Positions 1 to 64,000 of a stretch of 64,000 nucleotides of DNA are shown piece by piece. The notes under the pieces are model-generated. The model saw nothing but the letters and a program-made list of their open reading frames with translations, ran no database searches and was not told the DNA's origin. Numbering within the stretch: position 1 is the first letter of the stretch; every line of letters begins with the position of its first letter. Origin of the DNA: Debaryomyces hansenii CBS767. Its lineage: Eukaryota > Ascomycota > Pichiomycetes > Serinales > Debaryomycetaceae. The stretch is from assembly GCF_000006445.2 (NCBI RefSeq), contig NC_006043.2:62001-126000 (forward strand), in the 5' to 3' direction. The position numbers were made by a program, and so were the translations under genes.

Positions 1-240
1 GTTTGTTACTCCTCCATATTTACCAAATGAGGTTGTAAGCAAATTTATTGAATATAAAAAGTATTTGCTCTAGCTATCTTTAGAAAATAAGAGCAGCAGT
101 TTACAAGATATCAGTATGGGGACCATAGAAGGATTTTACTCCATAGCAATCTCAGGTTTAGCTACTCAGATAATGCCTACAACAAATTGTATGCATTTGC
201 TTTATTATATTTGGATATAAACAAAGTGCTTTAGCAAATA

Positions 241-534
241 TTGAAGTTACTGAGCTGTTTAGGAGCCAATTTGCTACCCAGGTACAAGCTTATTGGGTAT
301 TATCGTTCAACATACAACCTTGGATGTTTTCGTTGCTGTTTAATTAACATGTATTTGGGTGGTATTTCAGGAAGAAGAAGGACCATTTGGCTAGGCCATG
401 TAATTATAATTGTGGGTGCAATTATTCAAACTTTTTTTTTACAATTGCGCAACTAATGATTGGAAGGAATTTAACGGAAATGGGAAAAGGCTTTGAGACA
501 AATACTATACCAATCTCTCAAGCAGAAGTTTGTT
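241..534 (+). pseudogene. Sugar transporter (MFS) relic
   Basis: A short decayed piece of a major-facilitator sugar permease. One frame reads NLGCF...INMYLGG...GRRRTIWLGHVIIIVGA and, after a frameshift near 440, a second frame reads FTIAQLMIGR followed by GFETNTIPISQAEVC. These match the TM2/TM3 loop and the region after it in yeast hexose, lactose and STL-type transporters (the GRR motif and the GN/KGFxTxTIPxxQAEV block). No ATG and no rest of the 12-helix protein is present. The relic runs directly into a relic of the amino-acid permease 3' end on the opposite strand. It is non-functional; which transporter subfamily it came from is uncertain. Confidence 0.7.
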
Positions 535-740
535 CTTATACCACGGATTATTGTTATACTTCTCATGAAATTCTTGTTTCTTTACGTCCAATATTTCTTT
601 ATCAAATATAGTTCTACTTGTACGAATATCTATATCGCAGATCTTGACATAAAATTTCCATTTTCTCGACCAAATTTTGACAATATAGAATACTAAGACG
701 AGTGCGCCAAGATAGATTTGAAAGCTTTAATTCTGGTTGC
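535..740 (-). pseudogene. Relic of amino-acid permease 3' end
   Basis: On the minus strand this segment is a diverged copy of the last part of the intact permease just downstream (compare 1100-1310). Shared blocks include the stretch around tctcatgaaattcttgtttc (564-583) versus tctcttgaaattcttgtttt, and tttctcgaccaaa in both. The relic has small deletions and frame-breaking changes, so only a fragment similar to the permease C-terminal tail (SILYCQNL..EKMEILC versus VFFYVCHKLWSRNWKFYV) can be read. It is best explained as the leftover of a tandem permease duplication. Confidence 0.75.
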
Positions 741-1078
741 GAACTAACGTGCATCAAAGGTTTCATTTCCAAATACATTTTAGCAAAAGTTTTATAGTGA
801 GCACTACAATCTAAACAGGCCAATCAGTATCAAGGTATACATTTCTAGATCAGTGTACATTGTTCCAATATATAGCAATATATAATGTAATCTGTAAATT
901 CAGGAATTCTCTAAAAGGTTGTGAAAATTTTTCAGATTATTCAACAAAAGCCCGCCAGGGGTTTTTCATAAGAAAATCGCTGATTCACTATCAAGAAATA
1001 TTATGTGCAAAAGGGATTTGGTTCTATGCAATCTCAAAATGAAGGGTCGTAAATAAATAGACTTATACGGTTATCTGT
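741..1078. other. Intergenic, no gene seen
   Basis: Between the relics and the permease stop. Only short ORFs without recognisable similarity occur; probably decayed sequence of the lost permease copy. Confidence 0.5.
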
Positions 1079-2797
1079 TTAAAGGAGTATAGTCGTAAGT
1101 TTCTTATACCAAGGATCATTATTATATTTCTCTTGAAATTCTTGTTTTTCTAAGTTCAATATTTCTTCATCAAATATAGTTCTATCAGTATTAATGTCAA
1201 TATCACATATATTGACATAGAACTTCCAATTTCTCGACCAAAGTTTATGACAAACATAAAAGAATACTAAGACGATTGCGCCGAGATAGTTTTGAAAGAA
1301 GCTTTGTGCATCTGGAGTACTAGATCCAACCGGAAACAAGGCAGTATAAAACAGAGCAATTAAAATCAACCAGTGTATTACAATGGCATATACCGAACCC
1401 CAGATACCAGTTGAAGAAGTATATCCTAAGGAGTCTGTTGAAATCCCATTGTATTTAAGTGCTTGTCTAAATCTAATATGCGAAATGCAAATAACATCCC
1501 ATGTAAAAAGTTGCGCCAATCCAGAGATGGATAACAACCAATTAAAGACTGTTTCTTGTTTTTCATAGGCTGCAATATAAGAAAATAATCCAACAATAGA
1601 ACACGCAATTAATGAGCGCAAGGGTCTACCTGATCTGTCAATATAATTGAAATATTTTGGTGCGTATCCTTGATCAGCTAACGATTGCAAAGTTCTAGAT
1701 GATGCATATAATGATGATGAAGCAACGGAGCAAACAGAAAGCAAGATAACAGCATTGATTATATGTGGTACTACGGTAACCCCATGTAAAGTTGCAGCAA
1801 GAACAAATGGAGAAGCATTTGAACCACCACCAGATGCACCCATCAATTCAGGGGAATTCATTGGAACCAAAAGACCGACCATAATCAAAGAACCCAAAAA
1901 TAATATCAATATTCTCCAGAATACCAATTTACACGCAGTAGGAATGGCCCTTCTGGGGTTTGGTTGTTCAGCCGCCGATAATGCAACGAATTCAGATTGA
2001 CTGAAAGCAAACGCACCAGTGACAAATACCGTACATAAACCTTTGAAGTTAGTATAATATCCAGGATCATGCCAGTATTGTCCCCCAATAAATTTTCCTT
2101 CAGGACCGCCACCAACATTAACAACAATGGACATAATAAGAAATCCAGTGACCATAAGAACTTTAAGGCATCCAATAACAAATTCTCCTTCACCGTAAGC
2201 TTTGGAGCCGACAAAATGAAGCAGAACTACTATCACGAATATGATAGTGACCCAAACATCTGGATTAATTTTCTGATCACCATCCCAATATCTGATGGTT
2301 ATGGAGGCAGTGACTAGTTCTAATGCGAACGTCGATAACCACTCGATACAGTAAATCCAAGTTACTGCAAATGCAACTGATTCATCAATGAATTTCAGGG
2401 GATAGTTGTTATATCCACCTGAAAGCTCACTATAGTTAACTGCCAACTCCCCGGCAGCTTGCAAAGTTGGATACAAGAATGATCCAACTATAATATAACC
2501 AACAATCAAAAATAATGGACCTGCTGTACTTAGAATATTTCCTGTACCAACGAAAAGCCCCGTACCCATCCCGGTCACAAGGGCCATAAGGATTAAATGT
2601 CTTGAACTAATACCCTTCTGTAAACTCTTCCCTTCGTCCCCGTGCTGTACGTGTTGCCTTCTGAAACTATCGACAAATCTATCCCACTTAGTAACGCCGA
2701 CGCTTGGAATATTATCACACTCTGACCCCGATGCAGAAGAACCTCTTCTGGTTTCTGAAATCACTGGCTTCAATTTCTTTTCACTGCCTAGTACCAT
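1079..2797 (-). CDS. Amino-acid permease (AAP/GAP1-type)
   Basis: A 572-residue plasma-membrane amino-acid/proton symporter of the fungal YAT/AAP family. The hydrophilic N-terminus (about 60 residues) is followed by the family signature ISSRHLILMALVTGMGTGLFVG at the start of helix 1, the conserved AAGELAVNYSELSGGYNNYP loop after helix 3, FSQSEFVALSAAEQPNPRRAIP near helix 6, and SSSLYASSRTLQSLADQGYAP near helix 8. Twelve hydrophobic segments can be counted and the length is typical. The start is the ATG at 2797. The substrate cannot be deduced: it resembles the broad-specificity GAP1/AGP group. A partial decayed copy of its 3' end lies at 535-740. The 1.2-kb upstream region is shared with a divergent-free gap before the next gene on the same strand. 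Confidence 0.9.
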   Translation of the reverse strand: MVLGSEKKLKPVISETRRGSSASGSECDNIPSVGVTKWDRFVDSFRRQHVQHGDEGKSLQKGISSRHLILMALVTGMGTGLFVGTGNILSTAGPLFLIVGYIIVGSFLYPTLQAAGELAVNYSELSGGYNNYPLKFIDESVAFAVTWIYCIEWLSTFALELVTASITIRYWDGDQKINPDVWVTIIFVIVVLLHFVGSKAYGEGEFVIGCLKVLMVTGFLIMSIVVNVGGGPEGKFIGGQYWHDPGYYTNFKGLCTVFVTGAFAFSQSEFVALSAAEQPNPRRAIPTACKLVFWRILILFLGSLIMVGLLVPMNSPELMGASGGGSNASPFVLAATLHGVTVVPHIINAVILLSVCSVASSSLYASSRTLQSLADQGYAPKYFNYIDRSGRPLRSLIACSIVGLFSYIAAYEKQETVFNWLLSISGLAQLFTWDVICISHIRFRQALKYNGISTDSLGYTSSTGIWGSVYAIVIHWLILIALFYTALFPVGSSTPDAQSFFQNYLGAIVLVFFYVCHKLWSRNWKFYVNICDIDINTDRTIFDEEILNLEKQEFQEKYNNDPWYKKLTTILL

Positions 2798-4013
2798 TTT
2801 GAGTTACTGTAGATTGTAAAGTAATTTTATATTGTAATGCTATATTGGAATATATTTGAATTATATATCCAAGAGATTTTTAGTATGCTATAAGGGAACC
2901 AGGTAAGTGTATGAATAAAAAAGAATAAAAGAGAATTTAATAACGAAATATATCTATTATGTACTAGATGTATCTGCTATGACTCCACTTCTAATTTTTC
3001 ACGCAACATTCGCTTCTCCAATGTGTTGAGCGAATTATTCGTATACATTTTGAATTTCTCACTCAGTCAACCGTTTCCCCCGACTTGCAGCAATAGTTCT
3101 GATAACAGTCAACCCCGATTACATAAATCAGCATAGGGACGGGGTATGTCAACTCCACGATCTGTACTCCAGATTATGACAAGCCCAGAGTTAATACTAC
3201 TTACTCTGTCTTACCTTGAACAACTACCTAGAAGCGGCGATTTTGGACCGTCATTCGAGTACTTCATACACTAAAAGAACCATATCCGGCCCCCACTCTT
3301 AATCCCGTTGATTCCCTGACTCTGATGAGATTCTTTGTTCCCAGGACCAGAACCGGTAGGCGTTTCTCATTCTAAAGACCTGAAAACGGGTCTTAATGGC
3401 TCAAATTTCCGCCCCCCCTTGTTGCCCCACTACACAAATTTATTTCGCAGACCCGTTTTGACTCCGGCCCGACTCTTCGGATAGTCTGCACTACTATTAG
3501 AATAATCGCCTCATCAGATGTACAAAATGCCTATTATTCGGGGGTTAACATCCTTCAGTAACCGAGAAGCAAACCACCGTAATAGTGCTCGATTTGTACA
3601 GTGCTTGTGATCGGGTTATTCAATTGTTTCGTTGTAAGTGTAGCTATCAAGCAACATAAACAAACTAGGTAAATAAGTTATTGCTTGTAGTTGTATCGTA
3701 GACATGGGATTTGAGTCTATGAGGATGAGGAATTTTTCTCTTGTTTGAAAATAACATGGATAAGTGGTCGAAGAAAGCTGCAGAGATTTAGAGTTTAGAG
3801 TTGAGACTCTGACCTTTTATCGAGAGGGATGGCTTAGAAGATATGGTTATGTAGGACTTGCTTCGGGGGGTCAAGCCATGAAATGATCATAACACACAGA
3901 TAGTTTAGAGATGGTCGATCAAATATCGTAGCTTGTTACATGTGATAGAGCAATTCATTCGTTCATTCAATCCAACAAATATCAATTCGTAATGTAAGTA
4001 TAACTAGGTAAAG
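2798..4013. promoter_or_regulatory. Long permease upstream region
   Basis: A 1.2-kb gap without a credible ORF. It contains a more GC-rich patch at about 3200-3500 with several CCG/CGG triplets (for example CCG-N11-CGG everted at about 3466-3482) and a GATAA core near 3096, which would fit nitrogen-type control of the permease. These are pattern matches only; no functional site is demonstrated. Confidence 0.35.
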
Positions 4014-4961
4014 CTAAGGATATTCACTGAACCAGTCAGTTATCAATTCACCAACTTTTGTAGGGTCTTCACGATGCAAGAAATGCCCGACATTTGAAAT
4101 TGTCTTGACCTTAACATATGGATTATTTGCAAGCTTACTGGCTTCTAAACGATACAACTTTTCATTCATGCACCCATCCCGCTCTCCGCCGAGCAACAAC
4201 GTTGGAACTTTTTTAAAGTCTACGTTCCAGCGCCTATTAGAAATGTTTAGGGGGTTAGCAATACATCTGTAGTATGCAGTTGATGCATCGATAACTCCAG
4301 GTTCTTGAAGTGTTCTCTTAACACTATCGATTTCATCTACGGTATAATTCCATGTCGGAGACCAGCAGCGCCATAATCCGTCCAAATAACTGTTGCTACT
4401 CGTATCAGAAAGCCTCTTTTTATAGAGCCATCCAAACTGCATGGTGAACATATAGCTGGAATGATAAATCTGGTCTGGAAAATACCATGCAAACTCCCAT
4501 AATCGAATATTGGTGATATATGGAATGGCCAAACAAGCCATTGATGTTATCATCTCAGGGTACATACTAGCGGTCTTAAAAGCCACTATCGCTCCCCAAT
4601 CATGACCAACAAGGTGTACTGGAATACCATCTGGTGAAATATTTTTAATCCATGAGCTTACATCGCCCGCAAGATCTGACATCTTATAATCACATTGTTC
4701 ACCTTGACTAGACGGTTCGTAACCTCTCATTGATGGCGCTAGCAACAATACCTTTTCATCTTCTGGGACAGAATCTAATATCACTGTCCAAACGCTATTA
4801 TATGAACTGTTATTATCGGGAAACCCATGGAGGAGGAATATAACTCGAGTCCATTTACGCTCACCACCACTACAAAATACATCGTGGTTATCATAATTGC
4901 TGAAGGTAGAAAATATTCTTACTCCGTTGCGAAGTTGAATCTTGTATTGACCTTGCATCAT
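4014..4961 (-). CDS. Alpha/beta hydrolase, epoxide-hydrolase type
   Basis: A 315-residue alpha/beta-hydrolase of the soluble epoxide hydrolase / haloalkane dehalogenase branch. Visible elements in order: oxyanion-hole HGFP at 45-48, nucleophile elbow GHDWG at 119-123 with Asp121 as nucleophile, a Tyr- and Trp-rich lid between about 150 and 220, acid Asp262 in GGERDG, and His293 in GHFLHRED. The full catalytic Asp-Asp-His set is therefore present. The Asp nucleophile (rather than Ser) argues for epoxide hydrolysis over esterase activity. No signal peptide. Two ATGs in a row (4961, 4958) make the start clear. The natural substrate is unknown; such genes are common in filamentous fungi and some yeasts. 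Confidence 0.85.
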   Translation of the reverse strand: MMQGQYKIQLRNGVRIFSTFSNYDNHDVFCSGGERKWTRVIFLLHGFPDNNSSYNSVWTVILDSVPEDEKVLLLAPSMRGYEPSSQGEQCDYKMSDLAGDVSSWIKNISPDGIPVHLVGHDWGAIVAFKTASMYPEMITSMACLAIPYITNIRLWEFAWYFPDQIYHSSYMFTMQFGWLYKKRLSDTSSNSYLDGLWRCWSPTWNYTVDEIDSVKRTLQEPGVIDASTAYYRCIANPLNISNRRWNVDFKKVPTLLLGGERDGCMNEKLYRLEASKLANNPYVKVKTISNVGHFLHREDPTKVGELITDWFSEYP

Positions 4962-5583
4962 CTTATACCGGTCACTTAGTTAATTATACTCCCTTTTACT
5001 GTTAATATTCGGATTTGTTTTTATGTTGAGCTATGTTTGCATGTGAACTCTACATCATGGATAGACTGTGTGGTGCACGCGATGCTCACGGACGTTAATA
5101 TGTTATTAAGCCCGTACGCAATGAAGGATGTCAATTATGTACCTTTGTTCAGCTGTTCACGATCTTTTATATACAAAATAAGTTTTTTTTACGAACTATT
5201 CCATAAATCTTAAACTAGTCACTTGCGACGATTTGCCTACCCTTAATAAAAGTACGAGCTATTTTTAGTTCACCACTGTGTTTTTTTCTCTAGCACCGCT
5301 CAGAGGCACATCGCTTCCACGACAACGTGGCCATGTGAGGCAAGATAACTCGCTGATAAAATTTTACAGAAAATTTCGCAAGACAATAGAAAAGGCGTAC
5401 GGAATCCCGTTTAGGAAAATACTGCAGCAAGTGTGTGGAATAAATGTCCGGCTATGTATCTCAGCGCTAGCAATGATAAACCGATGAGTTGCCCCGTTGG
5501 TATCGTTGATAAAATTCAACAAATTACCAAACCTTTGCTATAGTTAATAGCCTAGAATAAAATAGTTGATAAATGCTGGCGTT
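4962..5583. other. Divergent intergenic region
   Basis: 622 bases between the hydrolase and the mannosyltransferase starts, carrying both promoters. A 69-codon ORF (5278-5487) has no ATG start and no recognisable similarity, so it is not called. Confidence 0.5.
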
Positions 5584-7506
5584 ATGAAATTTGGACCCAA
5601 AACGACAAGAAAGATATTATTGGTGTTAGTTCTTTTGTTCACGCTAACTGGTTTGCTATGGACTTCGAAAAAAGCAACAGTCAAATACCCATCTCTTGAT
5701 AAGGGTAAATATCCAACTTTGGACAAGATCAAAGGGTTTTATAATGACAAGATTTCTGCATTTCAAAAGAAGCCTAATGATCATTTAGTAGTATATCCTC
5801 GTTCATTCTCTTCTGAGTCGAAAGAGAAGTTGGAAGATCACTTCAACACATACTTGGGAGGAATAACAGGAAATTTGAAAGTTCTCAGCTACAATGGACC
5901 AAAATCACCTTTGACGAATAAAATCAGAGAAGATAAATATCACAAGCATGAAATTTCGTTGTATGATTCAGTAAGAGACATCGGAGGAGATGTTGACAAA
6001 TGTCAGCCTGATATCAATAAGAAAATTAAACTAGATGTCACTAATTCCAATACCTTTGGATTTTCATTTGAAAAAATAGTCAGAAAATTGGTTCAGCAGT
6101 TAAAGGATGACCCTGCTATTCTGGAATTGAAAGGTTTCTTCAATGAAGATTTGGAGAAGCATCTCGAAGAGGGAAAAACAGGAGATCATTGGTTTAAGTT
6201 TGCAGGAACCTCAGTATGGTTGGAGCAATATGGTGTACACTTCATGATCTCAAGAATGATGTATAGTCCTCCTGGGCCTAAAAAAAGAAGTGTTTTGAGT
6301 TTATTATATGGTCAAGTCTACGATGAAGATTGGAATGAAATCGAAAATATCGACTTGATCATGCCATCATCTGATTCCTTAACCAACGACAAGAGCTTCA
6401 GAAGCATTAATTTCCCAAGTTTCTTACCAATACCATTCTACCATGACGCCAACTATCTTCTGAAAAGGTTTTATGGTCCTGAAGATGCTAGGATGTTGCT
6501 AGTAAAGAATGACAATGGTATTGAAGAACCCTTGATTGTTTTCAACGCTTATCATCGCAAGGGTTCTGATGAAATTAAGATTGACGAAGCTTCATCAAGT
6601 ATCAAATTTGAGTATTATAGATCGATGTTTGTTGGATGGCCATTTCAATTTCAGTTGGGAAAACAAAATGTTGATGGTTCACTGAATCCTAAGCATGCCA
6701 ATAATGAATACACAAAAATTACCGAATTAAGGAATATAGCATCTCCTAGGTTAAAAGTTCAAAAAAATTGGACTCCGTTTGTAAGTAATAAGGCTCGCCA
6801 AGTCGATGGGTATGACAAGAATATCTATTTTGTTTACAGATGGCAAAGCTTGGAAATTATGAAATGTCAATTAACAAGCATTACTGATGTTTCACAATGT
6901 ACATTTGAATATAAACGAGTAGATGACTTACCAATTGATGCAAGTGTTGGCGATTTGCGAGGTGGAACTGAATTGATAAGTATAAATAATATATTCCCGT
7001 CACTAGATAGTCATTTTAAATCTGATACGGAAGTCTGGGTTGGATTCTCAAGAGCCCACATCAAGAGCTGTGGATGTGGAAGCAGCATGTATCGCCCAAA
7101 TTTAGCAATCCTTTATAAGGATGGAAATAAATTCAAGATTTCGCAGTTGAGTGAATTTTTCTCTCTAGATGTTAAGGTCACCGGTTGGTCCGACCCTGAA
7201 AAAGTATGTCAGTCTAGAGAGCCAGACGCTTTGATACCGAATGGTATCTCATCGTGGGATGTCAATAGCCACATGTCTGGATTAGAGCAAGTACATGAAG
7301 ATTACATTACTCTAATATTGTCAGCAGGGGACGCTGTTGATCACAAAATCCACATAAAAAATTTGCTCAAAGCAATTATTGGTCAAACATCGTTATTATC
7401 ATCCAAGGAAGAGAATGGCTACAATGATGATCTTGTCCTTTGTTCACTTAGGTATTCAAAAGATTTTTGTGCTGCGTATGGAAAAGAACAATTGAAGGAG
7501 AACTAA
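5584..7506 (+). CDS. Beta-mannosyltransferase (BMT family, GT91)
   Basis: A 640-residue Golgi type II membrane protein of the family that adds beta-1,2-mannose to cell-wall mannan and related glycans in Candida and relatives (BMT1-9). After a short cytoplasmic tail there is one signal anchor at about residues 9-26, then a stem and a lumenal catalytic domain. Family blocks are visible: SVWLEQYGVHFMISRMMYSP, FYGPEDARMLLV, FVYRWQSLEIMKC, GDLRGGTELI, VWVGFSRAHIKSCGCGSSMYRPNL and ITLILSAGDAVDHKI. Length matches the family. I place the start at the ATG at 5584, since the six codons upstream begin with TTG. Which BMT paralogue it represents and which acceptor it uses cannot be told. It converges on the PLP enzyme at 7716. 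Confidence 0.9.
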   Translation: MKFGPKTTRKILLVLVLLFTLTGLLWTSKKATVKYPSLDKGKYPTLDKIKGFYNDKISAFQKKPNDHLVVYPRSFSSESKEKLEDHFNTYLGGITGNLKVLSYNGPKSPLTNKIREDKYHKHEISLYDSVRDIGGDVDKCQPDINKKIKLDVTNSNTFGFSFEKIVRKLVQQLKDDPAILELKGFFNEDLEKHLEEGKTGDHWFKFAGTSVWLEQYGVHFMISRMMYSPPGPKKRSVLSLLYGQVYDEDWNEIENIDLIMPSSDSLTNDKSFRSINFPSFLPIPFYHDANYLLKRFYGPEDARMLLVKNDNGIEEPLIVFNAYHRKGSDEIKIDEASSSIKFEYYRSMFVGWPFQFQLGKQNVDGSLNPKHANNEYTKITELRNIASPRLKVQKNWTPFVSNKARQVDGYDKNIYFVYRWQSLEIMKCQLTSITDVSQCTFEYKRVDDLPIDASVGDLRGGTELISINNIFPSLDSHFKSDTEVWVGFSRAHIKSCGCGSSMYRPNLAILYKDGNKFKISQLSEFFSLDVKVTGWSDPEKVCQSREPDALIPNGISSWDVNSHMSGLEQVHEDYITLILSAGDAVDHKIHIKNLLKAIIGQTSLLSSKEENGYNDDLVLCSLRYSKDFCAAYGKEQLKEN

Positions 7507-7715
7507 GTAAAATTGCATTCAATAGTCGTTAATAATTTCTCATGTAATAATAAACTAATCAAATATATTCAGAATCTAAACTTTATAGGTGTCGTGAAGA
7601 CCATAGTACAAATGATGGATAGGAAAAGCATAGTAAGACATCTAATTGTAGTATTACATAGCACTTACTCTAACTGTGAATTTCAAAAACCAGTAAAAAA
7701 AAATTAGTAGGATGC

Positions 7716-8840
7716 TTAAGATCTCAAAGCTTCGTCAAAATCTGCAATTAGGTCATCTGCATTCTCCGCACCAACACTAACTCTTAACAATGTTGGACTA
7801 ACAGTGGAATCACTGAGAACTCTCCATTCTATCAAACTTTCTACCCCGCCTAATGAAGTTGCATGATGAAAATAGCGCAATTTCGAAGGAAATTCTTTTG
7901 CACTCGATTCATTGTCTAGTTCAATGCAAAAGACCGGCGAATATCCGTTCGGTAACTGCTTTTTAACAAATGCCTCTGTTTGCAAAGAAGAATGGTAAAT
8001 TTTCTTCAATTTAGGATAACTATCACGATTCTTTACCAAATGTTTCACAAGCTTTTCAGTATTCTCTGCCTGTCTCGTTATTCTTAGTTCAAAGGTTCTT
8101 AAACTTCTTAATAGTAAATAACTTTCTAAATTAGCAATGTTTGTTCCCAAAGCAAGGCGATCCGTGACTAACTGATTCTTAACCTTATCATCATTTGTTA
8201 CAAGAACTCCTGCTAATAAATCACTATGACCACCAAGATATTTTGTTGCTGAATGTAAAACCATATCTGCACCCCATTTGAATGGATCCTGCAATGGAGG
8301 AGGTGCAAACGTCGAATCTATTAGCAAGAATGCCCCTTTTTTGTGCGCCTTCTGAGCAAAATACTCGATGTCAAACACAGTTCCATCAGGATTAACAGGG
8401 GTTTCTAAACATATAAGGTCTCCCGCATTCAATTGATCCAAATCGTCATCCAATCCAATTACCTTCAATCCCTTAAGACGGGTGAATATATCAATTATGC
8501 TGTGACACCCATGATACCCCTTTCCAATGCAAACGATGCTTGGGTTAAAATACGTCAACGCAGCAAAAAACGCCCCCAACCCTGACGAATAAGCCACAGA
8601 TGGCCCTCCAACAATACTCTCTAATGCTTTCTCCACCCTCTCCGAATTGGGATGCGTAATTCTAGAATAGAAAATATTTCCTATAATCGAACTTTCTTCT
8701 GGCATGTCCGACCATTTCACCAAATCGTCTGGATTATCAGCGTATTTGTACGTTGTTGAAACGTTAATTGGTGGTATAACATCACGCACAGGATTTACTT
8801 CATCGCTTGCGTGGATTGCATTAGTTGAAATTCCTGTCAT
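7716..8840 (-). CDS. PLP-dependent trans-sulfuration-type enzyme, copy 1
   Basis: A 374-residue fold-type I PLP enzyme of the cystathionine gamma-synthase / beta-lyase family, closest in character to the little-studied yeast YHR112C type. Seen: N-terminal STNAIHASDEV, YSRITHPNSERVEKALE, SSGLGAFFAAL, the PLP-ring Asp175 in LLIDSTFAPP, and the Schiff-base Lys200 in HSATKYLGGHSD. The C-terminal domain contains SLGGVESLIEWRVL and the arginine of LLRVSVGAEN that binds the substrate carboxylate. All key residues are present, so it is probably active in sulfur amino-acid metabolism, but reaction specificity (gamma-synthase, lyase or other) cannot be decided. A close paralogue lies at 32094-33221 on the same strand. 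Confidence 0.88.
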   Translation of the reverse strand: MTGISTNAIHASDEVNPVRDVIPPINVSTTYKYADNPDDLVKWSDMPEESSIIGNIFYSRITHPNSERVEKALESIVGGPSVAYSSGLGAFFAALTYFNPSIVCIGKGYHGCHSIIDIFTRLKGLKVIGLDDDLDQLNAGDLICLETPVNPDGTVFDIEYFAQKAHKKGAFLLIDSTFAPPPLQDPFKWGADMVLHSATKYLGGHSDLLAGVLVTNDDKVKNQLVTDRLALGTNIANLESYLLLRSLRTFELRITRQAENTEKLVKHLVKNRDSYPKLKKIYHSSLQTEAFVKKQLPNGYSPVFCIELDNESSAKEFPSKLRYFHHATSLGGVESLIEWRVLSDSTVSPTLLRVSVGAENADDLIADFDEALRS

Positions 8841-9209
8841 AATTGTGTTGATTCTGTTAATTTTAACTCGAATTTAATTGAATTCTGGTAGTTCCTTGAA
8901 ATAACCCCCTGAACGTGAATCCATGGAAATGCTCGCGATATGCGCTATAGAAGCCACACTAATGTCCAATACAATTAATTTCAGATCAGCCCACCTCAAA
9001 ACCTTGTTTTCTTGATAAGCATATAATTAACTGTTGCACATTGCTGGCACAGGTAAGAAGTCATTACTGCAAAAAAACTATAAAGGAGGAAGTAGCCTCC
9101 TTATATATCCTAAGGTCGTGTATAATCCAAAACTGTGTAACCGTATTTTGTAGAAATCAACGGTACTTAACAAGCTTACAAAGTTCAAAGTATATAGCTA
9201 CACATATGA
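8841..9209. other. Divergent promoter region
   Basis: 369 bases between the PLP enzyme and FEX1 start codons; no gene is visible. It should carry both promoters. Confidence 0.5.
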
Positions 9210-10382
9210 ATGTCGGAAGAAACTTCTGTGGGCCCTTTAGAGTTTAGAGATGGCTCATTTCAAGAAGAGAGACGAAATGTACATAGGGAGTTAGAAAGTT
9301 TGGAAGCAGAATCGCTATCAGAATCGCTACCCGAAGGATTCAATGTTGAAAAGAACTATACCACCAAGCGACACCTACGAGATGTTTACACTAAGACAAG
9401 CGGAATAATGCCGGTATTTCTATCGATAGTCAGTGGATCAATTTGGGGAGTCCTTGGTAGAAAAGGATTAATGGTACTTACAACATATAACGGTTCGTTT
9501 CTCTCTGGTGTAATATGGGCCAACTTCGCTGCTTGTGTTGTTATGGGCATGGCAGTCGATAGTGTCAACTTATGGAGAGAGCTAGTTGATTCGAGGGTTT
9601 ATGTCAACAAGGGTTTAATTGGTGTATATGTAGGTGTCACGACGGGATTTTGTGGAACTCTCTCTTCGTTTTCGTCAGTAATACTAGAAGCGTTCAATAA
9701 GTCGGCTGACACTTTACCAGGCGATGAATATTATTATCCAAACTCAGCATATGGAATAATGGAATTTTTGGCGGTGATAATAGCTCATATGTGTTTATCA
9801 TTGACGGGCTTTCAGATAGGTAAGCACCTCATTGATTTAATTGACCCTATTTTGCCGATACTAAGTAAGAGAGTTTATAGGACTTTGGAAATCGTATGGA
9901 TATCTCTTGGTTTGGCTGCATTCATTATCATTGTTGTGTTAATCGGTGTTAAATCAGATGGATCTTGGAGATCGTGGACGTTTTCGTGTTTTTTTGCTCC
10001 GTTTGGCGCGTTATCTCGCTTCTTCCTCTCAAAATACTTAAACCCTAAGGTTAAGAACTTTCCATTTGGTACTTTTACCGCCAATTTGTGGGGTTCTTTA
10101 CTTCTAGCGGTATTTACTTTATTGGGAAGAGGAAAGCTACCTGGTAATACGCAATCTCAAATCGTGACCAATGTTCTAAACTGTCATGTTTTAACTGGTT
10201 TAGATGATGGCTTTTGTGGAGCACTAACAACTGTTAGTACTTTTGTTGTTGAATTATTCGGTTTGAATACCCTGCATTCGTATAGATACGGTTTTTATTC
10301 GATTGCAAGCAGTTATGCTGTGACAATCCTAGTTTTGGGTACCTATAATTGGGCTGTTGGGCTCACTAACCCTGTCTGCTAA
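9210..10382 (+). CDS. FEX1: Fluoride exporter FEX1
   Basis: A 390-residue plasma-membrane fluoride export protein of the Fluc/CrcB/FEX family. As in other eukaryotic FEX proteins, two Fluc-like halves are fused: half 1 has NFAACVVMG (Asn105) and GFCGTLSSFSS (146-156), half 2 has GTFTANLWGS (Asn292), GALSRFF (Arg270) and GFCGALTTVSTFVVE (334-347). An acidic cytoplasmic N-terminus of about 60 residues precedes the helices, and a linking helix lies at about residues 228-246. The start is the ATG at 9210, giving a length near that of S. cerevisiae Fex1 (about 375). FEX proteins keep cytoplasmic fluoride low; loss gives extreme fluoride sensitivity. Confidence 0.95.
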   Translation: MSEETSVGPLEFRDGSFQEERRNVHRELESLEAESLSESLPEGFNVEKNYTTKRHLRDVYTKTSGIMPVFLSIVSGSIWGVLGRKGLMVLTTYNGSFLSGVIWANFAACVVMGMAVDSVNLWRELVDSRVYVNKGLIGVYVGVTTGFCGTLSSFSSVILEAFNKSADTLPGDEYYYPNSAYGIMEFLAVIIAHMCLSLTGFQIGKHLIDLIDPILPILSKRVYRTLEIVWISLGLAAFIIIVVLIGVKSDGSWRSWTFSCFFAPFGALSRFFLSKYLNPKVKNFPFGTFTANLWGSLLLAVFTLLGRGKLPGNTQSQIVTNVLNCHVLTGLDDGFCGALTTVSTFVVELFGLNTLHSYRYGFYSIASSYAVTILVLGTYNWAVGLTNPVC

Positions 10383-11068
10383 GCTTCGCACAGATTTTGC
10401 ATTCATCTACGATTAGAGATACAGCTACGCATACTAATCCGACAGTAATCGTATTGATAGTTTTATTTAATTTGTATAATATTCAATAAAGCAGTCTAAT
10501 GTTATGAATAAGCTATTCATTTATTCAAATTTACTTGTTAGAGCATAACTTTGTTACGGGGTCACCGGGAGTTGAAACTTTTTTTATTCCAGCTTTTTGA
10601 TATAGCTACGTTGCAAACTCCTTCAATGAACAACAGACAATGTGCTGGTTTCCCTATTTTAGCGTACTACATACGATACTTACTTATTCTCTCCCACTTT
10701 TGAGACAATGCTTCTTGCACGTTCGGACTTTCCTTCGATTGTTCCTTTAGCTCACCCTCTATTTTCACCCCTCATCATATCTTGAGTATCCGACTGACGA
10801 CTCGATTGAAAGATTATCTGAAAATTACTGTGTGCTTGAATTTAATCCCCGCGAGTATTCGGAGATTAATTAAACTTTAGTTAAATTATGTTCGACCCCA
10901 CAAATTGCTACGATATTTAAACACCTGGATCGCGAGATACAGATCATTATTCATTCCAATATACAAGTAATACTATCTAAAGGTTCTTGACATTTACGCT
11001 ACAGCTATTATCTATTTATATTTGATTTTATTAGTTTTACTGCATTATAAAAAGAGACTCTAAAGAAA
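10383..11068. other. Intergenic region upstream of flavin monooxygenase
   Basis: 686 bases with no credible gene. It holds the FEX1 3' end and the monooxygenase promoter; TATA-like stretches lie near 11012-11020 and 11046. Confidence 0.4.
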
Positions 11069-13036
11069 ATGGCAACTGCTGCAACAATTGATATGGCCGA
11101 TGAGGTTAATCCTCCATTGACTTACGAGCCCGTTGATCTGGATATCCCGGCTTCCAAAATTTATGGCACTTTAAAACCGAATCATAATGGGCTTGAAAAT
11201 AAAAATTTGTATGAGTTGGCCTCAAAATGGATTGATGCATTCAATGCAATTGTGAAAGAGATCCAGAATGACCCTTCTGAAAAAAACCTAGATAAATTGA
11301 ACTCTGTTATTGCTTCGCATGCCTCGTGGAAGGATCATCTAGCTTTATCATGGGACTATCGTCAGTTCCATGATCTAGATAATATCAAAGATGTGGCCAA
11401 GAATTCTTTTCCTTCTTTTAAATTAAAGAATTTTGAAATTGATACTACTGCTGATCATAGGTTCGACAAGGCAGTTGGGCTTCAGACCATAGATAAAGCC
11501 GACGAGACCAATTCTATTCCCATTCAGTGGGTCCAGATTATTGTGAAGTTTGAGAACGAATTTGGTTACGGAAACGGACTTATTAGGTTGATCTCAGTTG
11601 ATGAGAAGGATGCACCCGGTGGTTTAAAGGCATTTACTATATACACTGCTTTGGAAAATATCAAAGGTAATGAAGAAACCTTGGGAAGAAGTAGACCTCA
11701 GGGTGTAAACCATGGTCAAAACCAAGGAAGAATTTCATGGTTAGAAAAACGTGAGAAGGATTTTGAATGGGGTAGTGAAAAGACCCCTACAGTTTTGATT
11801 GTAGGAGGGGGTCAAGGTGGTTTGAATGTAGCTGCTAGGTTGAAAACAATGGGTATAGATTGCTTAATTATTGAGAAAAATAGTAAAATTGGAGATAATT
11901 GGAGAAATCGTTACAAGTTTTTAGTATTACACGATCCTGTTTGGTATGATCATTTAGCCTATATCAAATTTCCTGATGTTTGGCCAGTATTCACGCCTAA
12001 AGATAAATTGGGTGATTGGTTTGAAGCTTATTCAAAATCTATGGAATTAAGTTATTGGGTTAATAAAACAGTATCTGGAGCTGATTTTGACCCAGTTACT
12101 GGTGTCTGGTCTGTCAATATCATAGACAATGATACAGGCAAATTGACGAATATTAAAACCAAGCACATAGTAATGGCAACAGGTCATTCGGGAGAGCCTA
12201 ATATTCCCACATTTAAAGATCAGGACAAATTCAAAGGAACAATTGTTCATTCATCGCAACATTCTACTGGTAAATCCTTTCAAGGTGAAAACGCTGTAGT
12301 AGTGGGCTGCTGTAATTCTGGCCATGACATTGCTCAAGATTTCTACGAACAAGGGGCAAAGCCTATCTTAGTCCAAAGATCAACAACGTGTGTTATCAAT
12401 TCAGAAATTGGCTTGAAAGTGACTACTAAAGGCTTGTACGAGGAAGGTGGACCAAAAACTGAAACGGCCGATTTAATCTTGCAGTCCATGCCCGTGAAAT
12501 TATTAAACTTAGTTATGCAGCAACAGTATAGGCAAACTATGATTCTTGAAAAGGACTTACATGAGTCACTTAAAAAATCTGGTTTCAAAACTGATAGTGG
12601 GTATGGAGGAACTGGTTTATTTGGAAAATACTACAGAAGGGGTGGAGGTTACTACATTGATGTGGGATGTTCTAAATTAATTGCCGATGACAAAATTAAA
12701 GTACAACAAGGTAAAAATATCGAACGTTTCACTGAAAATGGTCTTGTTTTTTCTGACGGCACGAAGATTGATAACTTGGCTATTGTTGTATTAGCAACCG
12801 GATACTCTAATATGAGAGATACTGCTAGACGGATTTTTGGTGATAAGGTGGCTGATAAGCTTAACCCTGTTTGGGGTCTCGATGATGAAGGTGAAATAAA
12901 TACAATGTGGAGAGACTCGGGCCATCCAAAGTTTTGGTATATGGGTGGTAATCTAGCTGTGTCTAGATATTTTTCAAAGAGACTAGCATTGAAAATTATT
13001 GCACAAGAAAGAGGATTTGACAAATCTAATTCTTGA
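11069..13036 (+). CDS. FAD-dependent monooxygenase with NTF2-like N-domain
   Basis: A 655-residue flavoprotein monooxygenase of the FMO / Baeyer-Villiger-like superfamily. Residues about 45-200 look like an NTF2/SnoaL-like domain. The FAD Rossmann motif is VLIVGGGQGG (243-251) followed by an acidic strand end (IIEK, 267-270). The FMO fingerprint region reads FKGTIVHSSQHSTG (388-401), and a second Rossmann motif, VVGCCNSGHDIA (411-422), should bind NADPH. LATGYSNMRDT near the C-terminus is the FMO ATG-containing motif. No membrane anchor or targeting signal is seen. This two-domain layout is widespread in fungi, but the substrate is unknown. Start ATG at 11069; stop at 13034-13036, convergent with MPP10. 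Confidence 0.85.
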   Translation: MATAATIDMADEVNPPLTYEPVDLDIPASKIYGTLKPNHNGLENKNLYELASKWIDAFNAIVKEIQNDPSEKNLDKLNSVIASHASWKDHLALSWDYRQFHDLDNIKDVAKNSFPSFKLKNFEIDTTADHRFDKAVGLQTIDKADETNSIPIQWVQIIVKFENEFGYGNGLIRLISVDEKDAPGGLKAFTIYTALENIKGNEETLGRSRPQGVNHGQNQGRISWLEKREKDFEWGSEKTPTVLIVGGGQGGLNVAARLKTMGIDCLIIEKNSKIGDNWRNRYKFLVLHDPVWYDHLAYIKFPDVWPVFTPKDKLGDWFEAYSKSMELSYWVNKTVSGADFDPVTGVWSVNIIDNDTGKLTNIKTKHIVMATGHSGEPNIPTFKDQDKFKGTIVHSSQHSTGKSFQGENAVVVGCCNSGHDIAQDFYEQGAKPILVQRSTTCVINSEIGLKVTTKGLYEEGGPKTETADLILQSMPVKLLNLVMQQQYRQTMILEKDLHESLKKSGFKTDSGYGGTGLFGKYYRRGGGYYIDVGCSKLIADDKIKVQQGKNIERFTENGLVFSDGTKIDNLAIVVLATGYSNMRDTARRIFGDKVADKLNPVWGLDDEGEINTMWRDSGHPKFWYMGGNLAVSRYFSKRLALKIIAQERGFDKSNS

Positions 13037-13343
13037 AATAACCTCGACTTTTGAAAGTAAATCTTTATTAAATTCAAACTTAGATAAAATTGTGTAATTC
13101 AATACATTCTTAGGGTAAATCCTGTAAATCATAGAAACAAGTCCATTTGAATTCAATCTTGTGCAGTAATTGATAAAATTACCTTCAACCATTTAAATAG
13201 TAATATGTACAAGGAATAATTCTTTTTAAATTTCAATAATTCGCAAAATTCTCAAAATGGTTGCGAAATTCCAGTATAATTCTACAACTAAATAAAAATG
13301 CCTATTATATGTATATTGTTTAATTCATTAAAATTATGTAGAT
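13037..13343. other. Convergent 3' intergenic region
   Basis: 307 AT-rich bases between the monooxygenase and MPP10 stop codons; only terminator/polyadenylation sequence is expected. Confidence 0.5.
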
Positions 13344-15230
13344 CTACAATTTAAAGCCACTTGAACCTTTAGGTTTCTGAGATTTTCTAATATTACCCTT
13401 CGCATCCCTAAGTTCACCTTTCTTATCAATAATTGTGACATTCTTAGCATTGGATAAAGTATTGACAACATCACTAACCTTCTGTCTCTTGTTACTATTA
13501 GAAGGTGTGGTGTCTTGTTTCTGTTTCTGTTCTTGATACTCCTTTCTTTCGTTAAAGTGTTTCGACTTCTTTCTTTTATTTGCTCTTCTGAGTCTTTGTT
13601 TATCTTCTCTTGATAATTCGTCTTTAGAATAGGATAAACCAGATTTAAGCAAAACTTCTGACCTACCTTTGGAACCATTTGCTGCGGGCTTATCATCACC
13701 AATTTTATATATCTCTTGAGGAGCTAACGTTGTCTCGTTAGAAACATGCAATGGTTGTGCATCTTCCATACTAATTGATGCAGCATCAGATACCTTGATG
13801 TCAATAGTTTTCATTTGATGAGGCTTTGGAATAAAGTGTGCTGAACATAATGAGTCTAGTTTGTGAGTAACTTTTGTAAATAATTCACTTATTTCATCAT
13901 GTTGCTTTTGTAATTCTTCGGATACTTCTTTATTTTCATCGACATTATTGTATTGATCTTCATATATTTCAGCCAAAGATTTGCTTGATTTTTGTTCCGA
14001 TAACTCAAACTTTTGCCTATTATGAAATTTAGAAATGTCTGTTATAATTCTTTTCGGTAAGTCATCAAATTCGCCTTCTTTGATTCTACGCTTAATCAAA
14101 TCTTCTATTGATTCAGTGACTTCTTGAGTGATAACTGGTACTGGCTTTGAGGTTCTATCGAAATCTAAACTTGCAGACTCTGGGTCATCTAATAGAGAAT
14201 CTTGAGGACGATCTTTAGATGCTATTTCTCCCTTCATAGTCCATTTTTTATCTGCTACCAATTCAGATTCTAGAGCCGCAATTTCTGCTTGAATTTGTTG
14301 TTGTTGCTTTTGATATGAAGATAAATTTTCTGTATCCTTGGATTTTTGCTTCTCGTCTGCAAATAAATCTAACATAGCCGATCCAACAGCATTATCATAC
14401 TCATTTTCATTTAATTCTTCATCCTCTTCGATATTTCCTTCGTCTTCATTCTCTTCATCACCATTCTCTTCATCTTCATTCTCTCCTTGACGACCCCCCA
14501 AAGAGTTTGATGTTTTTACTTTGCCTGGCTTGTCGTAAAAATCATCAAAGTATTCCATTTGTTCCTCATCATCATCTTCTTCATCTAAATCACCAAAAAA
14601 GTCTATTTCTTCTTCGTCACCTGCATTATTAGTATTCTCCAATGCTAATATTTGTTTATTAAAATCATCAATATCAAAGAATTCATCATTCAACCCAAAT
14701 GAATCTTTTTTAGGAGGACGAACATCTTCATCTTCCGATGGTACTTGTGTTTCTGCCTCTGAGGCATCATTACCATTAAGGCTTTCAGATTCTTCATCAT
14801 CTTCATTTAAGGTTTCAATATCATCTTCATTTTGTCCTTCTACATCATCAAAACTATCACTATCATTTTCATTTTCTTCTTCTTGATCATCCGATTCATT
14901 TTGCTGTTGCATGTTCTCTTCATCACTTTCAGAAGCTTCCTCTTCACTATCATGGTTCAAGCTATGCTCTAATTTTAATTTTGGTATTTTGTCAAACAAC
15001 AAAGCTTCACATGCCCCTTCTAATACAATCTTTGTTTGTCCATACACCTGTGTAGAATCTAATCCGTCTACATAAATTTTATCTAGCACTGAATATTCCT
15101 TCGTTATTGGATCCAAAAACGTTTTGATTAACTCATTAAAATATCCAGAGTTTTCTTGACTCTCTGCTTTGAACAACCCAAATACATTTTGAGGATTATC
15201 CTTTAATACACTTAATATATCCTGGGGCAT
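13344..15230 (-). CDS. MPP10: U3 snoRNP protein Mpp10
   Basis: A nucleolar component of the U3 snoRNP / small-subunit processome, needed for 18S rRNA processing. The protein has an N-terminal folded part (LSVLKDNPQNVFGLFKA), a long acidic middle (about residues 90-300, rich in Asp/Glu/Ser), then the conserved block KKWTMKGEIASKDRPQDSLL, LDFDRTSKPVPVITQEVTES and IEDLIKRRIKEGEFDDLPKR. The C-terminus is Lys/Arg-rich. I chose the ATG at 15230 (628 aa, beginning MPQDILSVLK), which matches the usual family N-terminus. An in-frame ATG at 15266 would add 12 residues (640 aa). It shares a 159-bp promoter with MRM2. Confidence 0.9.
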   Translation of the reverse strand: MPQDILSVLKDNPQNVFGLFKAESQENSGYFNELIKTFLDPITKEYSVLDKIYVDGLDSTQVYGQTKIVLEGACEALLFDKIPKLKLEHSLNHDSEEEASESDEENMQQQNESDDQEEENENDSDSFDDVEGQNEDDIETLNEDDEESESLNGNDASEAETQVPSEDEDVRPPKKDSFGLNDEFFDIDDFNKQILALENTNNAGDEEEIDFFGDLDEEDDDEEQMEYFDDFYDKPGKVKTSNSLGGRQGENEDEENGDEENEDEGNIEEDEELNENEYDNAVGSAMLDLFADEKQKSKDTENLSSYQKQQQQIQAEIAALESELVADKKWTMKGEIASKDRPQDSLLDDPESASLDFDRTSKPVPVITQEVTESIEDLIKRRIKEGEFDDLPKRIITDISKFHNRQKFELSEQKSSKSLAEIYEDQYNNVDENKEVSEELQKQHDEISELFTKVTHKLDSLCSAHFIPKPHQMKTIDIKVSDAASISMEDAQPLHVSNETTLAPQEIYKIGDDKPAANGSKGRSEVLLKSGLSYSKDELSREDKQRLRRANKRKKSKHFNERKEYQEQKQKQDTTPSNSNKRQKVSDVVNTLSNAKNVTIIDKKGELRDAKGNIRKSQKPKGSSGFKL

Positions 15231-15279
15231 TTTAATCTGGAGGTAATAAACCTTTGGTATGATCATGATATAAAGCTAA

Positions 15280-15289
15280 TGAAAAATTT
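15280..15289. promoter_or_regulatory. RRPE-like element (TGAAAAATTT)
   Basis: TGAAAAATTT matches the ribosomal-RNA-processing element found upstream of yeast ribosome-biogenesis genes. It lies about 50 bp upstream of MPP10 and about 100 bp upstream of MRM2, both rRNA-biogenesis genes. Only the sequence match is seen; no PAC element is obvious. Confidence 0.45.
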
Positions 15290-15389
15290 ATGAGAAGAGA
15301 TGATGTTTTAATATGCAGGATATAAATTTATAGAATGGATTTCGAGTAGTAAGAATATTTTACGATTCTATATACAAGGGACGAGATTA

Positions 15390-16148
15390 ATGATAAGAGG
15401 AATTGTACCAACGACATTGGGTAATGCTTCTTTCATTAGAAAATTAGGACTGAGATGGAAATCCAAGTCAGTTTCATCGTCTAGATGGTTAAATCGCCAA
15501 AAAAAAGATTCGCATACGAAGGAATCCAAATTGCAGAACTTTAGGTCAAGGGCAGCATTCAAATTGATCGAGATTGATGATAAATACAGATTATTCAATA
15601 GAAAGTCCAAAAATATAGTGGATTTAGGCTTTGCGCCTGGCGCATGGACTCAAGTTGCGATTGAACGTACCAAATCTTTGAACATTAATGCTAATATAAT
15701 AGGCGTTGACTTAATCAATTGTAGCCCTCCCGAAGGAGCAAGCTTCATACAAGGAAATATATTGTCGAAACAGACACATAACAATATTAAAGAATTCTTT
15801 AATAATAATAAAAACCACAGTGAATGTGAAGAAAAACCTGTTGACTTAATAATAAGCGACATGATGGCTAACACGTCTGGCATCAAGGATAACGACCATT
15901 ATGCTAGTATGGAGTTATGTGATGGGGCATTGATACTAGCGAGTGCGTTATTGAATAAGAATGGCAGCATGGTAATGAAATTTTATACCGGAAAGGAAGA
16001 TAGTTTACTAAAAGAGAAGTTACAAAAAATGTTTCATAAAGTATTCAAAATGAAGCCTTCAGCGTGCAGGGATGAACTGAGAGAAATGTATTACATTGGA
16101 GTAAGGAAAAAGAATAATACTATAGATACTTCTGATCTATTTAGTTAA
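15390..16148 (+). CDS. MRM2: Mitochondrial 21S rRNA 2'-O-methyltransferase
   Basis: A 252-residue FtsJ/RrmJ-family methyltransferase. The basic N-terminus rich in Arg, Ser and Lys fits a mitochondrial presequence. SAM-binding motif VDLGFAPGAWTQ is at 77-88. The FtsJ catalytic tetrad is complete: Lys58 (RAAFKLIEID), Asp157 (IISDMMAN), Lys197 (VMKFYTG) and Glu232 (LREMYYIG). It should methylate a ribose in the peptidyl-transferase region of mitochondrial large rRNA, like yeast Mrm2. The start ATG at 15390 is divergent to MPP10; the stop is only about 18 bp from the Pol III terminator of the opposing tRNA-Arg. Confidence 0.93.
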   Translation: MIRGIVPTTLGNASFIRKLGLRWKSKSVSSSRWLNRQKKDSHTKESKLQNFRSRAAFKLIEIDDKYRLFNRKSKNIVDLGFAPGAWTQVAIERTKSLNINANIIGVDLINCSPPEGASFIQGNILSKQTHNNIKEFFNNNKNHSECEEKPVDLIISDMMANTSGIKDNDHYASMELCDGALILASALLNKNGSMVMKFYTGKEDSLLKEKLQKMFHKVFKMKPSACRDELREMYYIGVRKKNNTIDTSDLFS

Positions 16149-16165
16149 TGCATAATATTCGCAAT

Positions 16166-16174
16166 AAAAAAAAA
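16166..16174 (-). terminator. Pol III terminator of tRNA-Arg
   Basis: A run of nine A on the plus strand (nine T on the transcribed strand) directly after the tRNA 3' end. Confidence 0.85.
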
Positions 16175-16175
16175 G

Positions 16176-16272
16176 CTTCCCCACCAGGAGTCGAACCTGG
16201 AATCTTCTGGTTCCAACCGAGAAGTGGATACGAAATCGTAGCCAGACGCCTTGACCATTGGGCCATGAGGAA
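16176..16272 (-). tRNA. tRNA-Arg(ACG) with intron
   Basis: The minus strand folds into a complete cloverleaf. Acceptor TTCCTCA pairs with TGGGGAA, the T arm is CCAGG-TTCGACT-CCTGG, the anticodon stem is TCTGG/CCAGA, and the discriminator is G. The anticodon loop is CTACGA, then an insertion, then A, giving anticodon ACG at 16237-16239. The mature sequence is very similar to S. cerevisiae tRNA-Arg(ACG). A 24-nt intron interrupts it after position 37. Confidence 0.92.
16212..16235 (-). other. tRNA-Arg intron (24 nt)
   Basis: It lies exactly between tRNA positions 37 and 38, the canonical site for the tRNA splicing endonuclease. Near its 5' end it contains TCGT, complementary to ACGA of the anticodon loop, as expected for the anticodon-intron helix. 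Confidence 0.85.
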
Positions 16273-17895
16273 CGAAGCTTTCCCAATTTATAAACATTTT
16301 TCGGAAATATGGTTTATAGTTGTGTTTTGAAGCATTACAACTCAGATGCACATATTCCTCGAAGCCACTTTTATTCCCTTTTTTCCTCGAGTACATCGAA
16401 TCGGACGTCATATTCACCCATTTTAGAAATGGTATTGCTCGATTTGATTTTTTGAACTGTAAAGCCCCAATAGAAGCAGGCGAAACCTTGCAGGATTATA
16501 GCCATGATTAATTTCAGGTACAGAACAAATCGGTACCGTGTCGCATAGGCGAAGTCTGTATTTAGGGGACGTAGATATGTAAATAGAAAAGGGGAAAGTT
16601 TGTAACCCACGTCAATGTAAAGCAACTATTATATACGACTGTATATTGGATGTATTGCTTAAGACATACTGTGGGGCGGATATAGACAGTATATTCATAT
16701 ACATTTCCTCAAGAAGGCTATGATATAGCTAATTAGATTCCTATGATCCGGAGATGAGGGACTTCTTCTCAGATCATATATTTGTCTTGTTTTGTTTTCG
16801 TTAGATTTAAGAGAAGTGCTAATGTGCCGATTTGCAGGTCGTTTCTAGAAGGACTCCACAAAGTAAAACTGATCAAGATTCCGTAGTTCATTTTATAGAG
16901 TGCTTTCAATAGTTACGGAAGACACAAACCAAACTAGTAGCTTTTCTAGATCCAGAATTTAATTCTCTGCCTGATCCAACGCAGTCGAAACACTCTAGCA
17001 ATCTAACTACAGAGAATTTAGTTCCGTATATATTCTTGCAACATAAATTCTAAAAGATGTAGGGGAAACACTAATAGGCTATACAATAGCACTATTTTTG
17101 TTTTTTGTTTTTGTTATGGTAAATATTTAGATTGTAATGTAAACTAGTCATTATCAAACCAGAAATCATTAACAGAAAAAAGAACGTAGTATAGCCTAGC
17201 ATTGTGCGAAATCAACTTCGCCTACATTCTTAGTTGAAGAGGCTGTTCATAAGTAAGTGGTACAAATCTTATGGTGAAGTGCGACGTTTCTATAACTCTA
17301 TAGTCTAGATATTGAGACAACTAATTTACCTTTTTGATGTCAATAAGTTTAAACAATAGCTTAGGCATATGTTCCTACATATATCTCGAAATATAACCCA
17401 AATGCCAAACATATGGACCCTGCTAATCGATGAGAGAAATAAGTGCAAGACTTCCATACTAATTAGACAGGATATACAAATTGAATCATCATACGATGTA
17501 CGATCAACAGTATTTCCATAGGCCGGTATTCATGAAAGCATTAGAAATAGTTAGCCCACGATAGTTCAAATTAAGTCAATTTCAATGGCTATTTAACCCT
17601 TTCTATTCTCCGTATCGTGAATTAGAGCTTATTTTGCCTATTATGAGCATTTAGAATTTTGAGCGAGGTTGCGAAAAAACCCAGTGTTAATGATCCAAAC
17701 CTTCTTAATATGGAATTAAAAACACTATTCGTCGAATACTATGTGAATAATACTAGGATTGGTTCGATGGCAGTAGTTTGTATATACAGAATAAATAAAG
17801 CTAAGAAAAGTATAAATTATGGTAATATCCTATTAGTTATTAAGAGTGTATTATCTTTTTATAATTAGCTCACGATAATTATACTTTTGAATATC
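16273..17895. other. Long intergenic region upstream of PIR gene
   Basis: 1.6 kb without a recognisable gene. Small ORFs at 16371-16625 (minus) and 17659-17868 (plus, TTG start) show no known motif. A TATA-like TATAAATT lies at 17811-17818, about 80 bp before the PIR-gene ATG. Long upstream regions are common for regulated cell-wall genes. Confidence 0.45.
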
Positions 17896-19491
17896 ATGCA
17901 GTTAACTTTTTCATTATCAGTTTTAACTACATTAGCTGTCTTGACGCATGCAGCATATGTTCCATCTCAACCATGGTCAACATTGACTCCTAGTGGTACT
18001 ATTGATAGTGCTAGTGCATCTAGTAACTATGATGGATCATTCGCATTATCCATTAAGACCCTCGGAAAAGGCTCAACAGGAACTAGTGCTGCACCGGCAG
18101 CTCCAACTGGTGGTTCCGCAGATGAAACAGAAGCTTCAGCTGTTGCTGGAGCGGTTGCTAGTGATGCAGCAGTGTCTGTACCAACTGCACCAGCAGATAT
18201 AGGAGCTTCTGCTGCTCCAGTTGAAAGCGGTGCAACTGCTTCAGTACCAACACCAGCAAGCGATGTTGGTGCTTCAGCTCCAACAGGCGAAGCAGCAGCA
18301 TTGAGAAAGAGATCTGATATTGTAAACCAGCTTGGTGATGGTCAGATTCAACAAGGTGGTGGCTCGGGCTCTGACTCAGGCTCGGGTTCAGACTCAGGAT
18401 CAGGTAGTGGAAGCTCTGGTGACTCAGGTTCTGGATCAGGTTCCGGATCAGGTTCAAGCAGTGAAGGTTCTGGTACCCCAGGTGGTGCTTCAGGCTCAGG
18501 ATCCACTCCAGGATCAGGCAGTGAAGGCTCTGGTGCTCCAGGTGGTGCTTCAGGATCTGGATCAGGTAGTGAAGATTCTGGTGCTCCAGGTGGTGCTTCA
18601 GGATCTGACTCCACCCCAGGATCAGGTTCAGGTTCTGGTGCTCCAGGTGGTGCTTCAGGATCTGGATCAGGTAGTGAAGGTTCTGGTGCTCCAGGTGGTG
18701 CTTCAGGATCTGGATCAGGTAGTGAAGATTCTGGTGCTCCAGGTGGTGCTTCAGGATCTGACTCCACCCCAGGATCAGGTTCAGGTTCAGCCAGTGAAGG
18801 TTCAGGTTCCCCAGGGGGGGCTTCAGACTCAGGATCCACTCCAGGATCAGGTTCTAGTAGTGAAGGTTCTGGTGCCCCGGGCGGTGCTGGCGGAAATGAT
18901 TCCCCAAGTAAGACTGCTGATGTTATGAACCAAATTGGTGATGGTCAAGTTCAACAACAACAACAAACTGGATCTCCTAACGGTCAAGCTGCTGCTCAGA
19001 GTCAAGAGGCGGGTGTTACTGCTGTTGCCGATAAGACCGCTGCCAATGTGGCTAGTCAGGTCAATGACGGTCAAGTTCAACAAACTGGTGCTGCTGACAG
19101 CAAAGCTGTTGGTACTGAAAATGGCGAGACTTGTCTCAAGTCCGACTCTTTGTCTGTTACCTTGAAAGATGGTGTATTGAGAGATAGCAAGGACAGAATT
19201 GGTGCAATTGTAGCTGGTCATCAATTCCAATTCGATGGTCCACCTCCACAAGCTGGAACTATATACGCCGCTGGTTGGTCGGTTGTTCCAAGTGACTACT
19301 CTGGTTCATCATCCGAATCTAGTGATTCGTCCAACAGTAAGAGATCTGATTCCCCTGGAAAATTAGCTTTAGGTAGCCAAACTACTTTCTACAAGTGTAA
19401 CTCTGGTGACTTCTACAACTTATACGATCAAAGCATTGGTTCCCAATGTGAAGAAGTTGAAGTTACGATTTTAAAAGCTGTTGAATGTTAA
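17896..19491 (+). CDS. PIR-family cell-wall protein with Ser-Gly repeat insert
   Basis: A 531-residue secreted wall protein of the PIR (protein with internal repeats) family. Signal peptide at 1-20, then [14 protein letters not shown], the typical PIR N-terminus. A Kex2 site KR is at 138-139. The PIR glucan-linking motif (Q-[IVL]-x-DGQ-[IVL]-Q) occurs three times: NQLGDGQIQ (144-152), NQIGDGQVQ and SQVNDGQVQ. The C-terminal domain has four Cys with [21 protein letters not shown] and [13 protein letters not shown]. Unlike standard PIR proteins, a domain of about 180 residues made of Gly-Ser runs and [12 protein letters not shown] repeats separates repeats 1 and 2. PIR proteins are alkali-labile, linked to beta-1,3-glucan through the repeat Gln. 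I take the ATG at 17896 as start. Confidence 0.92.
18360..18890 (+). repeat. Ser-Gly / PGGASG tandem repeats
   Basis: In-frame repeats inside the PIR gene. Units of about 60-120 bp contain ggtgctccaggtggtgcttc followed by aggatctg..., repeated at least six times with near identity. Such repeats are expected to vary in copy number between strains. Confidence 0.85.
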
Positions 19492-19771
19492 GAATTGCTG
19501 CATATCCAAAAATACTAATGCAGTATATATTTCATCAGGTTGATTTCTTCCGGCTATTTCGATTTTTCTAGGTCATTTTGCATCTTATTTATACCAATGT
19601 TTTATTACTATAACAATAAACAATTAGAATTTTATATTCCTATTTTTGTAATAATATTCTAATTTATGATGACACAGTTCTATCTTAAGTGTATACGACT
19701 ATTAATGAAATATGTGGATACTACTTTCAATTCGACTAAAATATGGTATTAGGCTATTTCAGGTATATATT

Positions 19772-21220
19772 TTACACTTCATCAAGACCAAAGACATATT
19801 TCAAGTCGCTAATATCAGATTCCATACTCTTCTGAGTGTTCCATTCATTCTTGGTGACGGAAAATGCAAAATCAATAATATACACTTTTCCGTCCCTTGC
19901 ACAAAGTATATTTTCTGTCTTTATATCCCCGTGTATAATTCCATGCCTGTGAATCACTTCCAACTGTCCCTTGGCCTTTCTGTACAACTCAATGTCTTTG
20001 TTATCTAACGGTATGGTTTCTATATAATGAGACAAGTTGAAATACCCTTTGGTTAGATAGTATCTATCAAGGCGGAATTTCATGTATCCTCTCTTGTGGG
20101 GTACATCCATCTTTCGTTGTTATAAGCCCTAAGACATAATTTTAATAAGCTCTAATAGCCGTATTGGTTATTGGCCTTTCGGGGATCGTAGAACTTTGCA
20201 ACGAGCTTTTCTGTGTCTTCAACATGACGGAGCAAATACTTCTTCATGTAATGGGCATCAATTGCAACAAGCTGCGAATTATAAATATTACCACATTGGA
20301 TGTGAATTCGAGAAGATCTTCTTCTTCCAACTCTTCATCTGCTTCATCACTAAACACCAATGTTGTCGATGATTGTGTACCAGATGTACCCGGTCTACTA
20401 CCGGACGAGCCATCTGATCTTTCAGTGTTGTACTCCAAGATCTCGGTTTGCTCCTCATTCTGTTCCGGAGTAGCCCATAAATATTCTCTTAATTTAAGCA
20501 TTCTTTCCTGCCTAATCTTTTCTGTTTCATAATCAACAAAAGCAGTGTAAAAAAAGTACATTAGTGCTTCTCGTAACGTAGACGAGGCTGAAAGACAGTC
20601 CAGTACTTTATATCTAAGAGGTAGAGTCTTGTGCTCGAAAAATCTGCTCTACCTTTGAGTTCATTTATGTTTCTTTCGAAACTATCTAGGTCAATCTCCA
20701 CAAAGATAGCATACGAATCTGTAACAATACCCATATTTGTTTTGAAATAAACCTTTTGAAAAAAACGATCGCTTGTTTCATGAATTTATTGATATTGGGT
20801 TGGTCAAAAATGTTGGCTCCAATCGTTGAAGTATTCCGTCCTACGTAACGTGGTATTATTGGGAACATCTTCTTTCGATAGTACAGAATACTTGCCCATT
20901 TTTTTTAATGTGTAGGTCTGACAGTACCTTCGATGGTACACCACTCAGGTATTTTACACTCTTGATAGTTGGTTTGAGTTTTATGCCTAAATGTAAGGTT
21001 TTCAGCAAAAACGAGCAGATAGGCTGAACTAAGTGATCTTTAAACTCGAGTTTGTAAACATTCTCCAACTCTTCATCTCGATTACTTAAATCATAATCAA
21101 CGAAAGCAAATCGTGAGATAACATTAATTAGCTTTCCATCCGGTGATAATCTAAGTATGTTCCGTATAGTACCAGCTATTTCATCGTCATCAATTTTCGT
21201 TATATATTTAGGTTGATGAT
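19772..21220 (-). pseudogene. Kinase-like gene, broken copy A
   Basis: A decayed gene read in pieces on the minus strand. An N-terminal region reads DDDEIAGTIRNILRL, GKLINVISRFAFVDYDL and VPSKVLSDLHIKKNGQ, then KKMFPIIPRYVGRNTSTIGA after a frameshift. A low-complexity acidic stretch lies near 20300-20500. NSQLVAIDAHYMKKYLLRHV leads to EKLVAKFYDPRKANNQYGY, then an in-frame stop. The last part is GQLEVIHRHGIIHGDIKTEN followed by GKVYIIDFAFS. HGD and IIDFA look like the catalytic loop and metal-binding motif of kinase-fold proteins (FunK1/aminoglycoside-kinase style rather than HRD/DFG). Several frameshifts and the stop make it a pseudogene. Copy B lies at 22000-22728 in opposite orientation. 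Confidence 0.75.
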
Positions 21221-21618
21221 TAGATTAGTTGCTCCCTATTTAGTTTCTAATCCCTAAGCTTCCTTTGAAATTCACGAGAATTACTTCCTCTTATACTTTC
21301 AACCGTACGTGTAATAGACTATTTGAAATTTACAGAATTGCTTATAACAAATAGATTTCCTAACATGGATAAAGGCATGTTCTCCTAAAGTCTTGTAAGG
21401 GAACTGGGTATACGCTAGGTAATTCTTATAACTAACTCATGATCTACTATGTAGATTCTACTAATCTAACTATATCTTAACTTATAGATTGACAACTAAC
21501 TAATTACTCTCTATTTAGGTCCTAATACCTTGATCTCTATTCTGGGATGTGTACCGGAATCTATATACCTACATAGCTTGTATAGATATGAGTATGTTCA
21601 CTTACATAACTCATAGAA
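21221..21618. other. Spacer upstream of tRNA-Val, possible LTR relic
   Basis: No gene. Two similar stretches, ctccctatttagtttctaat (about 21234) and ctctctatttaggtcctaat (about 21510), may be remnants of a degraded repeat. A TG...CA-bounded long-terminal-repeat relic upstream of the tRNA is conceivable but not supported by a second copy in this window. Confidence 0.25.
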
Positions 21619-21690
21619 GGTTCTATGGTCTAGCGGTATGACGTCTCTCTCACCCAGAGAAGGTCTCGAGTTCGATCCTCGATGGAATCA
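21619..21690 (+). tRNA. tRNA-Val(CAC)
   Basis: A 72-nt cloverleaf. Acceptor GGTTCTA pairs with TGGAATC (two G-U pairs); D stem GTC/GAC; anticodon stem TCTCT/AGAGA with loop CTCACCC; T arm TCGAG-TTCGATC-CTCGA; discriminator A. The anticodon CAC is at 21651-21653. No intron. It resembles S. cerevisiae tRNA-Val(CAC) in the D- and T-arms. The C at position 37 is unusual, since a purine is common there. A T-run terminator follows. Confidence 0.85.
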
Positions 21691-21697
21691 TTTTTTT
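21691..21697 (+). terminator. Pol III terminator of tRNA-Val
   Basis: Seven consecutive T immediately after the tRNA discriminator base. Confidence 0.85.
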
Positions 21698-21999
21698 ATA
21701 TTTTTTACATTTGTATTTCAGTGCGCTCTTTATATCAATATACATTAGTATAGATATTTTAACGAGTGAAATCTTTCAATGACTGTTATTTCTTAGCTGT
21801 TCCACATTTATTTATGAATATACTAATCCCATAAGATTACTGATCTTGTGTCTTTTTTTAACATATTTATCTGTGATTGATAGATACACAAAACCTTTCC
21901 AAAACAGTAACGTTAAAATATAGTTCTTATTATAAAGACTTTATTCTAGTGATAATGATCACGTCTCTCTAATTCATTCATCAATGGTCTAGGTGAAGG

Positions 22000-22728
22000 A
22001 GCAAATCAATATTATGCAAGATGTTTGAAATTAAATGCGCTGATTTTGAAGTGTTTCAAATTTCAAGGTTGCAATTGTTAGAGAAGTGAAGCGCATATCA
22101 TACAAGTAGCAGAAGAGCAGCAGCTAGATTTTGACGAGGCCGAAGATGTGTACATGCAAAATCGGGAATTGTATAGCTCTCAACTTGTGAAGTTTGAAGC
22201 TTATTATATGAAGAAATATTTACTTTCTCCCGTGGACGATAAGGAAAAATTGGTAGCAAAATATATGATACTAGAATGGCAAACACAATCCACTATGGAT
22301 ATGTATCGAGCCCTAAAGAGGTATTGGAACAGTGCCTAAATGCCTATAATTCTGAACGGTTATTTTGCCAAATATTAGCGAACAACCCCGAATTCAATAG
22401 CTGCTACGTGCAACATAGAAGAGGATACATCAAAGTAACTGTTGCAAATCATTATCTAGCCAAAGGAAACTTTAATTTATTCAAATTTATCAAAACTGTT
22501 ACCATGCCACGAGATACAGAAACATACGTTAAGGCTAAGAAGCAATTGGAAATCATACATCGAAATGGGATCATTCATGGAGATATATGGAAGGCTAACA
22601 TCCTCTACACGAAAGAGGGCAAGGTTTTCATCATTGATTTTGCATCTTCAATCCCAGAGAACCAATCCACTGATGAAATCAACAAGGAATCAGATAAGGC
22701 AGCCTTGGAAATTATTTTTGAAGATTAG
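22000..22728 (+). pseudogene. Kinase-like gene, broken copy B (C-terminal half)
   Basis: Homologous to copy A (19772-21220) but on the plus strand and lacking the N-terminal region. One frame gives SSQLVKFEAYYMKKYLL and DKEKLVAK. One base is missing near 22262, after which the frame continues as YDTRMANTIHYGYVSSPKEV, then EVLEQCLNAYNSERLF, AKKQLEIIHRNGIIHGDIWK and GKVFIIDFASS, ending at 22726-22728. The last 150 codons (from an ATG at 22276) stay open. If expressed, they would give a truncated kinase-like domain with HGD and DFA motifs but no N-lobe lysine region. The exact 5' limit is uncertain. Confidence 0.72.
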
Positions 22729-23188
22729 AGGTTTTTAGTGAATGTGTACGTTCTTAAGATTAATATTTGGAATAAACTGTATAGTGGTTTTATATATTGA
22801 TATGCTTAGAATAGATATCCCAAAGAGTCAAATCGCTCTGCCAAATGATTTGAATGGATTTATATTTTTATTTTGAAGATATCACTATTAGAGACTAGCG
22901 TAATTAATAGACAAGTATTATTCCTATATTAAGCCTTGAAAGCACTATATAGCACTCCTAGCACACTCATTCTTTTTTTCATTCCTTGTATATATCAATT
23001 GCTAAGAACACATACGGGTTGTTTCCACTAGAAATGCATTGGGTACCTCTGTAAACACCCCTGAAGTTTTCCTATTTTATTTATTAAGAATCTTTTAATA
23101 ATGTACTTATACAATGAAGGTAAAAAGGAATGCTATTCGATCATATTAATTAATTGTTCTGTTTATTAAAGAAAGACATAAATACTTC
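22729..23188. other. Convergent intergenic region
   Basis: 460 AT-rich bases between kinase-like copy B and the RRN3 stop; no gene or motif recognised. Confidence 0.5.
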
Positions 23189-25235
23189 TTAATCATCCTC
23201 ATCGCTAGACATATTATCGTTATCACTATCTGATAAACCTTCTTCGGGATGACTACCGCTATCTTCGTCATCGTCTTCATCCTCGTTACTAGGATTCACA
23301 TCAGACCATTCTATATAATTTTCTCCAATTAGAACCTTACATGTGGGTAATACTAGAGGATCAAAAGGAAAGTATGCTTCTAAATCAAGAAACTCCTGTT
23401 TCTGTTTAAAATTACCAACAGCAGAAGGCAAGTTTTTAGTTCCATTCGTTTGCAACATTCTTTCCCTCTTATTGTGCTCAATGATTGAATAACAGTAACA
23501 AACATTTAGTTTGGTAGCAATCTTAGCAAAGATATATACAACAGTTTCGTCACAAAATTTCAAAGGATTAAATTTTGCAATAATAACTCTCTGAAAAAAT
23601 TTATCTAAGTCGCATTCCCATTCAGAGTCACTCGATGATTCTGTCGAGCCTTGTGTTTTATACAACACTTTGTATCTGAAACAGAATATATACAAAAGGG
23701 CTTGGAAAGCCGCATAGAACAATTTAAATCTCTCCATACCACCACCTTGTTTATTGTTTGTACTTCTACCTTTATTATCATTGTCGTAATCTGTGATTTC
23801 ACATTCTCTTTCGATTACGTATTTATTTAACCAACCAATAAGATAACTAACAACAAAGACAATTTGATGTCTCGATAAATTTTTGGCTCTGGCGATGTAT
23901 GACGACAAATATTGCATAGCTTTCAATCTCTTTTCTAAGATTTCAGTTGTATTAAATGCAACATCTATAAGCAACACTAAAAATGAGTCTGCCAATTCGG
24001 GTTGATATTGGGAAATATGAAATAAAGTAAACTGTATCAGTTTAGTGAAATGCGTTGGTAATATATGCGTTTTAAATAATGATGTAATAGTGTTGAACAA
24101 ATACACTCCATTTCCGTTATTCAATTCATCCACCGTAAACGAATTTGATGTATTTGTTAATAATAAGTGTATAATAGAATCGAGTTTTCTCAGAAGCTTT
24201 CTAGTATTTACTGTCGATGTTACCGGATCAATCATATACTCAAATTCACCTTCTACTACTTCATCTTCATCATCACTATTAATGTCGGAAGCGCCATCAT
24301 CATTCGCATCCTCGTCATCACTGTCGCTCTCTTCATCGTCCTCTTCGCCATTAATTAACTCCTCAATCTCATCATCATCTAAATCATCTAACTCGTTTTG
24401 TAGCTCGACATCTAATTTGATGCAGCATTCAATGATTAATTGCCATATATCGTATTGTAATTCCAGACAATAAGTCAATATTTTTATTAAATTACCAACA
24501 AAATTCGTTAATTCTTCCGTACTTGAAGATAAATGATGGGGAAAGTTCTTCTGTAAGGTTGCAGGAAATGAATTAACACTTGTTGGAATGAACTTAATGA
24601 TCTTATTTAAAATGACGTGATGATTTGCGGATGGGTTCTCGTTAATGTTTATCGAAATAAACTCACTAACTAACTTAGTTGTTACTTCATGCAAATATTT
24701 AGGTAATGAAGACACTAGAACGGACAAAAAGTGTGAATATAAATCTATAAATGTAAAATATGCGCCGTCCGAATCACTTGCTGGCTTCACCCCAAGCCAG
24801 TTATATTCAAGTATGGCCGATATTAAATTGTTACATGAGCTATTATCCAACCTCGAAACATTCGATATCAATATCTTCAACACTGTATTAAAATTAGAAA
24901 CCGATATTGCTTGGTTGTGCGAGATAGGTAAACTAATCTTAGACGTTAAATTATCAACTGGTAAGGAATCATTCTAGACAAATGTTAGTCAATTATATTC
25001 ATCTTCACATTTTTACAATTCATAGAACCAAAATCCAAATACATACCTTATCTAACGATTCCAATGCAGACTTCACATACGTATGATACATCTTTTCAGA
25101 GAACACAGTATTGTTGTTCCTATCCATTGTGGCATCATCTTCATTTTTCAGTTTCTTAGAAACACTTCCTTCTTGACCATTAGGATTTGATAAAGATCGC
25201 TTCCTAGAAAGTGGATCATGTACAGACATTATCAT
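23189..25235 (-). CDS. RRN3: RNA polymerase I initiation factor Rrn3 (one intron)
   Basis: Rrn3/TIF-IA, the factor that makes Pol I competent for rDNA initiation. Coding parts are 25047-25235 and 23189-24973 (minus strand), joined across a 73-nt intron; the product is 657 aa (yeast about 627). The first exon encodes a basic, Ser-rich N-terminus ending SEKMYHTYVKSALESLDK. Exon 2 starts NDSLPVDNLTSKISLP and continues with a HEAT-repeat body. It has an acidic insert (about 230-280), KRLKAMQYLSSYIARAKNLS, MERFKLFYAAFQALLYIFCF and FNPLKFCDETVVYIFAKIA. The tail is Asp/Glu/Ser-rich. ATGs at 25235 and 25229 are both in frame. Without the intron the reading frame would lack the conserved N-terminal helix. 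Confidence 0.92.
24974..25046 (-). other. RRN3 spliceosomal intron
   Basis: 73 nt beginning GTATGT and ending TAG, with a branch-site-like TGACTAAC about 10 nt before the 3' splice site. It is phase 0; removal joins SALESLDK to NDSLPVDN in one frame. The unspliced frame stops within the intron. Confidence 0.88.
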
Positions 25236-25342
25236 TATCTATATATTAACCAATATATTTACTATCCTAGAACCTGTCAGAATCCGTCTCTTGAAGTATG
25301 AAAGAGGGAAGAGGTCTTCAGCTTTAATAAAATGTATAAGAG

Positions 25343-25358
25343 AAAAAAAAAAAAAAAA
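25343..25358 (+). repeat. Poly(dA) tract, 16 bp
   Basis: A 16-base A run in the 246-bp divergent promoter of RRN3 and CSN6. Such poly(dA:dT) tracts exclude nucleosomes in yeast promoters. Confidence 0.8.
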
Positions 25359-25481
25359 GCCGCACAGGATGTCGCAAATAAATTTACAATGTCGTCATCA
25401 ATTACATCAGGAAGATATAACATGAACGGGTCGATATTTTGGAACAACAATTGGTGTTGGTTTTTGTCGTAGATAATCAAT

Positions 25482-26384
25482 ATGTCTGATATTCATACTG
25501 TTCAACTACATTCTATTGCATTATTCAATCTTTCAGATCATATAACACGACGTGAGAAAAGCAAATTCGGCGTCTTACTAGGAACAACTGATAAGGCTAC
25601 TATCACAGTGACTACATCGTTTGAATTGTTATTCGATAATGACTTAGATATAAACACAGAGTTCTTGAAGAAGAGATTGGACCAGTTTAAGGCTGTTCTC
25701 CCTCAATATTCCATGGTAGGGTTCTACCAATTAATTAACGATCGAGTTCCTAATTCTGCTACAATGTCTGTTTTGAACCAACTACAGGTCTTTCAAAGGC
25801 TTATATCCACACACGAGATGCCAATAGTGTTCACATTAATAAATATGGGTAGTTTCCATAATGCAGAGGATTATGAGCCATTCAAGAGCTTTTTATCCGA
25901 AAATGAGCCTATACCACTACGCACATCAATATTGGCAAATGAAACGGAAAATATTGCTACCTCGACTATAGTGAACCATCCGAATTATTTTTCATCAGAG
26001 ATATCACGAGATGTCAATGACATCAACAATGACTTTAAACTAGACAAGTATAATGAAGAGTTGTCGGTTTCTGTGACCCAGTTACATGCGAAGGTTGAGA
26101 GCATCATAGAATATTTGCAACATAGACCAAGTGGCAGCGACCTAAAAAACCTCGAACAAGAAATAAAATTGCACAATTTAATTACATACTTGTCCTCGAA
26201 AATTGTCACATTTCAGAGAAACCATATTTCCGCTGACCATAATGAACAGTTGCAGACAACCCAGCTAAGTTTGCTTACAGCTCAATTATTAGCATTAGAT
26301 AATTTAAAGTCACAAATTGCGAAGAATATCATACGGTTCAGCATTCATACCAACTCTCAAAGTATAGGGCCAATAAGGCATTAA
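25482..26384 (+). CDS. CSN6: COP9 signalosome subunit 6-like MPN protein
   Basis: A 300-residue MPN-domain protein best matching CSN6. HSIALFNLSDHITR, KFGVLLGTTDKATITVTTSF, ELLFD and MVGFYQL correspond in order to the CSN6 MPN domain. The C-terminal half carries SVTQLHAKVESIIEYLQ and helical segments like the CSN6 helical tail. No JAMM metal motif (EXnHXHX10D) is present, as expected for a non-catalytic MPN subunit. In the COP9 signalosome it would pair with the deneddylase subunit CSN5. eIF3f and Rpn8 are related alternatives but fit less well. The start ATG at 25482 is divergent to RRN3; the 3' end converges on tRNA-Leu. Confidence 0.72.
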   Translation: MSDIHTVQLHSIALFNLSDHITRREKSKFGVLLGTTDKATITVTTSFELLFDNDLDINTEFLKKRLDQFKAVLPQYSMVGFYQLINDRVPNSATMSVLNQLQVFQRLISTHEMPIVFTLINMGSFHNAEDYEPFKSFLSENEPIPLRTSILANETENIATSTIVNHPNYFSSEISRDVNDINNDFKLDKYNEELSVSVTQLHAKVESIIEYLQHRPSGSDLKNLEQEIKLHNLITYLSSKIVTFQRNHISADHNEQLQTTQLSLLTAQLLALDNLKSQIAKNIIRFSIHTNSQSIGPIRH

Positions 26385-26435
26385 ATAGTAATAAATGAAT
26401 ATATTCCCAGGCGACTTCACGTATAAAAAAGAATT

Positions 26436-26442
26436 AAAAAAA
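26436..26442 (-). terminator. Pol III terminator of tRNA-Leu
   Basis: Seven A on the plus strand just beyond the tRNA 3' end. Confidence 0.75.
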
Positions 26443-26445
26443 TAA

Positions 26446-26527
26446 TGACTCCGACGAGGTTCGAACTCGTGCATCTTTACGATAGTAGAACTTGAGTCTA
26501 CCGCCTTAACCACTCGGCCACAGAGCC
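26446..26527 (-). tRNA. tRNA-Leu(CAA)
   Basis: An 82-nt type II tRNA on the minus strand. Acceptor GGCTCTG; D-arm GGCCGAGTGGTTAAGGC; anticodon stem GTAGA/TCTAC with loop CTCAAGT (anticodon CAA at 26492-26494, G37); a long variable arm; T arm ACGAG-TTCGAAC-CTCGT; discriminator A, typical of Leu. No intron, whereas S. cerevisiae tRNA-Leu(CAA) has one. Confidence 0.9.
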
Positions 26528-27319
26528 TCTTATTTGAAATACTTTCTTTCATGATAAATAACTGTTTCATATCTACTATTATCTCCCACAATCATATAAA
26601 GCCGACATAGTCCGTAATCATATACTTGGATACCATAATCTTTAATATCCTATAATGACACAACAAAATGCAGTAATGGCTACTAATATTCAGCATTTCT
26701 AGCAAGAAGGACAAGTACAAACTATTCGTTGCTTTATTCACTGTGCAAACCCCCCTACTCATATATTGTCGGCATTCTACGGGATATATCTTTTGGTAGC
26801 ATGTAGATAAACCGTTGGTAAAATTTACACTTACCGAATTTCTTTTCCTACAATTATTGTATAGCTCTCTGCATTAAGCAATACGCTCCAATACGCCGCT
26901 ATATCCTATGTATATATTGGGTCTTTCCGTATATGGTTGTTGCAATACGACTACAGGGTGCAAAAGCTATTCTCTATATAATATTCTTCATCAATTCCAT
27001 ACTGAACTCCACAAATTCTGTCAAAATTCAAATTAGAAATACCTCTTTCAATATAAGCTACATATCCGAGTTCATATCTGGCAATTTACTATAAATTGAA
27101 GGATTCTAGCAATCCGGTATTAGCCTATATCGTGTATATAGCAGGATGTTGATGAGAATGAAAAATGTTACACAAAACCTTTCCCCATACAATCCTTTCC
27201 GATCATGAAATAAAAAAGTTATCCTATAATATATAGAGACAATTAATTAATCAAATTAAGCAGTTAGTTTGTATTTATAGATAATTCATCCTCAATAACA
27301 TTAGAAACCACCTAAAGAT
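26528..27319. other. REG1 upstream region
   Basis: 792 AT-rich bases between tRNA-Leu and the REG1 ATG; no gene recognised. TATA-like stretches occur near 27225-27235. Confidence 0.45.
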
Positions 27320-30145
27320 ATGTCATCCACTAACAATTTGGGTGATGTTTTCACTGGTGGCGCTACCACTTCTCAGCACGTTGAAGCCGAAGATGATGAT
27401 CATTTCGAAAATACCACATTTAAATTGAAAAGAACGAGATCGCTTGGGCTTTTGGATGAATTTATTCAACCATCTGATGCAGAAAAGGCTAAATTAGGGG
27501 AGTTGGATTCTAAAGGAGAATCGGAAATGAGCTCGGCAAACAATGCTTCACCCCTGGATGGCAGGTCTGACAACAAGGGAGAATTGGATGGCGATGATGA
27601 TGCTGTTATTGATGATGATGAAGCCGATAGAGAAAGCCATAAGTTGCAATCACCGGTAGTTCTAAAGAGTCCGGAAATGTTACCGCATGATGATACAGAT
27701 ATTCAATACCAGCCATCGAGACATGTGGATTACCTTTCACACCAATGGGATGTTTCTGATATATCCAAGAGTTGGCGTTATGTTATTCAAAAGCGGAAAG
27801 ATGTTGCCAATTCGGCGAGGCTCGAGAATGCGAGCTGGAGAACCTGGGCGCAACGTAGATCCAATTTGAAGACAATCAGCCCGGAAGTAGTGAATTGGTC
27901 TAAGGATAGCGATGTCACTTGGTTGTATGGTCCTATTATGAAGGACGAGGAAAATGGAGAGGCGGATGAAGAAGATAATCATAAGAGAATCACTACTGCT
28001 ACAAGTGCGGTCGCCGGGGATATTTCAATACCTAACAAGCAAAAGAAAGGACCTAAACCAATTTTGAAACGTAGAACGGTTCAAGATATGATGATTAGCC
28101 ATTCAAACTTATTGAAGTTGCAACTTGCGACGAATAGAATGCATGATAAACAACGCCAACAACATGAATCGCAAGTTCGCAATGAAAATCAACTGCATAA
28201 CGAGAATGAACCACCTGAATTTGATGACTATGATGCAATTTCAGCTAAATTAAATTCTCAGTACAAAAATATAGATTCTCAGAATAATAGCATAGTTAAC
28301 TTACAGAAGCTAAATGATGATAAAAAATCGGAATCAGCAAATTCAAACAGTCATCAAGCACCAAAGAACGAGACGAACCAGCCAGAACACACTTCATCGG
28401 ATAATGCTACCAATATCCCACCTAATAATGCAGATGTATCGGCTGGAGCAAATTCCACTACTAATACATCATCCCCTGTTCCTAAGGAAGAACGTCGCAT
28501 CCACTTTAATGACGAGGTACAGCAATGTATTGCAGTAGAAGAATATTCGGACGAAGACGACGACGATTATTATGATGATGACGAGGATGACTATTATTAT
28601 GATGATGATGAGGAAGACTATATGTACGAAACACCGCATGAAGATCAAGATGACGAGAATGAAGACGATGAAGACGATGAAGACGATGACGATGATGAAG
28701 GAGGGTTTTTCTTAAAAGTGAAATCACCATCTTCTCCTAACGCACCAGTACCAGGCTTATCTTTGTCAGCTAGCAAGGAGAGCACTAAAAACATTAGTAA
28801 TAATGACAATACTGAAGACACTGATTCAATCTCCACTACAAACAGTAAGGTTCATAGAAGTATTCATTTATTACCCTCTACGACGTTAAATTATGGCTCA
28901 TCGGACGAAGAAAGTGACGATGATAATCCTTATACTTCAAGTTTATCCCATAACGCGAATAATAGAGGTTATGATTATTATTATGACTACAATACGGTCT
29001 ATACTTGTGATCCTGATCATGCAATTTATGGGTTGAATAATAAGAATGATAGTAAGGCTCCTGATGTTGTCGACGTACCAGAAAATATTACCTTAGGCTC
29101 TAATTTTGACTATGAGGATATTGAAAACGAAGATTTCAATAATGAAAAAATGCCAATAATTGACCCATCAATTATCAACAATAATAATTTGAATTATCCA
29201 ACTAGCAATAATGATGATAATTCTTCCTCTAAAGCAAATGATTTCGCTAGCAATAGTAACAGTAATGGCGAAAAAACGAATGACAATAGCAAAGGGTTTG
29301 AGAAATCTAACAGTCCGGAACCTTCTGATAAAAAGGCGTCACCCTTCAATTTCAGTGATTCAGATAGTGAAAATGACTCTGATGATTCAGAAAATGGGTT
29401 GTCGATCAGTACTAGAAATTCAAGTCAGTCATTGGCTCAACTGGTATTTACGCACAACATGACTCGGTCTTCAAACAATGACGATGAGCATCAGTACCCA
29501 ACTTACGAAAGTCAACCAGTTACAGGTCCAGTTTCCAGCATCAACCCTCGTCATTCTTCAACTTCAATTTCCAAACAGTCTACGTCTTCGAATTCGTTAT
29601 CACAGCTGTTCTTTGGTGGAGGGCTCACAAAACAAGATGAAAATGATAGCAAGGCTCTAGCTCTGTCGTTTTTCGATACAAATGATGACCAAGATGAAGA
29701 ACTCCAAGACCAAGGCGAAGCTATTTCATCACTGGATATGCCGCAATTACAAAAAACATTATCTAATACCCAACGCAAAGCATCCCCTCTACCACCACAT
29801 ACCACGTCTGCCAATGCATTTCTGGGAAATACAACACCCCCATTAGAGAAACAACCGAAGAATACATTTTCATTTGATTCTGAAAGTGATTCTGAAGAAG
29901 AGTCAAGTAATGATATCATAATCCCCCATGTTGATAACACAACTCCAAGTTACGCATCTTTATCCCAGGTCGCTGATAAGAATGGTATAAGAAGCCCATC
30001 GCCAGATGTCAACAGCATCAATAGCCCCCAATCAAATTCAAGTAACAGTAACTCTACTACACTTGGAAACCAAAATAAGAACATAGTTGGCCAGGCAAAG
30101 GGCTTGGCAACTCATTTATTGGGCAATTGGAAAAATAACGAATGA
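27320..30145 (+). CDS. REG1: Protein phosphatase 1 regulatory subunit Reg1
   Basis: A 941-residue homologue of Reg1, which directs PP1 (Glc7) to Snf1 and thereby mediates glucose repression. The conserved N-terminal block spans residues about 130-230: RHVDYLSHQWDVSDISKSWR, ARLENASWRTWAQRRSNLKT and WLYGP. KKGPKPILKRRTVQDMM lies near 240-260, and the PP1 docking motif RIHF (RVxF type) at 393-396 inside RRIHFNDEVQQC. Long Asp/Glu/Tyr-rich and Asn/Ser-rich stretches follow, as usual for Reg1. Length is near that of yeast Reg1 (about 1014). The start ATG at 27320 is the first in frame. Its 3' flank is present a second time at 30694-30815. Confidence 0.92.
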   Translation: MSSTNNLGDVFTGGATTSQHVEAEDDDHFENTTFKLKRTRSLGLLDEFIQPSDAEKAKLGELDSKGESEMSSANNASPLDGRSDNKGELDGDDDAVIDDDEADRESHKLQSPVVLKSPEMLPHDDTDIQYQPSRHVDYLSHQWDVSDISKSWRYVIQKRKDVANSARLENASWRTWAQRRSNLKTISPEVVNWSKDSDVTWLYGPIMKDEENGEADEEDNHKRITTATSAVAGDISIPNKQKKGPKPILKRRTVQDMMISHSNLLKLQLATNRMHDKQRQQHESQVRNENQLHNENEPPEFDDYDAISAKLNSQYKNIDSQNNSIVNLQKLNDDKKSESANSNSHQAPKNETNQPEHTSSDNATNIPPNNADVSAGANSTTNTSSPVPKEERRIHFNDEVQQCIAVEEYSDEDDDDYYDDDEDDYYYDDDEEDYMYETPHEDQDDENEDDEDDEDDDDDEGGFFLKVKSPSSPNAPVPGLSLSASKESTKNISNNDNTEDTDSISTTNSKVHRSIHLLPSTTLNYGSSDEESDDDNPYTSSLSHNANNRGYDYYYDYNTVYTCDPDHAIYGLNNKNDSKAPDVVDVPENITLGSNFDYEDIENEDFNNEKMPIIDPSIINNNNLNYPTSNNDDNSSSKANDFASNSNSNGEKTNDNSKGFEKSNSPEPSDKKASPFNFSDSDSENDSDDSENGLSISTRNSSQSLAQLVFTHNMTRSSNNDDEHQYPTYESQPVTGPVSSINPRHSSTSISKQSTSSNSLSQLFFGGGLTKQDENDSKALALSFFDTNDDQDEELQDQGEAISSLDMPQLQKTLSNTQRKASPLPPHTTSANAFLGNTTPPLEKQPKNTFSFDSESDSEEESSNDIIIPHVDNTTPSYASLSQVADKNGIRSPSPDVNSINSPQSNSSNSNSTTLGNQNKNIVGQAKGLATHLLGNWKNNE

Positions 30146-30157
30146 TGAACTATAGAT

Positions 30158-30291
30158 ATTGTTAATCATTGATCTGTTTACTGCAAAAATCTTTTCATAT
30201 TTTGCCTATTAATTTAATTGTTTTCCTTCATTTCAATCATCTTTTTTTTTGTATCCTATTCGTTGTTTAATGGACTTGTATTAAGCTAATT
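30158..30291 (+). repeat. Duplicated REG1 3' flank, copy A
   Basis: Begins 12 bp after the REG1 stop and is repeated with small changes at 30694-30815 (shared attgttaatcatt, tattaatttaattgtttt, aatggacttgtat). Confidence 0.85.
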
Positions 30292-30304
30292 TATTTCATT
30301 TTCT

Positions 30305-30693
30305 GAAGGAACTACGTATTAAAAAAAAATTTAACTACATATTTAGCAATACCATTCTGATTTTTATATCAATAATGGACTAGTTATAAATCTATATACT
30401 ACAGTTTCGTTTTCAAATGTAGTTCATAATTGCATTCAAATACAATGTAACTAGCCTATTCGAATACAATCAGAGAGTCATTTCGATGGTTGCAGATTTA
30501 ATTATATCTACCTATATATAAATTATACACCAAATAGTAGAATAGCTAGCATTGCTAGTTAGATAACTGTGTTTGTTTAGCAAATAGAGTATATAATCTT
30601 GAATTGAAAGGATACAATATAGTAAGAGATAGCTTTCTTATCTTAAAATATAGTGATATGAAATCAATACCGAGCATTTTGCTAACAGCATTC
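30305..30693 (+). pseudogene. Truncated copy of STIMATE-like gene start with promoter
   Basis: A diverged copy of about 35675-35948. It holds the last codons of the ABCG relic (aactacgtatt), the spacer, the promoter (agaatagctagcattgctag, tgaattgaaaggatacaata) and the first 12 codons MKSIPSILLTAF from an ATG at 30658. At codon 12 the copy breaks off and joins a copy of the REG1 3' flank, so no functional protein is made. Confidence 0.85.
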
Positions 30694-30815
30694 ATTGTTA
30701 ATCATTTATCTTTTTACTGCAGAAATTATTTTATATTTGCTTATTAATTTAATTGTTTTCATTCATTTCATTTGCTTAATCTTATCGCTAGTAATGGACT
30801 TGTATAAACTAATCT
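30694..30815 (+). repeat. Duplicated REG1 3' flank, copy A'
   Basis: Second copy of 30158-30291, fused without spacer to codon 12 of the truncated STIMATE-like gene copy. Confidence 0.85.
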
Positions 30816-31011
30816 TCTGATGCCGATAAAAGGTTCAGAGATAAGATCTACTAATGTAGCTTGTAGGTAAGAGACGAAAGCGAATCAATTCTATACCAAT
30901 CACCTATAGAACGTGCGTTGGAACAATACGGCGTAAGTAGCATAACCATTTAATATACTAAATAAATATATATAGTTTTATTTAGTAATATATTGATCAA
31001 GTTCACGGGAA

Positions 31012-31647
31012 TTAGGGTATTTCGTTTGCCTTTGTAACATAACTTGCGATTTCTGGCTTTTCATCTTTCACCAACCCGTCAATGACCCCATCAATATCAT
31101 GTCTCTTCATTTTCTGTTCGAATTTAAATTTGCATTCGATTCTAGTTATTTCAATTTCTACTCCAATAATGGCTTTTTGCATTAGTTTTACGTAATTTTC
31201 CGGAGCATCACTGACTTTCCAAGGAACAGGTTTCTTAGTTTCGTGTTGGGCAGTAATATTATCAAGCTGCGACCTAACCCAATCTGAATCATCTATGAGT
31301 CGCGGAACCCCATAACAATGAATACTAGCGAAATCCCAAGTAGGAACGACCTTATGAGTTTCATTTTTGGTTGGATAATATGTCGGACTAATGTACGAGC
31401 TTGGAGATTGAAATATAACCAAGACCTCCCCTTTTTCTTTAAATAATGGGACTTGGTGATTAACCTTGGCCAAATGTCCTTGTAAATATTTCTTGTTGGT
31501 GTCTTTGTCCACGTGTAAATAAAACGGTATATGATTGGCAATAATTCCACTTTCTCCAGTACTAATAACCGTTCCTAATGGGTTGGCTCTAATTAAACTT
31601 TCTTGCAGCTCTTCGTTCTCTTGGGCATAATATTTTGGAATATACAT
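31012..31647 (-). CDS. PaiB-like FMN-binding split-barrel protein
   Basis: A 211-residue protein of the PaiB / FMN-binding negative transcriptional regulator family (flavin-reductase-like split barrel). The family pattern is visible throughout: N-terminal MYIPKYYAQENEELQESLI, the block ANHIPFYL, GHLAKVNHQ, VIFQSPSSYISPTYYPTK (the FMN-pocket loop), VPTWDFASIHCYG, and the C-terminal IIGVEIEITRIECKFKFEQ. It is full length. In Bacillus PaiB is linked to sporulation and protease control, but in fungi the role is unknown; a small flavoprotein oxidoreductase or binding protein is likely. The family is mostly bacterial, so ancient transfer is possible. It lies in the rearranged region between the duplicated REG1 flank and PLP enzyme copy 2. 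Confidence 0.85.
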   Translation of the reverse strand: MYIPKYYAQENEELQESLIRANPLGTVISTGESGIIANHIPFYLHVDKDTNKKYLQGHLAKVNHQVPLFKEKGEVLVIFQSPSSYISPTYYPTKNETHKVVPTWDFASIHCYGVPRLIDDSDWVRSQLDNITAQHETKKPVPWKVSDAPENYVKLMQKAIIGVEIEITRIECKFKFEQKMKRHDIDGVIDGLVKDEKPEIASYVTKANEIP

Positions 31648-32093
31648 CTTTTGGTAGACCTAGCTACTCGAATTATAAAAGATTTGTTATAAAGTATATA
31701 TAGAGTAATAAAAATGCAGCTATCTCTTTTTAAGACTATTTGGGCGATGCCGCGCGCTATATTCGCTCTCCACCTAGTTTTTGCTTAGTCACCATTAGAA
31801 TCAATGGTTAAGACTTTTCAGCTAGATCTTCGATGCATCAAAGTACTACCAGGAAAATTGCAAGTTCCCTTTGATGGTGAAATAGTTAGAGGATCTCATA
31901 GCTGGATGTCATAGCTGGAATTTATAGAACGCATATTCATAAATCTTATTAAGATATAAAAATATAAAAATATAAAAATATGAAGGTCGAGGTCCCTCCT
32001 TTATATTGTGGCCAAAAATTGCGTCTTTTCACTTTAGGCTTCGATTACAACTTGAATAATTTCTACATATGTATTTCAAGTTTGGCAACTCTA
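31648..32093. other. Intergenic region with 8-bp microsatellite
   Basis: 446 bases between PaiB-like and PLP enzyme copy 2; no gene. A short tandem array of TATAAAAA units (three to four copies) lies at about 31954-31982. Confidence 0.6.
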
Positions 32094-33221
32094 TTAAGCA
32101 ATTGACTTAAGCCCCTGGTCAACATCAGCAATTAGATCATCAATGTTTTCCACACCCACACTAAGCCTCAATAAAGTAGGACTGACAGTCGAATCGCTAA
32201 GAACTCTCCATTCTATTAAACTTTCTACTCCTCCTAAAGAAGTGGCGTGGTGAAAATAACGCAATTTGGAAGGGAATTGTTTCGCATCAGCTTCACTTTC
32301 AAGTTCAATGCAAAATACTGGCGAATATCCATTCGAAAGTTGCTTTTTGACAAATGGTTCCGTTTGTAAGGAAGAATGAGAAATTTTTTTCAACTTAGGA
32401 TACTTTTCTCTGTTATCTACCAAGAACTTGATCAACTTCTCTGCGTTCTCCGCTTGCTTCAATATTCTAAGTTCGTAGGTTCTCAAACTTCTAATCAACA
32501 AAAAACTCTCCAAGTTAGATATGTTACTTCCCAAATCAACACGATCTTTTACCAATTGATTTTTCACATTGATGTCCTTTGTCGCCAACACACCGGCTAA
32601 CAAATCACTGTGCCCTCCAAAATATTTAGTGGCCGAGTGAAATACCATATCAGCCCCCCATTTGAATGGATCTTGCAACGGAGGAGGTGCGAATGTCGAA
32701 TCAACTAACAAAAATGCACCTCTTTCGTGTGCCTTATCAGCATAGTACTGGATATCAAAAACGGTTCCGTCCGGATTGACAGGGGTTTCCAAACAAATCA
32801 AATCTCCCGCATTCAATTGATTCAAGTCATCTTCTAAAGATATTTGCTTTAAACCTTTGAGACGAGAAAATATATTCAATATGCCATGACAACCATGATA
32901 ACCTTTACCAATACTAGCTACTTTAGGATTAAAGTACGTCAACGCAGCAAAAAAAGCAGCTAAACCAGAAGTGTATGCCACAGTATGCCCGTCTAAAATA
33001 CTATCTAAAAGCTTTTCTACTCTTTCGGAATTTGGATTTGTTTCTCTTGCGTAAACCACATTTCCAATTATTGAATTTTCAGGCAAATCCTCGTCTTTAA
33101 TTAACTTTTCTGGATCGTCATCAAACTTATACGTAGTTGTAACATGAATTGGCGTCATTACATCAGCCACTTTGTGCACTTCATCAGCCGCGTGAATACT
33201 ATTAGTTGAAATTCCTGGCAT
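32094..33221 (-). CDS. PLP-dependent trans-sulfuration-type enzyme, copy 2
   Basis: A 375-residue paralogue of the enzyme at 7716-8840, colinear over its whole length apart from a one-residue shift. Identical blocks include DLICLETPVNPDGTVFDI, STFAPPPLQDPFKWGADMV and SLGGVESLIEWRVLSDSTV. Schiff-base Lys199 (HSATKYFGGHSD) and Asp174 (LLVDSTFAPP) are conserved, so both copies appear active. Differences cluster in the N-terminal 60 residues (substrate-entry side in this fold). The reaction is likely on cystathionine, homocysteine or a related sulfur amino acid but not determined. The conserved C-terminal half suggests recent duplication, selection or gene conversion. Confidence 0.88.
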   Translation of the reverse strand: MPGISTNSIHAADEVHKVADVMTPIHVTTTYKFDDDPEKLIKDEDLPENSIIGNVVYARETNPNSERVEKLLDSILDGHTVAYTSGLAAFFAALTYFNPKVASIGKGYHGCHGILNIFSRLKGLKQISLEDDLNQLNAGDLICLETPVNPDGTVFDIQYYADKAHERGAFLLVDSTFAPPPLQDPFKWGADMVFHSATKYFGGHSDLLAGVLATKDINVKNQLVKDRVDLGSNISNLESFLLIRSLRTYELRILKQAENAEKLIKFLVDNREKYPKLKKISHSSLQTEPFVKKQLSNGYSPVFCIELESEADAKQFPSKLRYFHHATSLGGVESLIEWRVLSDSTVSPTLLRLSVGVENIDDLIADVDQGLKSIA

Positions 33222-33900
33222 ATTGATTATTCTTGAGCCAATAAAGTCATTGAGATTATGGACCTAAAGGGTGCTATTTATAAGAAGATTCTTAACTCAG
33301 GCACGCAAACATTTGAGGCCGTATGCATTGTGAATTAGGTGGATCATAAGCCAGGTTAGTTACATGAATTTGATTTGGGAGCGCAATAACTAAAACGCAA
33401 AAACTAAAAAAATGCCGTAAGAAGTTCGCTTCAACATTATATTGCAGCAGATAACACAACATGTGAGTCATAAAAGAAGGCATGTTAGGAGCGGAATTAG
33501 TTATTGACATCGCAGTGCAGTCCTAAAACCCTAAACGGTAATATATTCAAATTCCGCATTATTTGCGCTCTAATGAAAACTTCTTTTTTTGCATTCAGAA
33601 TTTTACATGAGTTGATTTAGTATAAAGCGATGGTCATAACCCTGGTTACAAGTAGAAACCTATGTTAATATTGAATTTGAGTACAATGATAATCTATTAA
33701 AGATTTTTAAAAGATCAAATAGAAATTATATTAAACCTAATAATGAATGTAAAGAATTAGCAATAACCATTGTTGCACTAGTGAAGTAAGCTCTTTAATC
33801 AATATCTAAGCCTACATGACACTTATTTTAAAAATATTATTAATGATTCTTTTTTTTCAACTAATAATGGATAATTAAATACTAAATAAGTTCTATTTAA
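33222..33900. other. Intergenic region leading into AT-rich island
   Basis: No gene recognised. The first 300 bases should contain the promoter of PLP enzyme copy 2. Base composition becomes clearly more AT-rich from about 33540. Confidence 0.45.
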
Positions 33901-33919
33901 TAAAAAATACAGAACTATA

Positions 33920-34365
33920 TATTAAGTTGAGCAGGATTTCTGCTGCCACAGTATGGTTTGATTTCTGCTCTCATTAAAAATTCTCTCTTTTCTCTGTTCC
34001 AAGCTTCTTCATGTAAAACTTTAATAAGTTCCATTACCAACTTTTTAAAGAAGATATAAAATCTCAGTTTATAGGTGATTTTAATATTAGTATGTTAATA
34101 CCCAAATATTGGAATCTTAAACAAACAAAATATTTTTACAAAATATTTTAGAAATAAAATTTAATGGTTAGATTTCTTATCTGAATATGATTTTGAAATA
34201 CAACATACTTTTTTAGCTGATCCAAAACTTGCTGAACCATAATAATAAGTATCTTGTGTTTTTAATTTCTTTGAGAAATAACCAATAACTCCAATTAACT
34301 TTCCTTTTTCATCTACTTGTACCAATGTAGATCCAATGGCTGCAAATCATTATGTTATTTATATA
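33920..34365 (-). pseudogene. Unidentified coding fragments in AT-rich island
   Basis: Two minus-strand stretches look like former coding sequence. About 34365-34155 reads AAIGSTLVQVDEKGKLIGVI then GYFSKKLKTQDTYYYGSASF, ending SKSYSDKKSNH and stop. About 34085-33920 reads FKKLVMELIKVLHEEAWNRE then KREFLMRAEIKPYCGSRNPA before a stop. They are in different frames with no ATG-initiated full ORF. I do not recognise the family. A retroelement RNase H-like match (GYFSKKL) is possible but weak; plasmid-derived AT-rich genes are another idea. Both are inference. Confidence 0.35.
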
Positions 34366-34659
34366 AATGTTAAATCTGTTAAATTGAATCGTGGTCAGGA
34401 AGACCAAACACGAAAGGTAGAATATGTAGATTCTAACCAGTTTTCAAGAGATAGTAGAAACTCAATCTACTCGAGCAGAAGATTTAGCTATTAAATTAAA
34501 AGCAATTCATACGAGAACGCAAGACTTAAAAATATAGAAATAATTATTTTGTAAATTTAAGATATAATCAATCTAATATTTTAAGTGAGCATGGCATAGT
34601 CAATCTTAGTATGAGAAATTTAACCATACAGTTAGGAATAGTGTAAAAAAAGCGATTAT

Positions 34660-35690
34660 GTAGAAGCAGCAGGTAATTGTAAAGGATATAAAAGGATTCA
34701 GGCGATATTTCAGTTAAACAGCGGTGAGTTAATAGCTATAATGGGTGGTTCAGGAAGTGGAAAAACCACTTCGTTGAAGCTCTCTCCTTGAGAACCAATA
34801 TTAAGAACAAAGACCTATCGTTTTCTGGGTCAATTGAATATAGTTGCGGAAAAGAAGATTAATAAAAGAATGGATATTTATTACAAACAGTTTTTTTTTG
34901 GCCAGACTTGGGTGTATGAGACTTAAATGTTCCAAGTAGACTTAAGATTACCTCATACCGCTAATTACCCGAGAGAAATGAATTAGTGAACACGTTATTG
35001 ACTACATTAGAATTACAACCGATACGTGAAGAATCTTTCTGTCTTTTACCACGCATAGCACGAACTTATCTGGGAGAGAAGAAAGAAGAGTCTCTTTGTA
35101 AATTCAGCTATTAAGTAAGCCATCTATGTTGTTTTCGGATGAGCCTACAACAGGTTTAGACATAAAAGCTTTGCAAGTCTTGAGAAAATTTATCTCGACG
35201 ATTTGGAATCACGATTATCTTATCTATTCATCAATCTCGACTGGAAATCACTGCATTATTTGATAGAATCTGCTAATTGTCTAGACGTGGGAAATTGGTG
35301 CATTAGGTATATGGTTGAAGGTGACTGTTATTTCGCCTCAATAAGACGGAAATGGTCGCATTCTAAGAATATCATCAAATCTTATGGAGTATATTATGAA
35401 CTTTCTTTCTAACAGGCCATCGAAAGATTTTAATTTCAAATCGAGTGGATTTATCAAATTAGACGATAAGCAGTTGATTACAAGTAAGTATCTATTTCTG
35501 ATGTGAACTATGTCACTAAACAAGATGCTTCTTCACCAAGAGCATATCTTAAGGAAAGTTTGCGGCATTTCATGGAATTTTTATTAAATCTCCGGGAAAA
35601 TCTTATAGAGTTCTTAAAACATCGAGTATGTGCTGAATTTCACTCTAATGGAATAAAGTATAGCAAAATCACAAACCAACTACGTATTTA
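34660..35690 (+). pseudogene. Decayed ABCG-type ABC transporter
   Basis: Pieces of an ABCG (white/Adp1/YOL075C-like) half-transporter in shifting frames. Walker A is NSGELIAIMGGSGSGKTTS (about 34723-34779). Further on are an LSG-like signature remnant (TYLGEKKEESL region), Walker B and D-loop MLFSDEPTTGLDIKALQVLR (about 35127-35190), and a partial H-loop region. Downstream fragments (ASSPRAYLKESLRHFMEFLL, then a stop after NQLRI) may be the start of the membrane part. At least four frameshifts and stops are present, and most of the transmembrane domain is missing. It lies immediately upstream of the STIMATE-like gene; its last codons recur at about 30305. Confidence 0.75.
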
Positions 35691-35746
35691 AAACAGGACC
35701 ATAGTTACAGAAGAATAGATACAACTAGCTTATCCGGTAGCTTGCA

Positions 35747-35948
35747 TGGTCGCAAATAAATTATACCAGCCTGTATATAAATTATAAACCAAAATAATAG
35801 AATAGCTAGCATTGCTAGTTAACTATTTTGTTTAGCAAATAGAGTATACAATCTTGAATTGAAAGGATACAATATAGCAAACTATAGCTTTCTTATCTTA
35901 GACTAGAGTGATATGAAATCAATACCCAGCATTTTGCTAACAACATTC
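35747..35948 (+). repeat. Promoter and first codons of STIMATE-like gene (duplicated segment)
   Basis: This stretch is the source-like counterpart of 30486-30693: shared promoter blocks (agaatagctagcattgctag; gaattgaaaggatacaatat) and the first 12 codons. The reading frame continues intact here. Confidence 0.85.
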
Positions 35949-36869
35949 GTGGCGATATCTTTACAAACAACTGGCAATAGGCCAAAGCACCCTGATGATG
36001 GTGATGATGATGGCAAATGTGAACTAATAGGTACATTTTCACTTATAACACAAGCGTTTTTGGGAGTGCTTTGTTTATCTTCGTTAATAGTTAAACGATT
36101 TTATGAGTATCCGTTAAGAAGAACGTGGCCAGTGTGGTTTTTTGACGTGATGAAGCAATTAATTGGTGCGTTTGGGGTTCATGTGTTCAATGTATTTTTG
36201 TCGATATTGAAATCCAAGAAAGATCCAGGCGTGAAGTGTGCTAGAAATAAGGATGAGGACGATACTGGTGATATTGATCCATGTGATTGGTATTTCTTAA
36301 ATATAGTATTCGATTGTACCATAGGAGTTTTGGTCTTATACTTTGTATTTAATGCCATTAACAGGTTTTGTCGAAACTGGCTTAAAATCACGCAGATTGA
36401 ATCAGGCCAATATGGGCCAAACCTGGAGAAGCCATCGGTTAGAGCGTTTTTAAAGCAATTAGCTGTGTATTTTGGATCGCTTATGATCACCAAGATTTTT
36501 TTATACGGAATAGTCGAATGCTTTGAAACTGAATTATTATGGATAACTAGTCACATACTATTGGTGTGGCTAGATGAATATCCCGACGAATTTGAGATAT
36601 TCGTCGTTATGTTCGTTGTACCGGTAGTGATGAATTGTCTACAATTAGTGTTGGTTGATAATATCATTCAAAACCGGATTATCGGGAAGGTCAATGGACG
36701 AATGCACCATGAATATGCGGGTCAATCAGAAGCAGACGAAGGTCATATCCGAGATGAAATCGAAGAGTTCACCAGACACGGCGACCATAGGCACAAGCGA
36801 AGCCGTAGGCACCACTCTCTTCCCAACAACGAAGGAATTAAAACGTACGGTACATTTAATGACGTCTGA
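35913..36869 (+). CDS. STIMATE/YPL162C-like vacuolar membrane protein
   Basis: A 318-residue multi-pass membrane protein of the STIMATE (TMEM110) family, whose yeast member is the vacuolar-membrane protein YPL162C. The N-terminus is a possible signal or first helix (MKSIPSILLTTFVAISLQ), then an Asp-rich loop. The family core follows: CELIGTFSLITQAFLGVLCL, then SSLIVKRFYEYPLRRTWPVW, FFDVMKQLIGAFGVHVFNVF and CDWYFLNIVFDCTIGVLVLY. Two more helices occur at about 185-215 and 225-255. The C-terminus is a hydrophilic tail rich in His, Arg and Glu. In animals STIMATE supports ER-plasma-membrane contact and calcium entry; in yeast the role is unknown. A promoter plus 12-codon duplicate is at 30305-30693. 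Confidence 0.85.
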   Translation: MKSIPSILLTTFVAISLQTTGNRPKHPDDGDDDGKCELIGTFSLITQAFLGVLCLSSLIVKRFYEYPLRRTWPVWFFDVMKQLIGAFGVHVFNVFLSILKSKKDPGVKCARNKDEDDTGDIDPCDWYFLNIVFDCTIGVLVLYFVFNAINRFCRNWLKITQIESGQYGPNLEKPSVRAFLKQLAVYFGSLMITKIFLYGIVECFETELLWITSHILLVWLDEYPDEFEIFVVMFVVPVVMNCLQLVLVDNIIQNRIIGKVNGRMHHEYAGQSEADEGHIRDEIEEFTRHGDHRHKRSRRHHSLPNNEGIKTYGTFNDV

Positions 36870-37034
36870 TTATGTTACACTACTGATACACATATTGGCA
36901 TTTATAATAATAGAATATTATAGCATATTTATAATCTAAATCTTTGTAAGTCTATGTAAGGTATTATGTACAAGTAAGACCACCTACGTATAACTCTCTA
37001 ACGCAGTTACAACTTTTCAAGTATTCTTGTGTTT

Positions 37035-37217
37035 TTAACGGGTTTCAAATCCATAGCCCTTCATACAAGCCTTATATTTGGAAATCAAATCGTCACACTT
37101 ACCACTCTCTTGGCCATTGAATAAAAGACATTCATCTCTCTTCTTTTTCTCATCTAAACAGACACAACATGGCTTTGGCTTTGTCTCTTCTTTTTTGTTG
37201 TCACCTCCAGCAGACAT
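37035..37217 (-). CDS. COX17: Copper chaperone Cox17
   Basis: A 60-residue twin-CX9C protein that carries copper to Sco1/Cox11 in the mitochondrial intermembrane space. The copper-binding CCVC is at 17-20, and the paired CX9C motifs are Cys20-Cys30 and Cys41-Cys51. RDECLLFNGQESGKC and YKACMKGYGFE are nearly identical to yeast Cox17. All six cysteines are present. The start ATG at 37217 lies 218 bp from the divergent VPS54 start. Confidence 0.97.
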   Translation of the reverse strand: MSAGGDNKKEETKPKPCCVCLDEKKKRDECLLFNGQESGKCDDLISKYKACMKGYGFETR

Positions 37218-37435
37218 CTTTATATTATAACCTATTAAATTAAGGATTAATGTAGTTTCTTGAAAATTTATAGAATTACTAATTCCCTTATACGATGTCG
37301 CAAGATTTTATAAATGTCTCCCCACCAAGATCTGCGACATTTTGATATCAATAACACTTCTAGCGTCAGAACAAATAGTGTAGGACTGTAATTGTCATTG
37401 AGTAGTAGCTAGCAGGATAATTGAGGTAAACTGAA

Positions 37436-40400
37436 ATGTCGGCAGAGTCATCTGGTTCTAATTCTGAACAGAAATTGTCCTCGCAAAGTCCTATCCGATT
37501 ATCCACCGATGGAAGTGCTAATTTGAATGATGACTTGGCAAATGGGTCAGAATATTCATCTAGTTCATTTGTATCATTACCAAACCACAATTTACATAGA
37601 AGATCAGGATCAGCTGTATCGTTTAAAAATAGTATTGACGCGGATAGTAGTTTTCTGTCGTCGGCATATTTTCAAATATTGAATAACCATAACAGTCAGG
37701 AAGATGGTAAGAGTAACGATATATTTTCTCCATTGGGGCCTAATTCTATATACGAATTAACAATTGCATCAGATTCATCAAGAGCTAAACGGAATAGGGC
37801 ACCTAAGAATACGGTGATTATAAATGGTGGGATGACGACAGTTAACAATCTACGGAATCCGACTCTCAAAGATATACCGCAGATTCAATTACTGAAATTA
37901 AAACTGAAAGTTGAAAATAAGGAACTAGAAGCGTCATTAATACATGGAACTGAAGAAGATTACAAAAATTTTGATCTGAGCTATAGATTACTAACTGAAG
38001 ACACGCTCCAGAAATTTATTGAACTGGACAATTCTAGACACGGCAATTTATCAGCGTCATCTTCTCTTTCCAATTTCCCAACCAAAAATAATTATTTGCA
38101 ATATAATGGTGATGATATATCATCTATCCCGAAAGTTTTCCTTGATCCTGATTTCAGGTTAGATGATCCTAGAATATTTAAACAAGTTATAGGTGATTGT
38201 AATTTATTCTCAGATAACGAAACACCAGATGAAAATGTCAAATCTACTTTGGCCAAGAATAATGATTTGCAGGAAGAGCTATCTCGCTACTTGGATATAG
38301 TGGAAGTGAATCTAATAAAGGAAATCTCAAAATCGTCAGACTCTTTTTTCAATACTATTGGTGATATAAAAGAAATACAATCACAGTCTGAAAATTGTGC
38401 AGTAAAATTCCATGACATATTGGATAAATTAAAATTGCTTGAGGAGAAAGAATGCCAACGAGGTTTAGATATTTTAAATAAGGTTAACGAAAGAAAGAAT
38501 GTTGAGCATTTAGAGTCTTCTTTGTTACAATTGAAATATCTAATTTCAATAATCGATTTGGCACGAAAATCATATGAGAACGGCAATCACGCTAAGAGTT
38601 TGAACGAAATTGTAGTTGCAGAACACTTGATCAACGGAATAGAATTAGAAGATCCCGACGAGGAAAAGCAAGCGTTATATCCAGATTTACCATACCCTGC
38701 GGTAGATTTTTCCAGAGTACCAGCAATTTCAGATTTGAATACTGAAATACAGGATTTAAAACAAGAATGTTCGAAAGGATATATTAGTGCATTTATAGAT
38801 TTGCTTTTGGAAGATTTACGCCAACACTACAATAATGTATCTTACCAGGACACCTTGAACAGAATGTCCACTTCCATCAACAAAACCAAAAAATACGACG
38901 CAAAGTCAGTGAACAATTCATATCAATCGATCTCAGAAGATAAAAGGGAAAAGTTGAAGGAATATATTAGGAATTTAGCGAAATCTGGTCATTTATCTCA
39001 ATCGTATGCAAATTATCAGGATAGAATAATTACCGAAATCAAAGATATTATAAAGGTTAATTTGCCTAGCAGTACCAGGCTGGGTGTCTCCCTGGCCGAT
39101 ATGTCTAATGCACCTTCAAGATCTTCTTCTGCTCCACCGGAATCAAATAATAACTTATTACAGCCTGGAGGGGGAACTTCAGGCAACAGTTTATCTTCCA
39201 ATATAAGATGTATGACACCAAAGGAATTCGAAATCATGCTAACAAAAATATATACTTGTTTATCAGAATGTTTGCGGCGTCTTACTGTCCAACAAAAGGT
39301 ACTACTCGATTTTGCACTTACCGCGATTCCTCCTAATTCTGAAAGTAATTTGGATGTCATGTCGTTGGATATAACCTTTGCTATTAATAAATCGATTGAA
39401 TTGACCCAAATTAGGTTGACTAAAATTATTAATGTTCGACTGGAACAAACCGCTGAAATCTCACTTGATCATTATTTGCGTTTATATGCTCTCTCATCTG
39501 CATATTTACAGGAATGTGAATTGATTAACCCAGGGTATGTAGCTAGCGGTGCAGGTAACTCTTTAAACGATTGGGTCAAGAATCATATTGGCTACTTTAT
39601 TCATAAATTCCATCTGAATTCTTTAGCAATATTAGCAAACAATTGCGATAAAGAAGTTTGGAGAGAGATCACTCTGGATGATGCATTACAAGAACATCAA
39701 GTACTTATAGACGAAATTTGCGGATATTCTGAGTATATTGAGACTGATGGGAAGAGTGGATTTTCTGGTGACTCGTGGATGGAAATGCTTAATTTACATG
39801 AAACTACAAAAGAAGATAAGCGTTCAAAATCTAATAAGCAACTTAATGGTAGATTAATAATCCATGATGAATCATTCATGATTCCAAATTTGACTTTGAA
39901 ATCGTTAGTAAGTGTTAGGGAATATCTTATTATCTCCAAAATATTCTCTAGTAAGGGTTCGGTCGTCGAAAATAATTTATTGAATTACTTCAAATTGATG
40001 AATTCTAAAGCATCACAAGCAGTTTTAAATGCTGGAGCAACTCGAACTGCGGGACTCAAGCATATTACTACCAAACACATTGCGTTGTGTATCCAGCTAG
40101 TTGAATTTAATATTGCATTGTTATCTTCTTTACAGGGTATATCCAAACAATCAAGAAATGCTTCACCTCCACCTAATTCACACGAGGAGATCAGTTTTGC
40201 CAGAATTTTAAGCAATTATAAGGATCATGAAAACGAACTTTTCTCCAAATTGGTATCTATCATGTACGATCGTACCGTTAATCATTGTGCCACAATCGTC
40301 ACTATTAATTTGTCAGAACCACTCAAGCACCCTCAACAATGCCACCTGTATATGGAAACGTTAGTCAAAGAAACAACTACAGTTACTAAAGTGCTAACCA

Positions 40401-40765
40401 AATATTTACCTGAAATTAAGTGCTCATTGATTCTTCTGCAAATATTTGATAACTACAAGAAACTTTTAGTCGACTGCTTTTGTACACAATTATCTCAATT
40501 TAAGGATTTCAATGAAAAACATTCTTTATTGAAAGACATTGATTATTTTAGGGTGAAATTATCTGAAATACCAGGATATGGTAACTCGGGTCAGGTAATT
40601 TGGGAAAATGTGAATTCTTTACCAACAATTGAAGATACAAAAATGGAAGAAGTTATGAGGAACAATATTGAAGGAGAAAGACAGCAAACCATTGATAGTA
40701 GTCACGCTTCTCAAAGAAACTCGTCAGAAGTTAATAATGAAGAGAACACGGCTACTGACCAATAA
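37436..40765 (+). CDS. VPS54: GARP complex subunit Vps54
   Basis: A 1109-residue subunit of the GARP tethering complex for endosome-to-Golgi retrograde transport. The N-terminal 250 residues are Ser/Asn-rich. Then comes the conserved coiled-coil region (SRYLDIVEVNLIKEISKSSD, HDILDKLKLLEEKECQRGL, LQLKYLISIIDLARKSYENG). The Vps54 C-terminal helical domain follows: ISLDHYLRLYALSSAYLQEC, FHLNSLAILANNCDKEVWRE, ARTAGLKHITTKHIALCIQL, LPEIKCSLILLQIFDNYKKL. Longer than S. cerevisiae Vps54 (889 aa), mainly through low-complexity inserts. The start ATG at 37436 is divergent to COX17. Confidence 0.88.
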   Translation: MSAESSGSNSEQKLSSQSPIRLSTDGSANLNDDLANGSEYSSSSFVSLPNHNLHRRSGSAVSFKNSIDADSSFLSSAYFQILNNHNSQEDGKSNDIFSPLGPNSIYELTIASDSSRAKRNRAPKNTVIINGGMTTVNNLRNPTLKDIPQIQLLKLKLKVENKELEASLIHGTEEDYKNFDLSYRLLTEDTLQKFIELDNSRHGNLSASSSLSNFPTKNNYLQYNGDDISSIPKVFLDPDFRLDDPRIFKQVIGDCNLFSDNETPDENVKSTLAKNNDLQEELSRYLDIVEVNLIKEISKSSDSFFNTIGDIKEIQSQSENCAVKFHDILDKLKLLEEKECQRGLDILNKVNERKNVEHLESSLLQLKYLISIIDLARKSYENGNHAKSLNEIVVAEHLINGIELEDPDEEKQALYPDLPYPAVDFSRVPAISDLNTEIQDLKQECSKGYISAFIDLLLEDLRQHYNNVSYQDTLNRMSTSINKTKKYDAKSVNNSYQSISEDKREKLKEYIRNLAKSGHLSQSYANYQDRIITEIKDIIKVNLPSSTRLGVSLADMSNAPSRSSSAPPESNNNLLQPGGGTSGNSLSSNIRCMTPKEFEIMLTKIYTCLSECLRRLTVQQKVLLDFALTAIPPNSESNLDVMSLDITFAINKSIELTQIRLTKIINVRLEQTAEISLDHYLRLYALSSAYLQECELINPGYVASGAGNSLNDWVKNHIGYFIHKFHLNSLAILANNCDKEVWREITLDDALQEHQVLIDEICGYSEYIETDGKSGFSGDSWMEMLNLHETTKEDKRSKSNKQLNGRLIIHDESFMIPNLTLKSLVSVREYLIISKIFSSKGSVVENNLLNYFKLMNSKASQAVLNAGATRTAGLKHITTKHIALCIQLVEFNIALLSSLQGISKQSRNASPPPNSHEEISFARILSNYKDHENELFSKLVSIMYDRTVNHCATIVTINLSEPLKHPQQCHLYMETLVKETTTVTKVLTKYLPEIKCSLILLQIFDNYKKLLVDCFCTQLSQFKDFNEKHSLLKDIDYFRVKLSEIPGYGNSGQVIWENVNSLPTIEDTKMEEVMRNNIEGERQQTIDSSHASQRNSSEVNNEENTATDQ

Positions 40766-40880
40766 TACAAAGATAAAACGAGGATGTTCAGGATACAGAA
40801 GATAGCAAAAATAAGCAATTATATGTATTGAACAATTTATAGAATTTCTAGTAATGCATGCCTAATAATATAATCGATTT

Positions 40881-42101
40881 CTACACTTTCAAGTTGAAAT
40901 CACCTTCGCTATTTTTTACAAAAGCATTCGTATCTTCAGTGACAATGCAGTCGATTAGTTCGTGAGGCGTAACATCAAAAGCAGGATTCCACACGTCTAT
41001 TCCAGGCGTTGCTATTCCAACCGTTTGCTTTTCAAGAACTCCATTATTAGTGAGTACAGGTCCATTAAGTGTTGTTAATTCCTGTGATGGTCTTTCTTCA
41101 ATTATAATCCCATCACCGGTTTTTGTCTTAAAATCAATTGTGGTCCTTGGAGCTGCGATAATAAACTTGATAGTGTTTTCCTTCTCTGCCCTTGAATTGA
41201 AATAGTCTGCAATTGTTGATAATTGGAATGTACCGATTTTATTTGCCGTATCACCATTTTCCACAATTCTGTCAGCGCCAGCAATGATGAACTTTACCGG
41301 AGCAGTCAGACTTTTGACCTTTCTTTGTTTGCTTAAAGTAGCAATTAATGATGACGCCATACTATCACAAACAAGTGTCGATGGTATTCCTTCGTAATTC
41401 AATTCGTAAGTAGTCAACCTAGCTCCTTGATTATATGGCCTAGTTTCACATGGATAAACATGCTCTAACCAAAACTTTTCACCGGCATCTTTTGATAACT
41501 TTTTGAAAACGGTTCTGATTATGCCTAGCGCAGTACCATGCCCAGAAGTAGCTAATGAACCAGTATTACAAATAGTAATGATGGAGAACGGGCCAGTAAA
41601 AGACTGCGATTTCAATGTTTCGACAATATAATGCAATCCATTATCACCAATCTTGAAATTATTATCCAAGTCATCATCGTATAATGCAACAGAATATTGA
41701 TATACGATATCAAATGTATGCTGGTTAACCAATTCGTCCTTTTTGAATTCCGTAAGGATAAGTTTTTCGATATCTAAACAGGCATTGGAAAGATTGACGG
41801 CTGTCGGTCTGGCAGTAATTAAATAGTGAATTGACTCCACTAAGTCACCAATAGTTCGAGATTTCTCTTTAGTTTCTTTCAAATTGTTGTATACGTCAAC
41901 AACAATAGAAAATGCACCAACAATTGCGATAGCTGGTGCCCCTCTGACTTGCATCAACTTAATAGCTTGATATGCATCCTCAATGGATTTAATCGAAATA
42001 TATTCAGTAGCATACGGAATAAGAAGCTGATCCAAAATATCCAACGTCTTAGTTTCTCTATCAAACTTGATAGCTTGAAGGGTTTTAGCTTCACTTGACA
42101 T
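40881..42101 (-). CDS. MRI1: Methylthioribose-1-phosphate isomerase
   Basis: A 406-residue MtnA/eIF2B-like isomerase that converts 5-methylthioribose-1-phosphate to methylthioribulose-1-phosphate in the methionine salvage pathway. The N-terminal loop [13 protein letters not shown] is at 52-64. The catalytic Cys178 lies in [19 protein letters not shown], the catalytic Asp277 in [18 protein letters not shown], and [12 protein letters not shown] is also conserved. Length matches yeast Mri1 (411). The start ATG at 42101 is 117 bp downstream of the PEX12 stop on the same strand. Confidence 0.95.
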
Positions 42102-42218
42102 TTTGGGGTCCCGTTATTTTTGCAAGTACTATTCTACAGAAGATAACTTTTTTGGAAATCTATCAATATTTATACGGCCACGTGAGATTGAGCACCTATG
42201 GCATATATATTGTATTAC

Positions 42219-43571
42219 TTAGAATATTAATCTACGTATACCTTCAATCTCCCATTCCTCTTTCAACCCATTCCATTTACATCCCAATAACTTCTTTCCA
42301 GTAATAGGACATCTTCCACCTTTGTTGACATCAATTGTTATCTTTTCTTCTTGTGTGGCATTTGCGTCGACCTTTTCGTTTTGATCTTCTTTTTCATTAT
42401 CAGATTCTTCAGTATCACTATCCATTTCTTCTCTCCTTAGCCTTGCCTTTTCTGAAATTATTTTATGTGATTGTGCAAGATAATTATATATGCATGAATA
42501 GCAGAAGACATAACCTGTTTCGATGATTGCAGGATTACTTATTTCGTCTTTGCATAGTGGGCACGTCTTACCAGAATTGTAAACTTTCTTTGGCTTATCT
42601 TCTAAACGACGCTTTCTAGATAACGAAGAAGGGGGTGGTAATAAGGAGTCGAGCATATTACCTTGGGTTTTAGCTATTTTCAGGGCAAAATTTGAATTAC
42701 TGTACCATTCTAAGAACTTCAACATGAAAATGGCTACTGGGAAGAATGTACCCAAAATAAAGTTTATTAGTCTCCATGACGGTTTTGTTATGTTCTTGTT
42801 CAAAATTCTAAATATCGATGCAGCGAGTGTAGGAGGAGCGATTTTATTAGGCGTGTCCTTCTTAGAAGCAACCTTTGGTTCATGCTTTGAGTAGTCATAT
42901 TGGTTAAGTCTTGAATAGTTAATTTTGAACAATATGGTCAATAGCGTAGGTGATTTGCTCAGTCCACTCAAGTACAATAGGGTCGTGATAAAGTTACCTG
43001 TTCGGAATATACTCTGCAATATAGGATATAGTTTAACAAATCGTCTTTTAAACTCTGTTCTGTAGATATCCGCTCTGTTTGTAGGGTCGTTTGGTACCAA
43101 CTGATTTGTTACATACTTCGGGTACCAAATCTCATACCAATAGTTGAACTTTTCACTCAAATATGATACACCCGTGATTTCAAAGATAGATGCAAATCTT
43201 TGTAACCCGCTTAAACTTCTTCTATCTTCAATCATAGAAGGTACTAATTGCGTCAATTTGCTACTCTTGTATTTGGAGTCAGACAATGGTGTTTGACTTA
43301 CCCTCTTTAATCCATAAAAATTCTCCGTGAATGACCCCTGCCAGTAGCTCATAAAGTACCATTCAATGAATGTCCGAAAGAATAAATTCAATTCCTCAAA
43401 GTTATTTGCAACCTTAAGCAATAAATATGGGTATTTGCTAGCATAATGAACTAATATATATCTTAGTGATGGCGATAATAATGATTCCAACTGGCTCGCT
43501 GAAATTAGTTCGAAAAGTGTTGGTATTTCTGAATCCAACTGGGAAGCATCCAACGATGAGTAATATTCCAT
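42219..43571 (-). CDS. PEX12: Peroxisomal RING E3 component Pex12
   Basis: A 450-residue peroxisomal membrane protein that with Pex2 and Pex10 forms the export channel/ubiquitin ligase recycling Pex5. The N-terminal Pex2/Pex12 membrane domain contains IPTLFELISASQLESLLSPS, EWYFMSYWQGSFTENFYGL and LYPILQSIFRTGNFITTLLY, with hydrophobic helices in between and at about 270-300. The C-terminal RING is partial, as in other Pex12 proteins: CPLC, CYSC and CPITGKKL. An acidic insert (DSDTEESDNEKEDQNEK) lies within the RING region. Start ATG at 43571. Confidence 0.93.
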   Translation of the reverse strand: MEYYSSLDASQLDSEIPTLFELISASQLESLLSPSLRYILVHYASKYPYLLLKVANNFEELNLFFRTFIEWYFMSYWQGSFTENFYGLKRVSQTPLSDSKYKSSKLTQLVPSMIEDRRSLSGLQRFASIFEITGVSYLSEKFNYWYEIWYPKYVTNQLVPNDPTNRADIYRTEFKRRFVKLYPILQSIFRTGNFITTLLYLSGLSKSPTLLTILFKINYSRLNQYDYSKHEPKVASKKDTPNKIAPPTLAASIFRILNKNITKPSWRLINFILGTFFPVAIFMLKFLEWYSNSNFALKIAKTQGNMLDSLLPPPSSLSRKRRLEDKPKKVYNSGKTCPLCKDEISNPAIIETGYVFCYSCIYNYLAQSHKIISEKARLRREEMDSDTEESDNEKEDQNEKVDANATQEEKITIDVNKGGRCPITGKKLLGCKWNGLKEEWEIEGIRRLIF

Positions 43572-43757
43572 ATTTGTAATAAACTTTAGACCACTTACAG
43601 CTTTTCTTTATATTGTATTAAGTTAATCGCTGTAATAATGTCCCCACAATATACCCGAGGATCAAAACAGTCGTGGCGTGGCTAAACTACTCGATGTCAA
43701 TTTTGCAACAATTCGTCATGATTTAATATAAGTCTTCTTTCACCAGATAACATTTGA

Positions 43758-44381
43758 ATGGAAGAATTTGAAGGAATTGGATCTATTGTGACAGAATTTA
43801 ACATAAAGGGGTCCACCTTGAATTTATTCAATATTAAATGGAAGACGCCTAGTAGTGATAAAGAGTTAAAAAGGTTTGTTCAGATTCCATACGGACCTCA
43901 CAATAAAGCTTTTCCTAGTTTACCCTTAGTAGTTAATTCCAGCGGTAAGCTCTTGAGGTATATGGCACAAGATGAAATGATGGATAAATCAATTTTAGAA
44001 TACGACGAGTCTAAGTTTGACTCAGACTTTGAACTCAATGAATCTAGCGTTAGCACGAATCTTACGCAATTCATGAATGAATATAATATCAACGAAGAAC
44101 TGAGACAAGGGGTTGGTTACAATGAGTCACAGGTATTTCTAGCTGACAACCATAAAGAACAGATCCTTTCTGATATTATATTAGAGTCGAATTGTGAAGA
44201 ATCGGAATTTGTCGAAACAAACAGCATTCTTACGAGCGACTTCACACAATTATCCTCAAACCGATGGGAGAACGCTTCAAAGAAAGCTAAATTATCTTCG
44301 GAAAAGGAAGATTTAGTTAGCCTCAAATCAGAACCTTTTGCTGATTTGGAATTAGACGATTTTTCCGCTCTACACAATTGA
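43758..44381 (+). CDS. Hypothetical acidic protein
   Basis: A 207-residue protein from an ATG at 43758, with a clear promoter gap (186 bp) divergent to PEX12. I do not recognise the family. The first 75 residues look folded, with alternating hydrophobic strands: IVTEFNIKGSTLNLFNIKWK, then ELKRFVQIPYGPHNKAFPSL and PLVVNSSGKLLRYMAQDEM. The rest is acidic, Ser-rich and probably disordered, ending in an acidic-hydrophobic motif (EPFADLELDDFSALHN) that resembles an activation or docking peptide. No membrane helix, signal or Cys motif. Codon use and position between conserved genes support a real gene; it converges on NOT5. Confidence 0.65.
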   Translation: MEEFEGIGSIVTEFNIKGSTLNLFNIKWKTPSSDKELKRFVQIPYGPHNKAFPSLPLVVNSSGKLLRYMAQDEMMDKSILEYDESKFDSDFELNESSVSTNLTQFMNEYNINEELRQGVGYNESQVFLADNHKEQILSDIILESNCEESEFVETNSILTSDFTQLSSNRWENASKKAKLSSEKEDLVSLKSEPFADLELDDFSALHN

Positions 44382-44496
44382 AATGGTACGCAATAAAATG
44401 TCGGTTTTTATTTAGAGAAAGTAATTAACTAATGGTTCAAAATCAAGACAATGTAGATGTAAAATGGTTGGTAAGATCTGCACGAGTATCAATATT

Positions 44497-46681
44497 CTAG
44501 AATAATGTTTTGGATGGTTCCAACTGGCAGAGCTTGAGTTCAAGTCTATAATCATATTTAATATAGGTTTCCCACGTTATTAAGTCGAAAACTTGATAGT
44601 CGCCGTGCTCAACATATTCATTGGCATATACCTGAGGAGTAGGGGAATTCCTCACGCATTTGAACCAGTAATAATAATGTTTGGATTCAAATAACACTTT
44701 ATCGAATGGCGATTTATCTTGAATGTGGTTTGTCGCTCGCAAATTATTTTGAATTTCGGACCTGGATCCATACGGTTTCCAGTTTAACTTGAAAAGACAG
44801 GATTCTGCTATCAAATTTTCTATTGGTGTAAATCCATAATAGTATCCATAAAACAAAACCATAGTTAATTCATTTATTACCGGTACGTTATCTGCGTTAT
44901 TTTGAGCCGATAGCAATTGAATTTCTTTCACAAATTGATCAAATTGATTCTCAGCTCTTATACGGTTCCAGTATGATTGGAACTTGAGCAAGTGCAATGG
45001 TGCCTTTATACGTTGCTCCTGTGTATTATTAGGCAAATGATGGTTAAAGGTTGCCTGAATAGCCAGTGGAAGGAATGGCTTTTGAATTGGAGTAATGTAA
45101 GGATTATATGCATTGGTATTAATTAATATTTTAGAATCGTTTGTTGAAACTTTCCTTGTAGCAGTGAAAGAAATTGCTAAGTCTTGAATACCAGGTGGTA
45201 GCCTTATGAGATTTAGATCACTGAATAATTCTAGTTCTGTATTTGATACCGACGAGTTTTGTAAAACTTCGACAAACCTATAGTTGGGATCATTGGACTT
45301 CTTCTCTACAGAAAACTGCGATTCCAACAGAGGTTCTGGGTATTGCAATTCTGATGGAGCTTGAAGTTGCAGTTGTGATTCAAATGGCGACTTATTTGAA
45401 GGTACATTAGAATTTTGCGATTGAATAAATAATGGCTCTTCTTTCATAGGCTTAATATCCATATCCCCATTTTTGCCTATTCCGCTAGAAGTAGATGGCG
45501 CACTTCCTGCAGCAGCTACTGCCCATTTCAAATTACCCACTGGTTTTGAAGGGGTGGTTGCTGGTTTTAAGCTTTTTATTATGGCTGGGCTGGACAATTC
45601 AGGGGTCGATGGTACGGGAAGAGGTGCTCTTTGAGGTGTCATTGTTGCATCTGCATGAATTTGTGATAAATTATCAGGTCTCGGATGTGATGAAGGTGTC
45701 GGAAATTGGTCCGAACTCTTTTTAATTGGAGTTGAAACACTAACCTCTTCCACGTCTTCTTTATTAGAAAAGCTCTGATCCTGGAAAGATATATCGCCAT
45801 TTTGGCTATTCTCTTCATCGATATTGTTATTGGTTGAAGCTCTCGATGCTTCTTTTGTTAATTCGTCATATAACGTATCATCATCAATAAAGTCTGGCTC
45901 TTGATTCGATTCCAAGTAAAAGGTAATGTCTTCTTGAATTGCAAATACCGCATCAGGACTGATCTTATCTTTCTTCAAAAAATCGATAACCATCTCCATT
46001 TTTTCGATATGGAATTTATTTCTATTGCTAAAGCCTTCTAGTTCCTGTTTCCTTTCCTCTATCATAGTTAAATTATTCTTACGAATCTTTTTTTGAGATA
46101 TCTTTTCATATTCTCCTTCCAACTTTTCACACTGATCTTCCAACTCTTCTATGCTTGATTCAAGAAATTTTACTGCTTCCTCTGCTTCTGGCGATAAGTC
46201 AATATCTTCCAGCTCTAAAGCTGCTAGCATTATGGACTGGTTCGAATATGATTTCATCTTCGAACTCTTTTCTACATCTTTATAACACTCCATTGCCTCC
46301 TCCACCAATTTCCTATGTTCTTGCAATTTACTAGGCGCTATCGCTGCCTCAATTGAATCGTTCAGTTGCCATGTTTTAATCTGATCTCGAAATTTTTGTA
46401 ACTTTTTGATCTCTTTCTTTAAGTCCCCCTCTAACTTTTCTCGTTGAGAATCGCTGTTTGAACTTTGATGACGGCTATAATAGTAATTGAATAGATCTAT
46501 GCCTTCGTTTATCTTCTTAAATACCGCATCAACTTCTCTAGTAAGTCGTTAGTATATGATGTTGAAAATATATTTGTTCAAGATTTAATCTTTCAGATTT
46601 CAGGAATAAGCATTTTAAATATAGACTATCCTGGCAAAAAGGATATAATAAAACATACTTTTGTAGCTTTCTATGAGACAT
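44497..46681 (-). CDS. NOT5: CCR4-NOT complex subunit Not5 (one intron)
   Basis: Not5/Not3 subunit of the CCR4-NOT deadenylase and translation-monitoring complex. Coding parts are 46659-46681 (23 nt) and 44497-46537, joined across a 121-nt intron; the product is 687 aa. The spliced N-terminus is MSHRKLQKEVDAVFKKINEG, the expected Not5 start. The Not3 N-terminal coiled-coil follows (LKKEIKKLQKFRDQIKTWQL, KLVEEAMECYKDVEKSSKMK), then an Asn/Ser/Pro-rich linker and the C-terminal NOT box. The NOT box includes LPPGIQDLAISF, TELTMV-like INELTMVLFYGYYYG, FKLNWKPYGSRSEIQNN and DYQVFDLITWETYIKYDYRL. No ATG gives the conserved N-terminus without splicing. Confidence 0.92.
46538..46658 (-). other. NOT5 spliceosomal intron
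   Basis: 121 nt starting GTATGT, with a perfect TACTAAC branch site (46548-46554) very close to the terminal TAG. It splits codon 8 after its second base. Exon 1 is only 23 nt long. Confidence 0.92.
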
Positions 46682-46939
46682 GACTATGCTAGGTTTAAGC
46701 GTACTTGAAATATTCAATAATGAAGCTTGATTCTAGTAATGATCTCTTAATTATGGTGAAAAATTTTGAGATCTGAATAGATGGTAGTTGCACGTGAACA
46801 TCTACGAACAAAGTAAATGTCCATACTACTGATTGATAAATAATCTGGTATAATTATTTTAATTACCGACCTATTTATAAATATATTTTAATATAAACCT
46901 AAGGAAAACGAATCTAATGTAGATGTCATGACTAGAAGA

Positions 46940-48991
46940 TTACAATTCATCGTGGACGAATTCATCATCAGAATCATCGTCACCGAATTGAGCTTCATCA
47001 GCACCACCGGCACCACCTCCATATAATTTAGAAGTAATTGGGCTTGCAACGTCGATTAATTTTTGCTTTTGTTCCTCAAATTCTTCGGAGGTGGCAGAGT
47101 CGTAATTATCTTCTATAAATTCTAAAGTTTCTTTTATAGCATCATCTAAGGTTTCTTTGTCATCGTCGTTTAACTTGGAACCTAAACCGTTTTCAGATTC
47201 ATCCTTAACTTGACCCTTTAACATGTGGGCATAGTTTTCTAAAGAGTTACGCGATTCAATCTTGGCCTTTAATTCGGAATCTTGTTCAGCGTACTTTTCA
47301 GCTTCTTCAACCATTCTGTCGATATCTTCCTTAGATAATCTACCCTTATCGTTAGTGATGGTGATAGATTCGGATTTACCAGTACCCTTGTCCATGGCTT
47401 CGACCTTCAAGATACCATTGGCATCTAAGGAGAAGGTGACTTCAATTTGAGGAACACCTCTTGGAGCTGGTGGAATACTAGTCAATTCGAACTTACCTAA
47501 CTTGTTGTTGTCCTTGGCCAACGCTCTTTCACCTTCAAAGACTTGAATCAAGACGGTTGGTTGGTTGTCAGCAGCGGTGGAGAAAATTTGTGACTTCTTG
47601 GTTGGAATAGCGGTGTTTCTGTTAATTAAAGTAGTCATAACACCACCAGTGGTTTCAATACCTAAGGTCAATGGGTTGACATCTAACAACACAATGTCGT
47701 GAACACCTTCTTCACCGGATAAGACACCAGCTTGAACAGCGGCACCATAGGCAACAGCTTCATCTGGGTTAATACCCTTAGAGGCCTTCTTACCATCGAA
47801 GAATTTTTCTAATAATTCTTGGACCTTTGGAATTCTGGTGGAACCACCAACAAGAACAATATCATCAACATCAGACTTCTTGAAACCAGCATCCTTCAAT
47901 ACTTGTTGAACTGGCTTCAAGGTCTTCTTAAAAGATTCGATGTTCAATTCTTCGAACTTAGCTCTAGAAAGAGTTTCGGAGAAGTCAATACCATCAACAA
48001 ACGAGTCGATTTCAATTCTGGTGCTCATTTGCGAAGATAAGGTTCTCTTAGCCTTTTCGGTTTCTCTCTTCAACTTGGAAATGGCCTTCGAGTTACCGGA
48101 AATATCAATGTTGTGCTTCTTCTTGAAGACGCTAGACAAGTATCTAACAACCTTGAAGTCGAAATCTTCACCACCCAAGTGAGTGTCACCAGCAGTGGCC
48201 AAAACTTCGAAAACACCTCCTTCAATAGATAACAACGAAACATCAAAGGTACCTCCACCTAAATCATACACAATGATTTGCTTTTCGCCCTCAGTCTTGT
48301 CCAATCCGTATGCAATGGCAGCAGCGGTTGGTTCGTTAACAATTCTCAACACATTCAAACCGGCAATGGTACCAGCGTCCTTAGTGGCTTGTCTCTGGGC
48401 ATCGTTGAAGTAGGCTGGTACAGTGACAACCGCGTGGGTGATCTTCTTGCCCATGTATTCCTCAGCAATCGACTTCATCTTGGTCAAAATCATTCCCGAG
48501 ATTTCTTCTGGCGAGAATGTCTTGGTCTCGTCGTTAAACTCAACCTTGACCACTGGCTTGCCGTCCTTCTTGTCAATCTTGTATGGTAAGTGCTTGATTT
48601 CCTTCTGCACCATCTTGTCATTGTATTTCAATCCAATTAATCTCTTGATGTCAAAAACAGTGTTTTCGACGTTCGAAGATGCCTGGTTCTTGGCCGCGTC
48701 ACCAATCAATCTTTCTTCAGGTGTGAATGCAACGTACGATGGTGTAATTCTGTTACCTTGGTCATTGGCCAAAATTTCAACCTTCCCGTTCTTCATAACA
48801 CCTACACACGAATAAGTAGTACCCAAATCGATCCCGATCACAGTACCATAGCTTTCGGTGTCATTGTCTGTTTCTCCCTCAGCGGCTAATGCTTGACCCT
48901 GATTTGGCGTCAATAATGGCAAAATAACCGCCAATAACACGTATGCTAACGTGAATCCCGATATCCAAAAACGACTATTAACTTTTAACAT
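46940..48991 (-). CDS. KAR2: ER Hsp70 chaperone BiP/Kar2
   Basis: A 683-residue ER-lumenal Hsp70. Signal sequence with hydrophobic core at about 11-28, then the ATPase domain ([61 protein letters not shown]). The interdomain linker is [15 protein letters not shown], the substrate-binding domain and lid follow, and the ER-retrieval signal HDEL ends the protein. It drives translocation, folding, ER-associated degradation and nuclear fusion. Full length. Codon use is strongly biased, as expected for high expression. Candidate unfolded-protein-response sites lie upstream at 49041-49047 and 49162-49169. Confidence 0.98.
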
Positions 48992-49040
48992 CCTATAGCA
49001 GCTTTATTAACCAATATCTAAATTTTTGAAAAAAAAAGAA

Positions 49041-49047
49041 CCACGTC
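49041..49047 (-). promoter_or_regulatory. UPRE-like CCACGTC (GACGTGG on minus)
   Basis: About 50 bp upstream of the KAR2 ATG. The core ACGTG matches Hac1/ATF6-type bZIP sites. It is the inverted partner of 49163-49169. Confidence 0.5.
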
Positions 49048-49161
49048 GAATATACAATATTATATAATGTTGGAAAGAGAATAATGATACGTAAACAGTA
49101 CGGCTTTGTGTCACCAAAAGTGAGCCTCAAATGGCTCTAAGAAATTCTATAGCGAATTTGA

Positions 49162-49174
49162 TGACGTGGCCAAT
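49162..49174 (+). promoter_or_regulatory. UPRE-like TGACGTGG followed by CCAAT
   Basis: TGACGTGG, a Hac1/ATF6-type (UPRE-2) sequence, is directly abutted by CCAAT (49170-49174), 171 bp upstream of the KAR2 ATG. bZIP plus CCAAT layout recalls ER-stress elements; function is inferred. Confidence 0.55.
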
Positions 49175-49708
49175 ATGATGGGTCTGGATGTTCGCGGTGT
49201 TGAGGTTTTAAGCCGGCAGCCACCGGGTCCGATTGCCACCGGGCATTTGGTGTATAGGTGTTGGTGTAAGGAGTTCGATAATGGTATGACATCAGCGGGT
49301 TCTGTTGCATCGAGTAAACTGGTTTCGTATAACATTATTATGAAGATTTATAAGATACTGATATAGGTTGTATGGACAATGTAGAATTGTGTAGGGGACA
49401 TTTAATTACGTACTTATTGGTATAGACTCATATACTTACTCACACCCGTATTAGAAATTTGAATGAGTAGTTTACTCTCAGATTAGGTATTCCGAGACAT
49501 TTATAATTGCCGCAAATTTGTGGTATTGCTAGCTTGTAATCTCGCATAGGGTGTTCCATCCACTAACATTGGAATTTGGTTGAATCACAAAGAAATAACT
49601 CGGATGAGAAGATAAAACACTCAGAAATATGGCCATTGGCCTACTATCAACCCCACAATATTCAGCAGGATCTTAGAAAATATCTCGGGAAGGGAAGTAA
49701 TCCAAAAG

Positions 49709-49716
49709 TATAAATA
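49709..49716 (+). promoter_or_regulatory. FDH1 TATA box (TATAAATA)
   Basis: A consensus TATA element about 100 bp before the FDH1 ATG, typical of a strongly induced yeast gene. Confidence 0.65.
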
Positions 49717-49816
49717 GTAGGGATGGTCTACTGAAAGAAAGGTATAAATTGTTTATCATTACAATTGTATCTATTAGATTATAATTAACATAAAAAAACA
49801 AACAATCGAACTAAAA

Positions 49817-50947
49817 ATGTCAAAGGGAAAGGTTTTACTCGTTCTTTACAAAGGAAACGAACATGCGCAACAGGAACAAAAATTGTTAGGATGTTTAGAA
49901 AATGAGTTAGGTATCCGTGAGTTCATTGAATCGCAGGGATACGAGCTTGTCTGCACTGACGACAAGGATCCCGAACCTTCGTCCACCGTCGACAAGGAAT
50001 TGCAAGATGCCGAAATTGTTATCACCACTCCATTCTTTCCTGCCTACATTACCAGGGAAAGAATCAATAAGGCCCCAAAGTTGAAAATGTGCATTACTGC
50101 TGGTGTTGGTTCCGACCACGTCGACTTGGATGCGGCCAACGAAAGAAAGATTGCAGTTACAGAAGTCACTGGGTCTAATGTGGTTTCTGTTGCGGAACAT
50201 GTTCTTATGACTATGTTAGTTTTGGTTAGAAATTTTGTCCCTGCCCATGAACAAGTCATCAAAGGAGAATGGGACATTGCCGGTGCTGCAAAGGATGAAT
50301 ACGATTTAGAAGACAAGGTCATTGCTACTGTTGGTGCCGGTAGAATTGGATACAGAGTCTTGGAAAGATTAATTGCTTTCAACCCTAAAAAATTGTTGTA
50401 TTACGATTACCAAGATTTACCAAAGGAAGCAATTGACAAGTTAAACCAAGCCTCTAAATTGTTCAACGGTAAGGACAATATCGTTGAAAGAGTTGAAAAC
50501 TTAGAAGACATGGTCGGACAAGCAGACTTGGTCACTATCAATTGTCCATTACATGAAAAATCTAAAGGATTATTCAACAAGGATTTGATCTCGAAGATGA
50601 AAGACGGTGCTTGGTTAGTCAACACCGCACGTGGTGCTATATGTGTTGCTGAAGATGTCGCCGCTGCAGTCAAGAGTGGAAAGTTGCGTGGTTATGGTGG
50701 TGATGTTTGGTACCCACAACCTGCACCAAAAGACCACCCTTGGAGACAAATGCAGAATAAGTACGGTGCCGGTAATGCAATGACTCCTCATGTCAGTGGT
50801 ACTTCATTAGATGCCCAAGCAAGATATGCTGACGGGGTTAAAAGTATTTTGAACAGCTATTTCTCTGGCAAACATGACTACTTGCCAAAGGATGTTATTG
50901 TGATCGATGGTGATTATGCAACCAAATCATATGGCCAAAGAAAGTAA
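49817..50947 (+). CDS. FDH1: NAD-dependent formate dehydrogenase
   Basis: A 376-residue cytosolic enzyme that oxidises formate to CO2 with NAD+. The N-terminal catalytic segment includes [12 protein letters not shown] and the formate-binding Asn121 ([14 protein letters not shown]). The NAD motif is VGAGRIG (172-178), the catalytic Arg is Arg272 in NTARGAI, and Gln302 and His325 form the acid-base pair ([13 protein letters not shown]). The C-terminus is basic but has no SKL-type peroxisomal signal. In methylotrophs it ends the methanol pathway; in non-methylotrophic yeasts it detoxifies formate. Length equals other yeast FDHs. Confidence 0.97.
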
Positions 50948-51215
50948 TACTTTTATATTGATAAATAACTTTTTTTATATGAAGTATCAAGTTATTGATT
51001 GAATTTTAAATGTAGCGCTCTCTGAATGATCTATCGCTTCTGGCTTGTTCCAAACTAATACTATTGGTTCTGTTACGTATCCGAGGAATTGTCAAGCGAT
51101 TGACTACCTCAGCGGAATAAGTACATTTACTTACAGTACTCGTTAAAGTGCAGTGTTAATTGTAGTCTTATTGAACTATATAATACGCTCTTATACTCTG
51201 TATATCTAGTTCTGT

Positions 51216-51812
51216 TCAATCGTTCGAAATCTCGGGGTGTTCCTTCAAACAACGTCTCAATGCATCAAGCTTCTTGAAGGTATCAGAGCTCTTTAAGTCT
51301 GAACTTGAGAAAAGTACCGAAAATGCATCCTTGAATTCTCCCCCACATGCCCCACTAGATATTGGCTTCAAAAACTTGTTGCCCCATTTGATTTCGGATT
51401 CATCAGAGCCCTTTTGCAGCTTCTCATCTTTACTTCCTGACAAGCTCTCCTTCGTTTGTTCTGCTTCGTCGTTGGCCGCAGCCTCGGACTGTGTAGTTGG
51501 TGTACTTGATTCTGCGGGAATTTTAGTTTTGACATTTCCTCTCCCCACCGCTTCCTTCTTTGCCTCGTCTTCTTTCTGGTTGCTTCCAGTATTTTCAGCT
51601 ATATTTTTACCCTCCTGAATCTTTTTTTTATCTACCTCATTGTCAATCGTATCTATGGATGTCCAGGCAATTGCTGAAACCAATGCAGCAGCTCCACCTA
51701 AGTAAATGCCAGCTCCGGACTTTGTGCTAGCGGAACGCAGCGTAGAGTAAGTTCTCTTCGACAAACCCTGGGAAAATTGATGTACAGCTTTATTGTTAAA
51801 AATTCTATTCAT
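51216..51812 (-). CDS. Mia40-like protein lacking CPC motif
   Basis: A 198-residue protein with the architecture of yeast Mia40. There is a mitochondrial presequence-like N-terminus (Arg/Ser/Thr-rich, about 1-30), one membrane anchor (GAGIYLGGAAALVSAIAW, 33-50), a charged Glu/Lys-rich linker, and a C-terminal CHCH-like domain. Aligned with Mia40 (EINWDCPCL...GPCGEEFKSAFSC), it reads EIKWGNKFL then SGACGGEFKDAFSVLFSS. The redox CPC is replaced by NKF. Of the twin CX9C, only Cys156 and Cys188 (the outer disulfide pair) remain, and the inner pair is Val166 and Thr178. It cannot be a disulfide carrier of the usual kind. It may be a non-catalytic inner-membrane/intermembrane-space paralogue or a decaying one. 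Start ATG at 51812. Confidence 0.8.
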   Translation of the reverse strand: MNRIFNNKAVHQFSQGLSKRTYSTLRSASTKSGAGIYLGGAAALVSAIAWTSIDTIDNEVDKKKIQEGKNIAENTGSNQKEDEAKKEAVGRGNVKTKIPAESSTPTTQSEAAANDEAEQTKESLSGSKDEKLQKGSDESEIKWGNKFLKPISSGACGGEFKDAFSVLFSSSDLKSSDTFKKLDALRRCLKEHPEISND

Positions 51813-52734
51813 TTTGATAATATCCAGTAATGAAATATATATTGTGCAATTGACTTACTTTATCCCTATTCTAACCAGCCAATATCCTCTTTATAATATA
51901 GGTTTTGCATTTCGCAATATTGCTATTTATGTGCACTCGGCCATGAAATTGCTATCACATCTCGGTTAAAGCAATTGCCAAAAAAATCATCAGATCATCA
52001 AAGTCATGTCCAACGATCGTTTACTAATTCCATTTCTGGTGTTAGATACCTTCTACCATATCGAAACTGGTCATAATGCCCTAGCTTTCAATTACTGCGC
52101 TCGACAAGTAAACAGAATGTCAAATCTAAGGTGTAGGTGGTTGTAGGTGATTCGTCTCATCTTGTATATGCGCGTGCTGGTTGCTAATGACATCACTCTA
52201 AGAAAAAAGGGTTACGAAAATGGAGTAGCAATTCATCGGTAGTAAATTATTATTCGGCTCATGGCGGGTCGAACACTCGCGATTTTAATTTATCAATTAC
52301 TCCTGAATGTAATCTTAAACATGTCTAATCACGTACTCTATTTAATGATTTTAGGTTTTTTTTGCAATTAGCGATAGTATAGATACATATCCAGTCTATA
52401 GGTTGAATTGTCGTATCTTGAAAAGTTTGAAAATTTTGGAATGTAATCACAGCAAGCTATAATAGATGATATGGATGTATAGATCACATGGATGGTCCCA
52501 GATGGTATACTAAATATTACTACAGAGAAATTAACTAATATGGAAATTTGTACTTGAAATCAATAAAGGGTTCGAAAAAAGAATGCCAACGAATATTATA
52601 CTAAAAGTTTTGCGTAGAAACTGGTATGAAAATGATACAGTAATAGAGTTTAGAAATGAATAAAAGGATAGCAAAAAACTGGAAAAATATATAATGTTGA
52701 AACCGAAAGAATTTGATAACACGCTTGTGTCAAA
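51813..52734. other. Intergenic region
   Basis: 922 bases between the Mia40-like gene start and the 3' end of the adhesin pseudogene; no gene or RNA recognised. Confidence 0.45.
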
Positions 52735-53884
52735 TCAAAGTAAGGCAATTGCTGCTAATGCAGCGAAAGATAAAGCCCATGGCTTGTTCGTGGCGGCTAA
52801 ACCTTCATAAATGTTGATTGTTTGGGAGCCAGATGGAGCGGATATTGATGTACTAACAGCGGAAACCAGTTGGTTTTTTCAGGAGCACTAGATTGTGGAT
52901 TATTAACTGAATAATTAGCTTCAGAGCCAGATGGGGTAGATTCAGAGCACTAGATGGTTCATTAACTAATTCACCAACTTCAGAGCCAGATGAAGTAGAT
53001 CTAGAAGTACTAACAGCCGCGTCCAGTTGGTGAGTCTTTTCAGCAGCACCAGATTGTGAATCATTAATTGCTTCAGTAGATAAGGCTTCGTTTGATTGAG
53101 CTGCATCCTCTGGAGAATGATCTCCGTCCATTTTCTTTTTAGATCTGGGGACATTGTTACTATCACCTTCAGTACTTAATCCTGTGGGTAATGGGCTGAA
53201 TTGAGTTTCTACTTTCTTTCCTTCAGTGATGTAATGGGCACCCGTGATTACTGCTTTTTCTGTACATTTGTCTCCACTACATGAAGTAACAGTAACAAGA
53301 GTGGTTTCAATGTCAGTTGAAGTAGATAAATACCAGCTGGAACACTAGGAGATGTTGTTAATGGCCAATGAGTTGTGCATACTGTTTCTTCTTCAGTAAC
53401 AACAGTTAGGCCGGTAGTAACTGGTGTTTCCGAACATTGGTCATCGGTACATGAAGTAACAGTTACAACAGTGGTTTGAATATCAGTGAAGTAAATCATG
53501 TATCAGATTGAGCATTAGACAATGTTGCTGCGGAAGATAGTCCATTTGGAACAGACTTAGTGCTGGAAATAGAACCATTTGGAACACTTGATGACGAATC
53601 TTCGGAAGCTGGGCCAGTTGGAACATCTGGTGTAGTAAAATCTGTTTCACAAGGTGTGGTTTCGGGAGCTGGACCAGTTGGCTTAGATTTGGTGTTAGAA
53701 GCAGATCCTGTTGGAACACCTGGTGTAGTATCAATTGGTGGAGTTGGCTTAGATTTAGTGTAATGACCAGGACCTGTTGTGAGATCAGTTTCAGAAGGTG
53801 TCTCGGTGGCTGGCCTGTTTCCTTGACCGTGGCCATGGCCGGTACCAGCAACTATCGACGCTGTGCAATATTTTCAACTTTCAT
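52735..53884 (-). pseudogene. GPI-anchored wall protein/adhesin, broken
   Basis: Reading frames on the minus strand join into a wall-adhesin layout interrupted by at least four frameshifts or stops. From an ATG at 53884 (MKVENIA, then a stop, with most of the signal peptide deleted) it continues as a Pro/Thr/Ser-rich stretch with repeated KSKPT and VPTGSAS/VPTGPAS motifs. Two flocculin-like repeats follow: TDIQTTVVTVTSCTDDQC and TDIETTLVTVTSCSGDKC. After a Ser-rich region it ends in a GPI-attachment signal (GLAATNKPWALSFAALAAIA and LL, stop at 52735-52737). The N-terminus resembles that of the secreted protein at 55638-57542 (MKFENVAIL). Confidence 0.8.
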
Positions 53885-55637
53885 TGAAAAAGATTCTGTT
53901 AAATTTTTGATGTAATTCAAATATATCAACGTCAAATAGCAGGGGTTATGATCTATTTAAATACTTTTTTGAGATCAATTCATATAGTTATTAACGCCTA
54001 TGAATTGCGAGTACTTTTAACCATCTGCAACTTGATTTGTATGTTTATTGCCTGGCATTGTTTAGTGAATGTTCTATCCAATCTGGCGAACTGTCGCTGC
54101 AAGAGGCGTAATTTTCTATGCAATTATGGAGTTCCTCGTCCAAAATGTGCCTTATGAATAAATAACACTTTGAAATCTAAATTTATGCTATTCTAGACTG
54201 GGTCTTGAAGCTATCTTCATTAATTATGTTGCTGAAATTGTGATGTAACTTCTTCCGTTTGCGGCGTCTAGGTACAACAGACTTCGTATCACTATTTTAT
54301 TCAACGAGTAACTCACATTCCTAGGTCGAGAGGTCTGTGTGCTCACTGATTCGGACTAAACATGCACTTCTACCTCAAGCTGGCTAACGAGACATGGTCC
54401 TTGATAGCTTAATCATAGAACTAATATTCATTAAAGCCGGTTCCTCGATCTCAATACTCGGGAATCTATAAGAATGCATACGTACCCTAAAACGTACTGA
54501 AATTGGACGAATTCCAGATGTCAATTGTTCAATAGTTTTAAGTTGAATTTACTATAAGCGTAGAGTTTTTCAACATGTGAAATTGACGGTTTCAGACTTA
54601 GGCGCGTACATGCTTAACTGTTCGTTAGTTTGTTTCCATGCAGCAGGTACGCTGCAGAATTCTCGTGTAACTACAGGTGCGTAAACGAAATAAATTTGCT
54701 CAGTCGAGTTTATTTGAGCGCCGTGATTTCAGAATAACAATGGAGCATTCGTCTGTTTCATATGCACCCTGAACTGTGCAATAGGAACGGAATAATCAGT
54801 ATTTGTTTGCATCAGTTACAAGAAAGTATGTCATTTTGACGAAGCGAGCTCGCGACGTTGGCAAAATTTTGCGTATCCTCGATTATTCTAGATAATTTCA
54901 TCATCACAATAGCATTAAATTTTAGCCGAGTGATTCTTATCTTACAATAGTTTTTTCTAAAAATTTTGCATTAACCATAGCGAAACGGTTTTTATACTCG
55001 GTAAACATAGGGTAACGATGGCGGACTGAAATACGTTTTCAAAAGTCCTTTAATGTACGAGACTGGTATTAGTCGTTGAAAATGATCGTCAGCACAAAAT
55101 ATACAGAACGGCACTAACTTTCGAATAGTCAGTGTATTATTGGAGCATCAAACCAGTACTGCGGTTGATAGCTTTTTGTTTTAGTAGGCATCTTGTTTCT
55201 GAACTCATAGTGTTCTTTATATTGAATTTTGACAGTATGTCGTCTTCATAGGGGTTCGTTCTCAATATCATAAATGCGATTTTTCGAATAAACCCTGGCT
55301 GCTGCTATGTGAAAATTATGCAATTAGGTAATAAATTTGATACCTTAAACTAACATAGAAGGAATTCGGTTCTAGGTATCAGCCAGTAAATTAATAATGT
55401 AATTTTCGATATATATTCATGGTGTTGAGTACATAAGTCATAAAAGGAAAAGGAACTATATACTGAAAGGCATAATTTGTGAAATATAGGAATATCGAAT
55501 TTAAGTTAAAAACTTCAAGAAATTGGTTAATGAAAACAAACCAGGTTGTAACTAAATGTTCCAAGGATAATATGGGTATTGCTAACACTTATTCCCTAAG
55601 TAGGTTTTTGAAGCCCAGATTATTCTGCCGTGACAGA
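53885..55637. other. Large gene-free region
   Basis: About 1.75 kb without a credible ORF, tRNA or repeat. The only ORFs (53948-54157, 55391-55588) are short and lack similarity. It may hold decayed wall-gene sequence or regulatory DNA. Confidence 0.4.
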
Positions 55638-57542
55638 TTAAAGGCCAAATAATGCTCTTTTAATAACGATTGGTGGGGTATAAGTTGCTGTTAAGGTATC
55701 AGATTCTGTTGGCTCTGCACTACTAGTCATATCATCCGTAGGTGTAGGGATGGGAGTAGGCATAGGAGTTGGCATAGGAGTAGGGATGACAGTTGGCATA
55801 TTGTCATATCCGATTGCCGTTATAGTCGTTGTTTCTGTTTTTGTTTTTGTTTTTGGACTCTGTTTAATATATTTGGTAGCATATTCGGTTACAGTGACAG
55901 GATCGCAATATCCCCAATATCCCCAGTTATTACCGTTCCAGTCATTACTATCACCTGTTTCAGTTGGAACTGGAACTGGAACTACACATTCGCCGGTGAT
56001 GGTTAATGTTGTTGGTTCGGTTATGGTGACAGTCTTTGGCTCGCATTTTTTATCCTTGCAAGTAGTCAAAGTGATTGTGGTTGGTTCTGGACAATACGTG
56101 ATATAATCAGTAAGAGTTGTATATTGAGTGACTGTTTTTGATGGAGGGCGAGGATGCTTATCTTTTCCGTGGTAGTCACACTTGTCACCATGACGGTTCT
56201 TGCCATGACGGTTACATTGTTTATCATCTTCCTTGTCATCAGGACATCCTGGCTTTGGTTTTGGTCCGTGGTAATCACAATCCTTACCATCATGTCCTCT
56301 ACCATAACGGTTGCATCCCTTATCATCTGGTGCATCGTCATCATCATCATTATCGTCACCACCAGGTGGATGGTAGTCGCACTTGTCACCATGACGGTTC
56401 TTGCCATGACGGTTACATTGTTTATCATCTTCCTTGTCATCAGGACATCCTGGCTTTGGTTTTGGTCCGTGGTAATCACAATCCTTACCATCATGTCCTC
56501 TACCATAACGGTTGCATCCCTTATCATCTGGTGCATCGTCATCATCATCATTATCGTCACCACCAGGGGGATGGTAGTCGCACTTGTCACCATGACGGTT
56601 CTTGCCATGACGGTTACATTGTTTATCATCTTCCTTGTCATCAGGACATCCTGGCTTTGGTTTTGGTCCGTGGTAATCACAATCCTTACCATCATGTCCT
56701 CTACCATAACGGTTGCATCCCTTATCATCTGGTGCATCGTCATCATCATCATTATCGTCATCATCATTGTCGTCATCGTCATTATCATCATCATCGTCAC
56801 CACCAGGTGGATGGTAGTCGCACTTGTCACCATGACGGTTCTTGCCATGACGGTTACATTGTTTATCATCTTCCTCGTCATCTGGATCTCCTGGTTTTGG
56901 TTTAGGACCGTGGTAATCACACTTCTTACCATCACTTCCTCTCCCATAACGGTTACATCCCTTATCATCTGGTGTATCATCTTCACCTCCATTACCAACT
57001 CTTCCAGCACTTGCAGTACCATCATCACTTCCTTGGGTACTTTCAACCCCAGTACTTTCAATTCCAGTACTTTCAACCCGAGTACTTTCAATTCCAGTAC
57101 TTTCAACTCCAGTACTTTCAACTGCTGTAGTACCACTTCCTTCAGCATTTTCATCACTTTCTTCGGTACTTTCAACTCCTTTACCATCATCACTCCCTTC
57201 AGCATCTTGATCACTTTCTTCGGTACTTTGAACAACACCATCAACATTTCCTTCGGTATTTTCAACTCCTGCAGTACTACCATCACTTCCATCACTTCCA
57301 TCACTTCCATCGGTACTTTCAACTCCTACAGTACCATCATCAGTGACAGCTCTCGAAGAAAGCTTACTCCAGCCAATACCTCTCCACCCAAGCTTATGTC
57401 CCTCAACATCCCTACGGTAAATTGAAGTCAACGAGTTGCTATTTCCTTTGTCACCAAGACTTCTCCTGTGTTTAGCTCCCTCTTCATTAGCAACAACTGC
57501 GGCGGCTATACTGAATAAAATCGCGACGTTTTCGAATTTCAT
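55638..57542 (-). CDS. Secreted Cys/His-repeat cell-surface protein
   Basis: A 634-residue predicted secreted protein from the ATG at 57542. Signal peptide 1-18, dibasic Kex2-like sites at 26-27 and 43-44, and a Ser/Thr/Glu region with VESTG repeats (about 140-170). The central array has eight modules C-x11-C-x2-H (CNRYGRGHDGKDCDYH and CNRHGKNRHGDKCDYH alternately) at residues 196-458, separated by poly-Asp and KPKPGCPDDKEDD linkers. A wall-protein-like tail follows (TVTQYTTLTDYITYCPEPTT, TITLTTCKDKKCEPKTVTIT, WGYWGYCDPVTVTEYATKYI) with Met-Pro-Thr repeats. There is no GPI signal at the C-terminus (VIKRALFGL). I do not know the function. The regular Cys/His spacing and acidic linkers suggest metal binding or disulfide-linked wall scaffolding; both are inference. 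Confidence 0.8.
   Translation of the reverse strand: MKFENVAILFSIAAAVVANEEGAKHRRSLGDKGNSNSLTSIYRRDVEGHKLGWRGIGWSKLSSRAVTDDGTVGVESTDGSDGSDGSDGSTAGVENTEGNVDGVVQSTEESDQDAEGSDDGKGVESTEESDENAEGSGTTAVESTGVESTGIESTRVESTGIESTGVESTQGSDDGTASAGRVGNGGEDDTPDDKGCNRYGRGSDGKKCDYHGPKPKPGDPDDEEDDKQCNRHGKNRHGDKCDYHPPGGDDDDDNDDDDNDDDDNDDDDDAPDDKGCNRYGRGHDGKDCDYHGPKPKPGCPDDKEDDKQCNRHGKNRHGDKCDYHPPGGDDNDDDDDAPDDKGCNRYGRGHDGKDCDYHGPKPKPGCPDDKEDDKQCNRHGKNRHGDKCDYHPPGGDDNDDDDDAPDDKGCNRYGRGHDGKDCDYHGPKPKPGCPDDKEDDKQCNRHGKNRHGDKCDYHGKDKHPRPPSKTVTQYTTLTDYITYCPEPTTITLTTCKDKKCEPKTVTITEPTTLTITGECVVPVPVPTETGDSNDWNGNNWGYWGYCDPVTVTEYATKYIKQSPKTKTKTETTTITAIGYDNMPTVIPTPMPTPMPTPIPTPTDDMTSSAEPTESDTLTATYTPPIVIKRALFGL
56357..56997 (-). 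repeat. 67-aa (201-bp) tandem repeats in Cys/His protein
   Basis: In-frame repeats with near-identical DNA. The block starting caccaccagg recurs at 56357, 56558 and 56798, giving a 201-bp period. One unit is lengthened by 39 bp of extra Asp/Asn codons. The near identity suggests recent expansion or homogenisation. Confidence 0.9.
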
Positions 57543-59931
57543 GCTTACCACTTTATTCTGATTGTTTCATGTCCGAACCAAAAATGAATTCTTAGGAAAT
57601 CATCCCATATAAATACCTTTTGGAGTATGTTTTGACATCCACCAACATCACTGTATGGTCATCAACTAATTCCCTCCTCTTCAAGTTACGCTTCTGCAAA
57701 CCACTGTTCTATTATGGTTAATGGGATTAAGATTTCTGGGCATTCTAAAACTCACATAGTTAACATCCATGAAATCTATAATAAGAACCCGTAATACGAA
57801 TACCTATAAAATATACAAATCTCATTTCACGAAAGCTCGACTCAAGCCGGTCTAGATGGTGTTTAAAGGAAAATAAACTCGAGGTAACCTACCCGACCCC
57901 GAATGCTACGGATAACCTTCGTAAAGAATCATCTTCGTGGAAAATAATTAGATCGACTGATTCACTTACAGTGTAAGCCCCTCTTGGCTGTTGTTCCAGA
58001 TCTACTTCTTTACGATGTCACCTAAAATAGATTGCTTTTACCCAATAACATAAGGTGGTTAAGTCAAAGTTGGCCTGCAAATCAACTCAGATTTCGTCAT
58101 GATATTATTTTGCCAAAAAATTATTCAAATTATGTATACGACCATAGTATGGCGATAATCATTGCACATAATAAAAAGGGTTCACCTTATTTACTCGTAA
58201 ATAATATTCCAATGTTGATATTTATGCAAGCGAGGTATTAATAGAACATTTAACTATTCGAATTATATAACCATACTGGTCATTGAAATATGATGTTGGA
58301 ACTATAACCATGCATTAGTCGTATATACGGACTAACTCAAATGGTTTTGGCAACAACTGATATCTCCGTTTGCCTACTGTAAGAAGTGTCCTGGTCTATT
58401 GCATGTAAGGCTTGTTATTACCCCTGGTCAAAGCCTTGTAATAAACCTAAGCTAACACAAAAGAGCAAGACCCCTCGAGTTTGAAATAATAGTTTTGTGG
58501 GGTAACAATCGAATCAATTTTGATGGGTCAGTACTTGGCTCGTATTTATGCTGCGTATGACAAGCCCGATGTCGTCTGTGCGTCGAGTTGTATTGCACAT
58601 CATAAATCCTTGCATCGGCGTAGATAGAACGCTACCCATGATTCTGACCATACCAGCTTAGCTGTTTCATGATTCTGTATCGCATAACTTTAAGCAATTC
58701 TCGTATCATAAACTCTGTGCGCAACTCTAGTATCATCAATTAACCAAGCAAGGGTGAAATTGCTTGGTTAACAGCACCACGATAAGGCCATATGCCCGCG
58801 TTTATTCCAGGCGGCTCTTTGCAGTTGTACCATGTTCATTGCTATATCGTGGGTTCTTATCTTGATCATCTGTATTAGTGTATATTTCCGCTCGGATCTA
58901 CGCTCTCCACTAAACTTTATCAAGAAATTCCGGGTCTAGGCGAACAGGCTAAATTTAATCCACTTCCATTCTTCTCCATTTGCATCCACAAACAATGCAC
59001 CATGCAGCAAATCCAGTTTACCGACTCCCGAGACAACTGTATATCCGGTTTATCGAAGGTTTGTATATTCGACTTTGTCTCTAACCTAAAACCGTTTCTC
59101 CCTCAAATATGCACGATCGCCCCATTCGAGGGTAATCATGCCCCATTTTTCATCAGTATCCGCAACCATAATAATATCAACTAGAATGTATAACAAAGAC
59201 TTTTCTTGAAACTTTCTAGTTGATATTATTTACTAATATCGCGAACCTTAATATCTACGATCCACGTCAAGCCAATTGCCAATAATAATTGTCTGTGTGG
59301 GCGGCCACCTCTGCCCATCCTTTAGCAATCCCTCCAGCACCAACTGTTAATTACCACCTATCTAATACCACCTATCCACGCAATATTACTGACTGATAAT
59401 TCACAATTCCGAGCTCACCATACAAAGAGACAACCATCTCTGCTCTGTCTACTACCCCGTTACTCTGGATCGTATCTGTGGAGACCCTGCAGAACCCGCG
59501 CATACTATCCTAAAGGGAGTTGGTTCCTGCATGGTTTTATAGTGTAACGTTGCATCGATGTTATATATCCGGGTAACGTATATTCATATAACCTGTAATA
59601 CGTTCCCGGAAATGAGCCCTGTCGCTTGTGCCCAAAGTTTGCAGGTTAGCTCTCCGTGAATTCATCGATCAAATCTGGGCCGCTTTGCATGAGTACCCCT
59701 AAAACAACCATTGATAGAACTTGATCTTTATCGCATACAATAGGATATAAGAAGATACTATATAGTATAAGAAGATATTGATTGAGAAATTACCAATTTG
59801 AAATAGGATTATACGATAGTAAAATATAGTATAACATAGAATATTAAGTACGGAGTTATTTGGATTGCCATTGATAAAAATAGCGATTGGAAGATCAAGA
59901 ATCGGATAAAACGAAAAGGATAGGTAGCACG
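57543..59931. other. Long intergenic region upstream of BCY1
   Basis: 2.4 kb without a credible gene, holding the upstream regions of the secreted Cys/His protein and BCY1. It contains a perfect 12-bp inverted repeat (58740-58771) and several CCCCT/AGGGG stress-type pentamers. Small ORFs at 58032-58241 and 59002-59184 have no similarity. Confidence 0.45.
58740..58771. repeat. Perfect 12-bp inverted repeat, 8-nt loop
   Basis: TTAACCAAGCAA, then 8 nt (gggtgaaa), then TTGCTTGGTTAA. It could be a dyad protein-binding site or RNA hairpin. There is no T-run after it, so a terminator role is not indicated. Confidence 0.7.
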
Positions 59932-61290
59932 ATGACAGACAATCAGTATGCTACAGAAGAATTGAATCAATTGCAGAAAGAGCTTGTTGCTAAGAATCCA
60001 ATTGATGTGTTGCAGTTCTGCGCCAATTACTTCAACTCGAAATTGGAGCTCCAGAGATCGCAGTTGTGGCAGCAGCAGAATAAGGCGAAGGCGGCGGGAA
60101 TTAACTTGTTTCCGCTGATTGATAATGTGTTCAACTCGGACGGCGGGGCCATAATGACGACCAACAAGAGACAACCTAGCTTCAAGTCGCCATTTGGGGA
60201 CAACGATCCGACACTGATCGACCACCACCATGACGATGATCCTAAGGAAGCACCAGGGGCTTCGAAACAGCAAAATAAGGCCGAATTGTTCAAAGGGGGA
60301 TTTGGAGTTGGCAAAAGTACGCCGCTGAAGCCATTGCAGGAGTTGGATCCCAACGACCCATCGCATTCGGCTTCCCAGGACACAGATGCTGCTCCACCGG
60401 TGCCTAAGTCCAAAATACCAGTTGCATTCAATGCGAATAGAAGAACCTCGGTATCGGCAGAAGCCATGAACCCCAACAAGTTCAAATCAGACTCGTGGAA
60501 GCCCCCAATCAACGACTTGACTGCCGCACAAAAGGTCGAGTTATCCAAGACGTTGGGTTCCAATTTCCTTTTCCGCCAATTAGATGTCAGCTCAAAGAAG
60601 ACGGTTATTGAGGCCTTAGGAAAGAAAGAATTCAAGAATGGCGACGAAATCATAAAGCAAGGTGATGAAGGGGACTACTTCTACATAATCGAAAAGGGTA
60701 CCGTTGATTTCTACGTCAATGGAAACCAGGTCAACTCCAGTGGTGAAGGGTCTTCTTTCGGTGAATTAGCATTGATGTACAACTCACCAAGAGCTGCCAC
60801 CGCAGTGGCGGCCTCCGATACAGGAGTCACCTGTTGGGCGTTGGATAGACAAACGTTCCGTCGTATTTTATTAGAACGTACGTTCAATAGAAGATTGATG
60901 TACGAAGACTTCTTGAAGGATGTCAAAGTATTGTCTAGCTTATCGAGCCAGGAAAGACTGAAGTTGGCCGATGCCTTGAGCACAGAGATCTACCACAAGG
61001 GAGATAAAATCGTCAAAGAAGGCGAGCAAGGTGAAAACTTCTATTTCATCGAAAGTGGTAGCTGTCAGGTTTCTAAGGATGGCAAAGGTGTACTCACCAA
61101 GTTATCAAAAGGTGACTATTTCGGTGAGGTTGCATTGTTGAATGATTTACCAAGACAAGCCACTGTAGAAGCATTAGATACTGTTATTGTCGCAACTTTA
61201 GGTAAATCAGGCTTCTCCAGGTTATTAGGTCCTGCGGTTGATATATTAAAGAGTCAAGATCCTACTGCGAACCAAGGCTCCAGTAATTAA
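59932..61290 (+). CDS. BCY1: PKA regulatory subunit Bcy1
   Basis: A 452-residue cAMP-dependent protein kinase regulatory subunit. The N-terminal RII-type dimerisation helix (about 10-40), then an acidic/Pro linker. The inhibitory (pseudosubstrate) site is RRTSV at 170-174, with a phosphorylatable Ser. Two cyclic-nucleotide-binding domains follow, with phosphate-binding cassettes FGELALMYNSPRAATA (277-292) and FGEVALLNDLPRQATV (397-412). The Arg and Glu that bind cAMP are present in both. I place the start at the ATG at 59932; codons upstream to 59887 begin with TTG. A CTG codon at residue 343 (ERxKLADAL) sits where fungal homologues often have Ser, compatible with CUG=Ser decoding. Confidence 0.96.
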   Translation: MTDNQYATEELNQLQKELVAKNPIDVLQFCANYFNSKLELQRSQLWQQQNKAKAAGINLFPLIDNVFNSDGGAIMTTNKRQPSFKSPFGDNDPTLIDHHHDDDPKEAPGASKQQNKAELFKGGFGVGKSTPLKPLQELDPNDPSHSASQDTDAAPPVPKSKIPVAFNANRRTSVSAEAMNPNKFKSDSWKPPINDLTAAQKVELSKTLGSNFLFRQLDVSSKKTVIEALGKKEFKNGDEIIKQGDEGDYFYIIEKGTVDFYVNGNQVNSSGEGSSFGELALMYNSPRAATAVAASDTGVTCWALDRQTFRRILLERTFNRRLMYEDFLKDVKVLSSLSSQERLKLADALSTEIYHKGDKIVKEGEQGENFYFIESGSCQVSKDGKGVLTKLSKGDYFGEVALLNDLPRQATVEALDTVIVATLGKSGFSRLLGPAVDILKSQDPTANQGSSN

Positions 61291-61447
61291 TTACTGTTAT
61301 CCTTGAACCGATAATATTCTTATCGTTTTGATGACCATTGATGCTTAGTATTGTTTTTTTGTTTATTCATGTTTATTCACGTAAATGTGTTTAGTGTATG
61401 TAATTTTTATTTAGTAACGGATAATGCAACATTGATTTCGCGAGTGT

Positions 61448-61942
61448 ATGAAAATTTCTTCCATGAAAACCACAAATGTTTATGGAGAACCACCTTTAAA
61501 CATCAAAATGATCCCATATTTCCAATCATTCTTACCAACAACTACGTCGCAGGGGGGATACTTGCCCCATTGGTTATTATTCATATCCGTTGTTTCGATT
61601 TTCAATTCCTTGCAGACATATCAATCACCCGATTTGACTTTAACCAGAAGAGTCTATGAATCAGCCCCAACAAACGAAGTTACCAAATTGAGTGCTAGAA
61701 CCTTCGGTACTTGGACTTTCATTACGTCAATTGTTAGATTTTACGGTGCGTACTACTTGGTTGGTAACAAACAAATCTACGAATTGTGTATGTGGAGTTT
61801 TGCTGTAGCCGGAGGACATTTTATCAGTGAATGGTTATACTTTGGTAACTGCAAATTAGGTAAAGGATTGGCAGGCCCATTGATTGTCAGTAGTACCAGT
61901 TTGCTCTGGATGTACTTGCAAAAAGACTTTTATCTTAATTGA
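61448..61942 (+). CDS. ERG28: Ergosterol biosynthesis scaffold Erg28
   Basis: A 164-residue ER membrane protein that tethers the C-4 demethylation enzymes (Erg25, Erg26, Erg27) of ergosterol synthesis. The family core is clear: GYLPHWLLFISVVSIFNSLQ, TRRVYE, LSARTFGTWTFITSIVRFYG, CKLGKGLAGPLIVSSTSLLW and MYLQKDFY. Four hydrophobic segments. In-frame ATGs are at 61448, 61463 and 61508; yeast Erg28 is 148 aa, so the third start (144 aa) is also plausible. The gene begins only about 160 bp after the BCY1 stop. Confidence 0.94.
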   Translation: MKISSMKTTNVYGEPPLNIKMIPYFQSFLPTTTSQGGYLPHWLLFISVVSIFNSLQTYQSPDLTLTRRVYESAPTNEVTKLSARTFGTWTFITSIVRFYGAYYLVGNKQIYELCMWSFAVAGGHFISEWLYFGNCKLGKGLAGPLIVSSTSLLWMYLQKDFYLN

Positions 61943-62618
61943 ATATGAGTCCGCGAGATACGATTATCCTCATAGAGTGCAAAGTAAAGTTATCTAATTT
62001 AACTTTAGCTTTTAGTTTGATTTGAGCTAAATAAGTATGGTGTATATGTAGTATATGAACATTAAAATAGGATTTCGTAATATGCTGTCTTCTCTCATCG
62101 TATTCTTGGCCTAGAGTCATCTTTGCGTACCATATATGTTGGTACCAGCAGAGCATCATCCCGCAGGAATTATTTCTTCAAACTACTGTCCTCTTGAATG
62201 AATATTCCCATCCATTTAGCCTTAATAACATTAGTAGCCCACACATACCCCATACACGGCAATAAAGCCCATTTTCGACTGTTGCATCCTCTGTACTGAG
62301 CATAATCGTTTATCAATTCTACTCTATTTTCGGATTCAAGTATATACCAAATACTATCTGACCCATGTATTGTTCACCAATCGCGAGTATCTGAAAGTAA
62401 TCACTATTATTGATAATCGTATTTTATGTATTGCTCGCTCCAGATCATATTGGTCTATGCTCATATTGCAGCCAACAAGGACTTATCCACCAAACAATGT
62501 TTCAGTTATCAGGCACATATATTCGACCAACTAACTACTAATCTACCTTATCTGGTCTTCAAGTGGATAATACTATCTTCAACTTCTGTCTTGAACAAAT
62601 TGTACAACTAATCATTGG

Positions 62619-62632
62619 TCGGAGTTCCCCGG
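62619..62632 (+). promoter_or_regulatory. Ppr1/UaY-type site TCGG-N6-CCGG
   Basis: TCGG-AGTTCC-CCGG fits the CGG-N6-CCG spacing bound by the Zn2Cys6 activators Ppr1 and Aspergillus UaY (TCGG-N6-CCGA), the purine-utilisation activator. It lies about 160 bp before the ATG of a xanthine dioxygenase gene. Confidence 0.6.
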
Positions 62633-62648
62633 ATACTCCGCGGAGTAT
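62633..62648. promoter_or_regulatory. Perfect 16-bp palindrome ATACTCCG/CGGAGTAT
   Basis: Abuts the TCGG-N6-CCGG site and contains everted CCG/CGG triplets; a likely dimeric Zn-cluster binding site. No partner factor is identified. Confidence 0.55.
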
Positions 62649-62650
62649 GT

Positions 62651-62680
62651 TATCACGAGAGATAAGATAGTATATAAATA
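62651..62680 (+). promoter_or_regulatory. GATA motifs and TATA box
   Basis: TATCA (62651-62655), GATAAG (62661-62666) and TATATAAATA (62671-62680) within 30 bp. GATAAG is the nitrogen-regulatory GATA-factor core; the TATA box is about 115 bp before the ATG. Confidence 0.55.
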
Positions 62681-62792
62681 TGTTCCATATTCTACTACGG
62701 ATATCAATTATTTCTAGTATCATAATAATATCATCGTTTCAATAACGTGAAGTAATACATTGTTAAAACAGTTACATATCAACATATATCAA

Positions 62793-63977
62793 ATGACTCA
62801 AGCAAGTATATTGGAAGTTACACCACTCGCGGACCAGCCTTTTGGGTGTATGGTCAGCCTCCCCGACTATTGTGATAACGATCCCCTGAAATTGAATGAA
62901 GACGATTTTAAAAAGTTGTTTACTGCTGTTCATACACATTTGGTGGTAGTTGTTAAGGATCAGGCCAAATTAAGTCCAAAATCACAGTATGAGCTAACCA
63001 AGAGATTTGACCCGACTATTCCTGAACCAAAGCAGGAAGGATTTGCAGGATATGGACACGGTAAGGAGTTCAGACATGAACAATCAGTGTTGAGAAAGGA
63101 CGGTACTACGGTTAAATCTCAACCACAGGTTCAAATTTTGGGGCAAGGTACTTTTGAAGCCAATGAACCTGGGAACGAAAATGGAGAGGCCATTTCGCTA
63201 ACTCACCCTTCCCATACCACATTCCACCACACACCATTGACCCAAGACGACATTAAGAACCAACACAAAACTCGATTCTACAGATGGCACATTGACTCGG
63301 CGTTGTATGATTTGTTGCCTCCAGTAGTTACGACATTATTGGGGATCAAAGTTCCTCCTGCGTCAGAGATGCAAACTATCTCATACGAAGACTCGGATGA
63401 AGAATTAAAGTTGGCACTGGGTGCAACCTGTTTCTTTAGCGGTCAACAAGCCTATGATAGGTTATCGGATGAGGAAAAGCAGTTTGCCGTAAACACAACT
63501 GTCGAATATCCTCCCCATCCTTATATATTTATTTCTCCTGCTGGGGCCACCTCCGACGGGTTGACCATGGTTTCTGAGGGCAAGGAACTAGCCTTCGATA
63601 AAATGCCAGAATGGGAACCAGAAAAGATTAAGCGTTTACCAATGGTTTGGACAAATCCTGTGACAAACAAGCACCATTTGCAGGTACATGGCTGTTGTTT
63701 GTACAAACTACACACCAAAAGTCCAGATGGGACTACTAAAACTTTAGAATTAGAAGATGCTCGGAAAAAGGTTCATTCTATGATGAGACCTGCTATTTCT
63801 CCTTCCAAAGTTTTAGCTCATGCCTGGAATGAAGGAGATTTAGTGCTCTTCTATAACAGAGGTGTATTGCATAGTGTTACCGGTGAACTTAAAGGAGTTA
63901 AAAATGGAAAGGACGAAAGGAGATTGATGCACCAATGCAATATTGCTAGTGGTATCGAGCCGGTCCTTGTTCAGTAG
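62793..63977 (+). CDS. XAN1: Fungal xanthine dioxygenase (XanA/Xan1 type)
   Basis: A 394-residue Fe(II)/2-oxoglutarate-dependent dioxygenase of the TauD family, matching fungal XanA, which converts xanthine to uric acid without xanthine dehydrogenase. Iron ligands: His166 and Asp168 in RWHIDSALYDLLPP, and His360 in LFYNRGVLHSVTGEL. The 2-oxoglutarate arginine is at about 376-377. Other XanA blocks are PPVVTTLLGIKVP, YPPHPYIFISPAG, LTMVSEGKEL, LPMVWTNPVT and MRPAISPSKVLAHAWNEGDL. No peroxisomal signal. The ATG at 62793 is preferred over the TTG-initiated extension. It allows use of purines as nitrogen source. Confidence 0.92.
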   Translation: MTQASILEVTPLADQPFGCMVSLPDYCDNDPLKLNEDDFKKLFTAVHTHLVVVVKDQAKLSPKSQYELTKRFDPTIPEPKQEGFAGYGHGKEFRHEQSVLRKDGTTVKSQPQVQILGQGTFEANEPGNENGEAISLTHPSHTTFHHTPLTQDDIKNQHKTRFYRWHIDSALYDLLPPVVTTLLGIKVPPASEMQTISYEDSDEELKLALGATCFFSGQQAYDRLSDEEKQFAVNTTVEYPPHPYIFISPAGATSDGLTMVSEGKELAFDKMPEWEPEKIKRLPMVWTNPVTNKHHLQVHGCCLYKLHTKSPDGTTKTLELEDARKKVHSMMRPAISPSKVLAHAWNEGDLVLFYNRGVLHSVTGELKGVKNGKDERRLMHQCNIASGIEPVLVQ

Positions 63978-64000
63978 TTATATATGGCCTAGTTATTAAA

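Follow-up and report, generated by a model that had tools for sequence, protein, structure and literature searches.

A Debaryomyces MIA40 paralogue that has lost the CPC motif and the inner cysteine pair and appears to be under purifying selection

Mia40 draws proteins into mitochondria and makes their disulfide bonds; Glu in place of two Phe residues of the pocket (315 and 318) breaks yeast Mia40. According to excerpts of the work of Peleh and colleagues, yeast Mia40 has two separable activities, with the CPC motif oxidizing clients and the pocket pulling them in (PMC4951193). The same excerpts describe Mia40-SPS, which imports clients highly efficiently via the pocket without CPC and without oxidation, and a pocket-dead FE mutant that does not fold; structural disulfides are described there as crucial for a working pocket (PMC4951193). 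With plant Erv1 oxidizing the clients, Mia40-SPS sustains yeast without a redox-active Mia40 (PMC5679390, excerpts). Yeast Mia40 itself enters via TIM23, after which existing Mia40 oxidizes its CX9C core (PMC8069373), and in human Cox17, a CX9C hairpin, the inner disulfide forms first and nucleates folding (PMC5717278), both as stated in excerpts of these papers.

The window (the whole stretch of DNA analyzed, 64,000 nucleotides) encodes a redox-dead paralogue of MIA40 at 51216–51812 on the minus strand; the ORF list and translation give a reading frame of 198 aa from ATG to TGA. It aligns with the MIA40 of its own genome over nearly its whole length, including the linker, at 37% identity (73/199 columns; E 8e-40), and 13 relatives are 52–98% identical to it. 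The genome's own MIA40 was the only other match of the paralogue in a protein search of the genome, and phmmer returned five Mia40 sequences of solved structures (E 2.4e-6 to 5.5e-5). A CHCH profile search covering the whole assembly (12.18 Mb in 8 contigs) found three places, including the canonical MIA40 on contig 4 (G000:C4:660865-661614, corresponding to L001 1327-2076, minus strand), a 249-aa ORF that contains CPC and the complete set of four structural cysteines. Neither of the two further CHCH places is among the protein-search matches of the paralogue, and membership of another twin-CX9C family was therefore rejected. With the Pfam CHCH profile (PF06747), the canonical protein scores 28.1 bits (cut-off 27.2), and the paralogue goes unmatched at E <= 1. 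The genome also carries two Evr1_Alr genes, one short and one with an N-terminal hydrophobic stretch, which we read as Erv1-like and Erv2-like, respectively; given the canonical MIA40 and the Erv1-like gene, the disulfide relay is complete without the paralogue. A preliminary description of the locus had identified the ORF as a Mia40 homologue, which the identity to the genome's own MIA40 supports, and had proposed a search for a canonical MIA40 in the same genome; as that copy exists, a sequence error or a lone defective MIA40 is rejected.

By charge and hydropathy alone, the paralogue has the fungal Mia40 layout of presequence and inner-membrane anchor. Residues 1–33 (51714–51812, minus strand) form a probable mitochondrial presequence that is basic and aligns with the presequence region of MIA40; residues 1–50 contain 6 Lys/Arg and no Asp/Glu. 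The probable inner-membrane anchor (residues 35–53; 51654–51710, minus strand) coincides with the best 19-residue hydropathy window, which starts at residue 35 and has a mean of 1.51. In the joint alignment described below, the anchor is followed by a charged linker (residues 55–139; 51396–51650, minus strand), over most of which model confidence is low, with 14 basic and 21 acidic residues across positions 51–140. The CHCH-like domain (residues 140–195; 51228–51395, minus strand) is delimited by pLDDT and by best structural matches to Mia40. The charge and hydropathy profile agrees with the earlier proposal of a presequence, anchor, charged linker and CHCH-like domain. The Debaryomyces-named relatives and the known code of that group indicate translation by code 12; it reads two CTG codons as Ser25 and Ser132, both outside the CHCH-like domain.

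In the linker, residues 55–100 are identical between the genome's own MIA40 and the paralogue at 24/46 positions, compared with 23/56 in the domain, and the stretch from NEVDE-K to KVPAE is conserved between the two proteins as well as the domain is. Excerpted text calls the yeast Mia40 linker functionally irrelevant in part (PMC4951193). Elsewhere in the window, a 376-aa gene of the 2-hydroxyacid dehydrogenase family (49817–50947, plus strand; formate-dehydrogenase-like) is convergent with the MIA40 paralogue. A 634-aa ORF (55638–57542, minus strand) has an N-terminus that looks cleavable and Cys-containing units in tandem (CNRYGRG.../CNRHGKN...); a Pfam search found no match for it at E <= 0.001, and its product looks like a repetitive cell-surface protein.

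Twelve relatives of the paralogue came from one sequence search and one more (P0133) from a profile search; neither search returned MIA40s, and both are thus blind to distant kin of the paralogue. All 13 are full-length in the protein database (195–200 aa), the nearest named relatives being those of Debaryomyces tyrocola (82% identity) and D. fabryi (71%). Both MIA40 and the paralogue occur in D. fabryi and in an MMETSP transcriptome source, and the paralogue P0010 has a transcript record (MMETSP), so that it is transcribed in that yeast. We aligned the 14 paralogue rows jointly with five Debaryomyces-type MIA40 rows. In place of the redox CPC, the window protein has N145-K146-F147 (51372–51380, minus strand): position 145 is Asn in 14/14 paralogue rows, position 146 is Lys (11 rows), Arg, Gln or Ser (one each), position 147 is Phe (8), Ile (4) or Tyr (2), and no row has Cys at 145–147. 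The inner pair is likewise without Cys in all 14 rows, with V166 (51315–51317, minus strand) aligned to Val (8), Ala (5) and Leu (1), and T178 (51279–51281, minus strand) to Thr (11), Ile, Val and Asn (one each). The outer cysteines C156 (51345–51347, minus strand) and C188 (51249–51251, minus strand) are present in 14/14 rows. By comparison, the full CxCL-C9C-12-C9C pattern occurs in 120/120 MIA40 relatives among the matches listed (of 2995). The collected orthologues and their alignment agree with the preliminary description, which had CPC replaced by NKF, the inner cysteines replaced by Val166 and Thr178, and Cys156 and Cys188 remaining. At the level of sequence, the paralogy, the loss of CPC and of the inner pair, and the retention of the outer pair are established.

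The first Phe residues of the Mia40 pocket are retained, with F160 in 14/14 paralogue rows and F164 in 13/14 (Leu in P0012), and the next Phe and the later Phe and Met positions of MIA40 are aliphatic (L/I/V167, L182 and L185). The earlier claim that fold-defining hydrophobic positions were kept is accordingly correct in part: positions 160, 164, 167, 182 and 185 are all hydrophobic, but three of the five have changed from Phe or Met to aliphatic residues. The hairpin of the paralogue rows is one residue shorter than in MIA40. A structure model of the paralogue has block-mean pLDDT of 81–90 over residues 141–190, and Mia40 is the top structural match, including the C296S/C298S crystal structure 3a3c; a second model (63 rows) has the same helices as the first. 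With Foldseek alone, Mia40 ranks first (E 0.22, probability 1.00), and nothing was found at E <= 0.001.

In a 55-row tree, built from the 14 paralogue rows, the genome's own MIA40 and 40 MIA40s taken from the 120 listed, the paralogue rows form one clade (support 100/100), which joins the five Debaryomyces-type MIA40 rows in a group of 19 (support 95/94). The branching order inside this group has support of 55/0, and the paralogue stem branch measures 0.93 changes per column. This topology points to one duplication of MIA40, in or near Debaryomyces. ORFs of 100 aa or more were compared between the surroundings of the canonical MIA40 (18) and the window (45), with no match at E <= 1e-3; the MIA40 ORF lay across the border of the two compared stretches, was split there and could not match. 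A tandem or block duplication is rejected on the lack of common neighbors among these ORFs, and the data fit a dispersed duplication, after which the paralogue changed fast at first and then more slowly.

Among the 198 columns of the paralogue alignment, 60 are invariant in all 14 rows. Twenty-nine columns are invariant and identical in both the MIA40 and paralogue groups, including W143, G154, C156, G157, F160, K161 and C188, and 18 are invariant within each group and differ between them, including C-to-N145, GG-to-KP149-150, F-to-L182 and M-to-L185. In the domain, the group-specific fixed columns are N145, K149, P150, S152, D172, L173, L182, L185, L189 and I195. The 18 differently fixed columns indicate constraint on a new state or role rather than relaxed remains of the old one. 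Neutral evolution was simulated on the same tree in 1000 runs, which took the window ORF as the ancestral sequence of the clade and were scaled to the mean observed distance; the simulated window–P0133 distance was 0.55 versus about 0.48 observed, making that branch somewhat too long. A mean of 13.6 of the 14 rows gained a stop and stop-free families arose in 0/1000 runs, although the database consists of predicted proteins, so that the lack of stops, unlike the invariant columns, is partly built in. Invariant columns in the simulation averaged 33 and reached a maximum of 53, compared with 60 observed. Both cysteines were kept in 17/1000 runs, or in 26/1000 with stops forbidden. By simple arithmetic, which is weak on its own, losing four of six Cys regardless of pairing leaves a native pair in 3/15 cases and the outer pair in 1/15. 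C156 and C188 do not stand out from the general level of conservation in their domain. When the window species is compared with D. fabryi, 140/195 positions of the paralogue are identical versus 163/189 of MIA40 (45/56 versus 53/56 in the domain). Codon bias is 0.014 for the paralogue versus 0.114 for the genome's own MIA40; the former lies above a composition null of -0.042 (sd 0.022), with 2/1000 draws as high.

As judged from the aligned sequences, these results demonstrate purifying selection on the paralogue at the protein level. The view of the preliminary description, that the pattern reflected constraint and not random decay, is borne out by the failure of the neutral model and by the 13 relatives in which the frame is intact and both cysteines are present; it had named the absence of a canonical MIA40 and frameshifted orthologues as evidence to the contrary, and a canonical MIA40 is present and the 13 relatives are full-length. 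Neutral decay is rejected, with 14 in-frame rows and more invariant columns than the simulated maximum. A decaying pseudogene or a sequence error would account for the lost Pfam CHCH match, the low codon bias and the faster change relative to MIA40; with 14 full-length rows from several sources and the simulation outcomes given above, we consider it very improbable.

The paralogue resembles Mia40/Tim40 (CHCHD4 in animals) in its whole-length homology to the genome's own MIA40, the presequence and anchor layout, the outer cysteine pair, the Trp before the CPC site and the first pocket Phe residues. It differs in having no CPC, no inner disulfide and no C-terminal acidic tail, in its one-residue-shorter hairpin and in the 18 group-specific fixed differences. 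By descent it is a MIA40 paralogue; judged on CPC, twin CX9C and the CHCH profile, the features that define a Mia40 oxidoreductase, it is not one, and we call it a Mia40 pseudoenzyme. As in Mia40-SPS of S. cerevisiae, the catalytic cysteines are absent and the rest of the protein is retained; however, Mia40-SPS is man-made and retains both structural disulfides, whereas the natural protein has lost one and its pocket is changed. The second zebrafish Mia40 copy is, unlike the Debaryomyces paralogue, catalytic. Zebrafish, with Mia40a and Mia40b, likewise has two MIA40 genes per genome (PMC6245507, excerpts). In searches of open-licence PMC literature, we found no report of a natural MIA40 paralogue without CPC, and searches on Debaryomyces together with Mia40, on gene duplication and on mitochondrial proteomics yielded nothing on this gene.

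The paralogue probably has a role that needs no redox chemistry, and we tentatively favor, as a possibility, a membrane-anchored, redox-free receptor or holdase. Of the three roles suggested in the preliminary description (non-catalytic chaperone, Mia40 regulator or inner-membrane tether), any may apply. MIA40 would have duplicated on or close to the Debaryomyces stem, with one copy staying a catalytic Mia40 and the other turning into an intermembrane-space protein that is anchored in the inner membrane and redox-inactive. Imported by the same route as Mia40, with presequence, anchor and hairpin, and lacking CPC, this protein would act by binding alone: the CHCH-like hairpin, shut by a single predicted C156–C188 disulfide, would retain a hydrophobic groove for the non-covalent binding of polypeptides that are unfolded or just arriving, leaving oxidation to Mia40 and Erv1. 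We favor the receptor or holdase for its likeness to Mia40-SPS, which in the excerpts cited imports clients without oxidation (PMC4951193, PMC5679390). The single clade grouped with Debaryomyces-type MIA40s, the retained presequence and anchor layout, the 29 invariant columns common to both groups, the hydrophobic character at the five pocket positions, the Mia40 structures (including 3a3c) as top matches of the predicted model and the P0010 transcript record are all consistent with it. Against it, a working pocket is reported to depend on structural disulfides (PMC4951193, excerpts), one of which the paralogue has lost, and this is precisely the inner one that nucleates folding in Cox17 (PMC5717278, excerpts). 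The counterpart of Mia40 Phe 318 is also aliphatic, which changes the pocket lining, the paralogue changes faster than MIA40, and C156 and C188 do not stand out from their own domain.

Two other readings are serious rivals. The 18 columns fixed differently in the two groups, clustered in the domain, and the length of the stem branch (0.93 changes per column) would suit a hairpin that acquired a different partner, such as one in MICOS or in the assembly of the respiratory chain, and became a new scaffold or tether that no longer binds Mia40 clients; the partner is hypothetical, and the remaining sites follow the Mia40 plan and its hydrophobic character, so that we regard this as somewhat doubtful. 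A decoy or dosage regulator, which we rate as unlikely, would tune the relay by pairing with Mia40 or by competing with it, either for clients or for the shuttle arm of Erv1. Since Erv1 is a competitor of the clients for the pocket of Mia40 (PMC4951193, excerpts), a redox-free pocket would titrate either; the genome has an Erv1-like gene, and codon bias below that of MIA40 is as for a weakly expressed regulator, but GG-to-KP149-150 and the altered pocket residues indicate that the old binding surface is not simply preserved. Residual redox activity via C156 and C188, such as a thiol switch or mixed disulfides, might be suspected from their presence in 14/14 rows; it is highly improbable, as the two lie far apart in sequence, occupy the outer positions that are structural and buried in Mia40, and form no CXC or CXXC motif.

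The hairpin of the paralogue, with the outer disulfide alone (a bond predicted here), would reverse the order described for Cox17 folding. Whether oxidation or non-covalent binding drives import by Mia40 has so far been argued from engineered mutants, and a natural duplicate that lacks catalytic cysteines and is under selection alongside an intact Mia40 would allow the question to be tested on what evolution has preserved. It is conceivable, if rather improbable, that the two Mia40 activities have been divided naturally in Debaryomyces, with a redox-free receptor capturing clients and the canonical Mia40 oxidizing them; such a split would be the natural counterpart of Mia40-SPS and evolutionary evidence for the trans-site-receptor model.
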